58,072 nt of DNA, from contig CACFFJ010000005.1 in NCBI GenBank assembly GCA_902565645.1, positions 1 to 58,072 of the forward strand, in the 5' to 3' direction. Below, piece by piece: positions 1 to 58,072 of the stretch. The number at the start of each line of letters is the position of its first letter. Position 1 is the stretch's first letter. The DNA is from an uncultured Candidatus Actinomarina sp. (GTDB taxonomy: Bacteria > Actinomycetota > Acidimicrobiia > Actinomarinales > Actinomarinaceae). The position numbers were made by a program, and so were the translations under genes. The notes beneath the pieces are model-generated. The model had not been told where the DNA came from, made no database searches, and worked only from the letters and a program-made list of their open reading frames with translations.

Positions 1-62
1 TATAATATCAATAAATAATTAAAGGTAGAAATGAATTATTAATTAAACTACTCTATCTTTAT

Positions 63-683
63 ATGGAACTAATTGAAATAAAACACCCTTTAAAAGAACA
101 TTATCTATCAATATTAAGAGACAAAAACACAGATTTTGAAACTTTTAGAATTTGTGCATCAAAGTTATCTTATATTCTCGCAATAGAAGCAACAAAAAAG
201 ATCTCTCTAAATGAAAAAAATATTGAAACTCCTTTAACTGAAACTAAAGGTTTCAATATAGAAAATGATTCAGTAGCTGTCTCTGTTTTAAGGGCAGGTC
301 TTGGTCTTGTTGATGGTATACGAGAATTAATTCCAAATATTTCTTTTGGATATGTTGGAGTTCAAAGAAATGAAGAAACAGCTGAACCGGAAAATTATTA
401 TGAAAAATTACCTGTTCTCGAAAATAAAAATGTATTTATTCTTGAGCCTATGTTAGCTACAGGCGGTTCACTTTCTTTCGCAATAGATACTGTAAAGAAA
501 TACAATCCAAAAAATATTCAAGCCTTAACTGTTATTTCAGCACCAGAAGGTATAGATTTCATTAAAAAGAATCATGATGACATTACCTTGGTAACAGCTT
601 CTGTCGATGAAAAACTTAATGAGAATTGGTATATAGTTCCAGGTCTAGGTGACATGGGAGACAGACTCTTCGGCACAACATAA
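63..683 (+). CDS. upp: Uracil phosphoribosyltransferase
   Basis: Full-length ORF; SVLRAGLGLVDGIRELIP and LEPMLATGGSLSFAID (PRPP loop) and C-terminal PGLGDMGDRLFGT motifs. Confidence 0.96.
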   Translation: MELIEIKHPLKEHYLSILRDKNTDFETFRICASKLSYILAIEATKKISLNEKNIETPLTETKGFNIENDSVAVSVLRAGLGLVDGIRELIPNISFGYVGVQRNEETAEPENYYEKLPVLENKNVFILEPMLATGGSLSFAIDTVKKYNPKNIQALTVISAPEGIDFIKKNHDDITLVTASVDEKLNENWYIVPGLGDMGDRLFGTT

Positions 684-694
684 TTTCAAATTAT

Positions 695-1858
695 ATGGGT
701 AAATGTTTACTAATAGTCATGGATTCGTTAGGAGTTGGAGCAGCTCCTGATGCACATTTGCATGGAGATGAAAAAGCCAATACTTTTTCTAATGTTTCAA
801 AAACAATTGGAATTCTTGATCTGCCTACATTCAATAAATTAGGTTTTGGAAAAATAACAGACATAAATGGATTAGATTCAGAAGAGTTTATTGCAACCGT
901 TGGAAAGTTAGCAGAAAAATCAAAAGGTAACGACTCAACAACTGGACATTGGGAAATAGCGGGTTTAATAAGTGAAAATGATTTTAATATTTACTTAGAT
1001 GGATTTCCTGATGAGTTAGTTAATAAGGTGTCTAATGAAACTGGTTATGAGTTTATTGGAAATTGCCATGCGTCAGGAACAGAAATAATAAATACACTCG
1101 GTAAAGAGCATCTTGATACGAAAAAATTAATTTTATACACTTCTGGAGATTCCGTATTCCAGATAGCTGCTCATAGCTCAATTGTTAATACAGATGAACT
1201 ATATGAAATATGTAAAAAAGCAAGAATAATTTGTAATGATTACAACATCGGAAGAGTTATTGCTAGACCATTTAAAGGAGAAATTGGAAGTTTTGAAAGA
1301 ACATACGATAGAAAAGATTTCGGAATGAAACCTCCAGGAGATACTATATTGAGTCATTTGAGTAAAAATAATTTTAAAACAATTGGGATTGGAAAAATAA
1401 GTGACTTGTTTGGAAATGAGTTTCTAGATAAAGATATCCATACAGAAGGTGATGAAGATGGTTTAAAACAACTAATTAATTCTTACTCTAGTGATAATTA
1501 TGATTTTTATTTTATAAATTTAGTAGATTTAGATATGCTTTATGGACATAGAGAAGATCCATATGGTTATTATGAAGGATTAAAAATAATTGATAAATTT
1601 CTTAAAGATTTGTTAGAAATTTTTAATGACGGAGATTTATTAATACTTACTGGAGACCATGGTACTGATCCTACAGATGGGAAAACAGATCACTCAAGAG
1701 AGTACGTTCCCCTTATTGCTTATAAAAATAACTTAATTGGAAACTCTATTGGTGAAAGAGATACTTTTGCAGATATTGCTTCATCAATTTGTGATTATTT
1801 TGATATTGAGAATATTTTTAATGGAAATAGTTTTATAAAAGATATTATCGAAAAATAG
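695..1858 (+). CDS. deoB: Phosphopentomutase
   Basis: MDSLGVGAAPDA N-terminus, KGNDSTTGHWEIAG and LTGDHGTDPTDGKTDHSREYVPL alkaline-phosphatase-superfamily metal motifs. Confidence 0.96.
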   Translation: MGKCLLIVMDSLGVGAAPDAHLHGDEKANTFSNVSKTIGILDLPTFNKLGFGKITDINGLDSEEFIATVGKLAEKSKGNDSTTGHWEIAGLISENDFNIYLDGFPDELVNKVSNETGYEFIGNCHASGTEIINTLGKEHLDTKKLILYTSGDSVFQIAAHSSIVNTDELYEICKKARIICNDYNIGRVIARPFKGEIGSFERTYDRKDFGMKPPGDTILSHLSKNNFKTIGIGKISDLFGNEFLDKDIHTEGDEDGLKQLINSYSSDNYDFYFINLVDLDMLYGHREDPYGYYEGLKIIDKFLKDLLEIFNDGDLLILTGDHGTDPTDGKTDHSREYVPLIAYKNNLIGNSIGERDTFADIASSICDYFDIENIFNGNSFIKDIIEK

Positions 1859-1872
1859 AGTACTCTTAAATT

Positions 1873-2698
1873 ATGTATAAAAAAAATAAAAGAAACATCT
1901 CAATATATAAAAGAAGCAACAAAGAACGAAACTATTAACTCTGCAATCATTCTAGGATCTGGAATGGGTGGTTTTGAAAATAGATTCGAAAGTAAGTATT
2001 CGATTGATTATGGAGATATACCAAATTTTATTAAACCCTCAGTTGAAGGTCATGCGGGAAATTTATCAATAGTTGAATTTGGGAATAAGCTGACAGCTAT
2101 TCTATCAGGAAGAGCTCATTACTATGAAGGTTACGATATTTCAGATATTGTTTTACCGACAAGAGCATTAATAGATCTTGGAATTAATACGTTAGTAATA
2201 ACAAATGCTGCAGGTGGTATATCTGAAAACTATGAACCAGGAGACATTGTAAATATTAAAGATCATATAAATTTAACTGGAAGCAATCCATTAATGGGTA
2301 AAAATATAGATGAATTAGGTCCAAGATTTCCTGATATGACAGATACATATAATAAAGAATTAAGGAAACTTGCAGAGAGTATTTCAAAAGATATTTTTAA
2401 ATACAAAGATGGTGTTTATGCTTGGTTTACAGGACCAACGTATGAAACTCCAGCAGAAGTAAGTTTTGCAAAAGCAATTGGTGCAGACCTTGTTGGGATG
2501 TCTACAGTACCTGAAGCTATAGTAGGAAATCATGCTGGAATTAATATTTCTGCATTTTCATTAGTTACAAATTTAGCTGCTGGAATTAGCAAAGAGCCTT
2601 TATCTCATGATGAAGTAATTGATATTGCTAATCAATCAAAAGATAAACTACAAAGTTTTATGGAACTATTTTTAACCGAAATTAATTTAACGAACTAA
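1873..2698 (+). CDS. Purine nucleoside phosphorylase (trimeric PNP family); N-terminus is out of frame across an A8 tract, ORF track starts at 1964
   Basis: GRAHYYEGY, TNAAGGI, GPTYETPAEV, GADLVGMSTVPEAIV motifs. In-frame upstream codons encode IKETSQYIKEATKNETINSAIILGSGMGG (phosphate loop GSGMGG) but have no ATG/GTG/TTG before the deoB stop; an ATG at 1873 would join with loss of one A from A8 (1879-1886). Confidence 0.85.
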
Positions 2699-2717
2699 AA
2701 AATTCTTATTAAAATAA

Positions 2718-3473
2718 ATGCTTATGAAAATAGCTGTTTGTGCAAAACAAATTCCAGATCCAGCAAATCCTATTGAGTACTCTGATGGACAAATAGTAAG
2801 GCCAGAAGAACAAGTATTAGACGACACAGATAGATATGGAATTGAAGTAGCCCTTCAATTAAAAGAAAAGTTTAATGCTGAGGTTACAGTTATTTCAATG
2901 ACCAAAGTTGGAACAGAGAAGGGAATCCAGCAAGCTTTACAAATGGGACCAGATAAAGCTTTAGTGCTAGAAGATGATTCTTTAAAAGGTGCTAGTTCGA
3001 TTATGACATCAAATGTTCTTAGCGAGTTAGCAAAAAAAGTAGATGCTGACATAATAATATTTGGTACAGAATCTACTGATGGTTATTCTGGTGTTGTTCC
3101 TCAACAAGTATCAAGAATTTTAAACCTACCCTGCATCTCTTATGTAAAAAATATAGAGATAGACGATAAAGTTACACTTACTAGACAAACAATTGAAGGA
3201 TCAGAGAAAATAAATCTACCTAGCAAATGTGTTATATCTGTTACAGCTAGTGGCGTTGAACCAAGGTACCCAAATTTTAAAGATATTATGGCTGCAAAAA
3301 ACAAACCGGTAGAAATTATTTCATTAAATGATATTCAATATACAGCTGAACAAAATATGGAATTTTTAGGTATTGAGGATGTATCTTCTACTAAAGAAGG
3401 AGAGAAAATTATAGATGAAGGTGAATCTCACAATATTATTATAGAAAAATTAAAAGAAATAAAAGCTTTATGA
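2718..3473 (+). CDS. etfB: Electron transfer flavoprotein beta subunit
   Basis: KIAVCAKQIPDPANPIEY...DDTDRYGIEVALQLKE; followed by etfA with 4-nt overlap. Confidence 0.95.
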   Translation: MLMKIAVCAKQIPDPANPIEYSDGQIVRPEEQVLDDTDRYGIEVALQLKEKFNAEVTVISMTKVGTEKGIQQALQMGPDKALVLEDDSLKGASSIMTSNVLSELAKKVDADIIIFGTESTDGYSGVVPQQVSRILNLPCISYVKNIEIDDKVTLTRQTIEGSEKINLPSKCVISVTASGVEPRYPNFKDIMAAKNKPVEIISLNDIQYTAEQNMEFLGIEDVSSTKEGEKIIDEGESHNIIIEKLKEIKAL

Positions 3474-4393
3474 AGACTTTAATAATCGGTGAAGTAACAA
3501 ATAATGAATTGAATTCAGGTACTTTAGAAATTATATCTAAAGTAAGGGAACTTAATTTAGAGTATGAAGTTGTTACAGTTGGTAGTTCTGATGTTTCTAA
3601 AATTGGATCAGATGAATTTACAAACACATATTTTAAAATGAATCCAAATAAATTAAATCTTTCATCTTGTGCGAATGAAATAAACAAGTTGATCGTTGAA
3701 AGTAATTATGAATTAATACTTTCTAATTCAACATATATCTGCAGAGATTTAATTGCGTTTCTTTCAGTTGATTTCAAAACAAGTCCAGTCTCAAATGTAA
3801 CTAATTTTAAAATATCAGATAATAATTTAACAGTAATGAACAACATAAATGGAGGTGAGAGTGAGTACAAAACTACTGTCAATTCTGATTATAAATTTTT
3901 ATTAATTAGACCAAAATCTTTCGAGCTTGAAGATATTGTATTAAATGAAAATTTTCAATCAAATAACATCAATGATGATGAAACTAGTTTGGATGTATTT
4001 GATGTTATTATTGAAGAAAAAACTGGGCCCCAATTAGAAGATTCAAAAATAGTAATTTCTGCAGGAAGAGGAATGGTTGAAAGTAGTAACTTATCATTAA
4101 TTGAAGAACTCGCAAATAAATTAAATGCTGCAATTGGTGGTACTAGAGCAATAGTTGATGCTGGTTGGATGCCATACTCTCAACAAGTAGGTCAAACTGG
4201 AAAAACTGTTAAACCAGATGTTTACATAGCTTGTGGTATTTCTGGAGCTACTCAACACCAAGTTGGAATGAAAGATTCAAAATATATTATTGCAATAAAT
4301 AAGGATGAAGAAGCACCAATATTTCAAATTTCTGATCTAGGAATTGTTGGTGATACCCTTACTGTAATTCCTAAACTTATTGATAATCTTTAA
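3470..4393 (+). CDS. etfA: Electron transfer flavoprotein alpha subunit
   Basis: SAGRGM...LGGTRAIVDAGWMPYSQQVGQTGKTVKPDVYIACGISGATQHQVGMKDSKYIIAINKDEEAPIF FAD-binding signature. Confidence 0.95.
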   Translation: MKTLIIGEVTNNELNSGTLEIISKVRELNLEYEVVTVGSSDVSKIGSDEFTNTYFKMNPNKLNLSSCANEINKLIVESNYELILSNSTYICRDLIAFLSVDFKTSPVSNVTNFKISDNNLTVMNNINGGESEYKTTVNSDYKFLLIRPKSFELEDIVLNENFQSNNINDDETSLDVFDVIIEEKTGPQLEDSKIVISAGRGMVESSNLSLIEELANKLNAAIGGTRAIVDAGWMPYSQQVGQTGKTVKPDVYIACGISGATQHQVGMKDSKYIIAINKDEEAPIFQISDLGIVGDTLTVIPKLIDNL

Positions 4394-4783
4394 TTAAAAT
4401 TTAAAATCATAGGGCAAAATTTCATCAAACGTATATTTTTTGAATGTATCTTTTTGAACAACAATCACATAATCAGTGTTAAATTCAGATAACCTTTGTC
4501 TAGACAGTCCGCATGGAAATATTGCACTATCTGATTCAGCATCAATACAGGCAACTGCTATTGAATCTATTTTTGTTTCACCTTCAGAAATTGCTTTAAA
4601 AACAGCTACATCTTCTGCACAAATAGTTGCTGGATATGCTGCATTTTCAATATTACAGCCAGTATATATATTTCCTGATTCTGATATCAAAGCAGCACCG
4701 ACTCTAAATTTTGAGTAAGGGGCATAAGCTTTTTGAGCTATTTCTTTAGCTAAATCAGCAAGTTTATTATCGATATCTTCCAT
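4394..4783 (-). CDS. cdd: Cytidine deaminase
   Basis: AYAPYSKFRVGAALI, GCNIENAAYPATICAEDVA, PCGLSRQRLSEF zinc-deaminase motifs. Confidence 0.93.
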   Translation of the reverse strand: MEDIDNKLADLAKEIAQKAYAPYSKFRVGAALISESGNIYTGCNIENAAYPATICAEDVAVFKAISEGETKIDSIAVACIDAESDSAIFPCGLSRQRLSEFNTDYVIVVQKDTFKKYTFDEILPYDFKF

Positions 4784-5671
4784 TTAATTCCCTTTTTTTA
4801 TTACAAGAGATTCAAAGTCTTCTTTAGTTTTAATAAATACTCTTGAACCTGAACCTGGTTCCATTGTTACACCATAAAGAACATCTCCAGCATGCATAGT
4901 TTGTTGCTGATGTGTAACAATTAAAAACTGAGCATCATCTTTTAAATAATTTAACAAATTTATCATTCTATGTAAATTTGCATCATCTAATGCAGCTTCA
5001 ACTTCATCCAAAATATAAAATGGACTTGGAAAAGATTTGAAAATAGCAAATAGAAATGCAATGGCAGCCAAAGATCTTTCACCACCAGAAAGTAAACTTA
5101 GTTTTTTAACTTTTTTTCCATGAGGTTGAGCAGAAATTTCGATACCTGTTTCAAGTAAATTTTCTTTATCGGTTAATTCTAATTTTCCATTACCTCCTGG
5201 AAATAATTTCTCAAATATTTCTGCAAAGTTCACTGAAATTGAATTAAATGAAGAATCAATTCTAAATTTAATTTCATTTTCAATTTCATCAATATGTAAC
5301 TTTAATTCTTTTTTTGATTCATTTAAATCAGCAATTGATTTATTTATTTCTTCATACCTATTATTTAAATTTTCATAATCTTCTTTAGCTAAATAATTCA
5401 CAACACCTATAGACTCAATCAATTTTTCAGATTTATCAATATCTTTAATTATCTGCTCTTCTGTTATTTCTTCAGTGTATAACTCATCTATTTCCTCAAT
5501 TGATAAGCCGTGAATATTTGTAAGATTTGAATAATAAGTAGATACTTCCTTAGAATATTCTGAATCTTTTATCAATAAATTACTTTTTTTATCTTTCAAT
5601 ACATGCAATTTATCTATAGATTGATCTATCTCTTCTTCAATAAGATTAATTTTTTTCGTTACTAGAACCAT
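4784..5671 (-). CDS. smc: Chromosome segregation protein SMC, C-terminal part (coiled coil plus C-terminal ABC head)
   Basis: LSLLSGGERSLAAIAFLFAIF signature, FYILDEVEAALDDANLHR Walker B/D-loop, LIVTHQQQTMHAGDVLYGVTMEPGSGSR; different frame from upstream SMC N-terminal ORF. Confidence 0.9.
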   Translation of the reverse strand: MVLVTKKINLIEEEIDQSIDKLHVLKDKKSNLLIKDSEYSKEVSTYYSNLTNIHGLSIEEIDELYTEEITEEQIIKDIDKSEKLIESIGVVNYLAKEDYENLNNRYEEINKSIADLNESKKELKLHIDEIENEIKFRIDSSFNSISVNFAEIFEKLFPGGNGKLELTDKENLLETGIEISAQPHGKKVKKLSLLSGGERSLAAIAFLFAIFKSFPSPFYILDEVEAALDDANLHRMINLLNYLKDDAQFLIVTHQQQTMHAGDVLYGVTMEPGSGSRVFIKTKEDFESLVIKKGN

Positions 5672-7436
5672 ATTTATTGTCGAAATATTCAGATTGTTTA
5701 CTTAAGACGATAGATGTATCCTTTAATATTTTAAATAACTCTGTTCCTTTTATTGATATCTCGTTTAATTCATCTATTTGGTTATTAAAATCTAGTAACG
5801 ACTTTTCCTTAATTAAATCACCTATTTCTAAATTTTCTTTATTTAAATATTTTATTTTTTCAGTTAATGAAATAACTTGATTAGTCAAAATAGATATTTC
5901 ATTCTCTATTAAATTTATGTTTTTATCTAATTTATTTCTTTGTAATTTTAATTCTTCCTTAAATTCATCTTGATTATTTATTGAATTTAATTGATTTTTT
6001 TTAGTATTTAGTAACAATTCTTTTGAATGTATTTTTTTATCTATCTCTTTATTGCCTTCAGTTAATGTTGAAACTTCCCTCTCGAAGATTGAAAATACTT
6101 TTTCCTTTATTAATATGAATTCCTCTTGTTCAATATTTAGTTCAGTTAATTTATTGTGATGACTGTTTATATAGTTACTAGAAATTCTTTTATCTTCTGT
6201 CCACAAATTTAATTTTTGATTATTAATTTTCAAAGTTTGTTCTGTTTCATTTAAAAATTCTTTTAGATACTTTATTTCATTATTAATTACTGCTTCATTT
6301 ATTTCCATATTTGATGATTGCTTTTGTGTAATATCTAATAACTCTCTATTTAAATTTTCTAAATATATTGTTTTTTCTTTAACTTCATTTTTCTTTGAAA
6401 TTAGTTGACTAGACATTGAAGAAATTGAATTTGTATTATCTAATATCTTTTTTTTGTTAACAGAAATTTCATTTTTAACTTTAATATTCGACCTTTCAAT
6501 ATTATCAAGTCTTTCATTTGCTATCTGAACTATATTTTTAATTTTTTCTGCATTATTTAAAACTTTATTTGAAATATCCTTAAATACTGAACCAAGTGAT
6601 ATGCTTTCACCCAAATTATTATTTAATTTTCTTTTAGAATTTTTCTGATCATCAATATAATTTGTAATCTCTTCTAGTTCATTTTTAATTTTGTTTAAGT
6701 CATTACTTAATGTTTTATTTTTATTTTTAAATTCATGATATTTAAATATATTAAGTTGAATTTTTAAATTTTTTAATTCCTTTACTGCTTTTTCATGTTC
6801 TATGGCTTGTTCAGCTTGTTTTTTAAGTGGATCTAATTGTTTTTTTATTTCTCTTAAAACGTCTTTGGCTCTTTTTATTTCTTTTTCTCCAGATTCAATC
6901 CTTTTTAAAGCTTTATCTTTTTTTGATTTAAATGGAAGAATTCCTGCAGCTTCTTCAATTGTTATGCGATGATCTTCTGGTTTAGAATTTAAAATTTCAG
7001 CAATTTGTCCTTGTGAAATTATAGTGTGTTGCTGTTTTCCTATACCTACATCACCCAAAAATTCTTGTACATCGAGAAGTCGGCAATTCAATCCATTCAT
7101 AAAATAATCTGATTGTCCATCTCTATATAATTTTCTACCAATAGAGATCTCATTTGTTCCATTAAATTTTTCAGGATTTACTTCAAAATTTAAATTTACT
7201 TCAGCGTATCCTTTTTGTGTTAATTTATCTGTCCCTGCAAAAATAACATCTTCCATTTTGTTTGTTCTGAGTGTTGCTGGACTTTGTGTTCCTAAAACCC
7301 AAGAAATTGCATCAACAACATTTGATTTACCTGAACCATTTGGGCCAACAACAACATTTACTTTATTTGATAATTGAATCGATGTATTTTCTGAAAATGA
7401 CTTAAAGCCATTAATATTAACTGATTTTAAATGCAT
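5646..7436 (-). CDS. smc: Chromosome segregation protein SMC, N-terminal part (N-terminal ABC head plus coiled coil); ends at A7 tract and overlaps the C-terminal ORF
   Basis: MHLKSVNINGFKSFSENTSIQL...VVVGPNGSGKSNVVDAISWVLGTQSP Walker A; long coiled coil; no recognisable hinge domain. Confidence 0.9.
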   Translation of the reverse strand: MHLKSVNINGFKSFSENTSIQLSNKVNVVVGPNGSGKSNVVDAISWVLGTQSPATLRTNKMEDVIFAGTDKLTQKGYAEVNLNFEVNPEKFNGTNEISIGRKLYRDGQSDYFMNGLNCRLLDVQEFLGDVGIGKQQHTIISQGQIAEILNSKPEDHRITIEEAAGILPFKSKKDKALKRIESGEKEIKRAKDVLREIKKQLDPLKKQAEQAIEHEKAVKELKNLKIQLNIFKYHEFKNKNKTLSNDLNKIKNELEEITNYIDDQKNSKRKLNNNLGESISLGSVFKDISNKVLNNAEKIKNIVQIANERLDNIERSNIKVKNEISVNKKKILDNTNSISSMSSQLISKKNEVKEKTIYLENLNRELLDITQKQSSNMEINEAVINNEIKYLKEFLNETEQTLKINNQKLNLWTEDKRISSNYINSHHNKLTELNIEQEEFILIKEKVFSIFEREVSTLTEGNKEIDKKIHSKELLLNTKKNQLNSINNQDEFKEELKLQRNKLDKNINLIENEISILTNQVISLTEKIKYLNKENLEIGDLIKEKSLLDFNNQIDELNEISIKGTELFKILKDTSIVLSKQSEYFDNKYGSSNEKN

Positions 7437-7500
7437 ATTTACCCTGTTGTTAATATAAGAATACTAAAAATATAGAGAAATGCTTAGCTTTTAAAACTTT

Positions 7501-8451
7501 TTATTTAATTTTAAAATTATAAACCTTAGTATTTTGGAGATTTTTTGAATAATTATTATTTAGTAATTCATAAGGTTTCTCTGTGATAAAACCTAATTCA
7601 TTTAAAACTTTTGTTGCTACTAAATCAACAGCTCGAAAATTTCCATCTAAACATTTGAAAACAAAAGTTTCATCATTATTAGTTACAAATAATACACCTT
7701 CTGCACCTGACTTAGCTAACAATGGTGACTTTGAGTTAAGCATTATATTTGTATCTGTTCTATTTTCGCCACCTACTAAATTAGGGAAACTATTATATGA
7801 TTCAAAAACAGATAACCAATAATCTTTATATTCTGATTTATTAATATTTTCAACACCATTTATAAAAATAGAAGAGTCGATAAAAAGAGCTGGTAATCCA
7901 CAACCATCTATTGCAAATTCTAATTTAGGTAATTCAAATATTTCCATAAAAAACTTATTAATTTGTTCTTGTACAATATGATTATTTTCTTGATAGTTTT
8001 TATTATCAACTTTAAGTAATTTTGAAAAAAGAAGCATAGAGATATGTTTCCCGGAACAATTATTATTTAATTTAGTAAATGTTTTTTTATTTTCTAAATA
8101 TCTATCAGCAGTATTAATATGCATTGGTCTTTGTGGAGCACAATATATTTCTTCCCATCTAATCCCATATTTATTACAAATGTTTTGTAATAAGTCTGTA
8201 TGAATGTTCTGACCAGAATGTGATGAGCCAAATATAGCTATTTCTTCTTTGGTCAGGTAGGTATTACTTTCATTAGCCAATTTTATTAAGGGTATTATTT
8301 GAAATGGCTTTATTGCGGATCTTGGAAAAAATTTTTGTCCTTCGCTTTTATTTGTTGTCATTTCAACTTGATGAGTTGACTCAATATGCCCATTTCTAAG
8401 TAGCTCGATAATAAATGTTTTTATTTTACTCATCCTTATTAGCAAGAACAT
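7501..8451 (-). CDS. L-asparaginase II family protein
   Basis: RSAIKPFQIIPLI, GSSHSGQNIHTDLLQNI, NNCSGKHISMLL, AIDGCGLPALFI motifs of the asparaginase II family. Confidence 0.88.
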   Translation of the reverse strand: MFLLIRMSKIKTFIIELLRNGHIESTHQVEMTTNKSEGQKFFPRSAIKPFQIIPLIKLANESNTYLTKEEIAIFGSSHSGQNIHTDLLQNICNKYGIRWEEIYCAPQRPMHINTADRYLENKKTFTKLNNNCSGKHISMLLFSKLLKVDNKNYQENNHIVQEQINKFFMEIFELPKLEFAIDGCGLPALFIDSSIFINGVENINKSEYKDYWLSVFESYNSFPNLVGGENRTDTNIMLNSKSPLLAKSGAEGVLFVTNNDETFVFKCLDGNFRAVDLVATKVLNELGFITEKPYELLNNNYSKNLQNTKVYNFKIK

Positions 8452-9118
8452 CTAAAGCATTTTTTGCTGCCATTTGTTCAGCACTTTTTTTTGATTTTCC
8501 TTCACCTTGTCCAATAACTTTATCATTCAATAATACATTCGAAGTAAATAGTTTTGAATGATCAGGACCGGTAGAAGAATCTTCATAGCTAACCTTTTTC
8601 CCTATTTTTGCATAATATTCTTGAAGCCTTGTTTTATAATCTTTTTGTCCAGGATTTTCTGACAATTTTTTTATATTTGGATAAATATATTTTTTTACAA
8701 ATTTATTTACTTCAATAATTCCACCATCAAAATAAATAGCTGCAATTAAAGCTTCTACAGCATCCTCCAGGATTGATTTTTTCTCCCTTCCTCCACTAGC
8801 ATCTTCTGCCTTACTTAAATATAAATATTTTCCTATTTCAATTTCGTTTCCTATTTTGACTAATGAATTTTGGTCAACAGCACTCGATCTAATCTTTGTT
8901 AAGTTGCCTTCATCTAAATTTGGAAAATTTTCAAATAAATACAATGTTAAATCAAAATCTAAAATTGTATCACCTAGAAACTCATATCTTTGATTTGATA
9001 AATATTCATTATGCTCATCTAAATATGATTTATGAGTTAATGCTATTTTTAAATATTTTCTATCTTTAAATTTATACTCAATAGTATTTTCTAATTCACT
9101 TAATTCATTTTTTGTCAT
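8426..9118 (-). CDS. rnc: Ribonuclease III
   Basis: RYEFLGDTILDFDLT signature (QRYEFLGDT), LEDAVEALIAAIYFDGG, C-terminal dsRNA-binding domain. Confidence 0.95.
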   Translation of the reverse strand: MTKNELSELENTIEYKFKDRKYLKIALTHKSYLDEHNEYLSNQRYEFLGDTILDFDLTLYLFENFPNLDEGNLTKIRSSAVDQNSLVKIGNEIEIGKYLYLSKAEDASGGREKKSILEDAVEALIAAIYFDGGIIEVNKFVKKYIYPNIKKLSENPGQKDYKTRLQEYYAKIGKKVSYEDSSTGPDHSKLFTSNVLLNDKVIGQGEGKSKKSAEQMAAKNALDVLANKDE

Positions 9119-10086
9119 AATTCTGAAATAGCATTTGAAAATTTATTTATAAAGCCTCTCTCAATTGCCTTATTGGTGTGTAGTATTGAATTTTTTACTG
9201 CTTCTGCTGATGATGAGCCATGACCAATTGTAACTACACCATTAACACCTAGAAGGTAGGAACAGTTAATTTTATCTGGATTAAGTTTATCTTTTACTGG
9301 TTTCAAAGCATTCTTTACTGGTATTAATAACGGTTTAAAAAGTTTATCTTGTAAAGTTTGAGATATTAAAGTCTGTTGTAATTTTGCTGTACCCTCCATT
9401 GTCTTCAATACAACATTTCCAGTAAACCCGTCTGTAACAAAAACATCCGCTTTGGAGTTAGCAAGATCTCTTCCTTCAACATTTCCAATAAAATTTAAAT
9501 TTGATGATTTCAATAAATTATATGCAGAAATTTCTAAGTCTCTTCCTTTATTTTCCTCTTCACCAATATTTAGTAAACCTACTTTTGGACTTTCAATTTC
9601 AAATAATATTTCAGCAAATTTAGAACCCATTGCAGCAAAATATAACAATGTTTTTGGTTTAACGTCTACATTAGCTCCTGAATCAAGAAAAACTATATCC
9701 CGTTCTAATCCGGGTAGTACAGAGGCAATCGTTGGTCTAATATCTCGTTTTAGTTTACCTAATACGCTAATTGCTCCAACTAACGTTGCCCCAGTAGATC
9801 CAGCTGAAAATACTCCTTGAGCTTTATTTTCATTTAACATATTTAAAGCTCCTACAATTGATGCTTTTGGTTTTCTTCTAATGGCTTTAGATGGACTATC
9901 TTCCATTGATATAACTTCTGGATAATCAACAACTGGAATTTTATTTCCTTCTAAATATGGTTCTATTAAGTCTTTGTCACCAGATAAAATAACATCAATT
10001 CCTAAATTTTTTGCAAGAATTGCTCCTTTAACGATCTCTTCGGGAGCAAAATCTCCTCCCATTGCATCTATTGCAATTGTATTCAT
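9115..10086 (-). CDS. plsX: Phosphate acyltransferase PlsX
   Basis: NTIAIDAMGGDFAPEEIVKGA, SMEDSPSKAIRRKP, SAGSTGATLVGA, DGFTGNVVLKTMEG, HGSSSAEAVKNSI. Confidence 0.95.
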   Translation of the reverse strand: MNTIAIDAMGGDFAPEEIVKGAILAKNLGIDVILSGDKDLIEPYLEGNKIPVVDYPEVISMEDSPSKAIRRKPKASIVGALNMLNENKAQGVFSAGSTGATLVGAISVLGKLKRDIRPTIASVLPGLERDIVFLDSGANVDVKPKTLLYFAAMGSKFAEILFEIESPKVGLLNIGEEENKGRDLEISAYNLLKSSNLNFIGNVEGRDLANSKADVFVTDGFTGNVVLKTMEGTAKLQQTLISQTLQDKLFKPLLIPVKNALKPVKDKLNPDKINCSYLLGVNGVVTIGHGSSSAEAVKNSILHTNKAIERGFINKFSNAISEL

Positions 10087-10096
10087 AATTAATTAA

Positions 10097-10279
10097 TTAT
10101 TCGTTATTTGGTTCTTTTACTTGACGTCCGTTATAAGTCCCGTCAACTGGATTTACTCGATGTGATTGTTTCGCTACACCTGTTTCTGGATCAATTACAA
10201 AATGAGGTTTAGAAATTTTATGCATTGCCTTTCTTCTTTTTGTTCTAGATTTAGACATCTTTTTTTTAGGTACTGCCAT
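10097..10279 (-). CDS. rpmF: Ribosomal protein L32
   Basis: MAVPKKKMSKSRTKRRKAMHK; located between DUF177 gene and plsX. Confidence 0.95.
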   Translation of the reverse strand: MAVPKKKMSKSRTKRRKAMHKISKPHFVIDPETGVAKQSHRVNPVDGTYNGRQVKEPNNE

Positions 10280-10299
10280 TATTATTATTTCCTTTCAAC

Positions 10300-10800
10300 T
10301 TACAAATCTAGCTCACTTAGAGAAGAAAATGGACTTTCTTTTATGTTTTTTTCTTGATGATTACAAGTATAATCATTTTGATTCTTTCCACACAACGAAC
10401 ATAAGCCTTTACAGTCTTTCTTACACAAGTATGTAAAGTTCATCTTTTTAATTATGATTTCTGAAATAATTGGTAATAAGTCAATGTTTTCTGAATAAAA
10501 GTCTATTTCATAATCACTTAGTGAATGAAAACTTAATTTTTTATTAAATTTAGCTTTTTTATTAATTTGTTCAATATTTAAACATCTTGAGCATTCAGAA
10601 TCAAAAATAAATTGAACATTTATATCAAAATGAATATAATCATTTTCCTTGATTAATTCTGTTTTTAAGATTGTTCTATGACTTTCACTAGTTTTATTAC
10701 CAGAAAAAATTATATTAATGTATCCTTCTGATTCGTGTTTCAAACTATTATTTGAATGTTTTAATTTATTAATATTTACAACAGTAGATAGCTGTTCCAT
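10300..10800 (-). CDS. DUF177 / YceD-family protein
   Basis: DSECSRCLNI and CKKDCKGLCSLCGKNQND cysteine motifs; upstream of rpmF as is typical. Confidence 0.87.
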   Translation of the reverse strand: MEQLSTVVNINKLKHSNNSLKHESEGYINIIFSGNKTSESHRTILKTELIKENDYIHFDINVQFIFDSECSRCLNIEQINKKAKFNKKLSFHSLSDYEIDFYSENIDLLPIISEIIIKKMNFTYLCKKDCKGLCSLCGKNQNDYTCNHQEKNIKESPFSSLSELDL

Positions 10801-10805
10801 AAAAG

Positions 10806-11312
10806 TTACTCAGGTTCAATAATTTTTCTAGGCTGTCTTAAATTATTCTTTTCTGTTTCAATGTATTTATTAACTTGTTCAAATTTATTTAATATTTCGG
10901 TCAACTTTGAGTCAATTTGATCTTCAATATGTGCTCTGTTTGCTTGTGCTTCATCTTCTGCTTTTTTAACCATTGCATTAGCTTCAATTACGGCTTCTTG
11001 TAATACATAAGAATCAGAAATTAATCTTTGAGATTCAACTTTAGCTATATTTAATATTTCGTTAGCTTCTTCTCTGGCTCTGTTGAGATATGTATCTTGC
11101 TCCCTAACTAACCAACGAGCAGTTCTTAATTCAACTGGCATCAAATCAATTAAATTTTCAACAATATCAATAAGTTCTTTTTTGTTTGATCTAGTATTTA
11201 GAACATTTCTTGAATTTAATTTTTCTCTTAAAAGTTCTAATTTATCTACGTATTCAATTTTTTTTTCACCACTGATTATGTCGTCTAGATGAAAATTTTC
11301 TTCTTCAGACAT
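10806..11312 (-). CDS. DivIVA-like / SepIVA-like coiled-coil septation protein
   Basis: VENLIDLMPVELRTARWLVREQDTYLNRAREEANEIL...AEDEAQANRAHIEDQ coiled coil; synteny with rnc-DUF177-SepIVA in actinobacteria. Confidence 0.75.
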   Translation of the reverse strand: MSEEENFHLDDIISGEKKIEYVDKLELLREKLNSRNVLNTRSNKKELIDIVENLIDLMPVELRTARWLVREQDTYLNRAREEANEILNIAKVESQRLISDSYVLQEAVIEANAMVKKAEDEAQANRAHIEDQIDSKLTEILNKFEQVNKYIETEKNNLRQPRKIIEPE

Positions 11313-11769
11313 TTTTTAATCTTTCTAAAACATTATGAGGAACAAGTTCTTTAACGTCACCACCATAAGAATGTATCTCTTTCACCAATGAACTCGATAC
11401 ATAACCATACTCTGGAGATGATGGAATAAATATTGTTTCAAAATCAGCTAGATTAAAATTCATTTGTGCCATTTGTAATTCGTAATCAAAATCTGTCATA
11501 GCTCTTAAACCTTTGACTATTGCATTTACACTATTTTTTTTAGCAAAATCGACTAACAAACCTTCGAAACTTTTAATTGTAATTTTTTTATTATCTTGAA
11601 AGATCTCCTCTAGCATTTCTGATCTATTTTCTTTTGAAAATAGTGAATCTTTTGTTGGATTGATAATCACCCCCACTAAAACTTCATCAAATACCTTTGA
11701 GCATCTTGTGATAACATCAATATGCCCATTTGTCGGTGGGTCAAACGATCCTGGTACTAAAACTTTCAT
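11305..11769 (-). CDS. coaD: Pantetheine-phosphate adenylyltransferase
   Basis: KVLVPGSFDPPTNGHIDVITRCSKVFDEVLVGV, FEGLLVDFA, VKGLRAMTDFDYELQMAQMN, SSSLVKEIHSYGGDV. Confidence 0.96.
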   Translation of the reverse strand: MKVLVPGSFDPPTNGHIDVITRCSKVFDEVLVGVIINPTKDSLFSKENRSEMLEEIFQDNKKITIKSFEGLLVDFAKKNSVNAIVKGLRAMTDFDYELQMAQMNFNLADFETIFIPSSPEYGYVSSSLVKEIHSYGGDVKELVPHNVLERLKNV

Positions 11770-12302
11770 TTTTTTCTTAATATTAAAACTTTACTTTGTC
11801 CGTATTTCTTTTCTTTATATAATTCTACATCTTTAGGATAAACTGTCGATGGAGAATTTGAATGTCTATGAATAACAATAAAACCTTCCTCATCTAAGTT
11901 ATTTGATAATTGACTTATATCTTTATTTACAATTTCTGACTCGTAAGAAAAAGGTGGATCGTAAAATATTACATTAAATTTAGATTTATTTTGAATTAAG
12001 TAATTAGATACATTTAAATTTAAAACAGAATAGTTGTTATCAATATCTTTAAGATTGTATTTGATTTTATCAATACACTCTTTTGAGTTATCAATAAACG
12101 TTACGTAGTTAGCTCCCCTACTTAAAGCCTCAATTCCCATGCTTCCTGAACCAGCAAATAAATCTAAAACATCAGAATCTTTAAAACTAAATTGTAAAGA
12201 ATTAAAAATGCCTTCTCTCGCAATTCCCATCATTGGCCTTGTTGATGAGTCATTAATAGTTTGAATAGTTCTACCCTTGTATTTTCCAGATATAATTTTC
12301 AT
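11766..12302 (-). CDS. rsmD: 16S rRNA (guanine(966)-N2)-methyltransferase
   Basis: MKIISGKYKGRTI...TRPMMGIAREGIFNSL, LDLFAGSGSMGIEALSRGA, VIFYDPPF. Confidence 0.93.
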   Translation of the reverse strand: MKIISGKYKGRTIQTINDSSTRPMMGIAREGIFNSLQFSFKDSDVLDLFAGSGSMGIEALSRGANYVTFIDNSKECIDKIKYNLKDIDNNYSVLNLNVSNYLIQNKSKFNVIFYDPPFSYESEIVNKDISQLSNNLDEEGFIVIHRHSNSPSTVYPKDVELYKEKKYGQSKVLILRKK

Positions 12303-14395
12303 GTTGTGTCTTCGACATCTTCAAAATTTGGAAATAAAATCTTAGCTTCATTTGATACTGCTTTTCCAATTTGATCTGAAATATTTTCAAAATACTCTTT
12401 AGATTTTTCCAAAATTTCGTAATCATAACGAAGATCAGCAATTTTTAAATCAGAGATTCCTGATTGACTTGTGCCTGTAACTTTACCTTCTCCTCTTATC
12501 TGTAAATCAATTTCGGCTAATTTAAATCCATCTAAGTTATCAACTATAGCCAATAACCTTTTTTTACCTTCATCTGTTATTGTTTCTAAATCTTTACCTT
12601 CTGTAATGTGGAAAACACATTCTGATTCTTTTTCTCCCCTGCCAACCCTGCCTCTCAATTGATGAAGTTGATTTAATCCAAATCTTTCGGCGCTTTCAAT
12701 TATCATTAATGTAGCATTTGGAATGTCAATCCCAACTTCTATTACAACTGTAGAAATTAATATCTGTGTTTCATTTTTATGCATTGACCTCATAACAGCT
12801 TCCTTCTCTTCTGAAGTCATTTTTCCATGAAGAATTTCTATACTATATTCGGGTAATTCTTTCTTATAGGCTTTATAGACATTTTCTGCTGCTTTAATGT
12901 CCAATGTCTCACTTTCTTCAATAAATGGACAAACAACAAATACTTGTGAATTATTTTTAATATGTTCTTCGCATAATTTATAAATCTTTTCATTATCTTC
13001 TTTGTATCCTTCATATAAAAATGATTTAACTGGTTTTCTTCCTGGCGGTAATTCATCAATTACTGATAAATCTAAATCGCCATATATTGCCAATGCAGTA
13101 GTTCTAGGTATAGGAGTTGCTGTCATAACAAGTTGATCAGGAGTTGTTTTAAGATCAGTGGTTAATTTTTTTCTTTGTTGAACGCCAAATCTTTGTTGCT
13201 CATCAATAATTGCAAGTCCCAAATTATTAAATTTTATATTTTCTTGTATTAATGCATGTGTGCCAATTATGAAAGCAGGGTCTCCACTGTTTATGGTGTT
13301 CATTATTTCTTTTCTTTCTTTAACTGATGAAGTAAGTAAGTGAACTTTAAAATCATCAAATAAAAGAATTTTGCTTAAAGAGTTGTAATGTTGCTCTGCA
13401 AGGACTTCTGTTGGTGCCATAAGTACGGCTTGGTATGAAGATAATATGGTTGCATAGATTGCTGCAGCAGCAACTATAGTTTTCCCTGAGCCAACATCAC
13501 CTTGTAGAAGTCTTTTCATTGGAGATTCCTCATTCATATCACTAAAAATTTCATTTATAACATCTTTTTGTGATTTAGTTAATTTAAAAGGTATTTTTTG
13601 TTCAAAATTAGTTAAAGTATCTTTTTTTAATTTATATTTGATACCACTTTGAGTTTTATTATATGAAATTTTATGTTCTTTAAAAATAGCTTGTAAATAT
13701 AGAAATTCGTCAAAAGCTAAACGATTTCTTGCATTTTCATAATCAGATAACTTCTCTGGAAAGTGAATATCATTATAACTTTTTGTTCTGTTGACAATTT
13801 TATAGCTAACAATGTCATCTTTATGTAAAAAATCTTCGAATTCTGGAATTCTTCTTAAAGATTCCTTTATTCCTTTTCTTATTATTGAGCTAGATAAACC
13901 ATCTATTTTTGGATAAATAGGTATTAATGAACCAGTTTCATTAAGTTCTTCTGGGTCAGAAAATTTTTCGATTGTAGGGTTTTTAAACTCAATTGAACCA
14001 GTTTTTTTAACATCTGGAATTCCAGATAACGCAACTGAATCCCCCGTCTTAAACCTAGTTTCAATATATTGAGGTCCAAACCATTTAGCCCTGATTGAAC
14101 CTGTTTCATCGTTTATAATCAAAGTAGCAATTCTTAATCTAGTTTTAGTTGTAAAAACTGATACATCTTTAACTTCTCCTAAAACAGTTATCTCTTTCTT
14201 TATTTCACTATTTATTGACTTAATTTTTGATACTTGTGATCTATCTATATGTTTTTTAGGAAAAAATCTAATTAAATCTGAAATACTATTTATTCCATAT
14301 TTTTTAAATGAAGATATCCTTTTTTCTCCAAAACCTTTTATTTCATTTAATGAAATATTTTTTAGATATTCTAAATTTCTTTCAACCACAATCAA
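12299..14395 (-). CDS. recG: ATP-dependent DNA helicase RecG
   Basis: LLQGDVGSGKTIVAAAA, APTEVLAEQHYNSL, IIDEQQRFGVQQR, MTATPIPRTTALAIYGDLD, LRGRVGRGEKESEC. Confidence 0.96.
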   Translation of the reverse strand: MIVVERNLEYLKNISLNEIKGFGEKRISSFKKYGINSISDLIRFFPKKHIDRSQVSKIKSINSEIKKEITVLGEVKDVSVFTTKTRLRIATLIINDETGSIRAKWFGPQYIETRFKTGDSVALSGIPDVKKTGSIEFKNPTIEKFSDPEELNETGSLIPIYPKIDGLSSSIIRKGIKESLRRIPEFEDFLHKDDIVSYKIVNRTKSYNDIHFPEKLSDYENARNRLAFDEFLYLQAIFKEHKISYNKTQSGIKYKLKKDTLTNFEQKIPFKLTKSQKDVINEIFSDMNEESPMKRLLQGDVGSGKTIVAAAAIYATILSSYQAVLMAPTEVLAEQHYNSLSKILLFDDFKVHLLTSSVKERKEIMNTINSGDPAFIIGTHALIQENIKFNNLGLAIIDEQQRFGVQQRKKLTTDLKTTPDQLVMTATPIPRTTALAIYGDLDLSVIDELPPGRKPVKSFLYEGYKEDNEKIYKLCEEHIKNNSQVFVVCPFIEESETLDIKAAENVYKAYKKELPEYSIEILHGKMTSEEKEAVMRSMHKNETQILISTVVIEVGIDIPNATLMIIESAERFGLNQLHQLRGRVGRGEKESECVFHITEGKDLETITDEGKKRLLAIVDNLDGFKLAEIDLQIRGEGKVTGTSQSGISDLKIADLRYDYEILEKSKEYFENISDQIGKAVSNEAKILFPNFEDVEDTT

Positions 14396-14479
14396 ACAAT
14401 AGCTAAAAAGTTTTTAATTCAAAGTACCTAAATATTATTAGAATAGTTATAGTTATTTATATAAATTTAGAGGATAGTA

Positions 14480-14668
14480 ATGGCTAAAAAATGTGAAGTT
14501 TGCGGAAAAGGACCTTGGTTTGGTAAGCAAGTAACTTTTTCACACAAAAGATCAAGTAAAAAATGGTCTGCAAATATACAAACAGTTAAAGTAGCAGACA
14601 ATACAAACACCAAAAAAATTAAGGTTTGTACATCATGTTTAAAAGCTGGAAAAGTTACTAAAGTTTAA
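14480..14668 (+). CDS. rpmB: Ribosomal protein L28
   Basis: MAKKCEVCGKGPWFGKQVTFSHKRSSKKWSANIQTVKV. Confidence 0.95.
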   Translation: MAKKCEVCGKGPWFGKQVTFSHKRSSKKWSANIQTVKVADNTNTKKIKVCTSCLKAGKVTKV

Positions 14669-14884
14669 ATGGCTCAAGGTGTCGTAAAGTCATATGATCC
14701 TAATTCAGGAACTGGAATAGTTTTATTAGACACAGATAAAACAGAAGTATATTTACATCCTGGCTCATTAAAGGATTCGATATTTAGAACATTACGACAA
14801 GGACAAAGAATTAATTTTGATATCGAAAATATTGAAGGTAAAGATATTATTAAGAATGTAAAAATTGGTCAAGGCGAATATTAA
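14669..14884 (+). CDS. Cold-shock-domain-like small protein
   Basis: MAQGVVKSYDPNSGTGIVLLDTDKTEVYLHPGSLKDSIFRTLRQGQRINFDIE resembles CspA fold; directly abuts rpmB. Confidence 0.75.
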   Translation: MAQGVVKSYDPNSGTGIVLLDTDKTEVYLHPGSLKDSIFRTLRQGQRINFDIENIEGKDIIKNVKIGQGEY

Positions 14885-14887
14885 AAG

Positions 14888-15322
14888 TTGATTAAAACAT
14901 TAAATTTATATGTGAGATTTCTTTTTATTTATATTCATAATTATGTATATATATATTCAAAAGGAACTATTGGTAAAACTATTTTTGGAAGACCTTGTTT
15001 AATTTTGTTTAGTACTGGAGCAAAAACTGGTAAAGAAAGAAAAAATGTATTGGCTTATTTAAGAGAGAATAATTCATTTTGCATTGTTGGATCTAATGGT
15101 GGTCGTGAAAAAAATCCAGGATGGTATCACAACTTGAAAAAAAACCCAGATTGTGAATTCCAAATTGGAAGAAAGAAGTATTTAGGTAAAGCAATTCAGA
15201 TACACGATGATGAATATATAGAGTGGTGGAAAAAAATGGATCATATGAATGACGGAGGATATACATCATATCAAAAAAGGACTGAGAGAAAAATACCTTT
15301 AATTTTAATAAATATAACTTAG
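14888..15322 (+). CDS. Deazaflavin (F420)-dependent nitroreductase family (DUF385/Ddn-like) protein
   Basis: LILFSTGAKTGKERKNVLAYLRENNSFCIVGSNGGREKNPGWYHNLKKNPDCEFQIG; TTG start. Confidence 0.85.
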   Translation: MIKTLNLYVRFLFIYIHNYVYIYSKGTIGKTIFGRPCLILFSTGAKTGKERKNVLAYLRENNSFCIVGSNGGREKNPGWYHNLKKNPDCEFQIGRKKYLGKAIQIHDDEYIEWWKKMDHMNDGGYTSYQKRTERKIPLILINIT

Positions 15323-15375
15323 TCTATTTTTGCGCCTAAGTCAGTTTTGTAATTTATTTTTGTTTTTCTTAATAA

Positions 15376-16011
15376 TTAAAGGCTCTCATTAACCTCTAAT
15401 ATAATTTCTGGTGTAATTTTTTTTACTATTAAATTTGCTTTAGATAATTGTTCTTCAGTAAATACTCCTCGATCAATGGCTATAACAAACTCTCCACTTT
15501 CTATACCCGCTTCTATACCAAAAGGACTATCTTCAATAATAATATTTTTACTTGTTTGTAATTTATTAATTGACTCTAAATAAATATCTGGATATGGTTT
15601 ATTTCTTTCTACCGAATCTCCTCCTATTACATGGTGAAAGTATTGATAAATTTCTGTATCCTTTAATTTGTTCTCAAGGTGCTGCTGAGGAGAAGCAGAA
15701 ACACATGCTTGCTTCCAATCATAATGAAAGAAATATTCTAAACATTCTAAGGCATCATCAAACATTGTCTTTTCACCAAAATTTTTTAAAATTATTTCTG
15801 ATAATAAATTCATAGTTTCATCAAATGAAGGCAAATCTACTTCAGATGAGAATTTTTTATGAACAATTTTATCATCCACACCTATATATTGATCAAAATG
15901 TTCAATAGGTAATTCTAAATTCTTAGACTGTAGTATTTCTTGCCATGCATAAGCAAAGGCTTTTTCTGTATCCATAAGTGTTCCATCACAGTCCCAGTAA
16001 ATGCCATTCAC
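15376..16011 (-). CDS. HAD-superfamily hydrolase (beta-phosphoglucomutase/phosphatase-like)
   Basis: YWDCDGTLMDTEKAF, VSASPQQHL, KPYPDIYLESINKL, IIEDSPFGIEAGIESG motifs. Confidence 0.88.
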   Translation of the reverse strand: MNGIYWDCDGTLMDTEKAFAYAWQEILQSKNLELPIEHFDQYIGVDDKIVHKKFSSEVDLPSFDETMNLLSEIILKNFGEKTMFDDALECLEYFFHYDWKQACVSASPQQHLENKLKDTEIYQYFHHVIGGDSVERNKPYPDIYLESINKLQTSKNIIIEDSPFGIEAGIESGEFVIAIDRGVFTEEQLSKANLIVKKITPEIILEVNESL

Positions 16012-16014
16012 TTT

Positions 16015-17094
16015 CTATCCTAATTTTGATTGTATATCTTTTGCACTTTTCAGTGCTAGACCATCTGATCCTGTTGTTGTCCAAATTGTTAGATCATCGG
16101 AAAGAGCTTCATCAATAATATCATTCAATAATTCATACTTAGATTTGTCTATATTTTGCCATAGATACAATGCATGGCTACCAGGTATTGTATTAATTTC
16201 ATTTATATAGATATCATTACCATCTACTAAAAAGTCATATCTAAAAATTCCTCTTGTCGGAATAATTGAATTGATTTTCTCTACATATGAGATTATTTTT
16301 TTTGTTATTTCATTATTTAAGTTTGCAGGCAGTTCTCTTTGAGAACCTTCTAAACCCCCATTTTCTAAATATTTTTCTGAATATGAAAACAATGTTTCAT
16401 TTTTTATTGGTTTTTCTATTTCAGACAGAGATAAAGATGGATAATTTTTAACTCCAATTAATATATCTTCTGAATTTTCTAAATATTTCTCTACAACAGC
16501 ACCTTCAGTGTAAAGATCAGAAGATTCTACAATTTTTAATACAGATTCATAATCACTAACAACTTCTACACCGATTGATGATCCACCAAAACGTGGTTTC
16601 AAAATATAAGGACCTTTAAAAGATACATCTACTTCTCTATTTACTAAATCTTTATGAAGTACAGGAAGTCCATTTTCTTTCATGGTTGTGTAAAACACAT
16701 ATTTATCCATGCAAATTTGAGCAGAAATTACATTAGGACCGGTATATTTAACCTTTAAAATATTTAACAATGATTGTAAAGATCCATCCTCTCCTGGGCC
16801 TCCATGGCATGAATTTAAAAATACATCAAAATCAAGCTTTTTTTTCTTAAAATAAAACCCTGAATCACTATTAAATCTAAGTTCTATAGGCTTTTTAAGT
16901 ACTTTTTTATCTTCAAGAAAGTCTTTGGACTCTAATATTGAATCTAATAAGTACCATTTATTATCTTTTGACCAATAAAGAATACTTACTTTATTATCTT
17001 TTGAAAGAATTCGAGCACTTTGTAGCCCAGTAAGAATTGAGATATCATGCTCCGAAGAAGGTCCACCAATAATTACTGCTATATTTTTACTCAT
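16015..17094 (-). CDS. ddl: D-alanine--D-alanine ligase
   Basis: VIIGGPSSEHDISILTG, NSCHGGPGEDGSLQSLL, LKPRFGGSSIGV, FRYDFLVDGNDIYINEINTIPGSHALYLW. Confidence 0.93.
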   Translation of the reverse strand: MSKNIAVIIGGPSSEHDISILTGLQSARILSKDNKVSILYWSKDNKWYLLDSILESKDFLEDKKVLKKPIELRFNSDSGFYFKKKKLDFDVFLNSCHGGPGEDGSLQSLLNILKVKYTGPNVISAQICMDKYVFYTTMKENGLPVLHKDLVNREVDVSFKGPYILKPRFGGSSIGVEVVSDYESVLKIVESSDLYTEGAVVEKYLENSEDILIGVKNYPSLSLSEIEKPIKNETLFSYSEKYLENGGLEGSQRELPANLNNEITKKIISYVEKINSIIPTRGIFRYDFLVDGNDIYINEINTIPGSHALYLWQNIDKSKYELLNDIIDEALSDDLTIWTTTGSDGLALKSAKDIQSKLG

Positions 17095-17097
17095 ATT

Positions 17098-18624
17098 TTA
17101 TGGATAATGGTCAGGTAAATCATTTTCAAATAATACAATATCATCTGATTCTACAATAGAATTTAAGAAAGCAACAGCTTCATCTCTATTGATAAACCAG
17201 TTAACTGGAGTATTATTCTCTTCAAATCCAGCTATTAAAGATCTTTTATTGGTATACCCAACAACTAAAGCTTGATCAACAATTATGCTTGCTTCAGTAG
17301 CAAATGCATAGTTTATTGAAAATTGATCACTACCTAATTCAATTAGTCCTGGGGTGATCAAATATCGTTTTGAATTCTTAGTTCCAAGTTCAGATAAAGT
17401 TTCAAGACTGTATTCTATAGCCATTGGGTTTGAATTAAATGAATTATCAATAATTGAATGTCCATAATCACTTTTAATAATATTTTGTCTGTGTTCTGTT
17501 TTATCTAATGAATTTAAATTCTTGAAATACTCTTTTACATTCAAATCTAGAGCAAGCAATACACCAACTGATAAAGAAATAGATAATTGTAATAATTTTG
17601 GCCCACTAACTGAATCAATAAATTTTCCTTCAATATAAATATCATGTTTGTTATTTTTATGTTCTACATAAACTGCTGCATCTTTACTAGTGATGGAGCA
17701 ATCATAAACATTTTTCTGATTAGTCCATAATCTAGCTTCGTTTAGTAAGAGATCATCGTCGCCATTAATAACAACAGAACCTGCCAATTCTACAATTTCT
17801 GATTTAGCATCTAAAATATTCTCAAGACTTTTCATGCGCTCTAAATGAACTGGAGCTATTCCAGTAATAACTGCAATGTGTGGTCTAACCCATGAACAAA
17901 TTTCTCTAATCTCTCCATTTGAATAAGTACCCATCTCAATAATTGCAACTTCATCTTCATTTTGAAAATTTTCATTAATAGCTTTGGCTATTCCTAATCT
18001 GTTGTTGTAGCTTTCAGGAGTTACAAATGTTTTATTTTTAACTTGAAGAATTTGATTTAATACATTCTTGGTAGTTGTTTTTGAATATGATCCAGTTATT
18101 CCCACAACAGGTAATGTCCTTGAATTTAATTTAAGTGATGCATCATTGACAAACACTTTAGAAATATTTTTTTCATATGATTGCAAAATTCTTAAACATT
18201 GGTCGTAAATAAAAAATGAAAATAAATTAATTATTAATGCAAAAATATAACCATATCCAAATAAATAAGAAACTAATGAAATTAATAGAACAATTGAATA
18301 ATACAGGTAGTTAACCCTTTTTAATCTTTCTGTAATAACAATTTCACCTGTTCGGCTTTTAAAGTTTATGCCTAAAGGTGAAAAAATCGTTAAGCAAACA
18401 ACTAACAAAGGTACATAATAAATCCATAAAGAGACGACAAATAAAATCAGTGAGATGAAAAACATAAATCTGTTTATAAATTTTGTTCTAATCCAACGAA
18501 AGTAAAATTTTGTGACTGAACCTGGAAGGTAGTGTTCTCTTTGAGCAAATCTTCCCCATTTAATTGAATTGAATAAAGTTCCTGCTGTAATAATCAACAA
18601 AATAATTAAATAGACAAAATTCAT
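17098..18624 (-). CDS. murF: Mur ligase, MurF-type (UDP-MurNAc-tripeptide D-Ala-D-Ala ligase) with N-terminal transmembrane extension
   Basis: VVGITGSYSKTTTKNVLNQIL P-loop, TPESYNNRLGIAKAINENF, AVITGIAPVHLERMKSLENI, IIDNSFNSNPMAIEYSLE; about 150 aa hydrophobic N-terminus; adjacent to ddl. Confidence 0.85.
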   Translation of the reverse strand: MNFVYLIILLIITAGTLFNSIKWGRFAQREHYLPGSVTKFYFRWIRTKFINRFMFFISLILFVVSLWIYYVPLLVVCLTIFSPLGINFKSRTGEIVITERLKRVNYLYYSIVLLISLVSYLFGYGYIFALIINLFSFFIYDQCLRILQSYEKNISKVFVNDASLKLNSRTLPVVGITGSYSKTTTKNVLNQILQVKNKTFVTPESYNNRLGIAKAINENFQNEDEVAIIEMGTYSNGEIREICSWVRPHIAVITGIAPVHLERMKSLENILDAKSEIVELAGSVVINGDDDLLLNEARLWTNQKNVYDCSITSKDAAVYVEHKNNKHDIYIEGKFIDSVSGPKLLQLSISLSVGVLLALDLNVKEYFKNLNSLDKTEHRQNIIKSDYGHSIIDNSFNSNPMAIEYSLETLSELGTKNSKRYLITPGLIELGSDQFSINYAFATEASIIVDQALVVGYTNKRSLIAGFEENNTPVNWFINRDEAVAFLNSIVESDDIVLFENDLPDHYP

Positions 18625-19331
18625 ATTTCCTTCAATATTCTTATAATTTCTTCCGACCTGCTTCTTAACATATTATGGCCTTCATTCTTTATTACAGTTA
18701 TTCTAGATTCTTTAAATTTAGTATTAGCTTCTTTACCAATTGCCAAAGGTATGACATTATCGTTTTCTCCCCAAATTAAATGGACTTTTGTATTCACAAA
18801 TTCTAGTAACTGACTCAAATCATCATTAACTGTTTTAACAAGTGTATCTCTCATAATTCCATGTGCATTTTTATAATCTTCAGATCCATACTTGTTTTTA
18901 TATCTTTCTATACTTTTTTCAGAAATTAAATTCAAATTATTAAGAAATTTATATAATTTAAATTGAAAATTTTGATTATTTTTTGGATTCTTTCTGATTA
19001 AAGGAGCCCCGATTAAAACAAGATTTTTGTATTTTTTTATAAATGACATATGTACTGCTATTTTTCCACCAAATGAATGCCCAACTAAAACTTCTACCGT
19101 ATCAGGAATTAGTTGAGTTAAATAATCGGCATATTCTTTTGGATTCATACTATTTTCAGGTTCTTGAGATTTACCAAAACCAGGAAGATCAATAGAAATA
19201 CTATCAAATTTACTTGATATTAAATTAAAATCATTGCTTGATCTTCCCCATCCATGTAAAAAGCATACTGTTGGATTGTCTGAATTTACTTCAGCAAATG
19301 TTTTTCCATCATTTAGTACCTTTAAAGCCAT
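18621..19331 (-). CDS. Alpha/beta hydrolase
   Basis: VCFLHGWGRSSNDF, LPGFGKSQEP, VLVGHSFGGKIAVHMSF, IWGENDNVIPL, EGHNMLRSR. Confidence 0.88.
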   Translation of the reverse strand: MALKVLNDGKTFAEVNSDNPTVCFLHGWGRSSNDFNLISSKFDSISIDLPGFGKSQEPENSMNPKEYADYLTQLIPDTVEVLVGHSFGGKIAVHMSFIKKYKNLVLIGAPLIRKNPKNNQNFQFKLYKFLNNLNLISEKSIERYKNKYGSEDYKNAHGIMRDTLVKTVNDDLSQLLEFVNTKVHLIWGENDNVIPLAIGKEANTKFKESRITVIKNEGHNMLRSRSEEIIRILKEI

Positions 19332-19708
19332 TAATATAGCACCTCTCCAAGTGTTGTAATTGATCTAATAGTTAATCCCATTAAATAGAGTAGAGCAAGA
19401 CCCCAATATAAATAGAAGTTTTCTTTCATTTGATCTTTATAAATATATAAAAATGTCAATGTAAACAAGACAACAGCGACATAAAAAATATGGAATGTAC
19501 CTAAATTTTCGTTTGTTGAATATAAGTAAGCTGCCATTAATGCAGTTATTAATAATAAACTTATTGATAATCCAATAATATATTTAGCAACTATTTCTTT
19601 TCTAAATTTAATTTTGAAATGCATGATAAAAATTACTATTCCACTAATTCCACAACATATAGCACTATACATAAGTGTTGAAGAGTAGTAATCACTTATT
19701 GTTATCAT
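19331..19708 (-). CDS. Small multi-pass membrane protein, unknown function
   Basis: Intact ORF with about four hydrophobic segments; 1-nt overlap with alpha/beta hydrolase. Confidence 0.6.
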   Translation of the reverse strand: MITISDYYSSTLMYSAICCGISGIVIFIMHFKIKFRKEIVAKYIIGLSISLLLITALMAAYLYSTNENLGTFHIFYVAVVLFTLTFLYIYKDQMKENFYLYWGLALLYLMGLTIRSITTLGEVLY

Positions 19709-19770
19709 ATATTTATTTTACTATCTATAGAATTGAGTATTAAATAATAATCAGTTACAGTGAATTGGTA

Positions 19771-21039
19771 ATGTCAAACAAAGATATAAATACAATAAAA
19801 GAAAATGTTCCAGCATCATGGACTTCATCAATGGACTCATTCATTGTAAAAGGCAAGAATGCTGAAATTTGGGACAGAGAAAACAATAGATATATAGATT
19901 ATGTTGGTGGTTATGCTGTTCTAAATACTGGTCATTTAAATCCAAGAGTAGTCAAAAGAGTTGAAGACCAACTAAAAAACTATTCACATTCTTGTTTTGC
20001 ATTTGCGCCACATGAAAATGCAGTCAAAGTTGCAAAAGAAATAAATGAGAGATATCCAATTAAAGAAAATACAAAAACTTTTTTAGTTAACAGTGGTGCA
20101 GAATCAATAGAAAATGCAACAAAGATTGCAAGATATTTCACCAAACGTAAAAATATAATAGCATTTAAAGGTGGATTCCACGGAAGAACATACCTAACGA
20201 TGGGATTGACAGGTAAAGATAATCCATACAAAACAGGTTTCGGTCCTTTCCCAGAATTTATACACCATGCAGAATATCCATATTTATACAGAGATGTTTC
20301 AGATGAAGTTGCAATTGACAGTGTTAATAAATTATTAGAAAATAATGTAAATCCTGATGATGTTGCTGCATTTGTAGTCGAAGTTCAACTTGGAGAAGGT
20401 GGATACATACCTGCTTCTAAACAATTTTTAGCTGAGCTGAGAAGAATCAGTAATGAGAAAGGCATCTTACTGATTTTTGATGAAGTCCAAACTGGTTTTG
20501 GTAGAACTGGAGAAATGTTTGGAGCAGACACTGTTAATGTTTCACCTGATATTGCAACACTCGCTAAAGGAATTGCTGGTGGTTTTCCACTAGCTGCAGT
20601 TGTAGGAAAATCTAATATTATGGATTCAATACATGAGTCAGGTATTGGAAGTACGTTTGGTGCTTCACCTATTTCATGTGCGGCAGCTTTAGGGGTGCTT
20701 GAAGTTTTTGATAAAGACGATTTAATAAAAAATACAAAACAACATGCTGAAATAATGAATAAATCATTAAAAGGTCTCATGGAAGAATCAACATTTATAG
20801 GAGATGTTAGAGGATATGGCACAATGATAGGTGTAGAAATTGTAGAGAATCAAGAAACAAAAATTCCAGCTAAAGATATTGCATTAAATATAATTGATAA
20901 TTGTAAAACAAACGGATTGCTTTTAGTTAATTGTGGATTAGAAGGAAATGTAATTAGATTTATGGGTCCATTAACAACACCAATTAATCAAGTAGAAGAG
21001 GCTCTTGAAATATTCAAAAATTCAGTAATTAATATTTAA
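19771..21039 (+). CDS. Class-III aminotransferase (4-aminobutyrate/acetylornithine-type)
   Basis: NSGAESIENATKIARYFTKRKNIIAFKGGFHGRTYLTMGLTG, LIFDEVQTGFGRTGEMF, AKGIAGGFPLAAVVG; ORF track starts at 19765, ATG at 19771 is plausible. Confidence 0.9.
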   Translation: MSNKDINTIKENVPASWTSSMDSFIVKGKNAEIWDRENNRYIDYVGGYAVLNTGHLNPRVVKRVEDQLKNYSHSCFAFAPHENAVKVAKEINERYPIKENTKTFLVNSGAESIENATKIARYFTKRKNIIAFKGGFHGRTYLTMGLTGKDNPYKTGFGPFPEFIHHAEYPYLYRDVSDEVAIDSVNKLLENNVNPDDVAAFVVEVQLGEGGYIPASKQFLAELRRISNEKGILLIFDEVQTGFGRTGEMFGADTVNVSPDIATLAKGIAGGFPLAAVVGKSNIMDSIHESGIGSTFGASPISCAAALGVLEVFDKDDLIKNTKQHAEIMNKSLKGLMEESTFIGDVRGYGTMIGVEIVENQETKIPAKDIALNIIDNCKTNGLLLVNCGLEGNVIRFMGPLTTPINQVEEALEIFKNSVINI

Positions 21040-22109
21040 TCTTCTATGTGTGTCAAATTATGAAGTTTTGATAATGTATCATTATCTTTTGCTGTTTTGG
21101 CTGGAGCTTTCATAAGCCAAGCAGAAACCAAATCTAGTGAATCAAGATCACCTTTATCAGTAAAATATTTCATATATCTTATTGCATCAATTACAACACC
21201 TGCACTATTTGGTGAATCCCATACTTCAAGTTGAACTTCAATATTTAAAGGTACTCCGCCGAATGCTTCTCCTTCTAATCTTATGAAAGCTTTTTTACGA
21301 TCTTCTAACCATTTAACATAATCTGAAGGGCCAATTCTTACATTATCAGGATCCATACCTTTACCTTTGTTTGCTACTGAAGTAACAGAGGATGTTTTGC
21401 TAGTTCTTTTAGTCTCTAAACGGTCTTCTTCAAGCATATTTAAAAAATCCATATTTCCACCAACATTTAATTGATAAGACCTCTTAAGTTCGACACCTCT
21501 ATCGGAAAATAATTGAGCTAATGCTCTATGAACAATTGTTGCTCCTACTTGACTTTTAATGTCATCACCTATTAGAGGAACTTTATTATCTCTAAATTTG
21601 TTATACCATTCTTCATCTCTAGCAATAAATACAGGAATACAATTAATAAATCCTACTTTTGCGTCAATAGCGCATTGTGCGTAAAATTTTACTGCTTCGT
21701 CAGAACCAACAGGTAATAAATTTATCAGTATTTCAGCTTTTGATTCCTTAAGCTCTTTTACAATTTCTTCTGAGTCATCAACTGTAGTTATTAATTCTTT
21801 TACAAATTTTCCTACTCCATCTAGAGTTTTACCTGGTTTTACTTCAATATTTAAATTTGGAACTTCACAAAACTTTGAAGTATTATTTGGCTCAACAAAT
21901 ATTGCATCAGAAATATCTTTACCTACTTTATCTTTATTGATATCAAATGCTGCAACTATTTGTATATCTGAGACCTTAAACCCACCAATTACATCTGAAA
22001 TTAATCCAATCTCAGTTTTTTCATCTTTGTAATACTCCAATCCTTGAACAAATGAACTTGCACAATTTCCTACTCCAAGAATTGCAACTTTAATTTTAGG
22101 ATTACTCAT
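21036..22109 (-). CDS. ino1: Inositol-3-phosphate synthase (actinobacterial/archaeal type)
   Basis: KVAILGVGNCASSFVQGLEYYKD, LINLLPVGSDEAVKFYAQCAIDA, GDDIKSQVGATIVHRALAQLF, LNVGGNMDFLNM, APAKTAKDNDT. Confidence 0.93.
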   Translation of the reverse strand: MSNPKIKVAILGVGNCASSFVQGLEYYKDEKTEIGLISDVIGGFKVSDIQIVAAFDINKDKVGKDISDAIFVEPNNTSKFCEVPNLNIEVKPGKTLDGVGKFVKELITTVDDSEEIVKELKESKAEILINLLPVGSDEAVKFYAQCAIDAKVGFINCIPVFIARDEEWYNKFRDNKVPLIGDDIKSQVGATIVHRALAQLFSDRGVELKRSYQLNVGGNMDFLNMLEEDRLETKRTSKTSSVTSVANKGKGMDPDNVRIGPSDYVKWLEDRKKAFIRLEGEAFGGVPLNIEVQLEVWDSPNSAGVVIDAIRYMKYFTDKGDLDSLDLVSAWLMKAPAKTAKDNDTLSKLHNLTHIED

Positions 22110-22157
22110 TCAATTAACTTTAGCAATTTTTCGATTTATCAATAATTAGAAGTTTTA

Positions 22158-22271
22158 TTATCCAAAAATATGGTTGTACCAACTTATAGAATTATAGAAA
22201 ATACCTACTATGAAATAGATTATGAAAGTGATAACACCCACAATTTGTAATACTTTAATAAACTTTCTCAC
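22158..22271 (-). CDS. Possible 37-aa single-TM microprotein upstream of ino1
   Basis: GTG-start ORF VRKFIKVLQIVGVITFIIYFIVGIFYNSISWYNHIFG; hydrophobic core with basic N-terminus; not in the ORF track because of length. Confidence 0.35.
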   Translation of the reverse strand: MRKFIKVLQIVGVITFIIYFIVGIFYNSISWYNHIFG

Positions 22272-22324
22272 ATTACAAGATTACATCCTAGAAAAAATAA
22301 TTAAAAAATAGTTATAGTTTATAT

Positions 22325-23296
22325 ATGATTAAAAATTTATCACCTTCAAGGGCTTCACAGTTTAAAACATGTCCAAAACAATATAAATTTGCAAATGTTG
22401 ACAAAATTATTGAACCAACAAATGAAGTTCAAGCAAAAGGGACTACAGTTCATCAAGCTCTTGAAGATCTATATGAGTTACCAAAAGAAGAAAGAAGTTC
22501 CGAGAATTTATACAATTTATTTAGAAATGCTTGGACAAAAGTAAGAGGTAACGATGAACATGTAGATCTATTTGACACAATTGAAGAAGAGAAAGAATGG
22601 GGTTTAGATGCATTAAATTTGTTAGCAAATTATTTAACTTTAGAAAATCCAAAGGAAATAGAACCTATGGAAAAAGAGAGATGGGTGCGAGGTTCTATAG
22701 ACGATTTAAATCTTAGAGGAATTTTAGACAGAATGGATAGAGACAAGGATGGAAACTTAATAATTATCGATTATAAATCAGGTAAAGCCCCATCAGCTAA
22801 ATATAAAGAACCAAGATTCTTTGCACTTAAGTTATATGCATTACTAATTAAAGATGAACTTGGTGAAATGCCTAAAGAACTTAAATTAATTTATTTACAG
22901 AATTCAACAATCCATACTTTACAAATCGATGAAGATATTTTAAATAAAGCAAAAGAAGAAATATTGGATATCTGGAACAATATTAAAAATGCTTATGAAA
23001 ATAATCAGTTCCCAGCAACAAAAAATACACTTTGTGATTGGTGTTACTATAAACCAATTTGCCCGGAATTCAATGATTCAGCGCCTGATACTGATGATCT
23101 ACAAAATATAAATATTGAGATAGAGGATTTAGAAAAGAATATAGAAGCAGTAACAATGTTTGAAAATCCTGATGATATCCCAGATGAAAGTCCTATTAAA
23201 AAAATTGATATGGAGTCTACTAATGAGCAACTTAAAAATTTAAAAGACAAAAAACAATCAATAATAAATGAAATTGAGAAAATTTTAAGGAAATAA
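22325..23296 (+). CDS. RecB-family PD-(D/E)XK nuclease with probable 4-Cys Fe-S motif (AddB/Cas4-like)
   Basis: SPSRASQFKTCPKQYKFA, GTTVHQALEDLY, GILDRMDRDKDGNLIIIDYKSG, CDWCYYKPICPEF. Confidence 0.85.
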   Translation: MIKNLSPSRASQFKTCPKQYKFANVDKIIEPTNEVQAKGTTVHQALEDLYELPKEERSSENLYNLFRNAWTKVRGNDEHVDLFDTIEEEKEWGLDALNLLANYLTLENPKEIEPMEKERWVRGSIDDLNLRGILDRMDRDKDGNLIIIDYKSGKAPSAKYKEPRFFALKLYALLIKDELGEMPKELKLIYLQNSTIHTLQIDEDILNKAKEEILDIWNNIKNAYENNQFPATKNTLCDWCYYKPICPEFNDSAPDTDDLQNINIEIEDLEKNIEAVTMFENPDDIPDESPIKKIDMESTNEQLKNLKDKKQSIINEIEKILRK

Positions 23297-24547
23297 TCCT
23301 CTAGTTAACTTAGCTGCTGCTACTCGTTTTATGCCTTTAATAAGAGAAGCAGTCCTTAGATCACATTTATTTTTTTCAGCTATAACCCAAATTTCTTCAA
23401 AGGAGCTAGTTAAAACATCAATCAATTTTTCATAGAGCTCCTTTTCCTTCCAGAGATAATTTTGTGTGTTTTGTACCCATTCAAAATAACTACCTGTAAC
23501 ACCACCAGCATTAGCAAGAATATCCGGAATAATTAAGATATCGTTATCTCTTAAAATTTTGTCAGCATTTAATGTTGTCGGAGAGTTTGCACCTTCGACT
23601 ATAACCCTGGCTTTTATTTTTTGTGCATTACTTGAAGTTATCACACCACCAACAGCTGCTGGAATAAGTACATCACATTCTAATTCTAGAATTTCTGAAT
23701 CAAGAGGATCACCTCCTGGAAAACCATCTACCGTGTTCTCTTTAGCTATATGCTTAAATAATTCAGGAATGTTTAAACCTTTTTCGTTATACACGCCACC
23801 TTTTAGATCATTAACAGCTATGACTTTTGCTCCCTCTTCATAAGATGCTAAAGCAGCATATCTTCCGACATTTCCGAAGCCTTGAACGACTACTTTAGAA
23901 TCTGAATATTTTTTGTTATATTTATCCATTGCAGCTTTTGCAATAGCTACAGCTCCTCTGCCTGTAGCCTCTCTTCTAGTTATTGAGCCTCCTAAAGAAG
24001 CTGGTTTTCCTGTAACAATGCCTGGTTGTGGTGAACCTACAAAGTTGCTATATGTATCCATAATCCATGCCATTGTTTGTTCGTCAGTTCCTAAATCAGG
24101 AGCTGGAATATCTTTATCTACACCTATTACAGGTAATAATTCTGCGGTAAACCTTCTTGTAACTCTTTGCTTTTCAGCTCGCGATAGAGGTCTTGGATCG
24201 ATAGCTACCCCACCTTTTGCTCCTCCATAAGGTAAACCTACAATTGCAGACTTCCATGACATCAAAATTGCGAGAGCTGTAACTTCTCCAAGATTCACAT
24301 CCGGAGCATACCTAATTCCACCTTTCGTTGGTCCCATTGATAGAACATGCTGTACCCTATAACCGATAACAGTTTCTACTTCTTCATACTCATCTCTTCT
24401 AAATGGAAAAGTAACAGTTAAAGCTCTTTGTGGTAATTTCAATCTTTCTTTAATATTTGGATCAAGATTAATAAATTCAGCTACTTCATCATATTGACGA
24501 ATTACTTCATTGTACATATGTGAAGCGAAGATATCCCCATTTGTCAT
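23285..24547 (-). CDS. gdhA: Glutamate dehydrogenase
   Basis: GPTKGGIRYAPDVNLGEVTALAILMSWKSAIVGLPYGGAKGGV, APDLGTDEQTMAWIMDTYS, VVQGFGNVGRYAA, ILANAGGVTGSYFEWVQN. Confidence 0.94.
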   Translation of the reverse strand: MTNGDIFASHMYNEVIRQYDEVAEFINLDPNIKERLKLPQRALTVTFPFRRDEYEEVETVIGYRVQHVLSMGPTKGGIRYAPDVNLGEVTALAILMSWKSAIVGLPYGGAKGGVAIDPRPLSRAEKQRVTRRFTAELLPVIGVDKDIPAPDLGTDEQTMAWIMDTYSNFVGSPQPGIVTGKPASLGGSITRREATGRGAVAIAKAAMDKYNKKYSDSKVVVQGFGNVGRYAALASYEEGAKVIAVNDLKGGVYNEKGLNIPELFKHIAKENTVDGFPGGDPLDSEILELECDVLIPAAVGGVITSSNAQKIKARVIVEGANSPTTLNADKILRDNDILIIPDILANAGGVTGSYFEWVQNTQNYLWKEKELYEKLIDVLTSSFEEIWVIAEKNKCDLRTASLIKGIKRVAAAKLTRGLFP

Positions 24548-24632
24548 TACAAGCCTATATTATTGCTGTTTGGTTTTAGAAGCGACATAAAATAATATTT
24601 TTTGTCGTAGATGCTTTCTAATATTTGAAAGT

Positions 24633-24749
24633 ATGAAATACAAAAATATAGAAGATATCCTAAAAGATAGCGGCCTTGATGCTGTTGTTATATGTTATAA
24701 ACATAACGACCAATGCAGTTGTCATGAAAGCTACAAAGAAGCAGCTTAA
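24633..24749 (+). CDS. Possible 38-aa Cys/His-containing microprotein
   Basis: ATG ORF MKYKNIEDILKDSGLDAVVICYKHNDQCSCHESYKEAA, 21 nt upstream of the next ORF on the same strand; not in the ORF track because of length. Confidence 0.45.
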   Translation: MKYKNIEDILKDSGLDAVVICYKHNDQCSCHESYKEAA

Positions 24750-24763
24750 ATTTAGGAGAAAAT

Positions 24764-25327
24764 ATGAACAATAAAATCGAAGATGTTCTTGATCTAACAA
24801 GAGAGATCTCAATACAGGATAATGAAGAGATTGATTTTTCAATAACTCCATTTGGTGAAAAATTATTATCTACTGAAGATATTGAATTTCTTTGGGTTGC
24901 AAGAAATGCATCTAGTTCAGTAAAGTCAGCATCTTCAAATATTAAAACTTTTAATGACGAAAAAATTGCTAATAATGTTAATGAAAATGGATCAGTTAGG
25001 TTGGGAGATGAAGTTTTTGTGTATAGCAAATCATACAACTGGAAAGTACAAGAGTTAAGAAATTTTATTAAATGGGTGATAGAGAAATCAAGTGACAATG
25101 AGGAGCTACTTAATTCTTTGTTAGCTATTATAGGTCCTACTTTTGTACCAAAATTAAAAGGACTTGATGCTGTTTCAGCTTCTAGAAATTTGAATCCAGA
25201 AGTTATTAGAGATACTTTCTTATTTAAAGAGTGGAAGGATAAAGCAGATTTAAAAACAATAAATACAAATAACAAATCGGCTCCAAAATGGGCTAAAGAT
25301 TTAGGTCATAAAGAAAGGAAGAAATGA
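24764..25327 (+). CDS. Hypothetical protein, co-oriented with Rad52-like gene
   Basis: ATG preceded by TTTAGGAGAAAAT (strong RBS); 4-nt overlap with next gene; no family recognised. Confidence 0.75.
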   Translation: MNNKIEDVLDLTREISIQDNEEIDFSITPFGEKLLSTEDIEFLWVARNASSSVKSASSNIKTFNDEKIANNVNENGSVRLGDEVFVYSKSYNWKVQELRNFIKWVIEKSSDNEELLNSLLAIIGPTFVPKLKGLDAVSASRNLNPEVIRDTFLFKEWKDKADLKTINTNNKSAPKWAKDLGHKERKK

Positions 25328-25752
25328 ATCAATTATACGAACTATCAAGACAATTTCCCGATGAATGGGTTAAAAAAGCTCCTAAAGGAAAGTTTGGAAA
25401 TTATATCCCTCATTCTGTAATTACTCAGAGATTGCTTGAGGTATGCGGTCCATATACTTGGGAAGTTAAAGAATTAATCAGACAAGAAAATGATGGAAAA
25501 GTTGTTGGATGTTTTGGAAAACTAACTGTAGAAATTGATCAAAAATTAGTAACTGTAACATCCATTGGCGATGTAGAACACGACCAAGGAAGTGACGGAA
25601 CAAATGCTAAACATGCTGAATCTGATGCATTTAAAAGATGCGCTATGAAAATAGGTTTAGGTTTACATCTTTGGGCTGGTGAAGAATACTATTTAGATAA
25701 GAAATTAAATGATGATAAAAGTAAGAAGAATCTAAAACTTAAATCAGCCTAA
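25324..25752 (+). CDS. Rad52-like single-strand annealing protein
   Basis: RLLEVCGPYTWEVKELIR...GKLTVEIDQKLVTVTSIGDVEH...NAKHAESDAFKRCAMKIGLGLHLWAGEEYY resembles Rad52/Rad22 core. Confidence 0.75.
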   Translation: MNQLYELSRQFPDEWVKKAPKGKFGNYIPHSVITQRLLEVCGPYTWEVKELIRQENDGKVVGCFGKLTVEIDQKLVTVTSIGDVEHDQGSDGTNAKHAESDAFKRCAMKIGLGLHLWAGEEYYLDKKLNDDKSKKNLKLKSA

Positions 25753-26204
25753 TTTAATAATTTTCCATTTTTTGATTCTAATAAAATTGTTACAGGGCCA
25801 TCATTTATTAATTCAACTTTCATAAATGCCCCAAACTCACCCTCTTTAACATCCACTCTCCCACTGAATTTTTCAACTACAATTTTTAAGAGTTCTTTTG
25901 CGCTATCTGGGTCTTCTGATTTGATAAAGGAAGGTCTATTTCCCCTTGAAAGATCAGCTAAAAGTGTAAATTGGCTGACTAATAGAATAGAACCATCAAC
26001 ATCAACTATAGATTTATTCATTTTGCCTTCTTCATCAGAAAATATTCTTAAATTTAAAATTTTTTCAGTTAAAACACCTACATCTTCAATAGTGTCTTCT
26101 TTCTCTACACCCCATAAAAGAAGTAATCCATTATTTATTGAAGATATTTCCTTTTCACTTACTTTTACAGAAGATGATTCAACTCTTTGTATTACTACTT
26201 TCAT
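25749..26204 (-). CDS. dtd: D-aminoacyl-tRNA deacylase
   Basis: MKVVIQRVESSSVKV, LLVSQFTLLADLSRGNRPSF, GEFGAFMKVELINDGPVTILLES. Confidence 0.95.
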   Translation of the reverse strand: MKVVIQRVESSSVKVSEKEISSINNGLLLLWGVEKEDTIEDVGVLTEKILNLRIFSDEEGKMNKSIVDVDGSILLVSQFTLLADLSRGNRPSFIKSEDPDSAKELLKIVVEKFSGRVDVKEGEFGAFMKVELINDGPVTILLESKNGKLLN

Positions 26205-26227
26205 AAATACTATTCTAAGATATACAC

Positions 26228-26641
26228 ATGGTATTAGACAAAAAAACTATAGCTATGGCTTCAGGTCCTAACTATGCTGCTTTCACTACTTTGTTTAAAA
26301 ATGGATCACCTCAAACCCATATGATGTGGGTTGATACAGATGGTGAGCATTTGTTAATTAATACTGAAATTCATAGAACAAAATACTTAAATACAAACAA
26401 CGATAAAAGAGTTAATGTCATGATTTGGAAACATGATGATACTTTTAAATTTGTAGAAATACGTGGAAAAGTAATTGATGAAATAAGAGGTGAAGAAGCT
26501 TTTGATAATATTAATAAATTATCTGAAAAATACTTTAATAAACCTTATCCATTCGAAGTTCAAACTGAAAGAATTGTTTTGAAAATTGAAGCTGAGAGAG
26601 AGTTTTTCTTTAATTTAAAAGAAGAAGATTTTGATTTTTAG
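26228..26641 (+). CDS. PPOX-class (probably F420-dependent) oxidoreductase
   Basis: YAAFTTLFKNGSPQTHMMWVDTDGEHLLINTEIHRTKYLNTNNDKRVNVMI split beta-barrel family. Confidence 0.82.
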   Translation: MVLDKKTIAMASGPNYAAFTTLFKNGSPQTHMMWVDTDGEHLLINTEIHRTKYLNTNNDKRVNVMIWKHDDTFKFVEIRGKVIDEIRGEEAFDNINKLSEKYFNKPYPFEVQTERIVLKIEAEREFFFNLKEEDFDF

Positions 26642-27489
26642 GAATAGTCATAAAACCCTTTTCCTGTTTTAACTCCTAAATCTCCTTTTTTAACTTTTTC
26701 TTCAAGAAATTTTTTTGGATAATCTTCTGGATCTTTTGTTTCATTGTAAATTTTTAATTTAGCATAATAATGTATATCAAGACCAGAATAATCAGATAAT
26801 TCAAATGGTCCTCTGGGGTGATGCAGACCATTTTTTATTGCTATATCTATATCCTTAAAATCAGCAATTCCCTCATCATATAATTTATATGCTTCATCTG
26901 TTAGAGCCGCCAACATTCTGTTAACAATGAATCCAGGAGTTTCTTTTTTACAAGTAACTACTGTTCTTCCCATGTCTTTTCCTAGATTTTGTGTACGTTC
27001 AATAGTCTCTTTATTAGTTTCTTTAGGATAAGAAATTTCAACTAAATCCATCCTTATTGGTGGATAGAAGAAGTGCATATTTATAAACCTACTTGGATGC
27101 TCACAGGGTTTAGCTAATTCTGATGCAGGTATAAAGGAACTATTTGTTGCTAAAACAACATCCTCATTTAATTTCTTTGATATGTCTTCAAAAATCTGTA
27201 ATTTTACATCTAGCTTTTCAACAACAGCCTCTATAACAAATGATTTATTATTAATTGTTTCATCAATAGACTCTGCAGTTTTAAGATAATTTTTAAAATT
27301 CTCTAAGTGAGTCTTTTCATATCTACCTTTTTCAACAAGGTTCATTAAATTTTCTTCAGTAAATTTAATTTTTGATTTTAGATTTTTAATATCTTTATCA
27401 TAAATATTTGTTTCATATCCTGCCATAGCAGCAAGTGCAGCAATTTGACTTCCCATTTGACCACCGCCTATAACTGCTACAGATTCCAT
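26638..27489 (-). CDS. 3-hydroxyacyl-CoA (3-hydroxybutyryl-CoA) dehydrogenase
   Basis: VAVIGGGQMGSQIAALAAMAGYETNIYD, ATNSSFIPASELA, RFINMHFFYPP, KKETPGFIVNRMLAAL, HHPRGPFELSDYSGLDI, GVKTGKGFYDY. Confidence 0.93.
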   Translation of the reverse strand: MESVAVIGGGQMGSQIAALAAMAGYETNIYDKDIKNLKSKIKFTEENLMNLVEKGRYEKTHLENFKNYLKTAESIDETINNKSFVIEAVVEKLDVKLQIFEDISKKLNEDVVLATNSSFIPASELAKPCEHPSRFINMHFFYPPIRMDLVEISYPKETNKETIERTQNLGKDMGRTVVTCKKETPGFIVNRMLAALTDEAYKLYDEGIADFKDIDIAIKNGLHHPRGPFELSDYSGLDIHYYAKLKIYNETKDPEDYPKKFLEEKVKKGDLGVKTGKGFYDYS

Positions 27490-27491
27490 AA

Positions 27492-28697
27492 TTACCTATG
27501 TTTATTTATTTCTCTTTTAGCTATTGATTGTAGATGAACTTCATCTGGACCATCAGCTATTCTCAGCACTCTTGCTCCAGCTGCCATTTTTGCTAAAGGT
27601 GTGTCTTGAGAAACTCCCATAGCTCCATGAGCTTGTATAGCTTTATCAATAACATAAGTAGCTGCATCCATTACTGAAACTTTAATTGAAGAAATTTCTA
27701 TCCTTGCTTGATCTTTACCTACAGTATCCATTAACCATGCTGTTTTAAGAGTAAGTAACCTTGCTTCTTCAATTTTAATTCTTGATTTAGCAATCCACTG
27801 TTGTATTACACCTTGCTCAGATAATGTTTTTCCAAATGCTTCCCTTTCAAGAGTCCTTTTAATCATAAGTTCTAATGCCCTTTCTGACATTCCTATAGTT
27901 CTCATGCAATGATGAATTCTTCCTGGGCCTAATCTTGCTTGTGCTATCTTAAATCCTGCACCTTCCCCTCCGATTAAGTTAGTTTTTGGAACGATTACAT
28001 TTTCAAACTTCACTTCTGGATGGCCCGTATAACCATCGTCATAGCCAAATACATGCATAGGTCTTACAACAGTTACGCCTTGTGTATTCATTGGAACCAA
28101 TACTTGGCTTTGTCTCTGGTGTGGCGGGTTGTCAGGATTTGTAACTCCCATAAATATACATATTTCAGCTCTTGGATTTATGGCATTAGAAGTCCACCAT
28201 TTCGTTCCATTGATTACATAATTATCTCCATCACTTTCAATAGAGCTACCAATATTTGTTGCATCAGACGAAGCAACGTTAGGCTCAGTCATTGCAAAAC
28301 ATGATCTAATTTTGCCTTCTAAAAGTGGTTCAAGCCATTCTTTCTTTTGTTCTGGAGTTCCAAATTCTGCAAGTATCTCCATATTCCCAGTATCAGGAGC
28401 AGAACAGTTAAAAACTTCTGATGACCACCAAACTCTACCCATAATTTCAGCTAAAGGCGCGTAGTCAAGATTAGATAGTCCAGGGCCATGATTTTTATCT
28501 GGCAAAAATAAGTTCCACAAACCAATTTTTCTTGCTTCTTCTTTTAATTCATCTAATACATCTGGTATATGTAAGGGATCTCCTGATTCTTCAATAGCTT
28601 TATCGTAACTATCTTCATTTGGATATATATGATCATCAAAAAATTTAATTAAACTTTCTTGTAATTCAAGCGATTCTTTTGAGTAATTAAAATCCAC
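27492..28697 (-). CDS. Acyl-CoA dehydrogenase, ACAD10/11-like
   Basis: [88 protein letters not shown]; closely resembles mammalian ACAD11 dehydrogenase domain. Confidence 0.9.
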
Positions 28698-28756
28698 AAT
28701 TTATTCTATCAATTAACTGCCCTCAACAAAAGAAACTTTGAGTAATATATTTCTTA

Positions 28757-29773
28757 ATGGACTTTTTTAACACTCAGATAAGGGAATTAATTGTTGAAAA
28801 TATTGAAATAGATAGAAACTTTCAATATGAACAATTCAAAGTTGGTAGGTCTAATATTACATTTAAAATCTTTGACGATAAAAATTCTTATGTGCTCAGG
28901 AGACCTCCATATGGAAATAAATTGGAATCTGCACATAATATGTCGAGAGAATACAAAATTATTGATGAACTATCTAAAAATAATTTAAAAGTTCCTAAAC
29001 CAATATTTCTTTATACAGAAAAAGATATTACTGAAGATGATTTTTATATTATGGAGTATGTAGAGGGTAAAACTATTTCCGATAATATAGAAGCCAAACT
29101 GTTGTCTAGTGATGAAAAGCAAACTATATCAAATTCATTTATAGAAACTATTGCAGATATCCATAATTTTGATGTAGTAAATTCAAAATTAAATGATCTT
29201 GGTAAGCATGAAGGTTATGTTGAAAGACAACTTAATAGATGGACTAAGCAATTTGAAGCACAAAAGGTTAGAGAAATTGAGGACCTAGATTTTGCAACAG
29301 AAATGTTATTTCAAAATATACCAAAACAACAGAAAATTAGCATAGTTCATGGAGATTATAGATTAGATAATGTAAGAGTAAACAATGGAAAAGTAGCAGC
29401 TGTAGTAGATTGGGAACTTTGTACTATTGGTGATCCATTAGCTGATCTAGGTACAATAATTGCATCTTGGTCAAATAGTAAAGAAAAAGATACTCCATTT
29501 ATTTACTCCCCTACATTGTCTGATGGATTTTTATCAAGGAGTGAACTGCTTGAGATTTACTCAAATAATTCAGATCTAGATTTAAAAAATATAGAATTTT
29601 ATGTAAGACTGTCTTACTGGAAACATGCAATGATTATGGAAGGCGTCTATGTAAGATATTCTCGCGGTTCTTATGGAAAAATTAATAAAAAAGAAATAGA
29701 ATTATTTAAACAAAGTACAGTTATGTTTGCGAAAAAGGCAGCAAACCAAGATTTATTAAAGGAGATAAAATGA
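28757..29773 (+). CDS. APH-family phosphotransferase (ACAD10/11 kinase-domain-like)
   Basis: FKVGRSNITFKIFDDKNSYVLRRPPYG, ISIVHGDYRLDNVRVNNGKVAAVVDWELCTIGDPLADLGTII. Confidence 0.9.
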   Translation: MDFFNTQIRELIVENIEIDRNFQYEQFKVGRSNITFKIFDDKNSYVLRRPPYGNKLESAHNMSREYKIIDELSKNNLKVPKPIFLYTEKDITEDDFYIMEYVEGKTISDNIEAKLLSSDEKQTISNSFIETIADIHNFDVVNSKLNDLGKHEGYVERQLNRWTKQFEAQKVREIEDLDFATEMLFQNIPKQQKISIVHGDYRLDNVRVNNGKVAAVVDWELCTIGDPLADLGTIIASWSNSKEKDTPFIYSPTLSDGFLSRSELLEIYSNNSDLDLKNIEFYVRLSYWKHAMIMEGVYVRYSRGSYGKINKKEIELFKQSTVMFAKKAANQDLLKEIK

Positions 29774-30231
29774 AAGTAGTACCTGCTAGTGAATTACAAA
29801 ACCACGTCGGTGAAGAGGTTGGAGTTTCTGATTGGTTAGAAGTAACTCAAGAAAGAATTAACCAGTTTGCAGAAGCAACAAATGATCACCAGTTTATACA
29901 TGTTGATACTGAAATGGCTAAAAATACTCCTTGGGGAACTACAATAGCTCACGGTTTCTTAACACTTAGTCTTATTCCATATCTGTCAGCTGAAAATGGG
30001 ATAATGCCAGATAACATTCAAATGGCTGTTAACTATGGAACTGATAAAGTTCGATTCTTAGAAGCTGTTCCTGTTAATAGTAAAATTAGGGGAAGGTTTG
30101 TACTTTCAGATGTTCAAGAAAAACCAGGCAACAGATGGTTACTTAAGTCAGATGTTACTATAGAAATTGAAGGTAAAGAGAAGCCAGCTGCAATAGCTGA
30201 AACGCTTGCTCTTTTCGTTGTTACAGAATAA
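29770..30231 (+). CDS. MaoC-family dehydratase (enoyl-CoA hydratase)
   Basis: [37 protein letters not shown] hydratase 2 motif. Confidence 0.92.
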
Positions 30232-30245
30232 TAAGGAGAGTACAG

Positions 30246-31424
30246 ATGAGAGAAGCAGTTATTGTTTCAGCAGCAAGAACACCTATAGGCAAAGCTTATA
30301 GAGGGGCCTATAACAATACAGCGGCTCCTACACTCGCTTCCTACTCAATAAAGGAAGCTGTTCATAGGGCTGGAATTGATCCAGAAGAAGTTGATGATGT
30401 CGTAATGGGCTGTGCTCAACAACAAGGTTCTCAAGCATTAAATATTGGAAGACTTGGAGGAATAGCAGCAGGACTTCCAAACACTGTTTCAGGTATGACT
30501 ATTGATAGACAGTGTTCTTCAGGAATGATGGCTATAGCTACTGCTTCTAAACAGATTATTACAGACAATATGGATACAGTGGTTGCTGGAGGTGTTGAAT
30601 CTATTTCATTAGTTCAAACTGCAGAAATCAGATTAGATATAGATCCTAACGTAACTGAACATGCTCAACACGCATATATGCCAATGATAGAAACAGCTGA
30701 TAACGTTGCTGAAAAATATAGTGTAAGTAGAGAAGATCAAGACGAATACTCTCTTCAGAGTCAACAAAGAACAGCTTCAGCACAAGAAGCTGGAATCTAT
30801 GCTGATGAAGTAATATCCACTACTACAACTAAATTAGTAAAAGATAAAGAATCTGGTGAAATTTCCGAAGAAGAAGTAACTTTAGAAAAAGATGAGGGAA
30901 ATAGACCAGAAACAAACATAGAAGGACTTTCATCACTTATGCCTGTGTATGGTGAAGGAAAGTTTATTACTGCAGGAAATGCTTCTCAACTTTCAGATGG
31001 ATCGGCTTCAGTTGTAGTTATGGAAGCAAAGGTTGCTGAAAAAAAAGGATTGAACCCTATTGGTTACTATAGAGGAATGGCTGTAGCTGGGTTAGCTCCT
31101 GAGGAAATGGGGATTGGTCCTATATATGCAGTTCCAAAGTTGTTAGACAGATTCAATCTAACGGTTGATGATATTGGTCTATGGGAATTAAATGAAGCAT
31201 TTGCAGTTCAAGCTTTGTATTGTAGGGATAAAATTGGTATCGACAATGAAGTTTACAATGTAAACGGTGGTTCCATATCTATTGGTCATCCATATGGAAT
31301 GACTGGATCGCGTATGACTATGCATGCACTAATGGAAGGTAAAAGAAGAGGCGCTAAATATGTAGTAGTAACTATGTGTGTTGGCGGAGGAATGGGTGCT
31401 GCAGGACTGTTTGAAGTCATATAA
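30246..31424 (+). CDS. Acetyl-CoA acetyltransferase / thiolase
   Basis: [66 protein letters not shown]. Confidence 0.95.
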
Positions 31425-31477
31425 TTAAATTTAAACTTTAAAAAGCCTTCGACTGTTTTGAAATTCTATAATATTAT

Positions 31478-32938
31478 ATGGAGAAAATTTCCAATAAAGA
31501 AGAATACTTAGAATCAATATCTAATAGAGATTTAAAAATATATTTAATGGGTGAACTTGTAGAAGATCCACTAACTCACCCAATAATAAAACCCAGCATT
31601 GAAGCTATGGCAGAAACTTATGAATTAGCAGTTAGAGAACCAGATTTGGCAAGTGTAAAATCACCTTATACTGGTGAAGCAATAAATAGATTCTTACATA
31701 TTGCTGAAAACAGTGAAGATCTATATCTCCAAAACAAAATGCAAAGGAAACTTGGACAATTAACTGGTACATGTTTTCAAAGATGTGTAGGGATGGATGC
31801 ATTCAATGCTTTGCATTCTGTAACATTTGAAATAGACGAAAAATATAAAACGCAATATCACGAAAACTTTAAATCATTTTTAACTGAAATGCACAAATAT
31901 AATTTAGTTATTGGTGGTGCAATGACAGATGTTAAAGGCGATAGATCAAAATTACCACACGAACAAGAAGATGAAGATCTGTATTTAAGAGTTGTTGATA
32001 GAGATAAAAAAGGTGTTTATGTTAAGGGTGCTAAAGCACACCAAACTGGTTGCATTAATTCTCATTGGATGGTTGTTATGCCAACACTAAGGTTATCTGA
32101 AAATGATAAGGACTATGCAATTGTTGGAGCTATTCCAGTAGATGCAGATGGTATAACATATATTTATGGAAGACAATCTTGCGATACAAGAAGTATGGAA
32201 CCTGGTGAATATGATGTAGGTAATAAATATTTTGCAGGTCAAGAAGCAATGGTTATTTTTGATAATGTTTTCATCCCTAATGAATATATCTTTATGAACG
32301 GAGAGTATGACTATGCTTCAATGCTTGTAGAAAGGTTTACTACATATCACAGAAGGTCTTACGTATGTAAATCAGGTGTTGGTGATGTGTTAATTGGAGC
32401 CGCTGCAACTATTGCCGAATATAACGGAGTAGAAGATGCATCACACATTAAAGATAAACTTGTTGAGATGAATAAATTAAATGAGACTATTTATGCAACT
32501 GGGATAGCATCATCACTTCAAGGATCAGAAACTAAATCTGGAAATTATATTAACGATGATTTACTTGCAAATGTTTGTAAACAACACGTTACTAAAGAAA
32601 CATACGAAATAGGTAGAATTGCACAAGATTTAGCTGGAGGTTTAGTTGGTTCAATGCCATCAGGAATTGATTTTAATGAAGGTGAAATGTCTGAAGATTT
32701 AAAAAAGTATTTAAAAGGTAAAGAAGATATTAATGCTGAGGATAGAGTAAAAATATTAAGGCTTATTGAGAATATGACACTTGGAAGAAATGCTGTAGCT
32801 TACCTAACAGAATCTATGCATGGTGCAGGCTCACCACAAGCTCAAAGAGTCCAAATAAGAAGAAAAGTTAATATAGAAGAAAAAAAAGATTTTGCTAAAA
32901 AATTATCTGGAGTTCAAGAAAGGAATGAAAAATCATGA
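31478..32938 (+). CDS. 4-hydroxybutyryl-CoA dehydratase-like (HpaB/AbfD family)
   Basis: LTGTCFQRCVGMDAFNAL (Cx3C), VYVKGAKAHQTGCINSHWMVVMPT, FDNVFIPNEYIFMNGE, YHRRSYVCKSGVGDVLIGAA, SMHGAGSPQAQRV. Confidence 0.8.
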   Translation: MEKISNKEEYLESISNRDLKIYLMGELVEDPLTHPIIKPSIEAMAETYELAVREPDLASVKSPYTGEAINRFLHIAENSEDLYLQNKMQRKLGQLTGTCFQRCVGMDAFNALHSVTFEIDEKYKTQYHENFKSFLTEMHKYNLVIGGAMTDVKGDRSKLPHEQEDEDLYLRVVDRDKKGVYVKGAKAHQTGCINSHWMVVMPTLRLSENDKDYAIVGAIPVDADGITYIYGRQSCDTRSMEPGEYDVGNKYFAGQEAMVIFDNVFIPNEYIFMNGEYDYASMLVERFTTYHRRSYVCKSGVGDVLIGAAATIAEYNGVEDASHIKDKLVEMNKLNETIYATGIASSLQGSETKSGNYINDDLLANVCKQHVTKETYEIGRIAQDLAGGLVGSMPSGIDFNEGEMSEDLKKYLKGKEDINAEDRVKILRLIENMTLGRNAVAYLTESMHGAGSPQAQRVQIRRKVNIEEKKDFAKKLSGVQERNEKS

Positions 32939-33906
32939 AAGCTATTGTTTGTACGAAGCTAGGTGAACCAAATCTTTTAGAAATAAAAGAAATTGATAAA
33001 CCAAGTATTACTGAAGAAGATGTATTAATAAAAGTTGAAGCTGCTGGAGTTAACTTTCCTGATGCATTATTAGTGCAAGGCAAATATCAAATCGTTTTAG
33101 ACCCTCCTTTTACACCTGGAAACGAGGTCTGTGGTGTAGTTGAAGATAAAGGAGCAAATGTAGAACTACCAATTGGTTCAAAAGTTATTGGATTACCACC
33201 TGTTGGAGGTTTTGCTGAATATGTAGCTTTAAACAAAAATCTAGTAATCCCAGTAAATAGTGATTTTGATCCATTAGCTGGAGCTAGTTTACCAATAAAT
33301 TATGGAACAACCTATTACGCACTTAAAAGAAGGGCAAAAGCCAATAACGGAGAGACTTTATTAGTTCTAGGAGCATCTGGTGGAATAGGAACTGCGTCTA
33401 TTCAGCTAGCTCAAGTTATGGGATTGAAAACAATTTGTGCAGTTGGATCTTATGAAAAAGAAGATTATGTTAAAAGCTTAGGTGCTGATGAGATTGTTAG
33501 ATATGATCAAGTTGACCTAAAAGAAACTGTTAAAAGTCTTACAAACGGAAAGGGTGTCGATATAGTGATGGATCCTGTTGGTGGAAATGTATCCGAGGAA
33601 GCATTACGAGCAACAGGATTTAATGGTAGACACCTAGTAATAGGATTCGCTAATGGAGAAATACCAAAAATTTCTCTTAATTTAACTCTTGTGAAAGGAG
33701 TATCTATAGTTGGTGTATGGTGGGGTCGTTGGACAAATACTTCCCCCAAAGAAACGGCTGAAGACTTTATTGAATTAGTTTCATATATAAATGATAAAAA
33801 ATTAAATATCTCTCCAAAAAATATCTACAGTCTTGAAGAAACATCAATGGCTTTGGAAAACTTTTTAAATAGAAAAAATATTGGAAAAACTGTTATAAAG
33901 TTCTAG
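32935..33906 (+). CDS. NADPH:quinone reductase-like MDR oxidoreductase
   Basis: VEAAGVNFPDALLVQGKYQ, PFTPGNEVCGVVE, LVLGASGGIGTASIQLAQVMG, VDIVMDPVGG. Confidence 0.92.
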   Translation: MKAIVCTKLGEPNLLEIKEIDKPSITEEDVLIKVEAAGVNFPDALLVQGKYQIVLDPPFTPGNEVCGVVEDKGANVELPIGSKVIGLPPVGGFAEYVALNKNLVIPVNSDFDPLAGASLPINYGTTYYALKRRAKANNGETLLVLGASGGIGTASIQLAQVMGLKTICAVGSYEKEDYVKSLGADEIVRYDQVDLKETVKSLTNGKGVDIVMDPVGGNVSEEALRATGFNGRHLVIGFANGEIPKISLNLTLVKGVSIVGVWWGRWTNTSPKETAEDFIELVSYINDKKLNISPKNIYSLEETSMALENFLNRKNIGKTVIKF

Positions 33907-34542
33907 TTAGTGTTGATGTGATGATTCAAAATATGGATTAGTTCCTGAAGCATGATCTGTTGAATCAATAATATTCCCTATTTCAGGAATTGCTTCCCTT
34001 AATGAAGCTTCTATTCCCTGCTGTAAAGTCACTTGTGCCATTCCACAACCCTGACAACCTCCACCTAATCTTAAGTATATATCTTGCCCTTCTACTCCTA
34101 CTAGCTGTGCTGCTCCACCATGTGAAGCAATTGCTGGATTGATTTGATTTTCTAAAACTTGTTGAACCTTTTCAGCTAGCTCACCTTTTAATTCAGGCAA
34201 ATCTTCAGGGTTTCCAAACATTGCTGGGCTAGGAGTATTTGGATTGTCCATTGTTAAGCCGGGTGTGTCTGGATCTTCAGAAAGTTCTAAACTAGCACCA
34301 TTAAAGTTTTCAATATCTTTATTTGCAATAACTACAGGTAAATTCTTAAAATCTAACCTCTTATCATCTGACTTAATTGCATCTATATCTAGAAAACTCA
34401 GATCATAAGTATATTGATTTCCGTGAGCGCCATCTATCTGTAAAAATAATGCATAATCTTTATCACCAGGCTCTTGATCCTTCAATTCAAGGATTTTATC
34501 CACAGCTCCATCGCCAATATGAAATTTGAATTCATCAGTCAT
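33907..34542 (-). CDS. NfuA/NifU-type Fe-S biogenesis protein
   Basis: INPAIASHGGAAQLVGVEGQDIYLRLGGGCQGCGMAQVTLQQGIEASLREAIPEI NifU C-terminal domain; N-terminal degenerate IscA-like region. Confidence 0.88.
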   Translation of the reverse strand: MTDEFKFHIGDGAVDKILELKDQEPGDKDYALFLQIDGAHGNQYTYDLSFLDIDAIKSDDKRLDFKNLPVVIANKDIENFNGASLELSEDPDTPGLTMDNPNTPSPAMFGNPEDLPELKGELAEKVQQVLENQINPAIASHGGAAQLVGVEGQDIYLRLGGGCQGCGMAQVTLQQGIEASLREAIPEIGNIIDSTDHASGTNPYFESSHQH

Positions 34543-34585
34543 ATACTTAATATTAGTAAATATAAGATATGTGCAAATATTTAAA

Positions 34586-35203
34586 ATGAAAAAAGTAATT
34601 TTATCTCTTGCAGGAGAATGTTCAATAAATAGAGATCAACTTGAAGAGTACGATTTTGTAATAGGTGTTGATTCTGGAGCAGAATACCTATATAAACTCT
34701 TCTTAATTCCTAACTTAATAATAGGTGATTTAGATTCAATCAATATAAAGACACTAGAACGTGCTGAAAAAGATAAAGCTGAGATACTAAGTTATGAAAG
34801 GAATAAAGATAAAACTGATTTTGAATTATCTCTAAATTATTTAAAGGAAAAAGAGTATAAAGATATAACAATAATAGGTGGTGAATCAGGTGATATTGAC
34901 CATCTCTTTGGGAACCTATTAAGCCTTTCACATTTTCATACAAATGAATCTATTGAATGGAAACAGAGTAATCAAAATATAATATTTCCAAATTCTGAAT
35001 CTATAGATGTTGAAACCAATAAAATCTTTAGTCTTATACCTTTATCAAAATTAGAGAAAGTATCAATAACAGGAGCTAAATGGAATATAGAAAATGAAAA
35101 CATAGATTTTGGAAGCAGCAGAACACTTAGGAATGTAACTCATGGAACAGAGCTTAAAATTAAAGTAGAGTCAGGAAGTTATTGTTTAGTTTTTAACAAC
35201 TAA
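34586..35203 (+). CDS. Thiamine pyrophosphokinase
   Basis: FVIGVDSGAEYLYKLFLIPNLIIGDLDSI, RNKDKTDFELSLNYL, GGESGDIDHLFGNL; ORF track starts 34526, ATG at 34586 preferred. Confidence 0.85.
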   Translation: MKKVILSLAGECSINRDQLEEYDFVIGVDSGAEYLYKLFLIPNLIIGDLDSINIKTLERAEKDKAEILSYERNKDKTDFELSLNYLKEKEYKDITIIGGESGDIDHLFGNLLSLSHFHTNESIEWKQSNQNIIFPNSESIDVETNKIFSLIPLSKLEKVSITGAKWNIENENIDFGSSRTLRNVTHGTELKIKVESGSYCLVFNN

Positions 35204-36414
35204 GATCTAGGAATGTCTTTCCAAGCTTTATCTTTATCCAATTTGGGCTCACTAGGTAATCCCAATACCCTTTCAGCAATAATATTTCTCATTATTTCTG
35301 AAGTACCACCTTCAATAGAGTTTGCTCTTGATCTTAAAAATAAACTTTGAGTATCAGTGAATCCAAAAGTTTCATTATCAAAATTCAAATCAGGTTGAGT
35401 AAGCTCATAACCTCTTGGGAATAGTAATCCGTCATTACCTAACAATTCCATACCAAATTCATATGATGCTTTATTTATTTCAGCCTCATAAAGTTTACTA
35501 GTAGAACCTTCTGGTCCAGGTGTGCCTTTTTCACGTAGCTCAGTAGCTCTCATATTTGTAAGCCTTACAGACTCCTGCTCTATCCATAATTGAATCAATC
35601 GATCTTTAATGACAGGATCTTCAAGCTGTCTTTCTTTCCATAACTGAATCAAATGTCCAGGAGCGCCACTTCCTCTTTCTCTTACATTTCCTCCAATAGC
35701 AACTCTTTCATTCATTAATACAGTTAAAGACACTCTCCAGCCATCTCCAAGCTCTCCAAGCATATTCTCTTTGGGAATTTTTACATCTGTAAAATATATC
35801 TCATTAAATTCTGCTTCTCCTGTAATTTGTCTAAGAGGTCTTACCTCAACACCCTCTGATTCCATATCGACAATAAAAAAAGTAAGGCCTCTATGCTTAG
35901 GAACTTCTGGATCTGTTCTTGTAACTAATAATCCATACTTGGCTAAATGTCCCAAAGTAGTCCAAACTTTCTGACCATTAACAATATAGCCATCTCCATC
36001 ATCAACCGCTTTTGTTGATAAGCTTGCTAAATCAGAACCTGAACCAGGTTCTGAAAACATCTGACACCATATTTCTTCAGCAGTGAACATTGGCCTTAAA
36101 TACTTTTTAATCTGTTCAGGTGTTCCATATTCTACAATTGTTGGAGCACCCATTCCAATTCCTAATATATTTGCGACCCTATTTTGATAAGATATGCCTT
36201 CTTTCCTCAGAGTCTCATTTATTAGTAATTGATACTTTGGATCAACACCTAATCCTCCTGCTTCTTCTGGAAAATGTACCCAAGCTAAACCCAGGTCAAA
36301 TTGTTTACCCCACACTTCCGTCAAAGAGACTTCATTTTTTGCAAAACTTACTAATTGATCTAATTTTTCTTTAACTAGTACTTCAACACTGTCTTGAACT
36401 GAGGTATCAGACAT
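35200..36414 (-). CDS. Acyl-CoA dehydrogenase
   Basis: QMFSEPGSGSDLASLSTKAVDDGDGYIVNGQKVWTTLGHLAKYGLLVTRTD, SIEGGTSEIMRNIIAERVLGLP. Confidence 0.93.
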   Translation of the reverse strand: MSDTSVQDSVEVLVKEKLDQLVSFAKNEVSLTEVWGKQFDLGLAWVHFPEEAGGLGVDPKYQLLINETLRKEGISYQNRVANILGIGMGAPTIVEYGTPEQIKKYLRPMFTAEEIWCQMFSEPGSGSDLASLSTKAVDDGDGYIVNGQKVWTTLGHLAKYGLLVTRTDPEVPKHRGLTFFIVDMESEGVEVRPLRQITGEAEFNEIYFTDVKIPKENMLGELGDGWRVSLTVLMNERVAIGGNVRERGSGAPGHLIQLWKERQLEDPVIKDRLIQLWIEQESVRLTNMRATELREKGTPGPEGSTSKLYEAEINKASYEFGMELLGNDGLLFPRGYELTQPDLNFDNETFGFTDTQSLFLRSRANSIEGGTSEIMRNIIAERVLGLPSEPKLDKDKAWKDIPRS

Positions 36415-36416
36415 TT

Positions 36417-37319
36417 TTAATCTCCCTGCAATGCTTGTTGGATTATTCCAAATTCATCAGCATTATTCATTGGATATATTCCATCTTCAATTGTGCTTAT
36501 AGTTTCAATATTATCTGAAATATCCTCTGGAGTTGCTTCAGGATTTACATATCCTTTATGTGTATTAATACCAATCCTTGCGTATCTTCCAGCACCTGCA
36601 GAAAATATTTGGTGTGTTGTATCACATGCCTCTGATGCGAGGTATACAACTAACGGTGTCACCTGCTCAACTTTAAATAATTTACCAAAATCTTCACCGA
36701 ATATATCTTCTGTCATTCTTGTAGTTGCGTTAGGGGCAAGTACATTAGCTTTTATATTATATTTTTCACCTTCAATTGCAATTATATTTGTCAAACCAAC
36801 AATACCCATTTTTGCAGCTGCATAATTTGCTTGTCCAAAATTTCCAAATAGACCAGAAGGAGATGCGACATTTACAAAACGTCCATAACCATTATCTTTC
36901 ATATGAGTAAAGGCTGGCTGACAAACAAAGAAAGTCCCTTTTAAGTGGACATCAATCACTGCATTAAATTCTTCCTCACTTAGCTTTGCAAAACTTTTAT
37001 CTCTTAATATTCCAGCATTATTTACAACAGCATGGACTGCTCCAAAGCTTTCAATAGCAGAATTTACGATTGACTCTCCTCCTTCCTTTGAAGAAACAGA
37101 GTCGTAATTAGCAACTGCATTGCCACCGTTATTTTTTATTTCATCTACAACTTCATCAGCAGCAGTATTACCTGAGCCAGAGCCATCAACAGCACCACCT
37201 AAGTCGTTGACTACTACATTTGCTCCCCTTTTACCAAACTCTAAGGCATAAGATTTTCCTAAACCATTACCGGCTCCAGTTACAATTACTGTTTTATTTT
37301 CAAAAGTTACGTTTGCCAT
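36417..37319 (-). CDS. Short-chain dehydrogenase/reductase (HSD17B4-like)
   Basis: VIVTGAGNGLGKSYALEFGKRGANVVVNDLGG, VNNAGILRDKSFAKLSEEEF, NYAAAKMGIVGLTN. Confidence 0.92.
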   Translation of the reverse strand: MANVTFENKTVIVTGAGNGLGKSYALEFGKRGANVVVNDLGGAVDGSGSGNTAADEVVDEIKNNGGNAVANYDSVSSKEGGESIVNSAIESFGAVHAVVNNAGILRDKSFAKLSEEEFNAVIDVHLKGTFFVCQPAFTHMKDNGYGRFVNVASPSGLFGNFGQANYAAAKMGIVGLTNIIAIEGEKYNIKANVLAPNATTRMTEDIFGEDFGKLFKVEQVTPLVVYLASEACDTTHQIFSAGAGRYARIGINTHKGYVNPEATPEDISDNIETISTIEDGIYPMNNADEFGIIQQALQGD

Positions 37320-39251
37320 TTATTTATCCTCCTTGTACATTCCTTCAATCTGTTCATTATATTTTTCTGTTATTACATTCCTTTTTAATTTCAATGTTGG
37401 AGTCAATTCTCCGCTGGTATCAGTCCATTCATTTTCTAATATAACGAATTTTTTTATTTGTTGAACTTGGGCTACTTTACTATTTGCAGAGTCTACTTGT
37501 TCTTGAACAGCAGCTATTACTTTTTCATCTTTAGACATTGATGAAATATCATATGTAACTCCATTTTCTTCTGCCCATTTCTCAGCTCCACCATCACCGT
37601 CTAATACTACTAATGCAGTTAAGTATTTCTTACCATCACCAACAAGGCAAACTTGACCAATTAATGGGTGAGGTTTAACAAGATCTTCTACTTCTACTGG
37701 TGCAATATTTTTTCCTGCAGAAGTAATTAAAATCTCCTTCTTTCGTCCAATTATTTTTACATATCCATCTTCATCAATTTCAGCTAAATCCCCAGTATGA
37801 AGCCATCCATCATCATCAAATGTTTCTTTTGTTTCAGCTTCTGCTTTGTAATAACCTTGAGATACATGGTTTCCTCTTTGACAAAGTTCACCATCCTCAA
37901 GTACTTTGACTTCAGTACCAGCAATCGGTATTCCTACTTTGCCTATTGGATTTAAAACTTTAGGAACTTTTACTCCATTTGCTTTAAATTTTGCAGTAAT
38001 AAATTCAGCAGCATTGTTTGCTACTCCAATTGTTGTAGGTCCTGTATTCTCTGTCATGCCGTATATTTCAGTAACATTAATATCTATTGCGTGGAACCAT
38101 TTTTGCAAATCAGGATTCATTGCTGCAGCTGCTGTTACAAAATATTCTGTATTTGAAATACCTAAGCCATCTTTAAATTTCTTAAATACTAATTTTTTAA
38201 ATAATTTATCTTTCAATAAAACACCGAGTGGAGCTTTTTCACCTTTTTGTTCATATTCAACTCTCTCCAATGCATTATCTATAGCTTTAAGTGCTAAATC
38301 TTTCTTATCTGATTCATTTATTTTATTAAGCAATCCTGCTTGGAATTTCTCCCATACTCTAGGTACAGCTATAAATACAGAAGGTTGAATTGTAGGTAGA
38401 GCAGCTGCCATATCTTCAAGTTGTGGAACAGGAAAAATTTGACCAGTTCTATATATTGCTTGATAATGGTCGCCTGCTCTTGCAGCTATATGTGCCATAG
38501 GTAAATACGAAACTATTCTTGGGAACTGACTAGCTGGAATCATTTCTGAAAATAGACTTTGGATTGTCCATAAAACATTCTTATGAGTAATCATTACACC
38601 TTTTGGATTTCCAGTTGTTCCTGATGTAAAGATTAAACAAGCTAATGATTCAGGCTTAACTGAATCAATTCCAGCTTGTAATTTAGAGTCATCTTTTTCA
38701 TTTATTTCTTTTCCTTTAGAAAGCAACTCTTGGTAGCTAACAACATAATCTTTGTCCTTAACTTTTTCATATCCATCTATTAAGACTATGTGCTTTAAAT
38801 CAGGACAATTATTTCTAGCAGCATCAACTTCTTCAAATAATTCAAGATCACCTACAACTGCTATTTTTGCTTCCATTAAATTTGCTACATATTCAATTTG
38901 TCCTGATTTTAATTGTTTATAAATGGTTGAAGGTGTTGCTCCGCTATATACAATTGCTAAATCTGAAATATTATGTTCTTTAATATTATTAGACATAATA
39001 AAAGCCATATCTCCAGGGTTTAAGCCAAGATCAATCATTCCAGAAGCAAGGTTTCTAACTTCTTCTCTTAATTCATACCAAGACATAGAGTCCCATGCAG
39101 AATATTCTGCATTTGCTGGTGTATTTATTGCTGGATAATTGCCATATTCTTCAGCATTTCTATTTATAAAATCAATTAATGTTTTTCCCTCAATTGCGCT
39201 TGTTATTTCTTTTTCTTGTTCTTTAAGAAATGAATGTATGCTTTTTGTCAT
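37320..39251 (-). CDS. Long-chain fatty-acid--CoA ligase (AMP-binding)
   Basis: LIFTSGTTGNPKGVMITHKN, EIYGMTENTGPTTI, GWLHTGDLAEIDEDGYVKIIGRKKEILITSAGKNIAPVEVE. Confidence 0.94.
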   Translation of the reverse strand: MTKSIHSFLKEQEKEITSAIEGKTLIDFINRNAEEYGNYPAINTPANAEYSAWDSMSWYELREEVRNLASGMIDLGLNPGDMAFIMSNNIKEHNISDLAIVYSGATPSTIYKQLKSGQIEYVANLMEAKIAVVGDLELFEEVDAARNNCPDLKHIVLIDGYEKVKDKDYVVSYQELLSKGKEINEKDDSKLQAGIDSVKPESLACLIFTSGTTGNPKGVMITHKNVLWTIQSLFSEMIPASQFPRIVSYLPMAHIAARAGDHYQAIYRTGQIFPVPQLEDMAAALPTIQPSVFIAVPRVWEKFQAGLLNKINESDKKDLALKAIDNALERVEYEQKGEKAPLGVLLKDKLFKKLVFKKFKDGLGISNTEYFVTAAAAMNPDLQKWFHAIDINVTEIYGMTENTGPTTIGVANNAAEFITAKFKANGVKVPKVLNPIGKVGIPIAGTEVKVLEDGELCQRGNHVSQGYYKAEAETKETFDDDGWLHTGDLAEIDEDGYVKIIGRKKEILITSAGKNIAPVEVEDLVKPHPLIGQVCLVGDGKKYLTALVVLDGDGGAEKWAEENGVTYDISSMSKDEKVIAAVQEQVDSANSKVAQVQQIKKFVILENEWTDTSGELTPTLKLKRNVITEKYNEQIEGMYKEDK

Positions 39252-39303
39252 ATCTCCTCGTATTTTCTATATATAAAATATTAATTAAATTTTCTAATAT
39301 TAA

Positions 39304-40652
39304 CTAACTAATTTCCTTAAAAATTAAGGCAGAATATGAAGGCATATTTGATATTCTGATTTTATTTTTTTTATAATCAACATCTTTATGCCCCCAAACT
39401 AGTTCGATATCTTTTGAATCTGTATTTATATTCCATTCTTTAAGTTCAGAATCTTTATTTATAAGACAAATTAAAGTTTCAGAATCATCATATCTCTTAA
39501 ATGCGACTGCTGAATCTTTATAACCAATGAGTTCAAATTTTCCACTTTTTAATGCACTAAGTTCTGATTTAAGATTCATAAGTTCTTTGTACCAATTTCT
39601 TAAATCTTTATTCCATGAATCTTCATCATGCCAAGGAAATGCTTCTCTATTTGAAGGTTCATCTCCACCATTAAGCCCAACTTCATCACCATAATAAATA
39701 CCAGCAACACCAGGAAAAGTAGCTTGAAGGAAAACAGCTGATTTTAAAGATCCAATGTTGTTATCAGACCTATTTAAGAATCTTCTAACATCATGCGAAC
39801 TCAGTAAATTTTGACAACATGATAATGCTTCAAAAGAATACATTGTGTAAAGACCAACTAAACCTTCAGCAAACTCTTTAGCTGTGATCGAATTATGAGC
39901 AAAATAATCATTCATTAATTCTCTAAATGAATAATTCATTGGAGAATCAAATTTGTCACCCTGAAGCCATAATGATGAATACTTGTTGAAAGGAATATAG
40001 GGTTTAAATATATAATATTTACACCTAATTCATCTAAGTAGTCTAGTTTTTCAATAATTCCGTATAAATCTCCACCTTGATGTTCTAATCTTTTTGGAGT
40101 ACTTCCCCATTTAACTACTCCATCTTTATTGAGTTCTTCTTTGGAATTATGAAACCTATCAGGAAATATTTGGTACATAACACCGCCAAATACCCAATCT
40201 GGTATCTCATGTTTTAAAAAATTATTTTTATTAAATACCCACTTTTCAGAAGGAGAAATAAAATTTGCTACCCCACTAGTTCCAAAATATGTTCCAGATT
40301 TATTTTCAGTTGTTCCTGCGAAAGAAAATTTAAAACTATCCATTTCTACTGGAATTTCAATCTCCCAATATATAAACCTTTCTGTTGTGCCAATCTTTCT
40401 CATCTCTAAAGGCAGTAACTCTGGATTTTCTAATAAGAGCCATACTTGGTTAATTTTTGGTTCTGTATGTATCCTTATATTTGCTGAATTATCTGAATTA
40501 ATTGAGAAATATTTCTTGTCATTAAAGTCAAATCGAAAATCATAATTTCCTATATGAACATCTTCATAAGGATGTAATTCGCCATCAAAAAAAACTATTT
40601 TTTGACCATCAACATTTTCATCTGCAAAGTCAACATTATGTGTTTCTACCAT
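39304..40652 (-). pseudogene. GH13 alpha-amylase-family (neopullulanase/cyclomaltodextrinase-like) gene with internal deletion and frameshift
   Basis: 5' ORF (39936-40652): N-terminal beta domain plus GGVMYQIFPDRF...LGVNIIYLNPIF-STSIHHY; 3' ORF (39304-39939): MNYSFRELMNDYF...LLSSHDVRRFLNR...GVAGIYYGDEVGLNGGDEPSNREAFPW. Frame switch at about 39967-39971 joins HHY to WLQGDKFDSPMNYSFR; region expected to hold the catalytic Asp and Glu is missing. Confidence 0.85.
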
Positions 40653-40684
40653 ATTAAATCCAACAAATTATATATTAGCCGGTT

Positions 40685-42217
40685 ATGATATACGAACATA
40701 AGGAAAATGGAGCAGTTTTGGATATAGAAAAATCAAGTATGCTTATTCTTCATCCTACAGCCCTTCCGGGAGGGCATGGGATTGGTGATTTTGGAAAAAA
40801 TGCTTACGAATGGATTGATTTCTTAGAAGAATCTGGAGTAAGAATTTGGCAAGTTCTACCTTTTGGTCCTACTGATTTTACACAATTTTCTCCTTATTCA
40901 AGTAGTTCATCTGTTTTAGGTAATTTTGCATTAATTGATTTAAATTATCTTTCTGAACTTGAAATTATCAATAGAGATGACTTAGAGGGAGCCCCAGAAA
41001 ATAAAGCGAGAGTTGACTTTCCTAATGTTTATAAATATAAAGAGGAAAAATTAAGAAAAGCACATGAAAATTTAACAAAGTCTGATGAAAGTTCATTAAA
41101 AAATAAAATAGAAATTTATCAAAATAAAAACACTGAAATTGAGAAAGAATTAATTTTCCAAATGGCTTCATCAATTTATGGTGAAGATTGGAAAAAATGG
41201 CCGAAAGAAATGATTAATCCTACAACAGAAACTTTAAACAATTTTAAAGAAGCAAATTTTAATGAATACTCTTATCAATTATTTGTACAGTATTTATTTG
41301 ACGAACAATTAAAAAATATAAATAAATATAGTGCTAAAAAAAATGTAAAGATACTTGGAGATGTTCCTATATATACAAATTTTCATTCTTGTGATGTTTG
41401 GTTAAATAAAAATTTATTCGATCTAGAAGAAAATTATGAAATGTCAAACTTAGCTGGGGCTGCGCCTGATATTTTTACAGCAGCGGGACAAATTTGGGGT
41501 AATCCACTTTATTTATGGGAAGAACATAAAAAAGAGAACTACAAATGGTGGAAGGATAGATTGAATTCATGTTTAAATAAATATGACTTATTAAGAATTG
41601 ACCATTTTGGTGGTTTATTTCAATTTTGGGCAATTCCAAATGGTGGCCTTGGTGTTGAAGGTGTTTGGAGAAAAGGACCTGGAAAAAGTTTTCTAGATGA
41701 TATTAAAGAAGATATTCAACTAGAGAGAATTCTTGCAGAAGATTTATTTGCATTAGATCTTATTGAAATGGATGATGCGCGTGAAGATTATGATATTCCT
41801 GGAATTAGAATGTTGAATCAAAGAATTCCTCATGATAATTGGGATATAGAAATACCACCATCTGAATGGCCTTACAATTGTGCAGCATATACTGGAACTC
41901 ATGATTCTCCAACAACAAAACAATGGCTAGAAGAAACAACAGATGGTCAAAGAAAACATTTTAAAGAATGTGTAGATAATAATTTAAAGAATAAATTTGA
42001 ATCTGAAGTATGGAATGCAATATCAGTAATATGGGAAACGCCTTGTCAGCTATCTGGTACTTTAGTTCAAGATATTTTGGAATTAGGTAGTGAAGCAAGA
42101 TTTAATATCCCAGGCCAACAGTTAGGAAACTGGGGATGGAGATTAGATTCTTTGGAGCCTTTAAATAATGTAAAAGACAGATTATTTGAATTAAATAAAA
42201 AGACTGGAAGAATTTAA
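40685..42217 (+). CDS. malQ: 4-alpha-glucanotransferase
   Basis: SSMLILHPTALPGGHGIGDFGKNAYEWIDFLEESGVRIWQVLPFGPT, YSSSSSVLGN, LLRIDHFGGLFQFWAIP, ILAEDL, YTGTHDSPTTKQW. Confidence 0.95.
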   Translation: MIYEHKENGAVLDIEKSSMLILHPTALPGGHGIGDFGKNAYEWIDFLEESGVRIWQVLPFGPTDFTQFSPYSSSSSVLGNFALIDLNYLSELEIINRDDLEGAPENKARVDFPNVYKYKEEKLRKAHENLTKSDESSLKNKIEIYQNKNTEIEKELIFQMASSIYGEDWKKWPKEMINPTTETLNNFKEANFNEYSYQLFVQYLFDEQLKNINKYSAKKNVKILGDVPIYTNFHSCDVWLNKNLFDLEENYEMSNLAGAAPDIFTAAGQIWGNPLYLWEEHKKENYKWWKDRLNSCLNKYDLLRIDHFGGLFQFWAIPNGGLGVEGVWRKGPGKSFLDDIKEDIQLERILAEDLFALDLIEMDDAREDYDIPGIRMLNQRIPHDNWDIEIPPSEWPYNCAAYTGTHDSPTTKQWLEETTDGQRKHFKECVDNNLKNKFESEVWNAISVIWETPCQLSGTLVQDILELGSEARFNIPGQQLGNWGWRLDSLEPLNNVKDRLFELNKKTGRI

Positions 42218-42508
42218 CTAATAACTGCTTTTTATATATTCAATAACTAATTCAACTTCATTTTCATTTAATCTTACAGCAGGCATTGATCCTTTTCCTT
42301 TTGTAATCGTTTGGATCCAATATGTATCTGGCATTTTAGCTGATGGTGAGTTTGAATCAATACTCGGTCCAACCCTACCTTTAAAATCTGGAGCATGACA
42401 AGCACTGCATCTTGCTTCATAAACTTCTTTTCCTGATTGAAATTCTTCAAAACCGCTTTGATTGCATCCAAACAAGAATAATAAAAGCAATAAATATATT
42501 TTTTTCAT
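42218..42508 (-). CDS. c-type cytochrome lipoprotein
   Basis: Signal peptide with lipobox-like LFLFGC; heme motif CSACH; distal GSMPAV. Confidence 0.9.
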   Translation of the reverse strand: MKKIYLLLLLFLFGCNQSGFEEFQSGKEVYEARCSACHAPDFKGRVGPSIDSNSPSAKMPDTYWIQTITKGKGSMPAVRLNENEVELVIEYIKSSY

Positions 42509-42513
42509 TGCTG

Positions 42514-42651
42514 TTATTCTTCTTCTAAACCTGTTTTAAACTCTCTTGTAGACTTTCCTAATGATTTAGCTAATCCGGGTAGACGTTTAGCGCCAAATAA
42601 CAATAACAATATTGATAAAATAATTAGTAATTCTGGTAAACCTAATCTCAT
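42514..42651 (-). CDS. tatA: Sec-independent translocase protein TatA
   Basis: 45-aa ORF MRLGLPELLIILSILLLLFGAKRLPGLAKSLGKSTREFKTGLEEE with canonical FGAKRLPGLAKSLGKS; absent from the ORF track because of length. Confidence 0.9.
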   Translation of the reverse strand: MRLGLPELLIILSILLLLFGAKRLPGLAKSLGKSTREFKTGLEEE

Positions 42652-42671
42652 AATTTAATTTTAACCTAATA

Positions 42672-43580
42672 TTACTCTTTGTTATCTTCTAAAGATTTCT
42701 TTTGTAAAAAGGAAATTAACATAGAGCCAATTAAAGAAAATATAAGAAAATATAGTATTTCTTCTATATTATCCAAGCTTGGAAGGGTTGGTCTTGTTAT
42801 AAATGGTTCAGCAACACCTTCACTGTTAACTCTACTTTCAGCAATTTCTCTAAAAGGCCAGATTTTTATTAGTGATCCAAATAAAAATCCTGCAAGTATA
42901 GATAAAACATAATCCTTATAGTTATGAAATAGATAAGAAAGGAATCTACTAAACAAAAGTAGCCCAAATAAACAACCAATCGAGAATACTAATAAAATGT
43001 CAATTTTTAATTCGTTAATAGCATTTAATATGAACTCATATTTAGAGAGTAATAATAATATAAACGATCCACTAATACCTGGTAGGATCATCGCACAGAT
43101 AGCTATTGATCCTGAAAAAAATATAAAAAAGTAATTCTCTGGAGTAGTAGTTGGACCTATTAGGGATATTAGTGAAGCTATGAAAATCCCAATTATAAGA
43201 TAACTTATAGTTGTTTCTTTAACTTGTCTTAAAATTAATATTCCTGAAAATAAAATCAGACCAAAAAAGAATCCCCATAACTTAAATTCGTGATTTACTA
43301 GTAAATAAGTTATGAAGCGAGAAAGTAACAACACTGAAGATAAAATTCCTAGTGCAATAGTAAGTAAAAAATTTCCATTTAAGTCTTTCCAAAAGGATTT
43401 GAAACCAGCTTTAAATAAAGACCTAAATAACTTAATATTTATATTCTTTATTGATTCAACAAGTTCCTCATATATTCCAGTTATAAGTGCTATCGTTCCT
43501 CCAGATACCCCTGGCAAAATATCCGCAGCACCCATTGCTAATCCTTTGAGGAATAATGTTATCTTAGAATTCATGCTCAT
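42672..43580 (-). CDS. DUF368 membrane protein (polyprenyl-phosphate transporter family)
   Basis: FLKGLAMGAADILPGVSGGTIALITGIYEELV and internal MILPGISGSFILLLLSKYE repeat; multi-TM. Confidence 0.9.
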   Translation of the reverse strand: MSMNSKITLFLKGLAMGAADILPGVSGGTIALITGIYEELVESIKNINIKLFRSLFKAGFKSFWKDLNGNFLLTIALGILSSVLLLSRFITYLLVNHEFKLWGFFFGLILFSGILILRQVKETTISYLIIGIFIASLISLIGPTTTPENYFFIFFSGSIAICAMILPGISGSFILLLLSKYEFILNAINELKIDILLVFSIGCLFGLLLFSRFLSYLFHNYKDYVLSILAGFLFGSLIKIWPFREIAESRVNSEGVAEPFITRPTLPSLDNIEEILYFLIFSLIGSMLISFLQKKSLEDNKE

Positions 43581-44731
43581 TCATCTTTTATCTTTGGGGA
43601 AAGTAATTTATAGCCTATAGGTGAGACTGTGGCAGTTAATACTGCTAATAAAATAATCTGTTGTTCTATTGATTTCGAAATTAAATCTATCTCAACACCA
43701 ATTTCAGCCATTGCAATGATAAGACTAAACCTAGCTGATAGTAAGAAGCCTCCTGCAAAAATTTGTCTAAAGCTTACTCCTGAAAAAGCCAAAAGTAAGG
43801 TTGGTAATAATTTAACTATTATTGCAATAGCAAACAGATACATAACCCCAATATAAAATTCAGTATTTGAAAAAACACTTATGTCATAATTTAATCCAAT
43901 ATTTATAAAAAATATAGGAATCAGAAATCCATAAGAAAAACCTTTGAGACTGCTTTCCAAGCTTCCCCTGTTTGGAAAAATAAATGCGAATATTGTTCCT
44001 GCAAGAAATGCACCCAAAATTGCCTCTATTTCAAAAAGTACAGCGACACCTACAAGTGTTAACATTAACGCTATAGAACTTCTAATTCCAAGCTCCTCAG
44101 GATCATTACCGTCAAACATCCTTGAAAATAATTGTGGATTCCACCAAGCAACTCTCCTAACAATCCTTAAAATCAAAGTAACAAATATAAAATATAAGAG
44201 TACATTTAGGTTCTTTATGCCAAAACCTCCAGATCTTTCTACTGATGCAAGGACTGTTGCACCAAGCAAAGTTAAAATGTCTGAAAGTAAAGCTGTCATA
44301 AATAACATTTGTCCATAATTAGATTTGATCGTGTCATCGCTTCTTAATATTGGAATTACAATTGCAACACTTGTTGTGCATAGTACTAATCCAAGGAAAA
44401 ATGGATAATTTAATTGTGTAACTAAGAAAAATGAAATTAATACTGTCCCTGAAAACATAAGAGTCGGTAATAGAAGAGCTTTTAGCCCTTTTTCCTGAAA
44501 TTTTTCAATTTCTATCTCAAAACCAGATAAAAACATAAGAAGTAAGAAACCTAAAATTGCTAAACCTGAAATAAATTCTGAAGGACTTACTAGATTCAAT
44601 ATTGGCCCAACTAAAATTCCATAAGCAATCTCCAAAACAATTCCAGGGATTTTAATTTTGTTTGCAAATAAAGGAAGTAAGAATGCTCCTAAAGAGATTA
44701 CTACAAGAGAAATTGCATCAAAACTTTCCAT
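43577..44731 (-). CDS. Cation:proton antiporter (CPA2/Kef-type)
   Basis: Multi-TM; IPGIVLEIAYGILVGP, GFLLLMFLSGFEIE, LCTTSVAIVIPIL, GAFLAGTIFAF. Confidence 0.9.
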   Translation of the reverse strand: MESFDAISLVVISLGAFLLPLFANKIKIPGIVLEIAYGILVGPILNLVSPSEFISGLAILGFLLLMFLSGFEIEIEKFQEKGLKALLLPTLMFSGTVLISFFLVTQLNYPFFLGLVLCTTSVAIVIPILRSDDTIKSNYGQMLFMTALLSDILTLLGATVLASVERSGGFGIKNLNVLLYFIFVTLILRIVRRVAWWNPQLFSRMFDGNDPEELGIRSSIALMLTLVGVAVLFEIEAILGAFLAGTIFAFIFPNRGSLESSLKGFSYGFLIPIFFINIGLNYDISVFSNTEFYIGVMYLFAIAIIVKLLPTLLLAFSGVSFRQIFAGGFLLSARFSLIIAMAEIGVEIDLISKSIEQQIILLAVLTATVSPIGYKLLSPKIKDE

Positions 44732-44739
44732 GTTTACCT

Positions 44740-46146
44740 CTAATTTGGAATATACAATACTGTTGAGCTAGAATTTAAAGCTACAAATTCACTAATTTTT
44801 TTGGATTGCCATCCACTTGAATTATCTTTACCAACAACAGCAAGATCAAATTTACTGGAATTCTCAATAAACGTTTTTGCTTCATTTCCTTCAGAACTAA
44901 AAATATCTAATTGAGTTTCATGTGCTAACGCTATATCCTGCAGTTTTTCTAACAAATCTTTATTAGTTGCAGAGTTTTCTTGAGATAAAAATTTTGGTTG
45001 ATTCACTTTTAAGCCAAATATTTTTGCAGACATTGAAACTGCTAAGTCAAATGAAACTAAAGTAGGGCTATTTTGATTAAAATTATTACTTATAAGAATT
45101 CCAATAGTTTTAAATGGAGAACTACCTCTAGAAAATAAAACAGGGACATTTTTATTATTTGACAAGTTAATAATAGATTTTACGAAAGATTTTTTAAGAT
45201 CATCTTCATCCACAGGAATCACTAATGTCCCAATTGACAATTCTTCAATTTTGCTTTCTAGTTCTTTTAAGGAATTTTTTTGATTCTGAATAATTTGATA
45301 TTCTTGATCTTTTAATATTGCATCATATGTTTCTTGGTTTGATTCTTTATTATCTTTAAATACTTCTTCACTGGAAAAGATTATTAGTTCTTCAGCTTTT
45401 GTATTTCTTGTATAAAATTCAGCTTCACTTAAATTTTTTAAATTTTTTTCGGATTTTATAACTACTGCTACATTTTTTCCAAACTCAAGAGGGTATCTTG
45501 ATTCAGAACCTGTAAATAATTCAATCACATTCCCAAAGGCACCAGCTTGCAAAACAACAGTTACTAAATCTCCAGTTTCTAGTTCAGTATCACCATGTGG
45601 AATAAGTACCTGACCTTTTCTAAGTATTGCCCCAACAATGTAATATTTAGAACCAATTTCCTTCAATTTTTTTCCCCTTGCTGGGCTATCAGGGCTTATT
45701 TCTAATTCTATTGCTTCCGCTCTACCACCAGCAAAAGCTTGGGAAACAACTCTTCGAGGTTCCAATATATGTTCTAATCTTCTAGAAATTAAAATACCTG
45801 GATCAACAATTTCTACTTCAAGTTCTTGATATTTCTTAATAAATGATTCTTTATTTACCACTGATGAAAGTCTCAATATGTTGTTTTGTTTTGCTATTTT
45901 TAATATTTCTATATTTACTTCATCGTTTTCTGTAAGAGCTATTAGAGCAGTAGCACTCTCTATTCCAGCCTTTTTTAATACGAGTGTTGAGGTCCCATCA
46001 CCTTGATATTTTTCAATTTGTCGATTAGTTGAAAAGTTTCTTAATTTTTCCTGATCAATATCAATTACAGAAATACTCCAGCCAGCACTTATTCTATTTA
46101 TTAATTGCTTAGCTTCGCTATGAGCTCCAACTATTATTACTTTCAC
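44740..46146 (-). CDS. TrkA-N/TrkA-C potassium-regulatory protein with C-terminal UspA-like region
   Basis: KVIIVGAHSEAKQLINRI...DIDQEKLRNF, GDGTSTLVLKKAGIESATALIALTENDEVNI, RVVSQAFAGGRAEAIELEIS; GTG start. Confidence 0.82.
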   Translation of the reverse strand: MKVIIVGAHSEAKQLINRISAGWSISVIDIDQEKLRNFSTNRQIEKYQGDGTSTLVLKKAGIESATALIALTENDEVNIEILKIAKQNNILRLSSVVNKESFIKKYQELEVEIVDPGILISRRLEHILEPRRVVSQAFAGGRAEAIELEISPDSPARGKKLKEIGSKYYIVGAILRKGQVLIPHGDTELETGDLVTVVLQAGAFGNVIELFTGSESRYPLEFGKNVAVVIKSEKNLKNLSEAEFYTRNTKAEELIIFSSEEVFKDNKESNQETYDAILKDQEYQIIQNQKNSLKELESKIEELSIGTLVIPVDEDDLKKSFVKSIINLSNNKNVPVLFSRGSSPFKTIGILISNNFNQNSPTLVSFDLAVSMSAKIFGLKVNQPKFLSQENSATNKDLLEKLQDIALAHETQLDIFSSEGNEAKTFIENSSKFDLAVVGKDNSSGWQSKKISEFVALNSSSTVLYIPN

Positions 46147-46185
46147 GTGCTTTATTATCCTATAAATAGAATTTAGTTAAAGCAC
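46147..46185 (-). promoter_or_regulatory. 8-bp perfect inverted repeat immediately upstream of the TrkA-like start codon
   Basis: GTGCTTTA (46147-46154) / TAAAGCAC (46178-46185), 23-nt loop; 3' arm abuts the GTG start on the reverse strand. Confidence 0.4.
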
Positions 46186-46300
46186 TACTTTTTTAAAAAT
46201 CTTATTTCTTAAATATATCTAACATTTACTAATTATTTCTAATTTTGAAGCCCTGTATTTATTGGCTTTCTCAATACATGAAAAAAAGGTGAGAAAAATG

Positions 46301-47395
46301 TTAATTTACATTAAACAAGAAATGCAACACATCACCTTCTTGGACTATATACTCTTTGCCTTCTGAACGGAGTTTACCAGCTTCTTTTGCACCTTTTTCT
46401 CCACCATATTCTATAAAGTCATTAAAAGTTATTGTTTCAGCACGAATAAATCCTTTTTCAAAATCACCATGTATCTTTCCTGCTGCTTGTGGTGCTAGAT
46501 CTCCTACATTTATGGTCCAAGCGCGTACCTCTTCTGGACCAGCAGTAAAATATGTTTGTAATCCTAATATTTTGTATCCAGCTTTGACTAGCTTATCCAA
46601 GCCAGATTCATTTTGACCCATCTCTGATAGGAATTCTTGTTTTGCTACGATATCTAACTTAGATATTTGAGCTTCTATTTCGGCACATATGACTACAACT
46701 TCAGAACTTTCTTTATTTGCTAAATCTAGAATCTCATCTAGATGGGGATTGTTTTCAAATCCATCTTCACTGACATTAGCAACATACAGGGTTGGTTTAA
46801 TTGTTAATAATTGAAATCCTTTTAAAAGCTTGGACTCTTCATGGTTAAAAGATATTGTTCGTAAAGCTTTACCTTCCTCAAGAGGAGGAAGAATTTTTTC
46901 TATTAATTCTCTTAAAGGCAAACCTTCTTTTTGTCCAGATTTGGTGTTTTTAATTGCTTTTTGGTAAAGTTTTTCTACGGTACTTAAATCAGCAAGTACC
47001 AATTCAGTATTAATAATTTCTATATCATTAAATGGAGAAACCTTACCTGAGACGTGTACAATGTCATCGTTTTCAAAAGCTCGGACAACGTGAATAATTG
47101 CTTCAGTTTCTCTAATGTTGCTTAAAAATTGATTACCTAATCCCTCACCTTTTGAGGCACCTTCAACAAGTCCAGCAATATCAACAAACTGCATAGCAGT
47201 GGGAATAATTTTTTTTGGATTTACTATTTTTGCTAATTCTTCTAAACGTTGATCATTAACTGGGACGATTCCTACATTTGGTTCAATTGTGCAAAATGGA
47301 TAATTTGCTGACTCAATTTCAGCTTGTGTTAGTGCATTGAATAGTGTTGACTTGCCTACATTCGGTAATCCAACAATTCCACATTTAAATCCCAT
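46301..47395 (-). CDS. ychF: Redox-regulated ATPase/GTP-binding protein YchF
   Basis: [101 protein letters not shown]. Confidence 0.97.
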
Positions 47396-47519
47396 TAATT
47401 TTTACCTCTATTTCTAATTTGAGACATAACCTTGAATATACAGTTGTTTTTTACTTAATTTTTCATATATAAAATACATCGGAAGGTTTTTTTTATTAAA
47501 GTTGACTTATGGGGGAAGT

Positions 47520-48827
47520 ATGACAGAAAAAAATAATAAAAGAACAATATTTGGTTGGTCAATGTATGACTGGGCAAAATCAGCATATGAAACAACAACA
47601 TTAGGTGCAGTAATGCCAGTATATTTCGTAAGTGTAGTTGTGCCTGCGGAAGGTTTTAACTTCAGAGGAAAACTTTACACAGGAGCAGAAGTTTGGGGCT
47701 TTGCTATTGGGTCTGCTCTTTTTATATTTTTCTTAATTATGCCAACACTTGGAGCTTTGGCAGATTTAGCAGGTTCTAGAATGAGACTATTTAAATCTTT
47801 TGCTTATGGTGGGGCTATATTTGCTTCAACTTTTTATTTCGCAACTTCAGGAGATGTAGTATTAACACTTCTTATTTATTTCCTTGCACAATTTGGAGCA
47901 ACTGGATCTAATGTTTTTTATGACAGTGTACTTAAGGATATAACTACGGAAGATACAATTGATCAAGTATCAGCAAGGGGATATGCTTTAGGGTATCTTG
48001 GTGGTGGTTTACAACTACTTTTATCATTAGCAATTATACAACTAGGACCTGGGATGTTAGGAATCGAAACTGAACTTGCTTCTCGTATTGCAATTACTTT
48101 TGCTGGCTTATGGTGGTTAGTATTTTCAATGTTTAGCTTTTCAAGAATGAAAATAGATGAAAAGAAACCTGAAGAAGGTACAAAAATTAGTGTATTAGAT
48201 GGATGGAAAACAAATATAACGACTTTGAAAAAAATAAGAAGATTTCCATTTTTATTGTATTTCCTATTAGCTTATATTTTCTATTGGGACGGAGCTCAAA
48301 CAGTTATAAATATGGCAGGTCCATTTTTTAGCGAGGTTCTTTTACTAGATCAAACTTCAATTATTATTGTCTATTTAATTGTTCAATTTATTGCTTTTGC
48401 AGGAGCTAGGTTAGCTGGTTATCTTGCAGGTAGAATTGGACAAAAAAATACATTACTTTTTACAATAACCTTGTTCTTTATTGCAGGTAATAGTGCTTTC
48501 GTTGTACCTGAAAAACAACTTATACCAGTCATAATTTTAGGAGTCGTTGTTGGATTAGGGATGGGTGGCCTACAGTCTGTTAGTAGAAGTGTTTATGCAA
48601 CTATGTTGCCTAAAGGTGCAGAAGGAGAATTCATGGGATTCTTTTCTGTAATATCTAGATTCTCAGCAATTTGGGGGCCACTTATTTATAGCTATGTAAG
48701 TGCTTCAACTGGAAACCCTAGATTATCTTTACCAGGAATATCTTTATTTTTTGTAATTGGATTTATTCTTTTAAGAAGAGTAGATATAAATTCACAAATT
48801 TCTGAAGAAGAGTGGGCAGCTAGCTAA
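47520..48827 (+). CDS. MFS transporter, UMF1/Atg22-like family
   Basis: FGWSMYDWAKSAYETTTLGAVMPVYF, multi-TM, GLGMGGLQSVSRSVYATMLPKGAEGEFMGFFSVISRFSAIWGPLIY; ATG at 47520 preceded by GGGGGAAG RBS. Confidence 0.9.
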   Translation: MTEKNNKRTIFGWSMYDWAKSAYETTTLGAVMPVYFVSVVVPAEGFNFRGKLYTGAEVWGFAIGSALFIFFLIMPTLGALADLAGSRMRLFKSFAYGGAIFASTFYFATSGDVVLTLLIYFLAQFGATGSNVFYDSVLKDITTEDTIDQVSARGYALGYLGGGLQLLLSLAIIQLGPGMLGIETELASRIAITFAGLWWLVFSMFSFSRMKIDEKKPEEGTKISVLDGWKTNITTLKKIRRFPFLLYFLLAYIFYWDGAQTVINMAGPFFSEVLLLDQTSIIIVYLIVQFIAFAGARLAGYLAGRIGQKNTLLFTITLFFIAGNSAFVVPEKQLIPVIILGVVVGLGMGGLQSVSRSVYATMLPKGAEGEFMGFFSVISRFSAIWGPLIYSYVSASTGNPRLSLPGISLFFVIGFILLRRVDINSQISEEEWAAS

Positions 48828-49656
48828 TCAATTTAGCTAAATTTGAATAAAGAGCTGAAACTGTAATTGGCCCAACTCCACCTGGATAAGGAGATCTGCT
48901 TAATAAATGATTTTCAAGATTACTTGTATCAATATCTCCATATGTTTGGGAGTCTACGCTCGAAATTCCGATATCAATAACAACTGAATTTTCTTTTAAA
49001 AAAGAAATGTCATAATTCTTTGGTTTACCAATTGCAGAAATAAATATATCTGCATTAAGAGTAAAACTTTTTTGATTTGTAGTTCTGCTATGAATTACTG
49101 AAACGTTAGCATTGTATTTTTTTGAACTTAATATTTTTGCTAAAGGTGAAGATACTAATCTAGACCTTCCTGCAATAACAATATTCTTATCATTAGTGTC
49201 AATATTGTAATATTTAATCAATTCCAATATAGCTAAAGATGTTGCAGGTATAATTTTATAATTATCTGAGTAGAGATTTCCTAAATTTAATGCTGTGAGT
49301 CCATCCACGTCTAAATTATTTGGAATCATATTTATTGTTTGCTCTGCATGAATATGTCTAGGAAGTGGAAGTTGAACAATTATTCCATCTGATTCTTTTA
49401 TAATTTCTTTAATTTGTGAATCTAAATCATTTTGTGATGTTTTTTCTGGTAATTTAATCCAATTAAATTCAACACCTAGGTCATTAGCCTTTTCTTCTTT
49501 CCTTGATACATACAAAAGAGAAGCTGGGTCTTCTCCAACAGTTATTGCAGTTAATTTTGGATTTCTTTTATTAGATGATTTAAATTCATCAAAAACCTTC
49601 TTACTATTCTTATCTAACTCTTCAGCTACAGGCTTCCCGTAAAGTATTATTTCCAT
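48820..49656 (-). CDS. folD: Methylenetetrahydrofolate dehydrogenase/cyclohydrolase
   Basis: LTAITVGEDPASLLYVSRKEEKANDLGVEF, GIIVQLPLPRHI, DVDGLTALNLG, RSPYPGGVGPITVSALYSN. Confidence 0.95.
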   Translation of the reverse strand: MEIILYGKPVAEELDKNSKKVFDEFKSSNKRNPKLTAITVGEDPASLLYVSRKEEKANDLGVEFNWIKLPEKTSQNDLDSQIKEIIKESDGIIVQLPLPRHIHAEQTINMIPNNLDVDGLTALNLGNLYSDNYKIIPATSLAILELIKYYNIDTNDKNIVIAGRSRLVSSPLAKILSSKKYNANVSVIHSRTTNQKSFTLNADIFISAIGKPKNYDISFLKENSVVIDIGISSVDSQTYGDIDTSNLENHLLSRSPYPGGVGPITVSALYSNLAKLIS

Positions 49657-49726
49657 CTGATTTAGTTTAATAATATTCGACTATAGTTTACATATTAAAA
49701 TTGGTTAAAATGACTTTGAAAAGAAT

Positions 49727-50911
49727 ATGGATATTTCTAAATTAAATAGTTTAATAACGCCTTCTGGAACTATGGCTATATCAAATAAGGCCAAAGAACT
49801 TAAAGAAGAAGGTAAACCTGTCATTGGTTTTGGTGCAGGAGAGCCTGATTTCAGTACGCCTAGTTATGTTATTGAAGATGTAAAAAAAGCCGCAGAGGAT
49901 CCAAAAAATCATAAATATACAGCAGTAGCTGGTTTAGAAATTTTAAGAAACGAAATATCTAGAACAACAAGCATTTATTCAAATTTCGATTCAGATCCTA
50001 ATAATATAGTTATTACAAATGGTGGTAAACAAGCAATATTTAATTCACTTATAGCTATTTTAGATCCTGGTGATGAGGTTTTGATTCCTACACCTTACTG
50101 GACTACTTATCCAGAAGCAGTCAAGATTTCAGGAGGTGTCCCAAATTTTGTAGAAACTAATTATCAAGATAATTTTAAAGTTTCAGTTGAACAATTAGAG
50201 GAAAATAGAACAGATAAAACAAAAGCTTTGGTATGGGTCTCTCCGTCTAATCCGACCGGTATTGTTTACTCAAAGGAAGAAGCCGAAAAAATCTATGAAT
50301 GGGCTTTTAAGAATAACCTTTGGATTATTTCTGACGAGCTTTACGAGCACCTAGTCTATGAAGGAGAAACTTCTCCTTCGCCTGCTATTTATGATCCACA
50401 ATTTAAAAATACAATTGTTGTAAATGGTGTTGCAAAATCATATGCAATGACCGGATGGAGAGTAGGTTGGATTATAGGCAACTCTGATGTAATAAATATG
50501 TCAAAGAAGATCCAATCACATGCTACTTCTAATGTTGCAAATTTATCTCAAATTGCTGCACTTTCAGCTTTAAAAAATGGTTTAAACGAAACAAATAAAA
50601 TGAAAGAAGCATTTAACAAAAGAAGGCTCTATGCATTAAATGCTTTTAAAAATATAAAAAACATCAATCTTGTTGAACCAACTGGTGCTTTTTATCTTTT
50701 CCCAGATATAAGTTATTACTGTGATGGAAAAATCAAAAATGTTTCTAATTCAATAGAATTTTGCAACTGGTTACTTGACGAACACTATGTAGCATTTGTG
50801 CCTGGTGAGGTCTTTGGAGTTAATGGGTATCTTAGGTGCTCATATGCTTTAAGCGATGATGATTTGGCTGAAGGTTTAAAAAGATTCTCTGATGCTTTGA
50901 ATAATTTATAA
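49727..50911 (+). CDS. aspC: Pyridoxal-phosphate aspartate aminotransferase
   Basis: VIGFGAGEPDFSTPSYVIED, KYTAVAGLEILRNEI, NPTGIVYSKEE, ISDELYEHLVYEGE, VNGVAKSYAMTGWRVGWIIG. Confidence 0.95.
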   Translation: MDISKLNSLITPSGTMAISNKAKELKEEGKPVIGFGAGEPDFSTPSYVIEDVKKAAEDPKNHKYTAVAGLEILRNEISRTTSIYSNFDSDPNNIVITNGGKQAIFNSLIAILDPGDEVLIPTPYWTTYPEAVKISGGVPNFVETNYQDNFKVSVEQLEENRTDKTKALVWVSPSNPTGIVYSKEEAEKIYEWAFKNNLWIISDELYEHLVYEGETSPSPAIYDPQFKNTIVVNGVAKSYAMTGWRVGWIIGNSDVINMSKKIQSHATSNVANLSQIAALSALKNGLNETNKMKEAFNKRRLYALNAFKNIKNINLVEPTGAFYLFPDISYYCDGKIKNVSNSIEFCNWLLDEHYVAFVPGEVFGVNGYLRCSYALSDDDLAEGLKRFSDALNNL

Positions 50912-52128
50912 TGAATAATGTAAAAAGAAGTAGCTTATTTTCTTGGCTTCTTTTCGATTTAGCAAATACAGTTTATGCATTTGTAATCCCAGGATTATAT
51001 TTTTCTGTTTGGCTAGTAAGCGAGCAAGGATGGACAGACCAAGCATTAGGTTTTGCAACATCAGGTGCAATGGTAATTGTTGCACTTACTGGACCTTGGG
51101 TGGGTGCTAGATCTGATGGTTCCCAAGGTAAAAAACCTCTTTTATTTATAACAACAATCGCATGTATAGTGTCAACTTTTTTACTTGGAACATTTAATGT
51201 AAGTACTTCAGTAATTTTATTTATTATTTCATTAATAGGCTTCAATCTTGGATCTGTAGTCTACGATGCTTTACTGGTTTCAGTAAGTAACGAAAATAAC
51301 CGTGGAAAAATTTCTGGCATGGGTGTTGCTTTTGGATATGTTGGATCGTTAATAGGTTTCGGTGTAGCAACATTTCTTCAAAATATTGGTTATAGCTATG
51401 TTGAAATTTTCAGATCTGTAGCAGTACTATTTATGATTTTTTCAATACCTGCATTTATATTTATTGATGAAAAAAAAGTTTCTGAAAATAAATCAAAAAT
51501 TAAACTTTCAGATTCAATAACAATAGTTATAAAATCATGGAAACATTCAAGAAAATATGATGGCCTAACAAGGTTTCTAATTGGTAGATTTTTTTATGCC
51601 GATGCAATTAACACTCTAATCGGAGGACTTCTAGCTGTTTATTTAGTTGAAGAAGCTGGATTAACTCCTGAAGATAGTCAAGGAATACTTGCAATAGCTA
51701 TTGTTGTTTCAATTATAGGTGGATATGTTTTTGGTAGAGCTGGGGATAAATATGGACCAAGACTATGTACTCTTGCAAGTTTAATTTGCTGGATGATATC
51801 TTTAACACTCGCAATTATTGCTACAGAATTTAATCAGATTTGGCTGATATATGTAACAGGAGTTATCGGTGGATTTAATATTGGTGGAATATTTGCAGTA
51901 GATAGATTGTTTATGACAAGACTTAGCCCGGAAAAGCATTTAGGAGAATTTTATGGTTTGTACTCAACGGTTGGAAGATTTGCAACAATTATTGGTCCTT
52001 TACTCTGGGGATTTATTGTTAACACACTGGGACTTGGAAGAAACCCTGCTATGTTTTCATTAATAATTCTTCTTATAATTTCATTTTTTATTATTAAAGG
52101 TGTTTCGGATAATCAATATAGGAATTAG
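50911..52128 (+). CDS. MFS transporter, UMF1/Atg22-like family
   Basis: FSWLLFDLANTVYAFVIPGLYFSVWL; GFNIGGIFAVDRLFMTRLSPEKHLGEFYGLYSTVGRFATIIGPLLWG; paralog of 47520-48827. Confidence 0.9.
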   Translation: MNNVKRSSLFSWLLFDLANTVYAFVIPGLYFSVWLVSEQGWTDQALGFATSGAMVIVALTGPWVGARSDGSQGKKPLLFITTIACIVSTFLLGTFNVSTSVILFIISLIGFNLGSVVYDALLVSVSNENNRGKISGMGVAFGYVGSLIGFGVATFLQNIGYSYVEIFRSVAVLFMIFSIPAFIFIDEKKVSENKSKIKLSDSITIVIKSWKHSRKYDGLTRFLIGRFFYADAINTLIGGLLAVYLVEEAGLTPEDSQGILAIAIVVSIIGGYVFGRAGDKYGPRLCTLASLICWMISLTLAIIATEFNQIWLIYVTGVIGGFNIGGIFAVDRLFMTRLSPEKHLGEFYGLYSTVGRFATIIGPLLWGFIVNTLGLGRNPAMFSLIILLIISFFIIKGVSDNQYRN

Positions 52129-52135
52129 CTAGTAT

Positions 52136-52480
52136 CTAAAAAAAGAAGAACCGCTTTTTTTTCTTTGAAGCCTCAAGTTCTTCTCTAGTGTTCTTTAATT
52201 TTTCTCTCAAAAACTCTGCTTCTGCTTCAGCTTTAGCTGCACGTTCCCTAGATTCTGCCATTAGTTGATTTGCTTCATGTATATTGCCAAGTTGATTTAA
52301 TACATTCTGCCAAGCTTCTAGGGGTACGATTAAATTATCCCCAGATGTTTTTTGAACAGAATCTTCTTCTGACTCTTCTGTAGTTTCAGATTGTATTTTA
52401 TCTTTTTTGATTTCTTTTTCAGTAGTTTCGTTTGAAAAGAAGCCGTACTTTTTTGCCATTCTTTCTTCGTAATTGCTCAA
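52136..52480 (-). CDS. Hypothetical acidic/coiled-coil protein
   Basis: Intact ORF; 4-nt overlap with upstream gene; coiled coil ESRERAAKAEAEAEFLREKLKNTREELEASKKKKRFFFF. Confidence 0.65.
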   Translation of the reverse strand: MSNYEERMAKKYGFFSNETTEKEIKKDKIQSETTEESEEDSVQKTSGDNLIVPLEAWQNVLNQLGNIHEANQLMAESRERAAKAEAEAEFLREKLKNTREELEASKKKKRFFFF

Positions 52481-53415
52481 TCTACAAACTCCTCTTTACA
52501 CATTTCCAGTGTTTGACATTCAAAATTAAAATTCTCTTTTAATAGTTTTTCTGGAATTATTCTCATACTAGTAAGTCCTAAACTTTCTCCTAATTCCCAT
52601 CCTATTGCTATCTTCATTAAAATTGGTGGCAATGGTGGAAAAAAATATTTTTTATTCATAATTTTCGCAATAATTCTTGAAAAATCTTTTTGTTTTAATG
52701 GTTCTGGTGATACAAAATTAATAGGACCTTCAAGATTTTTATTTTCTAAGCAAAAAATATAAGCATTCACAACATCCTCTATTGAAATCCATGAAAAATA
52801 TTGATTGCCTTTCCCGATTGGACTACTGATATTCAATTTAGATACAAGAGTAAAAATATCTGTTGCTACATTTCCTTTTCCTAAAATAATACCTTTTCTC
52901 GCATTAACTACTCTAACTCCATGTTTCTTTATTTCTAATAATGGATCCTCCCAAGCTTCTTCAACTACAAGCTGCTCAAATGATCCTCTATTGTATTGAG
53001 TTTTTTCAGTTATAACTTCATCACCATGTTCACCATAAATGCCTATACCTGAAGCGGAGATGAATATTTTTGGAAATTTATCTAGATTAGCATAAGTATC
53101 TACAAATAAATCTGCTGCCCACTTTCTAGACCAGTAAATTCTTGATTTTCTTTCTTTGTTCCACCTTCCTCCAGCAAAAGGTAGGAAGCCAAAAATATCT
53201 TTTGGTGCAATTGATTCTCCTGCTAAATGAATCACAGCGTCAAGATTTTTAAATTGTTCAATATCAATCTCTTGTTTTAATGGGCTCCAATATATTTCAT
53301 CTTCATTTAATACTTCTCTCCGAACAAATTTTTTTACTTCGTATCCTGATTCAGTTAATTTCTTAGTAAGCTTTCTTCCAATAAAACCACTTGCGCCTGT
53401 TACGCCTATCTTCAT
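52477..53415 (-). CDS. TIGR01777-family NAD-dependent epimerase
   Basis: MKIGVTGASGFIGRKLTKKLTESGYEVKKFVRR, AVIHLAGESI, GRWNKERKSRIYWSR, ISASGIGIYGEHGDEVITE. Confidence 0.92.
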   Translation of the reverse strand: MKIGVTGASGFIGRKLTKKLTESGYEVKKFVRREVLNEDEIYWSPLKQEIDIEQFKNLDAVIHLAGESIAPKDIFGFLPFAGGRWNKERKSRIYWSRKWAADLFVDTYANLDKFPKIFISASGIGIYGEHGDEVITEKTQYNRGSFEQLVVEEAWEDPLLEIKKHGVRVVNARKGIILGKGNVATDIFTLVSKLNISSPIGKGNQYFSWISIEDVVNAYIFCLENKNLEGPINFVSPEPLKQKDFSRIIAKIMNKKYFFPPLPPILMKIAIGWELGESLGLTSMRIIPEKLLKENFNFECQTLEMCKEEFVD

Positions 53416-53714
53416 TCCTCTTCATCCTTATAGTAAAGAAAGAATTCTTCGATTTGTTTTTCATATTCACTTACGGCAGTTCCTATATTGCTTATAAAGT
53501 TAACTGTTACAACATTTGACTGTATAAATATATTATCTATCTCATTAGAAAATTGAAATAATTTTAAAGCAAGTTGTGCACTTACTTCATTTGTTAATGA
53601 AGCATGCGCAATATTGTAATAAGTTACACCATCTTGACCAGACAAGGATCTATTGAGGTCAAAAATAACATTCTTATTAAACTTAGTTATTTTCATTTCA
53701 ATTTTTTGTCCCAT
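53412..53714 (-). CDS. Hypothetical protein, possibly Nfu N-terminal-like domain
   Basis: Intact ORF overlapping pyk and epimerase; SAQLALKLFQFSNEIDNIFIQSNVVTVNFISNIGT resembles Nfu_N pattern. Confidence 0.6.
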   Translation of the reverse strand: MGQKIEMKITKFNKNVIFDLNRSLSGQDGVTYYNIAHASLTNEVSAQLALKLFQFSNEIDNIFIQSNVVTVNFISNIGTAVSEYEKQIEEFFLYYKDEEE

Positions 53715-55111
53715 TAAAATTCTCCTATTTTCATAACTCTTATTAAGTTAGTAGCTGCCTCTTTGTTAGGAGGTGTTCCAGCAACAACTACAACTTTATC
53801 ATTTTTTTTATAGTTTTTATTGTTTTGAAGCCAAGAATCTGCAATTTTAAACATCTCATCAGTAGTTTCTAATCTAGTAATTTTAATCTGCTCAACACCC
53901 CAAAGAATATTCATTTGGTTATAAGTTTTATCAATACTTGTAAAAGTGAATATTGGAGCTTCAGGTCTGTAATTTGAAATAAGTAATGGAGTCCTGCCCG
54001 TTTCTGTAAATGCAATTATTGCTTTTGCATCTATTTCATTTGCAATCTGAACAGCTCCCTTCGCTATCGAAGTAGTTAGTGTATCAATTACTGATTGCTC
54101 TTTAAACTTTATTGTTGAAGTATCATTCCTTGAATCCACCTCTTTACAAATATTTCCCATAACTTCTACTACAACTTCCGGATGTTTACCAATAGCAGTT
54201 TCTGCTGATAGCATGACACAATCTGTACCTTCTAATATTGCATTTGTTATGTCAGTCACTTCAGCGCGAGTAGGTCTATGTGAATCTTTCATAGATTGAA
54301 GCATTTCTGTAGCAGTAATGGTGATCTTGCCTTTTGCATTAGCTTCATCTAATATTTGCTTCTGTACAAATGGTATTTTTTCTAATGGAAGTTGAACACC
54401 TAAATCCCCTCTTGCTACCATAACTCCATCAGACTCATCAATTATTTCACCTAAATTTTTAACAGCAGATTTTAATTCGATTTTTGCAATGATTTTTATA
54501 TTTTTGTTGATAATTTTTTTTACTTCCGTAATATCATTTGCATTCCTTACAAAGGAAACGGCAACAATATCTACATCTAATTCGTTTCCAAATTTAAGAT
54601 CTTTGAGATCTTTTTCTGTTAAAGATGATACGGATAAACTAGAGTCAGGGAATGCGACTCCTTGATTAGACCTTAGTTCTCCTCCAACCTCAATCTGTGC
54701 GTTCATTGATGATCTTGTTTTTTTAACTACTCTTAAGGTAATTTGACCATCGTCAATAAGAATCCTCTCTCCAGAATTAATATCTTTATATAAATTTTTG
54801 TAGTTTATATATAATGAATTTTCATCTGAGGTTGAATCTTTATTTGTGATTTCGATATTATTTGATGCTTTTAAAATGGTTCCGTTTTTAGCTTCACCTG
54901 TTCTTATTTTTTGACCTTGTATGTCTTGCATTATTGCAACAGATTGATCGTGTTCTCTTGCCCACTTGACTATATTTGAGTGGTCTTCATTACTTCCATG
55001 TGAAAAATTTAATCTTAATACATCAGCACCCGAATTGATTAATTTATCAATACCATCTTTTGAATTAACACTTGGCCCTACGGTCGCAATTATTTTTGTT
55101 TTTCTTGTCAT
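53714..55111 (-). CDS. pyk: Pyruvate kinase
   Basis: TKIIATVGPSVNSKDGIDKLINSGADVLRLNFSHG, IIAKIELKSAVKNL, GVMVARGDLGVQLPLEKIPFVQKQI, ATEMLQSM, PTRAEVTDITNAILEGTDCVMLSAETAIGKHP. Confidence 0.96.
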   Translation of the reverse strand: MTRKTKIIATVGPSVNSKDGIDKLINSGADVLRLNFSHGSNEDHSNIVKWAREHDQSVAIMQDIQGQKIRTGEAKNGTILKASNNIEITNKDSTSDENSLYINYKNLYKDINSGERILIDDGQITLRVVKKTRSSMNAQIEVGGELRSNQGVAFPDSSLSVSSLTEKDLKDLKFGNELDVDIVAVSFVRNANDITEVKKIINKNIKIIAKIELKSAVKNLGEIIDESDGVMVARGDLGVQLPLEKIPFVQKQILDEANAKGKITITATEMLQSMKDSHRPTRAEVTDITNAILEGTDCVMLSAETAIGKHPEVVVEVMGNICKEVDSRNDTSTIKFKEQSVIDTLTTSIAKGAVQIANEIDAKAIIAFTETGRTPLLISNYRPEAPIFTFTSIDKTYNQMNILWGVEQIKITRLETTDEMFKIADSWLQNNKNYKKNDKVVVVAGTPPNKEAATNLIRVMKIGEF

Positions 55112-55154
55112 TGAAATATATAACTTAATAGCATGGTATTACGGAAATAAATAT

Positions 55155-55781
55155 ATGGATAAAAATTTTATAATAGGAATACCTGTAAGAGATTTTGAAA
55201 ACCCTATGACTAGGCTCTCTAATACTTTAAACAAGGAAGAAAGAATTGAACTTTCAAAATCTATGTTTTTAAATATTGTAAATTCTTTTGACGATGAAAA
55301 TGTTGATATTTATTGCATCACAAATAACTCTTCAGTTGTTGATTATTGTACCAAGAATAAGATTGAAACATTTAACGCAAAAAATAGTGGTTTAAATAAT
55401 GAAATAAATGAATTTATTAATTTAACAAAAGATTATTCTGCTTGGACTATTGTTCATGCAGATCTTCCATATGTAAATAGACACTATGCAAAAGTTTGGA
55501 TAGAGGAATGCTTATTAAACGAAATTATCATTAGTGAAAGTAAAGATTCAGGCACTCCAATAATAGGCGGAAACAAATTTATAAATGAATTTCAATATGG
55601 TGAAAAAAGTTTTATAAAACATATCGAATTATTCAATAAAAAAAATATAAATTATAAAAAAATTTTTAATAAAGAACTTTCTTTTGAGGTTGATGACATA
55701 AATGATTATAAAGATTTAATTAAAAATCAACCCAGATGGTTTAGGAAGAATAGTTTACTTAGCAGCCCCGACCGGATTTGA
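55155..55781 (+). CDS. cofC: CofC-like 2-phospho-L-lactate (phosphoenolpyruvate) guanylyltransferase
   Basis: IGIPVRDFENPMTRLSNTLNKEERIELSKSMFLNIV, WTIVHADLPYV, SKDSGTPIIGG, SFEVDDINDYKDLI; ATG at 55155 preferred over track start 54966 because the longer ORF runs antisense into pyk. Confidence 0.78.
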   Translation: MDKNFIIGIPVRDFENPMTRLSNTLNKEERIELSKSMFLNIVNSFDDENVDIYCITNNSSVVDYCTKNKIETFNAKNSGLNNEINEFINLTKDYSAWTIVHADLPYVNRHYAKVWIEECLLNEIIISESKDSGTPIIGGNKFINEFQYGEKSFIKHIELFNKKNINYKKIFNKELSFEVDDINDYKDLIKNQPRWFRKNSLLSSPDRI

Positions 55782-55835
55782 ACCGGCGTTTCCGCCTTGA
55801 GAGGGCGGCGTCCTAGGCCTCTAGACGACGGGGCC
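55763..55835 (-). tRNA. tRNA-Glu (CTC)
   Basis: Reverse strand GGCCCCGTCGTCTAGAGGCCTAGGACGCCGCCCTCTCAAGGCGGAAACGCCGGTTCAAATCCGGTCGGGGCTG folds as cloverleaf; anticodon loop CTCTCAA. Confidence 0.95.
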
Positions 55836-55841
55836 AAAATG

Positions 55842-55913
55842 CTCGGGGAGAAGGATTTGAACCCTCAATAATGGGACCAGAACCCATTGTGTTGCCAATT
55901 ACACCATCCCCGA
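55842..55913 (-). tRNA. tRNA-Gln (CTG)
   Basis: Reverse strand TCGGGGATGGTGTAATTGGCAACACAATGGGTTCTGGTCCCATTATTGAGGGTTCAAATCCTTCTCCCCGAG; anticodon loop TTCTGGT. Confidence 0.95.
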
Positions 55914-55919
55914 AGGTAG

Positions 55920-55992
55920 CAGCCCCGACCGGATTCGAACCGGCGTTTCTGGGTTGAAAACCCAGCGTCCTAGGCCTCTGGACGACGGGGCC
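55920..55992 (-). tRNA. tRNA-Glu (TTC)
   Basis: Reverse strand GGCCCCGTCGTCCAGAGGCCTAGGACGCTGGGTTTTCAACCCAGAAACGCCGGTTCGAATCCGGTCGGGGCTG; anticodon loop TTTTCAA. Confidence 0.95.
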
Positions 55993-56031
55993 GTATAAGT
56001 AATAAGAATATAGTAATTAAATTATTATTTG

Positions 56032-57342
56032 TTACAAATCTTCAATACTTTCAGCCAATCTTGCAATTGTTGTCTCTTTACCAAGAGCAAATATTGATTC
56101 GAACAATGGTGGACTTATTTTTGTTCCTGTAACGGCAACTCTTGTAATTTGGAATCCTATCTTTGGTTTAATACTTAGTTCCTCTAATTCAAATCTCATT
56201 ATCTCCTCTATATTTTTAAGTTCAAAAGATTCAGTTGAAATAAACCTTTCCCTTATTTTTTTCATATATTTTTGTCCTTCTAAAGAGTTAACATTTTTCC
56301 AGTCATTTTGGTCTATTTCAAATGGTTCATCTAACAAAAATTTAATTTGCTCATTAATATCATTCAATGTTTCTATTCTTTCTTGAACAGGTTGTACAAT
56401 TTTTTTCAATCTATCAAGTTCATCCTCAAATAATTCTCTCGAGATAGAATTTTCAATAGATTCTACAAATAATGTTTCAAAATCATCTTTTACAATTTCT
56501 CTAATATACTGTCCATTCATCCATAGAAGCTTTTTTGTATCAAAAATTGCTGGATTAGGCAGCACATCGTTTAAATCAAATTTTTCAATTGCTAAGTCTC
56601 TCTCAAATATTTCTAAATCATTTCCAGGAGACCAACCTAATAAACACATATAATTAAATAAGGCTGAAGCTAATATTCCTTTGTCTTTATACGAAGATAC
56701 CGAAGTATCACCATGTCTCTTGCTTAATTTCTTTCCATCTGGCCCGAAAAGTAAAGAAAGATGACAAAATTCAGGCAATGGAGCATCAAGGGAATTCATT
56801 AATAATATATGCTTTGGGGTTGATGATAAAATATCTTCACCTCTTGCAATTAAAGTTATCCCATAATCAATGTCATCTACTGTAGAAGCTAAATGATATG
56901 TGGGAGACTTATCAGATCTTAAAAGAACAAAGTCCTCTATATCAGATAAATCAAACTTCATAGAGCCTCTAACTTTATCATGAAATTTGATTTCTCCTTT
57001 ATCCTCGACTTTAAACCTTACAGCACCATCTTCTTCATAAGCTAATCCTTTTTCTAATAACTCTTCTGCAACTTGAGTATATCTTTCAAATCTATCTGAT
57101 TGTCTATAGGTTCCCTCTTTACCTCCAACCTCAATACCTTCATCCCAATCTATGCCAAGCCATTTTAAATTATTAATAATATTTTCTTCATACTCTGGGA
57201 GACTTCTTTCTGTATCTGTATCGTCAATTCGGACTAAAAATTGACCATCATTAGACCTAGCGTATAACCAATTAAATAGAGCTGTTCTTGCATTTCCTAT
57301 ATGTAAGTTGCCAGTTGGAGATGGTGCAATTCTAAGCTTCAT
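56032..57342 (-). CDS. gltX: Glutamyl-tRNA synthetase
   Basis: RIAPSPTGNLHIGNARTALFNWLYAR (HIGH-type), GPDGKKLSKRHGDTSV (KMSKS-type), RIDDTDTERS. Confidence 0.96.
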   Translation of the reverse strand: MKLRIAPSPTGNLHIGNARTALFNWLYARSNDGQFLVRIDDTDTERSLPEYEENIINNLKWLGIDWDEGIEVGGKEGTYRQSDRFERYTQVAEELLEKGLAYEEDGAVRFKVEDKGEIKFHDKVRGSMKFDLSDIEDFVLLRSDKSPTYHLASTVDDIDYGITLIARGEDILSSTPKHILLMNSLDAPLPEFCHLSLLFGPDGKKLSKRHGDTSVSSYKDKGILASALFNYMCLLGWSPGNDLEIFERDLAIEKFDLNDVLPNPAIFDTKKLLWMNGQYIREIVKDDFETLFVESIENSISRELFEDELDRLKKIVQPVQERIETLNDINEQIKFLLDEPFEIDQNDWKNVNSLEGQKYMKKIRERFISTESFELKNIEEIMRFELEELSIKPKIGFQITRVAVTGTKISPPLFESIFALGKETTIARLAESIEDL

Positions 57343-57346
57343 TATT

Positions 57347-58072
57347 TTATTTAATATTATTTACTAATGTACCTATAGTATCAATTTCAATTCTTATTTC
57401 ATCTCCTGGTGAAACTTTACTTACACCCTCAGGTGTTCCTGTTAGCAATACATCACCCGGCAATAGAGTCATTATTGAAGTAACAAACGTTAATATTTCT
57501 CCAATACTGAAAATCATATCTCGTGTATTACCATCTTGCTTTAATTCATTATTAACATAACATTTAATATTTAGTTCTGGATTTTTATCAAATTCAGTTT
57601 GTATTACAGGTCCTAGTGGACAAAATGTATCAAAGCTCTTTGCTCTAGTAAAATTTCCATTAAATGATCCATCTTGACCTTGTAATATTCTTTCTGATAA
57701 ATCATTAGCATTAGTAAAACCAAGAACACTTTCCATCCAATTATCTTCATTAAGGTTTTTTGATAATTTTCCAATAACAATTGCTAATTCTGCTTCGTGA
57801 TCTACATGCTTACCAAGTGTTGGATAAATTATTGATTCACCTGAGCCAATTACTGAAGTTGATGGTTTAATAAAAAAAACTGGATTCTCTGGTGCATGAT
57901 AATCTAAAACTCCAAGCTCTTGTGCATGCTTTTGATAATTTTTTGCTACAGCAACAACCTTTGATGGTAATACAGGTGCTAGCATCTGTACTTCTCCCTT
58001 TTCATAAACTTCTTCTGTCTCTTCCCATACAACAAATGGAGAGCCTTCGTATCTAATTATCTTTTCATCAAC
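57347..58072 (-). CDS. Fumarylacetoacetate hydrolase family protein (5' end beyond window)
   Basis: VAVAKNYQKHAQEL, PVFFIKPSTSVIGSGESIIYP, VDHEAELAIVIGKLSKN, GDVLLTGTPEGVSKVSPGDEI; reading frame stays open from 57985 to the window edge (VDEKIIRYEGSPFVVWEETEEVYEKGEVQM...). Confidence 0.9.
   Translation of the reverse strand, partial: VDEKIIRYEGSPFVVWEETEEVYEKGEVQMLAPVLPSKVVAVAKNYQKHAQELGVLDYHAPENPVFFIKPSTSVIGSGESIIYPTLGKHVDHEAELAIVIGKLSKNLNEDNWMESVLGFTNANDLSERILQGQDGSFNGNFTRAKSFDTFCPLGPVIQTEFDKNPELNIKCYVNNELKQDGNTRDMIFSIGEILTFVTSIMTLLPGDVLLTGTPEGVSKVSPGDEIRIEIDTIGTLVNNIK

Follow-up and report, generated by a model that had tools for sequence, protein, structure and literature searches.

Annealing of single strands is the default activity of Rad52-family proteins. 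Among described members, those closest to the protein discussed here are the Rad52/Erf-like proteins of phages (PHROGs 3290 and 1097, for example gp63 of mycobacteriophage Marvin), whose profiles match it over nearly its whole length; identity to the proteins of 28 mycobacteriophages is about 28–30%. Yeast Mgm101 is the best solved match to its predicted fold (TM 0.57), although it is mitochondrial and shares about 16% identity. We know of no partner like the one described below for either Mgm101 or DdrA of Deinococcus radiodurans. DdrA, compared here by its description, is a chromosomal Rad52 homologue that serves the cell's own repair, so that a chromosomally encoded Rad52 protein has a bacterial precedent (PMC515370). 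Deinococcus keeps RecO, however (PMC7200156), and none was found in Candidatus Actinomarina.

Two further systems resemble the locus in proposed role. RecO, working with RecR, anneals SSB-coated strands and loads RecA (PMC8066028), although the two have no homology to the proteins described here and neither was found in the genus. Lambda Orf (NinB) is a phage accessory to the annealing protein Red beta and can replace RecFOR (PMC8066028, PMC4118853). Because some bacteria recombine without known loaders, Rocha et al. (2005) concluded that presynaptic mechanisms probably exist that are yet to be discovered (PMC1193525). Actinomarina appears to be an example, and two small genes offer one concrete candidate. 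Unlike the genes of those phage Rad52/Erf-like proteins, the Actinomarina rad52 gene lies in a chromosomal core operon free of phage neighbours, paired with a partner whose family we did not find in GenBank phages, whether searched with the host version or with the versions from phage groups A and B.

The locus and its neighbours

The window, by which we mean the whole 58,072-nucleotide stretch analysed, comes from the tiny marine bacterium Candidatus Actinomarina and carries three small genes (Table 1). A reading of the sequence alone had placed co-oriented ORFs of 38, 187 and 142 aa between gdhA and dtd, and their coordinates and strand are as it gave them. The ribosome-binding site (taggag) that it saw before the partner gene is there, as is the 4-nt overlap with rad52 (ATGA). 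Downstream, rad52 and dtd converge, with stops overlapping by 4 nt (25749–25752).

Table 1. Positions in the window of the three-gene locus and its neighbours
Feature	Positions	Strand	Remarks
PD-(D/E)XK nuclease, context	22325..23296	+	Pfam PDDEXK_1 2.3e-34; Cas4-like matches
gdhA (glutamate dehydrogenase), flank	23285..24547	-	divergent from trio; kept at Actinomarina loci
38-aa Cys/His microprotein gene	24633..24749	+	first of trio; motif C-x2-H-x-D-x-C-x-CH
187-aa partner gene	24764..25327	+	putative undescribed protein family common to Actinomarina and marine phages
142-aa Rad52-family single-strand annealing protein gene (rad52), predicted	25324..25752	+	
dtd (D-aminoacyl-tRNA deacylase), flank	25749..26204	-	Pfam Tyr_Deacylase 3e-53; kept at Actinomarina loci

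The same reading had noted an absence of phage structural genes around the trio, and this was borne out: by Pfam scan, the neighbours inspected (the PD-(D/E)XK nuclease, gdhA, dtd and a PNPOx-family gene) are housekeeping genes, with no phage gene among them. Housekeeping flanks recur at every host locus compared, whereas the genuinely viral copies sit among phage genes. No defence genes adjoin the trio at host loci. The PD-(D/E)XK nuclease on the far side of gdhA is a possible candidate for an end-processing nuclease and is in position at most loci long enough to reach it. At one locus (L047, genome G023) it was not found beside gdhA, and a different nuclease lies nearby on the opposite strand in a 588-codon frame. 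Promoter and terminator scans of the window gave chance-level results only, and an Rfam scan returned three tRNAs and nothing else.

A Rad52-family protein, a partner and a microprotein

The proposal that the 142-aa product is a Rad52-like annealing protein held up in profile and fold searches alike. It scores 28.1 bits against Pfam Rad52_Rad22 (PF04098; cut-off 20.3) over residues 6–120 and matches PHROGs annealing families at 1.4e-14 and 4.9e-10. A sequence profile alone found no match in the PDB; a moderately confident AlphaFold2 model (pLDDT 73) has as its best Foldseek matches Mgm101 (1.2e-5) and human RAD52 (2.2e-5), with the core fold matching Mgm101/RAD52 structures at E values of 1e-5 to 4e-4 and a TM of about 0.5. 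Pfam, PHROGs and the predicted fold thus assign the protein to the Rad52 family, and family and fold together suggest that it anneals strands. Residues S100, D101, K104 and R105 of a basic helix, S-D-x-x-K-R, are conserved from hosts to distant phages; we take this to be the counterpart of the DNA-binding helix of RAD52. The protein is short and has no clear additional C-terminal domain.

The partner matches no family over threshold in Pfam, NCBIfam or PHROGs, and by these searches appears to represent an undescribed family that is also present in marine phages. No NCBIfam model, including those for RecO and RecR (TIGR00613 and TIGR00615), matched either the partner or Rad52. The structural model of the partner is weak (pLDDT 66), and neither solved structures nor a PDB fold search with this model gave a credible lead to function. 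Homology to lambda Orf was likewise not seen, in that no PHROGs or Pfam family matched and the weak model recovered no PDB fold. The sequence-only reading had offered a single-stranded-DNA-binding subunit as one role for the partner; we reject SSB as its identity, as no SSB profile matches it and its phage operon holds a separate SSB-like gene. The gene overlap, the common phage operon and the joint conservation described below point to a dedicated role beside Rad52, and the two proteins may well be in physical contact.

The microprotein is 38 codons long at all 38 loci examined, with C21, H24, D26, C28, C30 and H31 invariant. It probably binds metal and probably serves as a small regulator or subunit. 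Searches of viral contigs for its relatives returned pattern matches, none of them confirmed.

Conservation across Candidatus Actinomarina

The trio is syntenic at about 38 Actinomarina loci, where the order nuclease, gdhA, microprotein, partner, rad52, dtd and PNPOx is kept along with the gene overlap. Of 35 genus genomes, 33 have Rad52, against none of 24 genomes from elsewhere in the class; the partner occurs in 39 of 42 genus genomes, including all eight that are at least 90% complete. The genomes without a match are 60–63% complete or, in one case (G028), have a locus that runs off the end of a contig. Among 297 genomes sampled from the phylum, the partner was found in its own genome only, and Rad52 of this type in its own genome and three others, as distant, split matches. 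The Rad52/partner pair is therefore core in the genus. Of the two findings that the sequence-only reading had named as refuting it, the lack of a Rad52 fold and a cassette limited to one genome, neither occurred. All three genes are under strong purifying selection: dN/dS in within-clade pairs is far below 1, at 0.008–0.07 for Rad52, about 0.05–0.18 for the partner and 0.08–0.22 for the microprotein (pairs with usable dS), values that are rough because many dS estimates by the Nei–Gojobori method are near saturation.

A contig labelled Nitrospinaceae UBA3496 (L079, 1–3648) also carries an Actinomarina-type locus with gdhA, the trio and dtd. It is probably mis-binned, and serves here as an outgroup.

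Phage counterparts and probable exchange of the partner

Relatives of the partner occur in 28 IMG/VR viral contigs, in 16 of which the neighbouring gene is a Rad52 gene that overlaps or abuts it. The phage operon consists of an exonuclease (phrog_284, 9e-58), an 85-aa protein, the partner, Rad52 and a DUF669/SSB-like protein. This pairing, in front of an SSB-like gene, together with the core status of the pair in the genus, lends weight to the earlier suggestions of a functional pair and of kinship with phages. A second phage group carries the partner apart from any Rad52 gene, with a distant Rad52 elsewhere in one contig. Two contigs of this group have WhiB-like genes, which indicate actinobacterial hosts.

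The two genes appear to have different histories. In the Rad52 tree, host proteins form one group (SH-aLRT 86) beside small phage Rad52 proteins; in the partner tree, host partners are not one clade (AU p=0.035). The clade 2 host partners (173 aa) are 63% identical to those of phage group B and 38% identical to those of clade 1 hosts, whereas Rad52 is 80% identical between clades 1 and 2, and the flanking genes are hardly more diverged between the clades than within clade 1. The outgroup-like L079 has a partner nearer to that of clade 1 (48%). For one half of the genus, then, the partner falls among those of phages, in contrast to Rad52 and the flanks, which track descent. As judged from these comparisons, a single transfer between phage and host would explain the clade 2 partner, and the direction from phage to host seems likelier. 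A less likely alternative is that the partner evolved fast within clade 2 and phages then captured it.

Missing recombination helpers

The sequence-only reading missed that RecFOR and the helicase-nucleases appear to be absent from these same genomes. Of 42 genus genomes, 39 retain RecA, whereas RecO was found in none; outside the genus, RecO was found in 98 of 103 class genomes (17 genus members having been removed from that count). RecR was also found in none of the 42; this is the weakest of the absences, because the RecR model missed Bacillus subtilis among the controls. The RecF model gave nothing over its cut-off in the genus, only sub-threshold matches to other ATPases. Matches of about 880 aa, the strongest to that model, were first assigned to SbcC and proved to be SMC in a Pfam scan. 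Each genus genome has a single full-length helicase with a UvrD_C domain, of about 715 aa; AdnAB, AddA and RecB would be longer, and the genus therefore appears to have lost AdnAB, AddAB and RecBCD.

We also searched the most complete genus genome read (G064; 1.10 Mb, 93% complete) with E. coli queries. These recovered RecA, RecG, SSB, DnaA, DnaN, DnaX and RNase III, and found no RecR, RecF, RecO, RuvA, RuvC, DprA, SbcD, RecC or RecD; queries for RuvB, SbcC and RecN gave just weak matches to other ATPases. Gene order in this genome runs dnaA, dnaN, a 95-aa gene, gyrB and gyrA, with recF missing between dnaN and gyrB. As a control, identical queries recovered RuvABC, RecO, RecN and RecA in the covered 1.2 of 2.2 Mb of an Acidimicrobiia relative, a half in which RecR was not found. 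Holliday junction handling thus also looks reduced in G064. Recombination is active in the order, to judge by its reported recombination signal, which ranks among the highest in bacteria (PMC7771536).

Proposed role and alternatives

Our preferred reading, in which we place roughly even confidence, is that a domesticated, phage-derived Rad52/partner pair provides an annealing protein and probably a RecA mediator that replaces RecFOR. The trio would be a recombination module taken from phages and now core in Candidatus Actinomarina; the domestication proposed earlier agrees with the single chromosomal locus at which the pair is kept across the genus. Rad52 would bind SSB-coated single-stranded DNA and anneal complementary strands, and the partner, as its dedicated accessory factor, would help it to act on SSB-coated DNA or to pass DNA to RecA. 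Together they would fill the presynaptic step carried out elsewhere by RecFOR and by RecBCD, AddAB or AdnAB. The argument for RecA loading consists of the missing loaders and the strong recombination signal (PMC7771536). The loss of RecFOR is seen together with the Rad52 pair in a single lineage only, and thus amounts to one event, not to a correlation. RecO went unmatched in five further genomes of the class, and the three of these that were searched for Rad52 (G051, G052 and G056) lack it as well, so RecO can be missing with no Rad52 substitute. Recombination may simply have been trimmed in general, since the absences extend to RuvABC, RecN and DprA.

The most economical rival is that the pair anneals single strands independently of RecA in gap and break repair, much as in Deinococcus, and never loads RecA, which would work with no dedicated mediator. 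The default activity of the family, the shortness of the protein with no clear extra C-terminal domain, and the separate retention of RecA all fit this reading, which we hold to be a real if somewhat improbable possibility. Bacteria that recombine while lacking both presynaptic systems have been listed before (PMC1193525). Against it, RecA would be left with no known loader despite frequent homologous recombination in population data (PMC7771536).

A stronger version of the preferred reading holds that in this abundant marine lineage the pair has taken over RecA loading and annealing completely from RecFOR and the helicase-nuclease pathways, and that phages of the lineage swap partner genes with the host and carry a partner of their own to use the host Rad52; we consider this doubtful.

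Decidedly unlikely, in our judgement, is a part in phage–host conflict, in which the pair of the host would exploit or withstand recombination by phages, and these would supply a partner of their own to steer host Rad52. The high identity of clade 2 host partners to those of phage group B, and the hosts' being split in the partner tree while united in the Rad52 tree, speak for it. So do three 78–85 kb contigs of the second phage group that have the partner and no Rad52; in the one scanned by family, of 85 kb, Pfam matches for 70 of its proteins include an exonuclease and an SSB and no annealing family. These phage contigs may be incomplete, however, and the transfer may have run in either direction. 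The core position, the housekeeping flanks, the strong purifying selection and the lack of defence neighbours also count against conflict.

A role as an aid to natural transformation, raised in the sequence-only reading, is very improbable. Annealing proteins can in general integrate single strands, but in G064 neither a DprA homologue nor a ComEC motif was found (ComEC was sought by motif only). The idea of a prophage remnant of recent date, or of ORFs that arose by chance, can effectively be dismissed: although the closest kin beyond the genus are viral, presence throughout the genus at a single locus under low dN/dS contradicts this explanation.

What is new here is the coincidence of a Rad52 pair with RecFOR loss, the partner family itself, and its probable exchange with phages; a limited literature search found no published report of these. 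If the preferred reading is true, a housekeeping step of a free-living bacterium has passed to a viral annealing system. The work also names a new accessory family common to marine phages and their hosts.

Other observations

In one phage group B contig (L089, 7216–10962), several consecutive genes next to the partner are DNA methyltransferase-like, and another contig of that group is rich in DNA methyltransferases. A contaminated genome (G013, at C30 and C36) encodes longer Rad52 proteins, in frames of 197 and 296 aa and 40–44% identical, probably on phage contigs. The SMC gene of the window (4784–7436, minus strand) is split between two overlapping ORFs of 295 and 596 aa, in contrast to a single ORF of about 881 aa in relatives; the sequence points to a frameshift, either real or introduced by sequencing.
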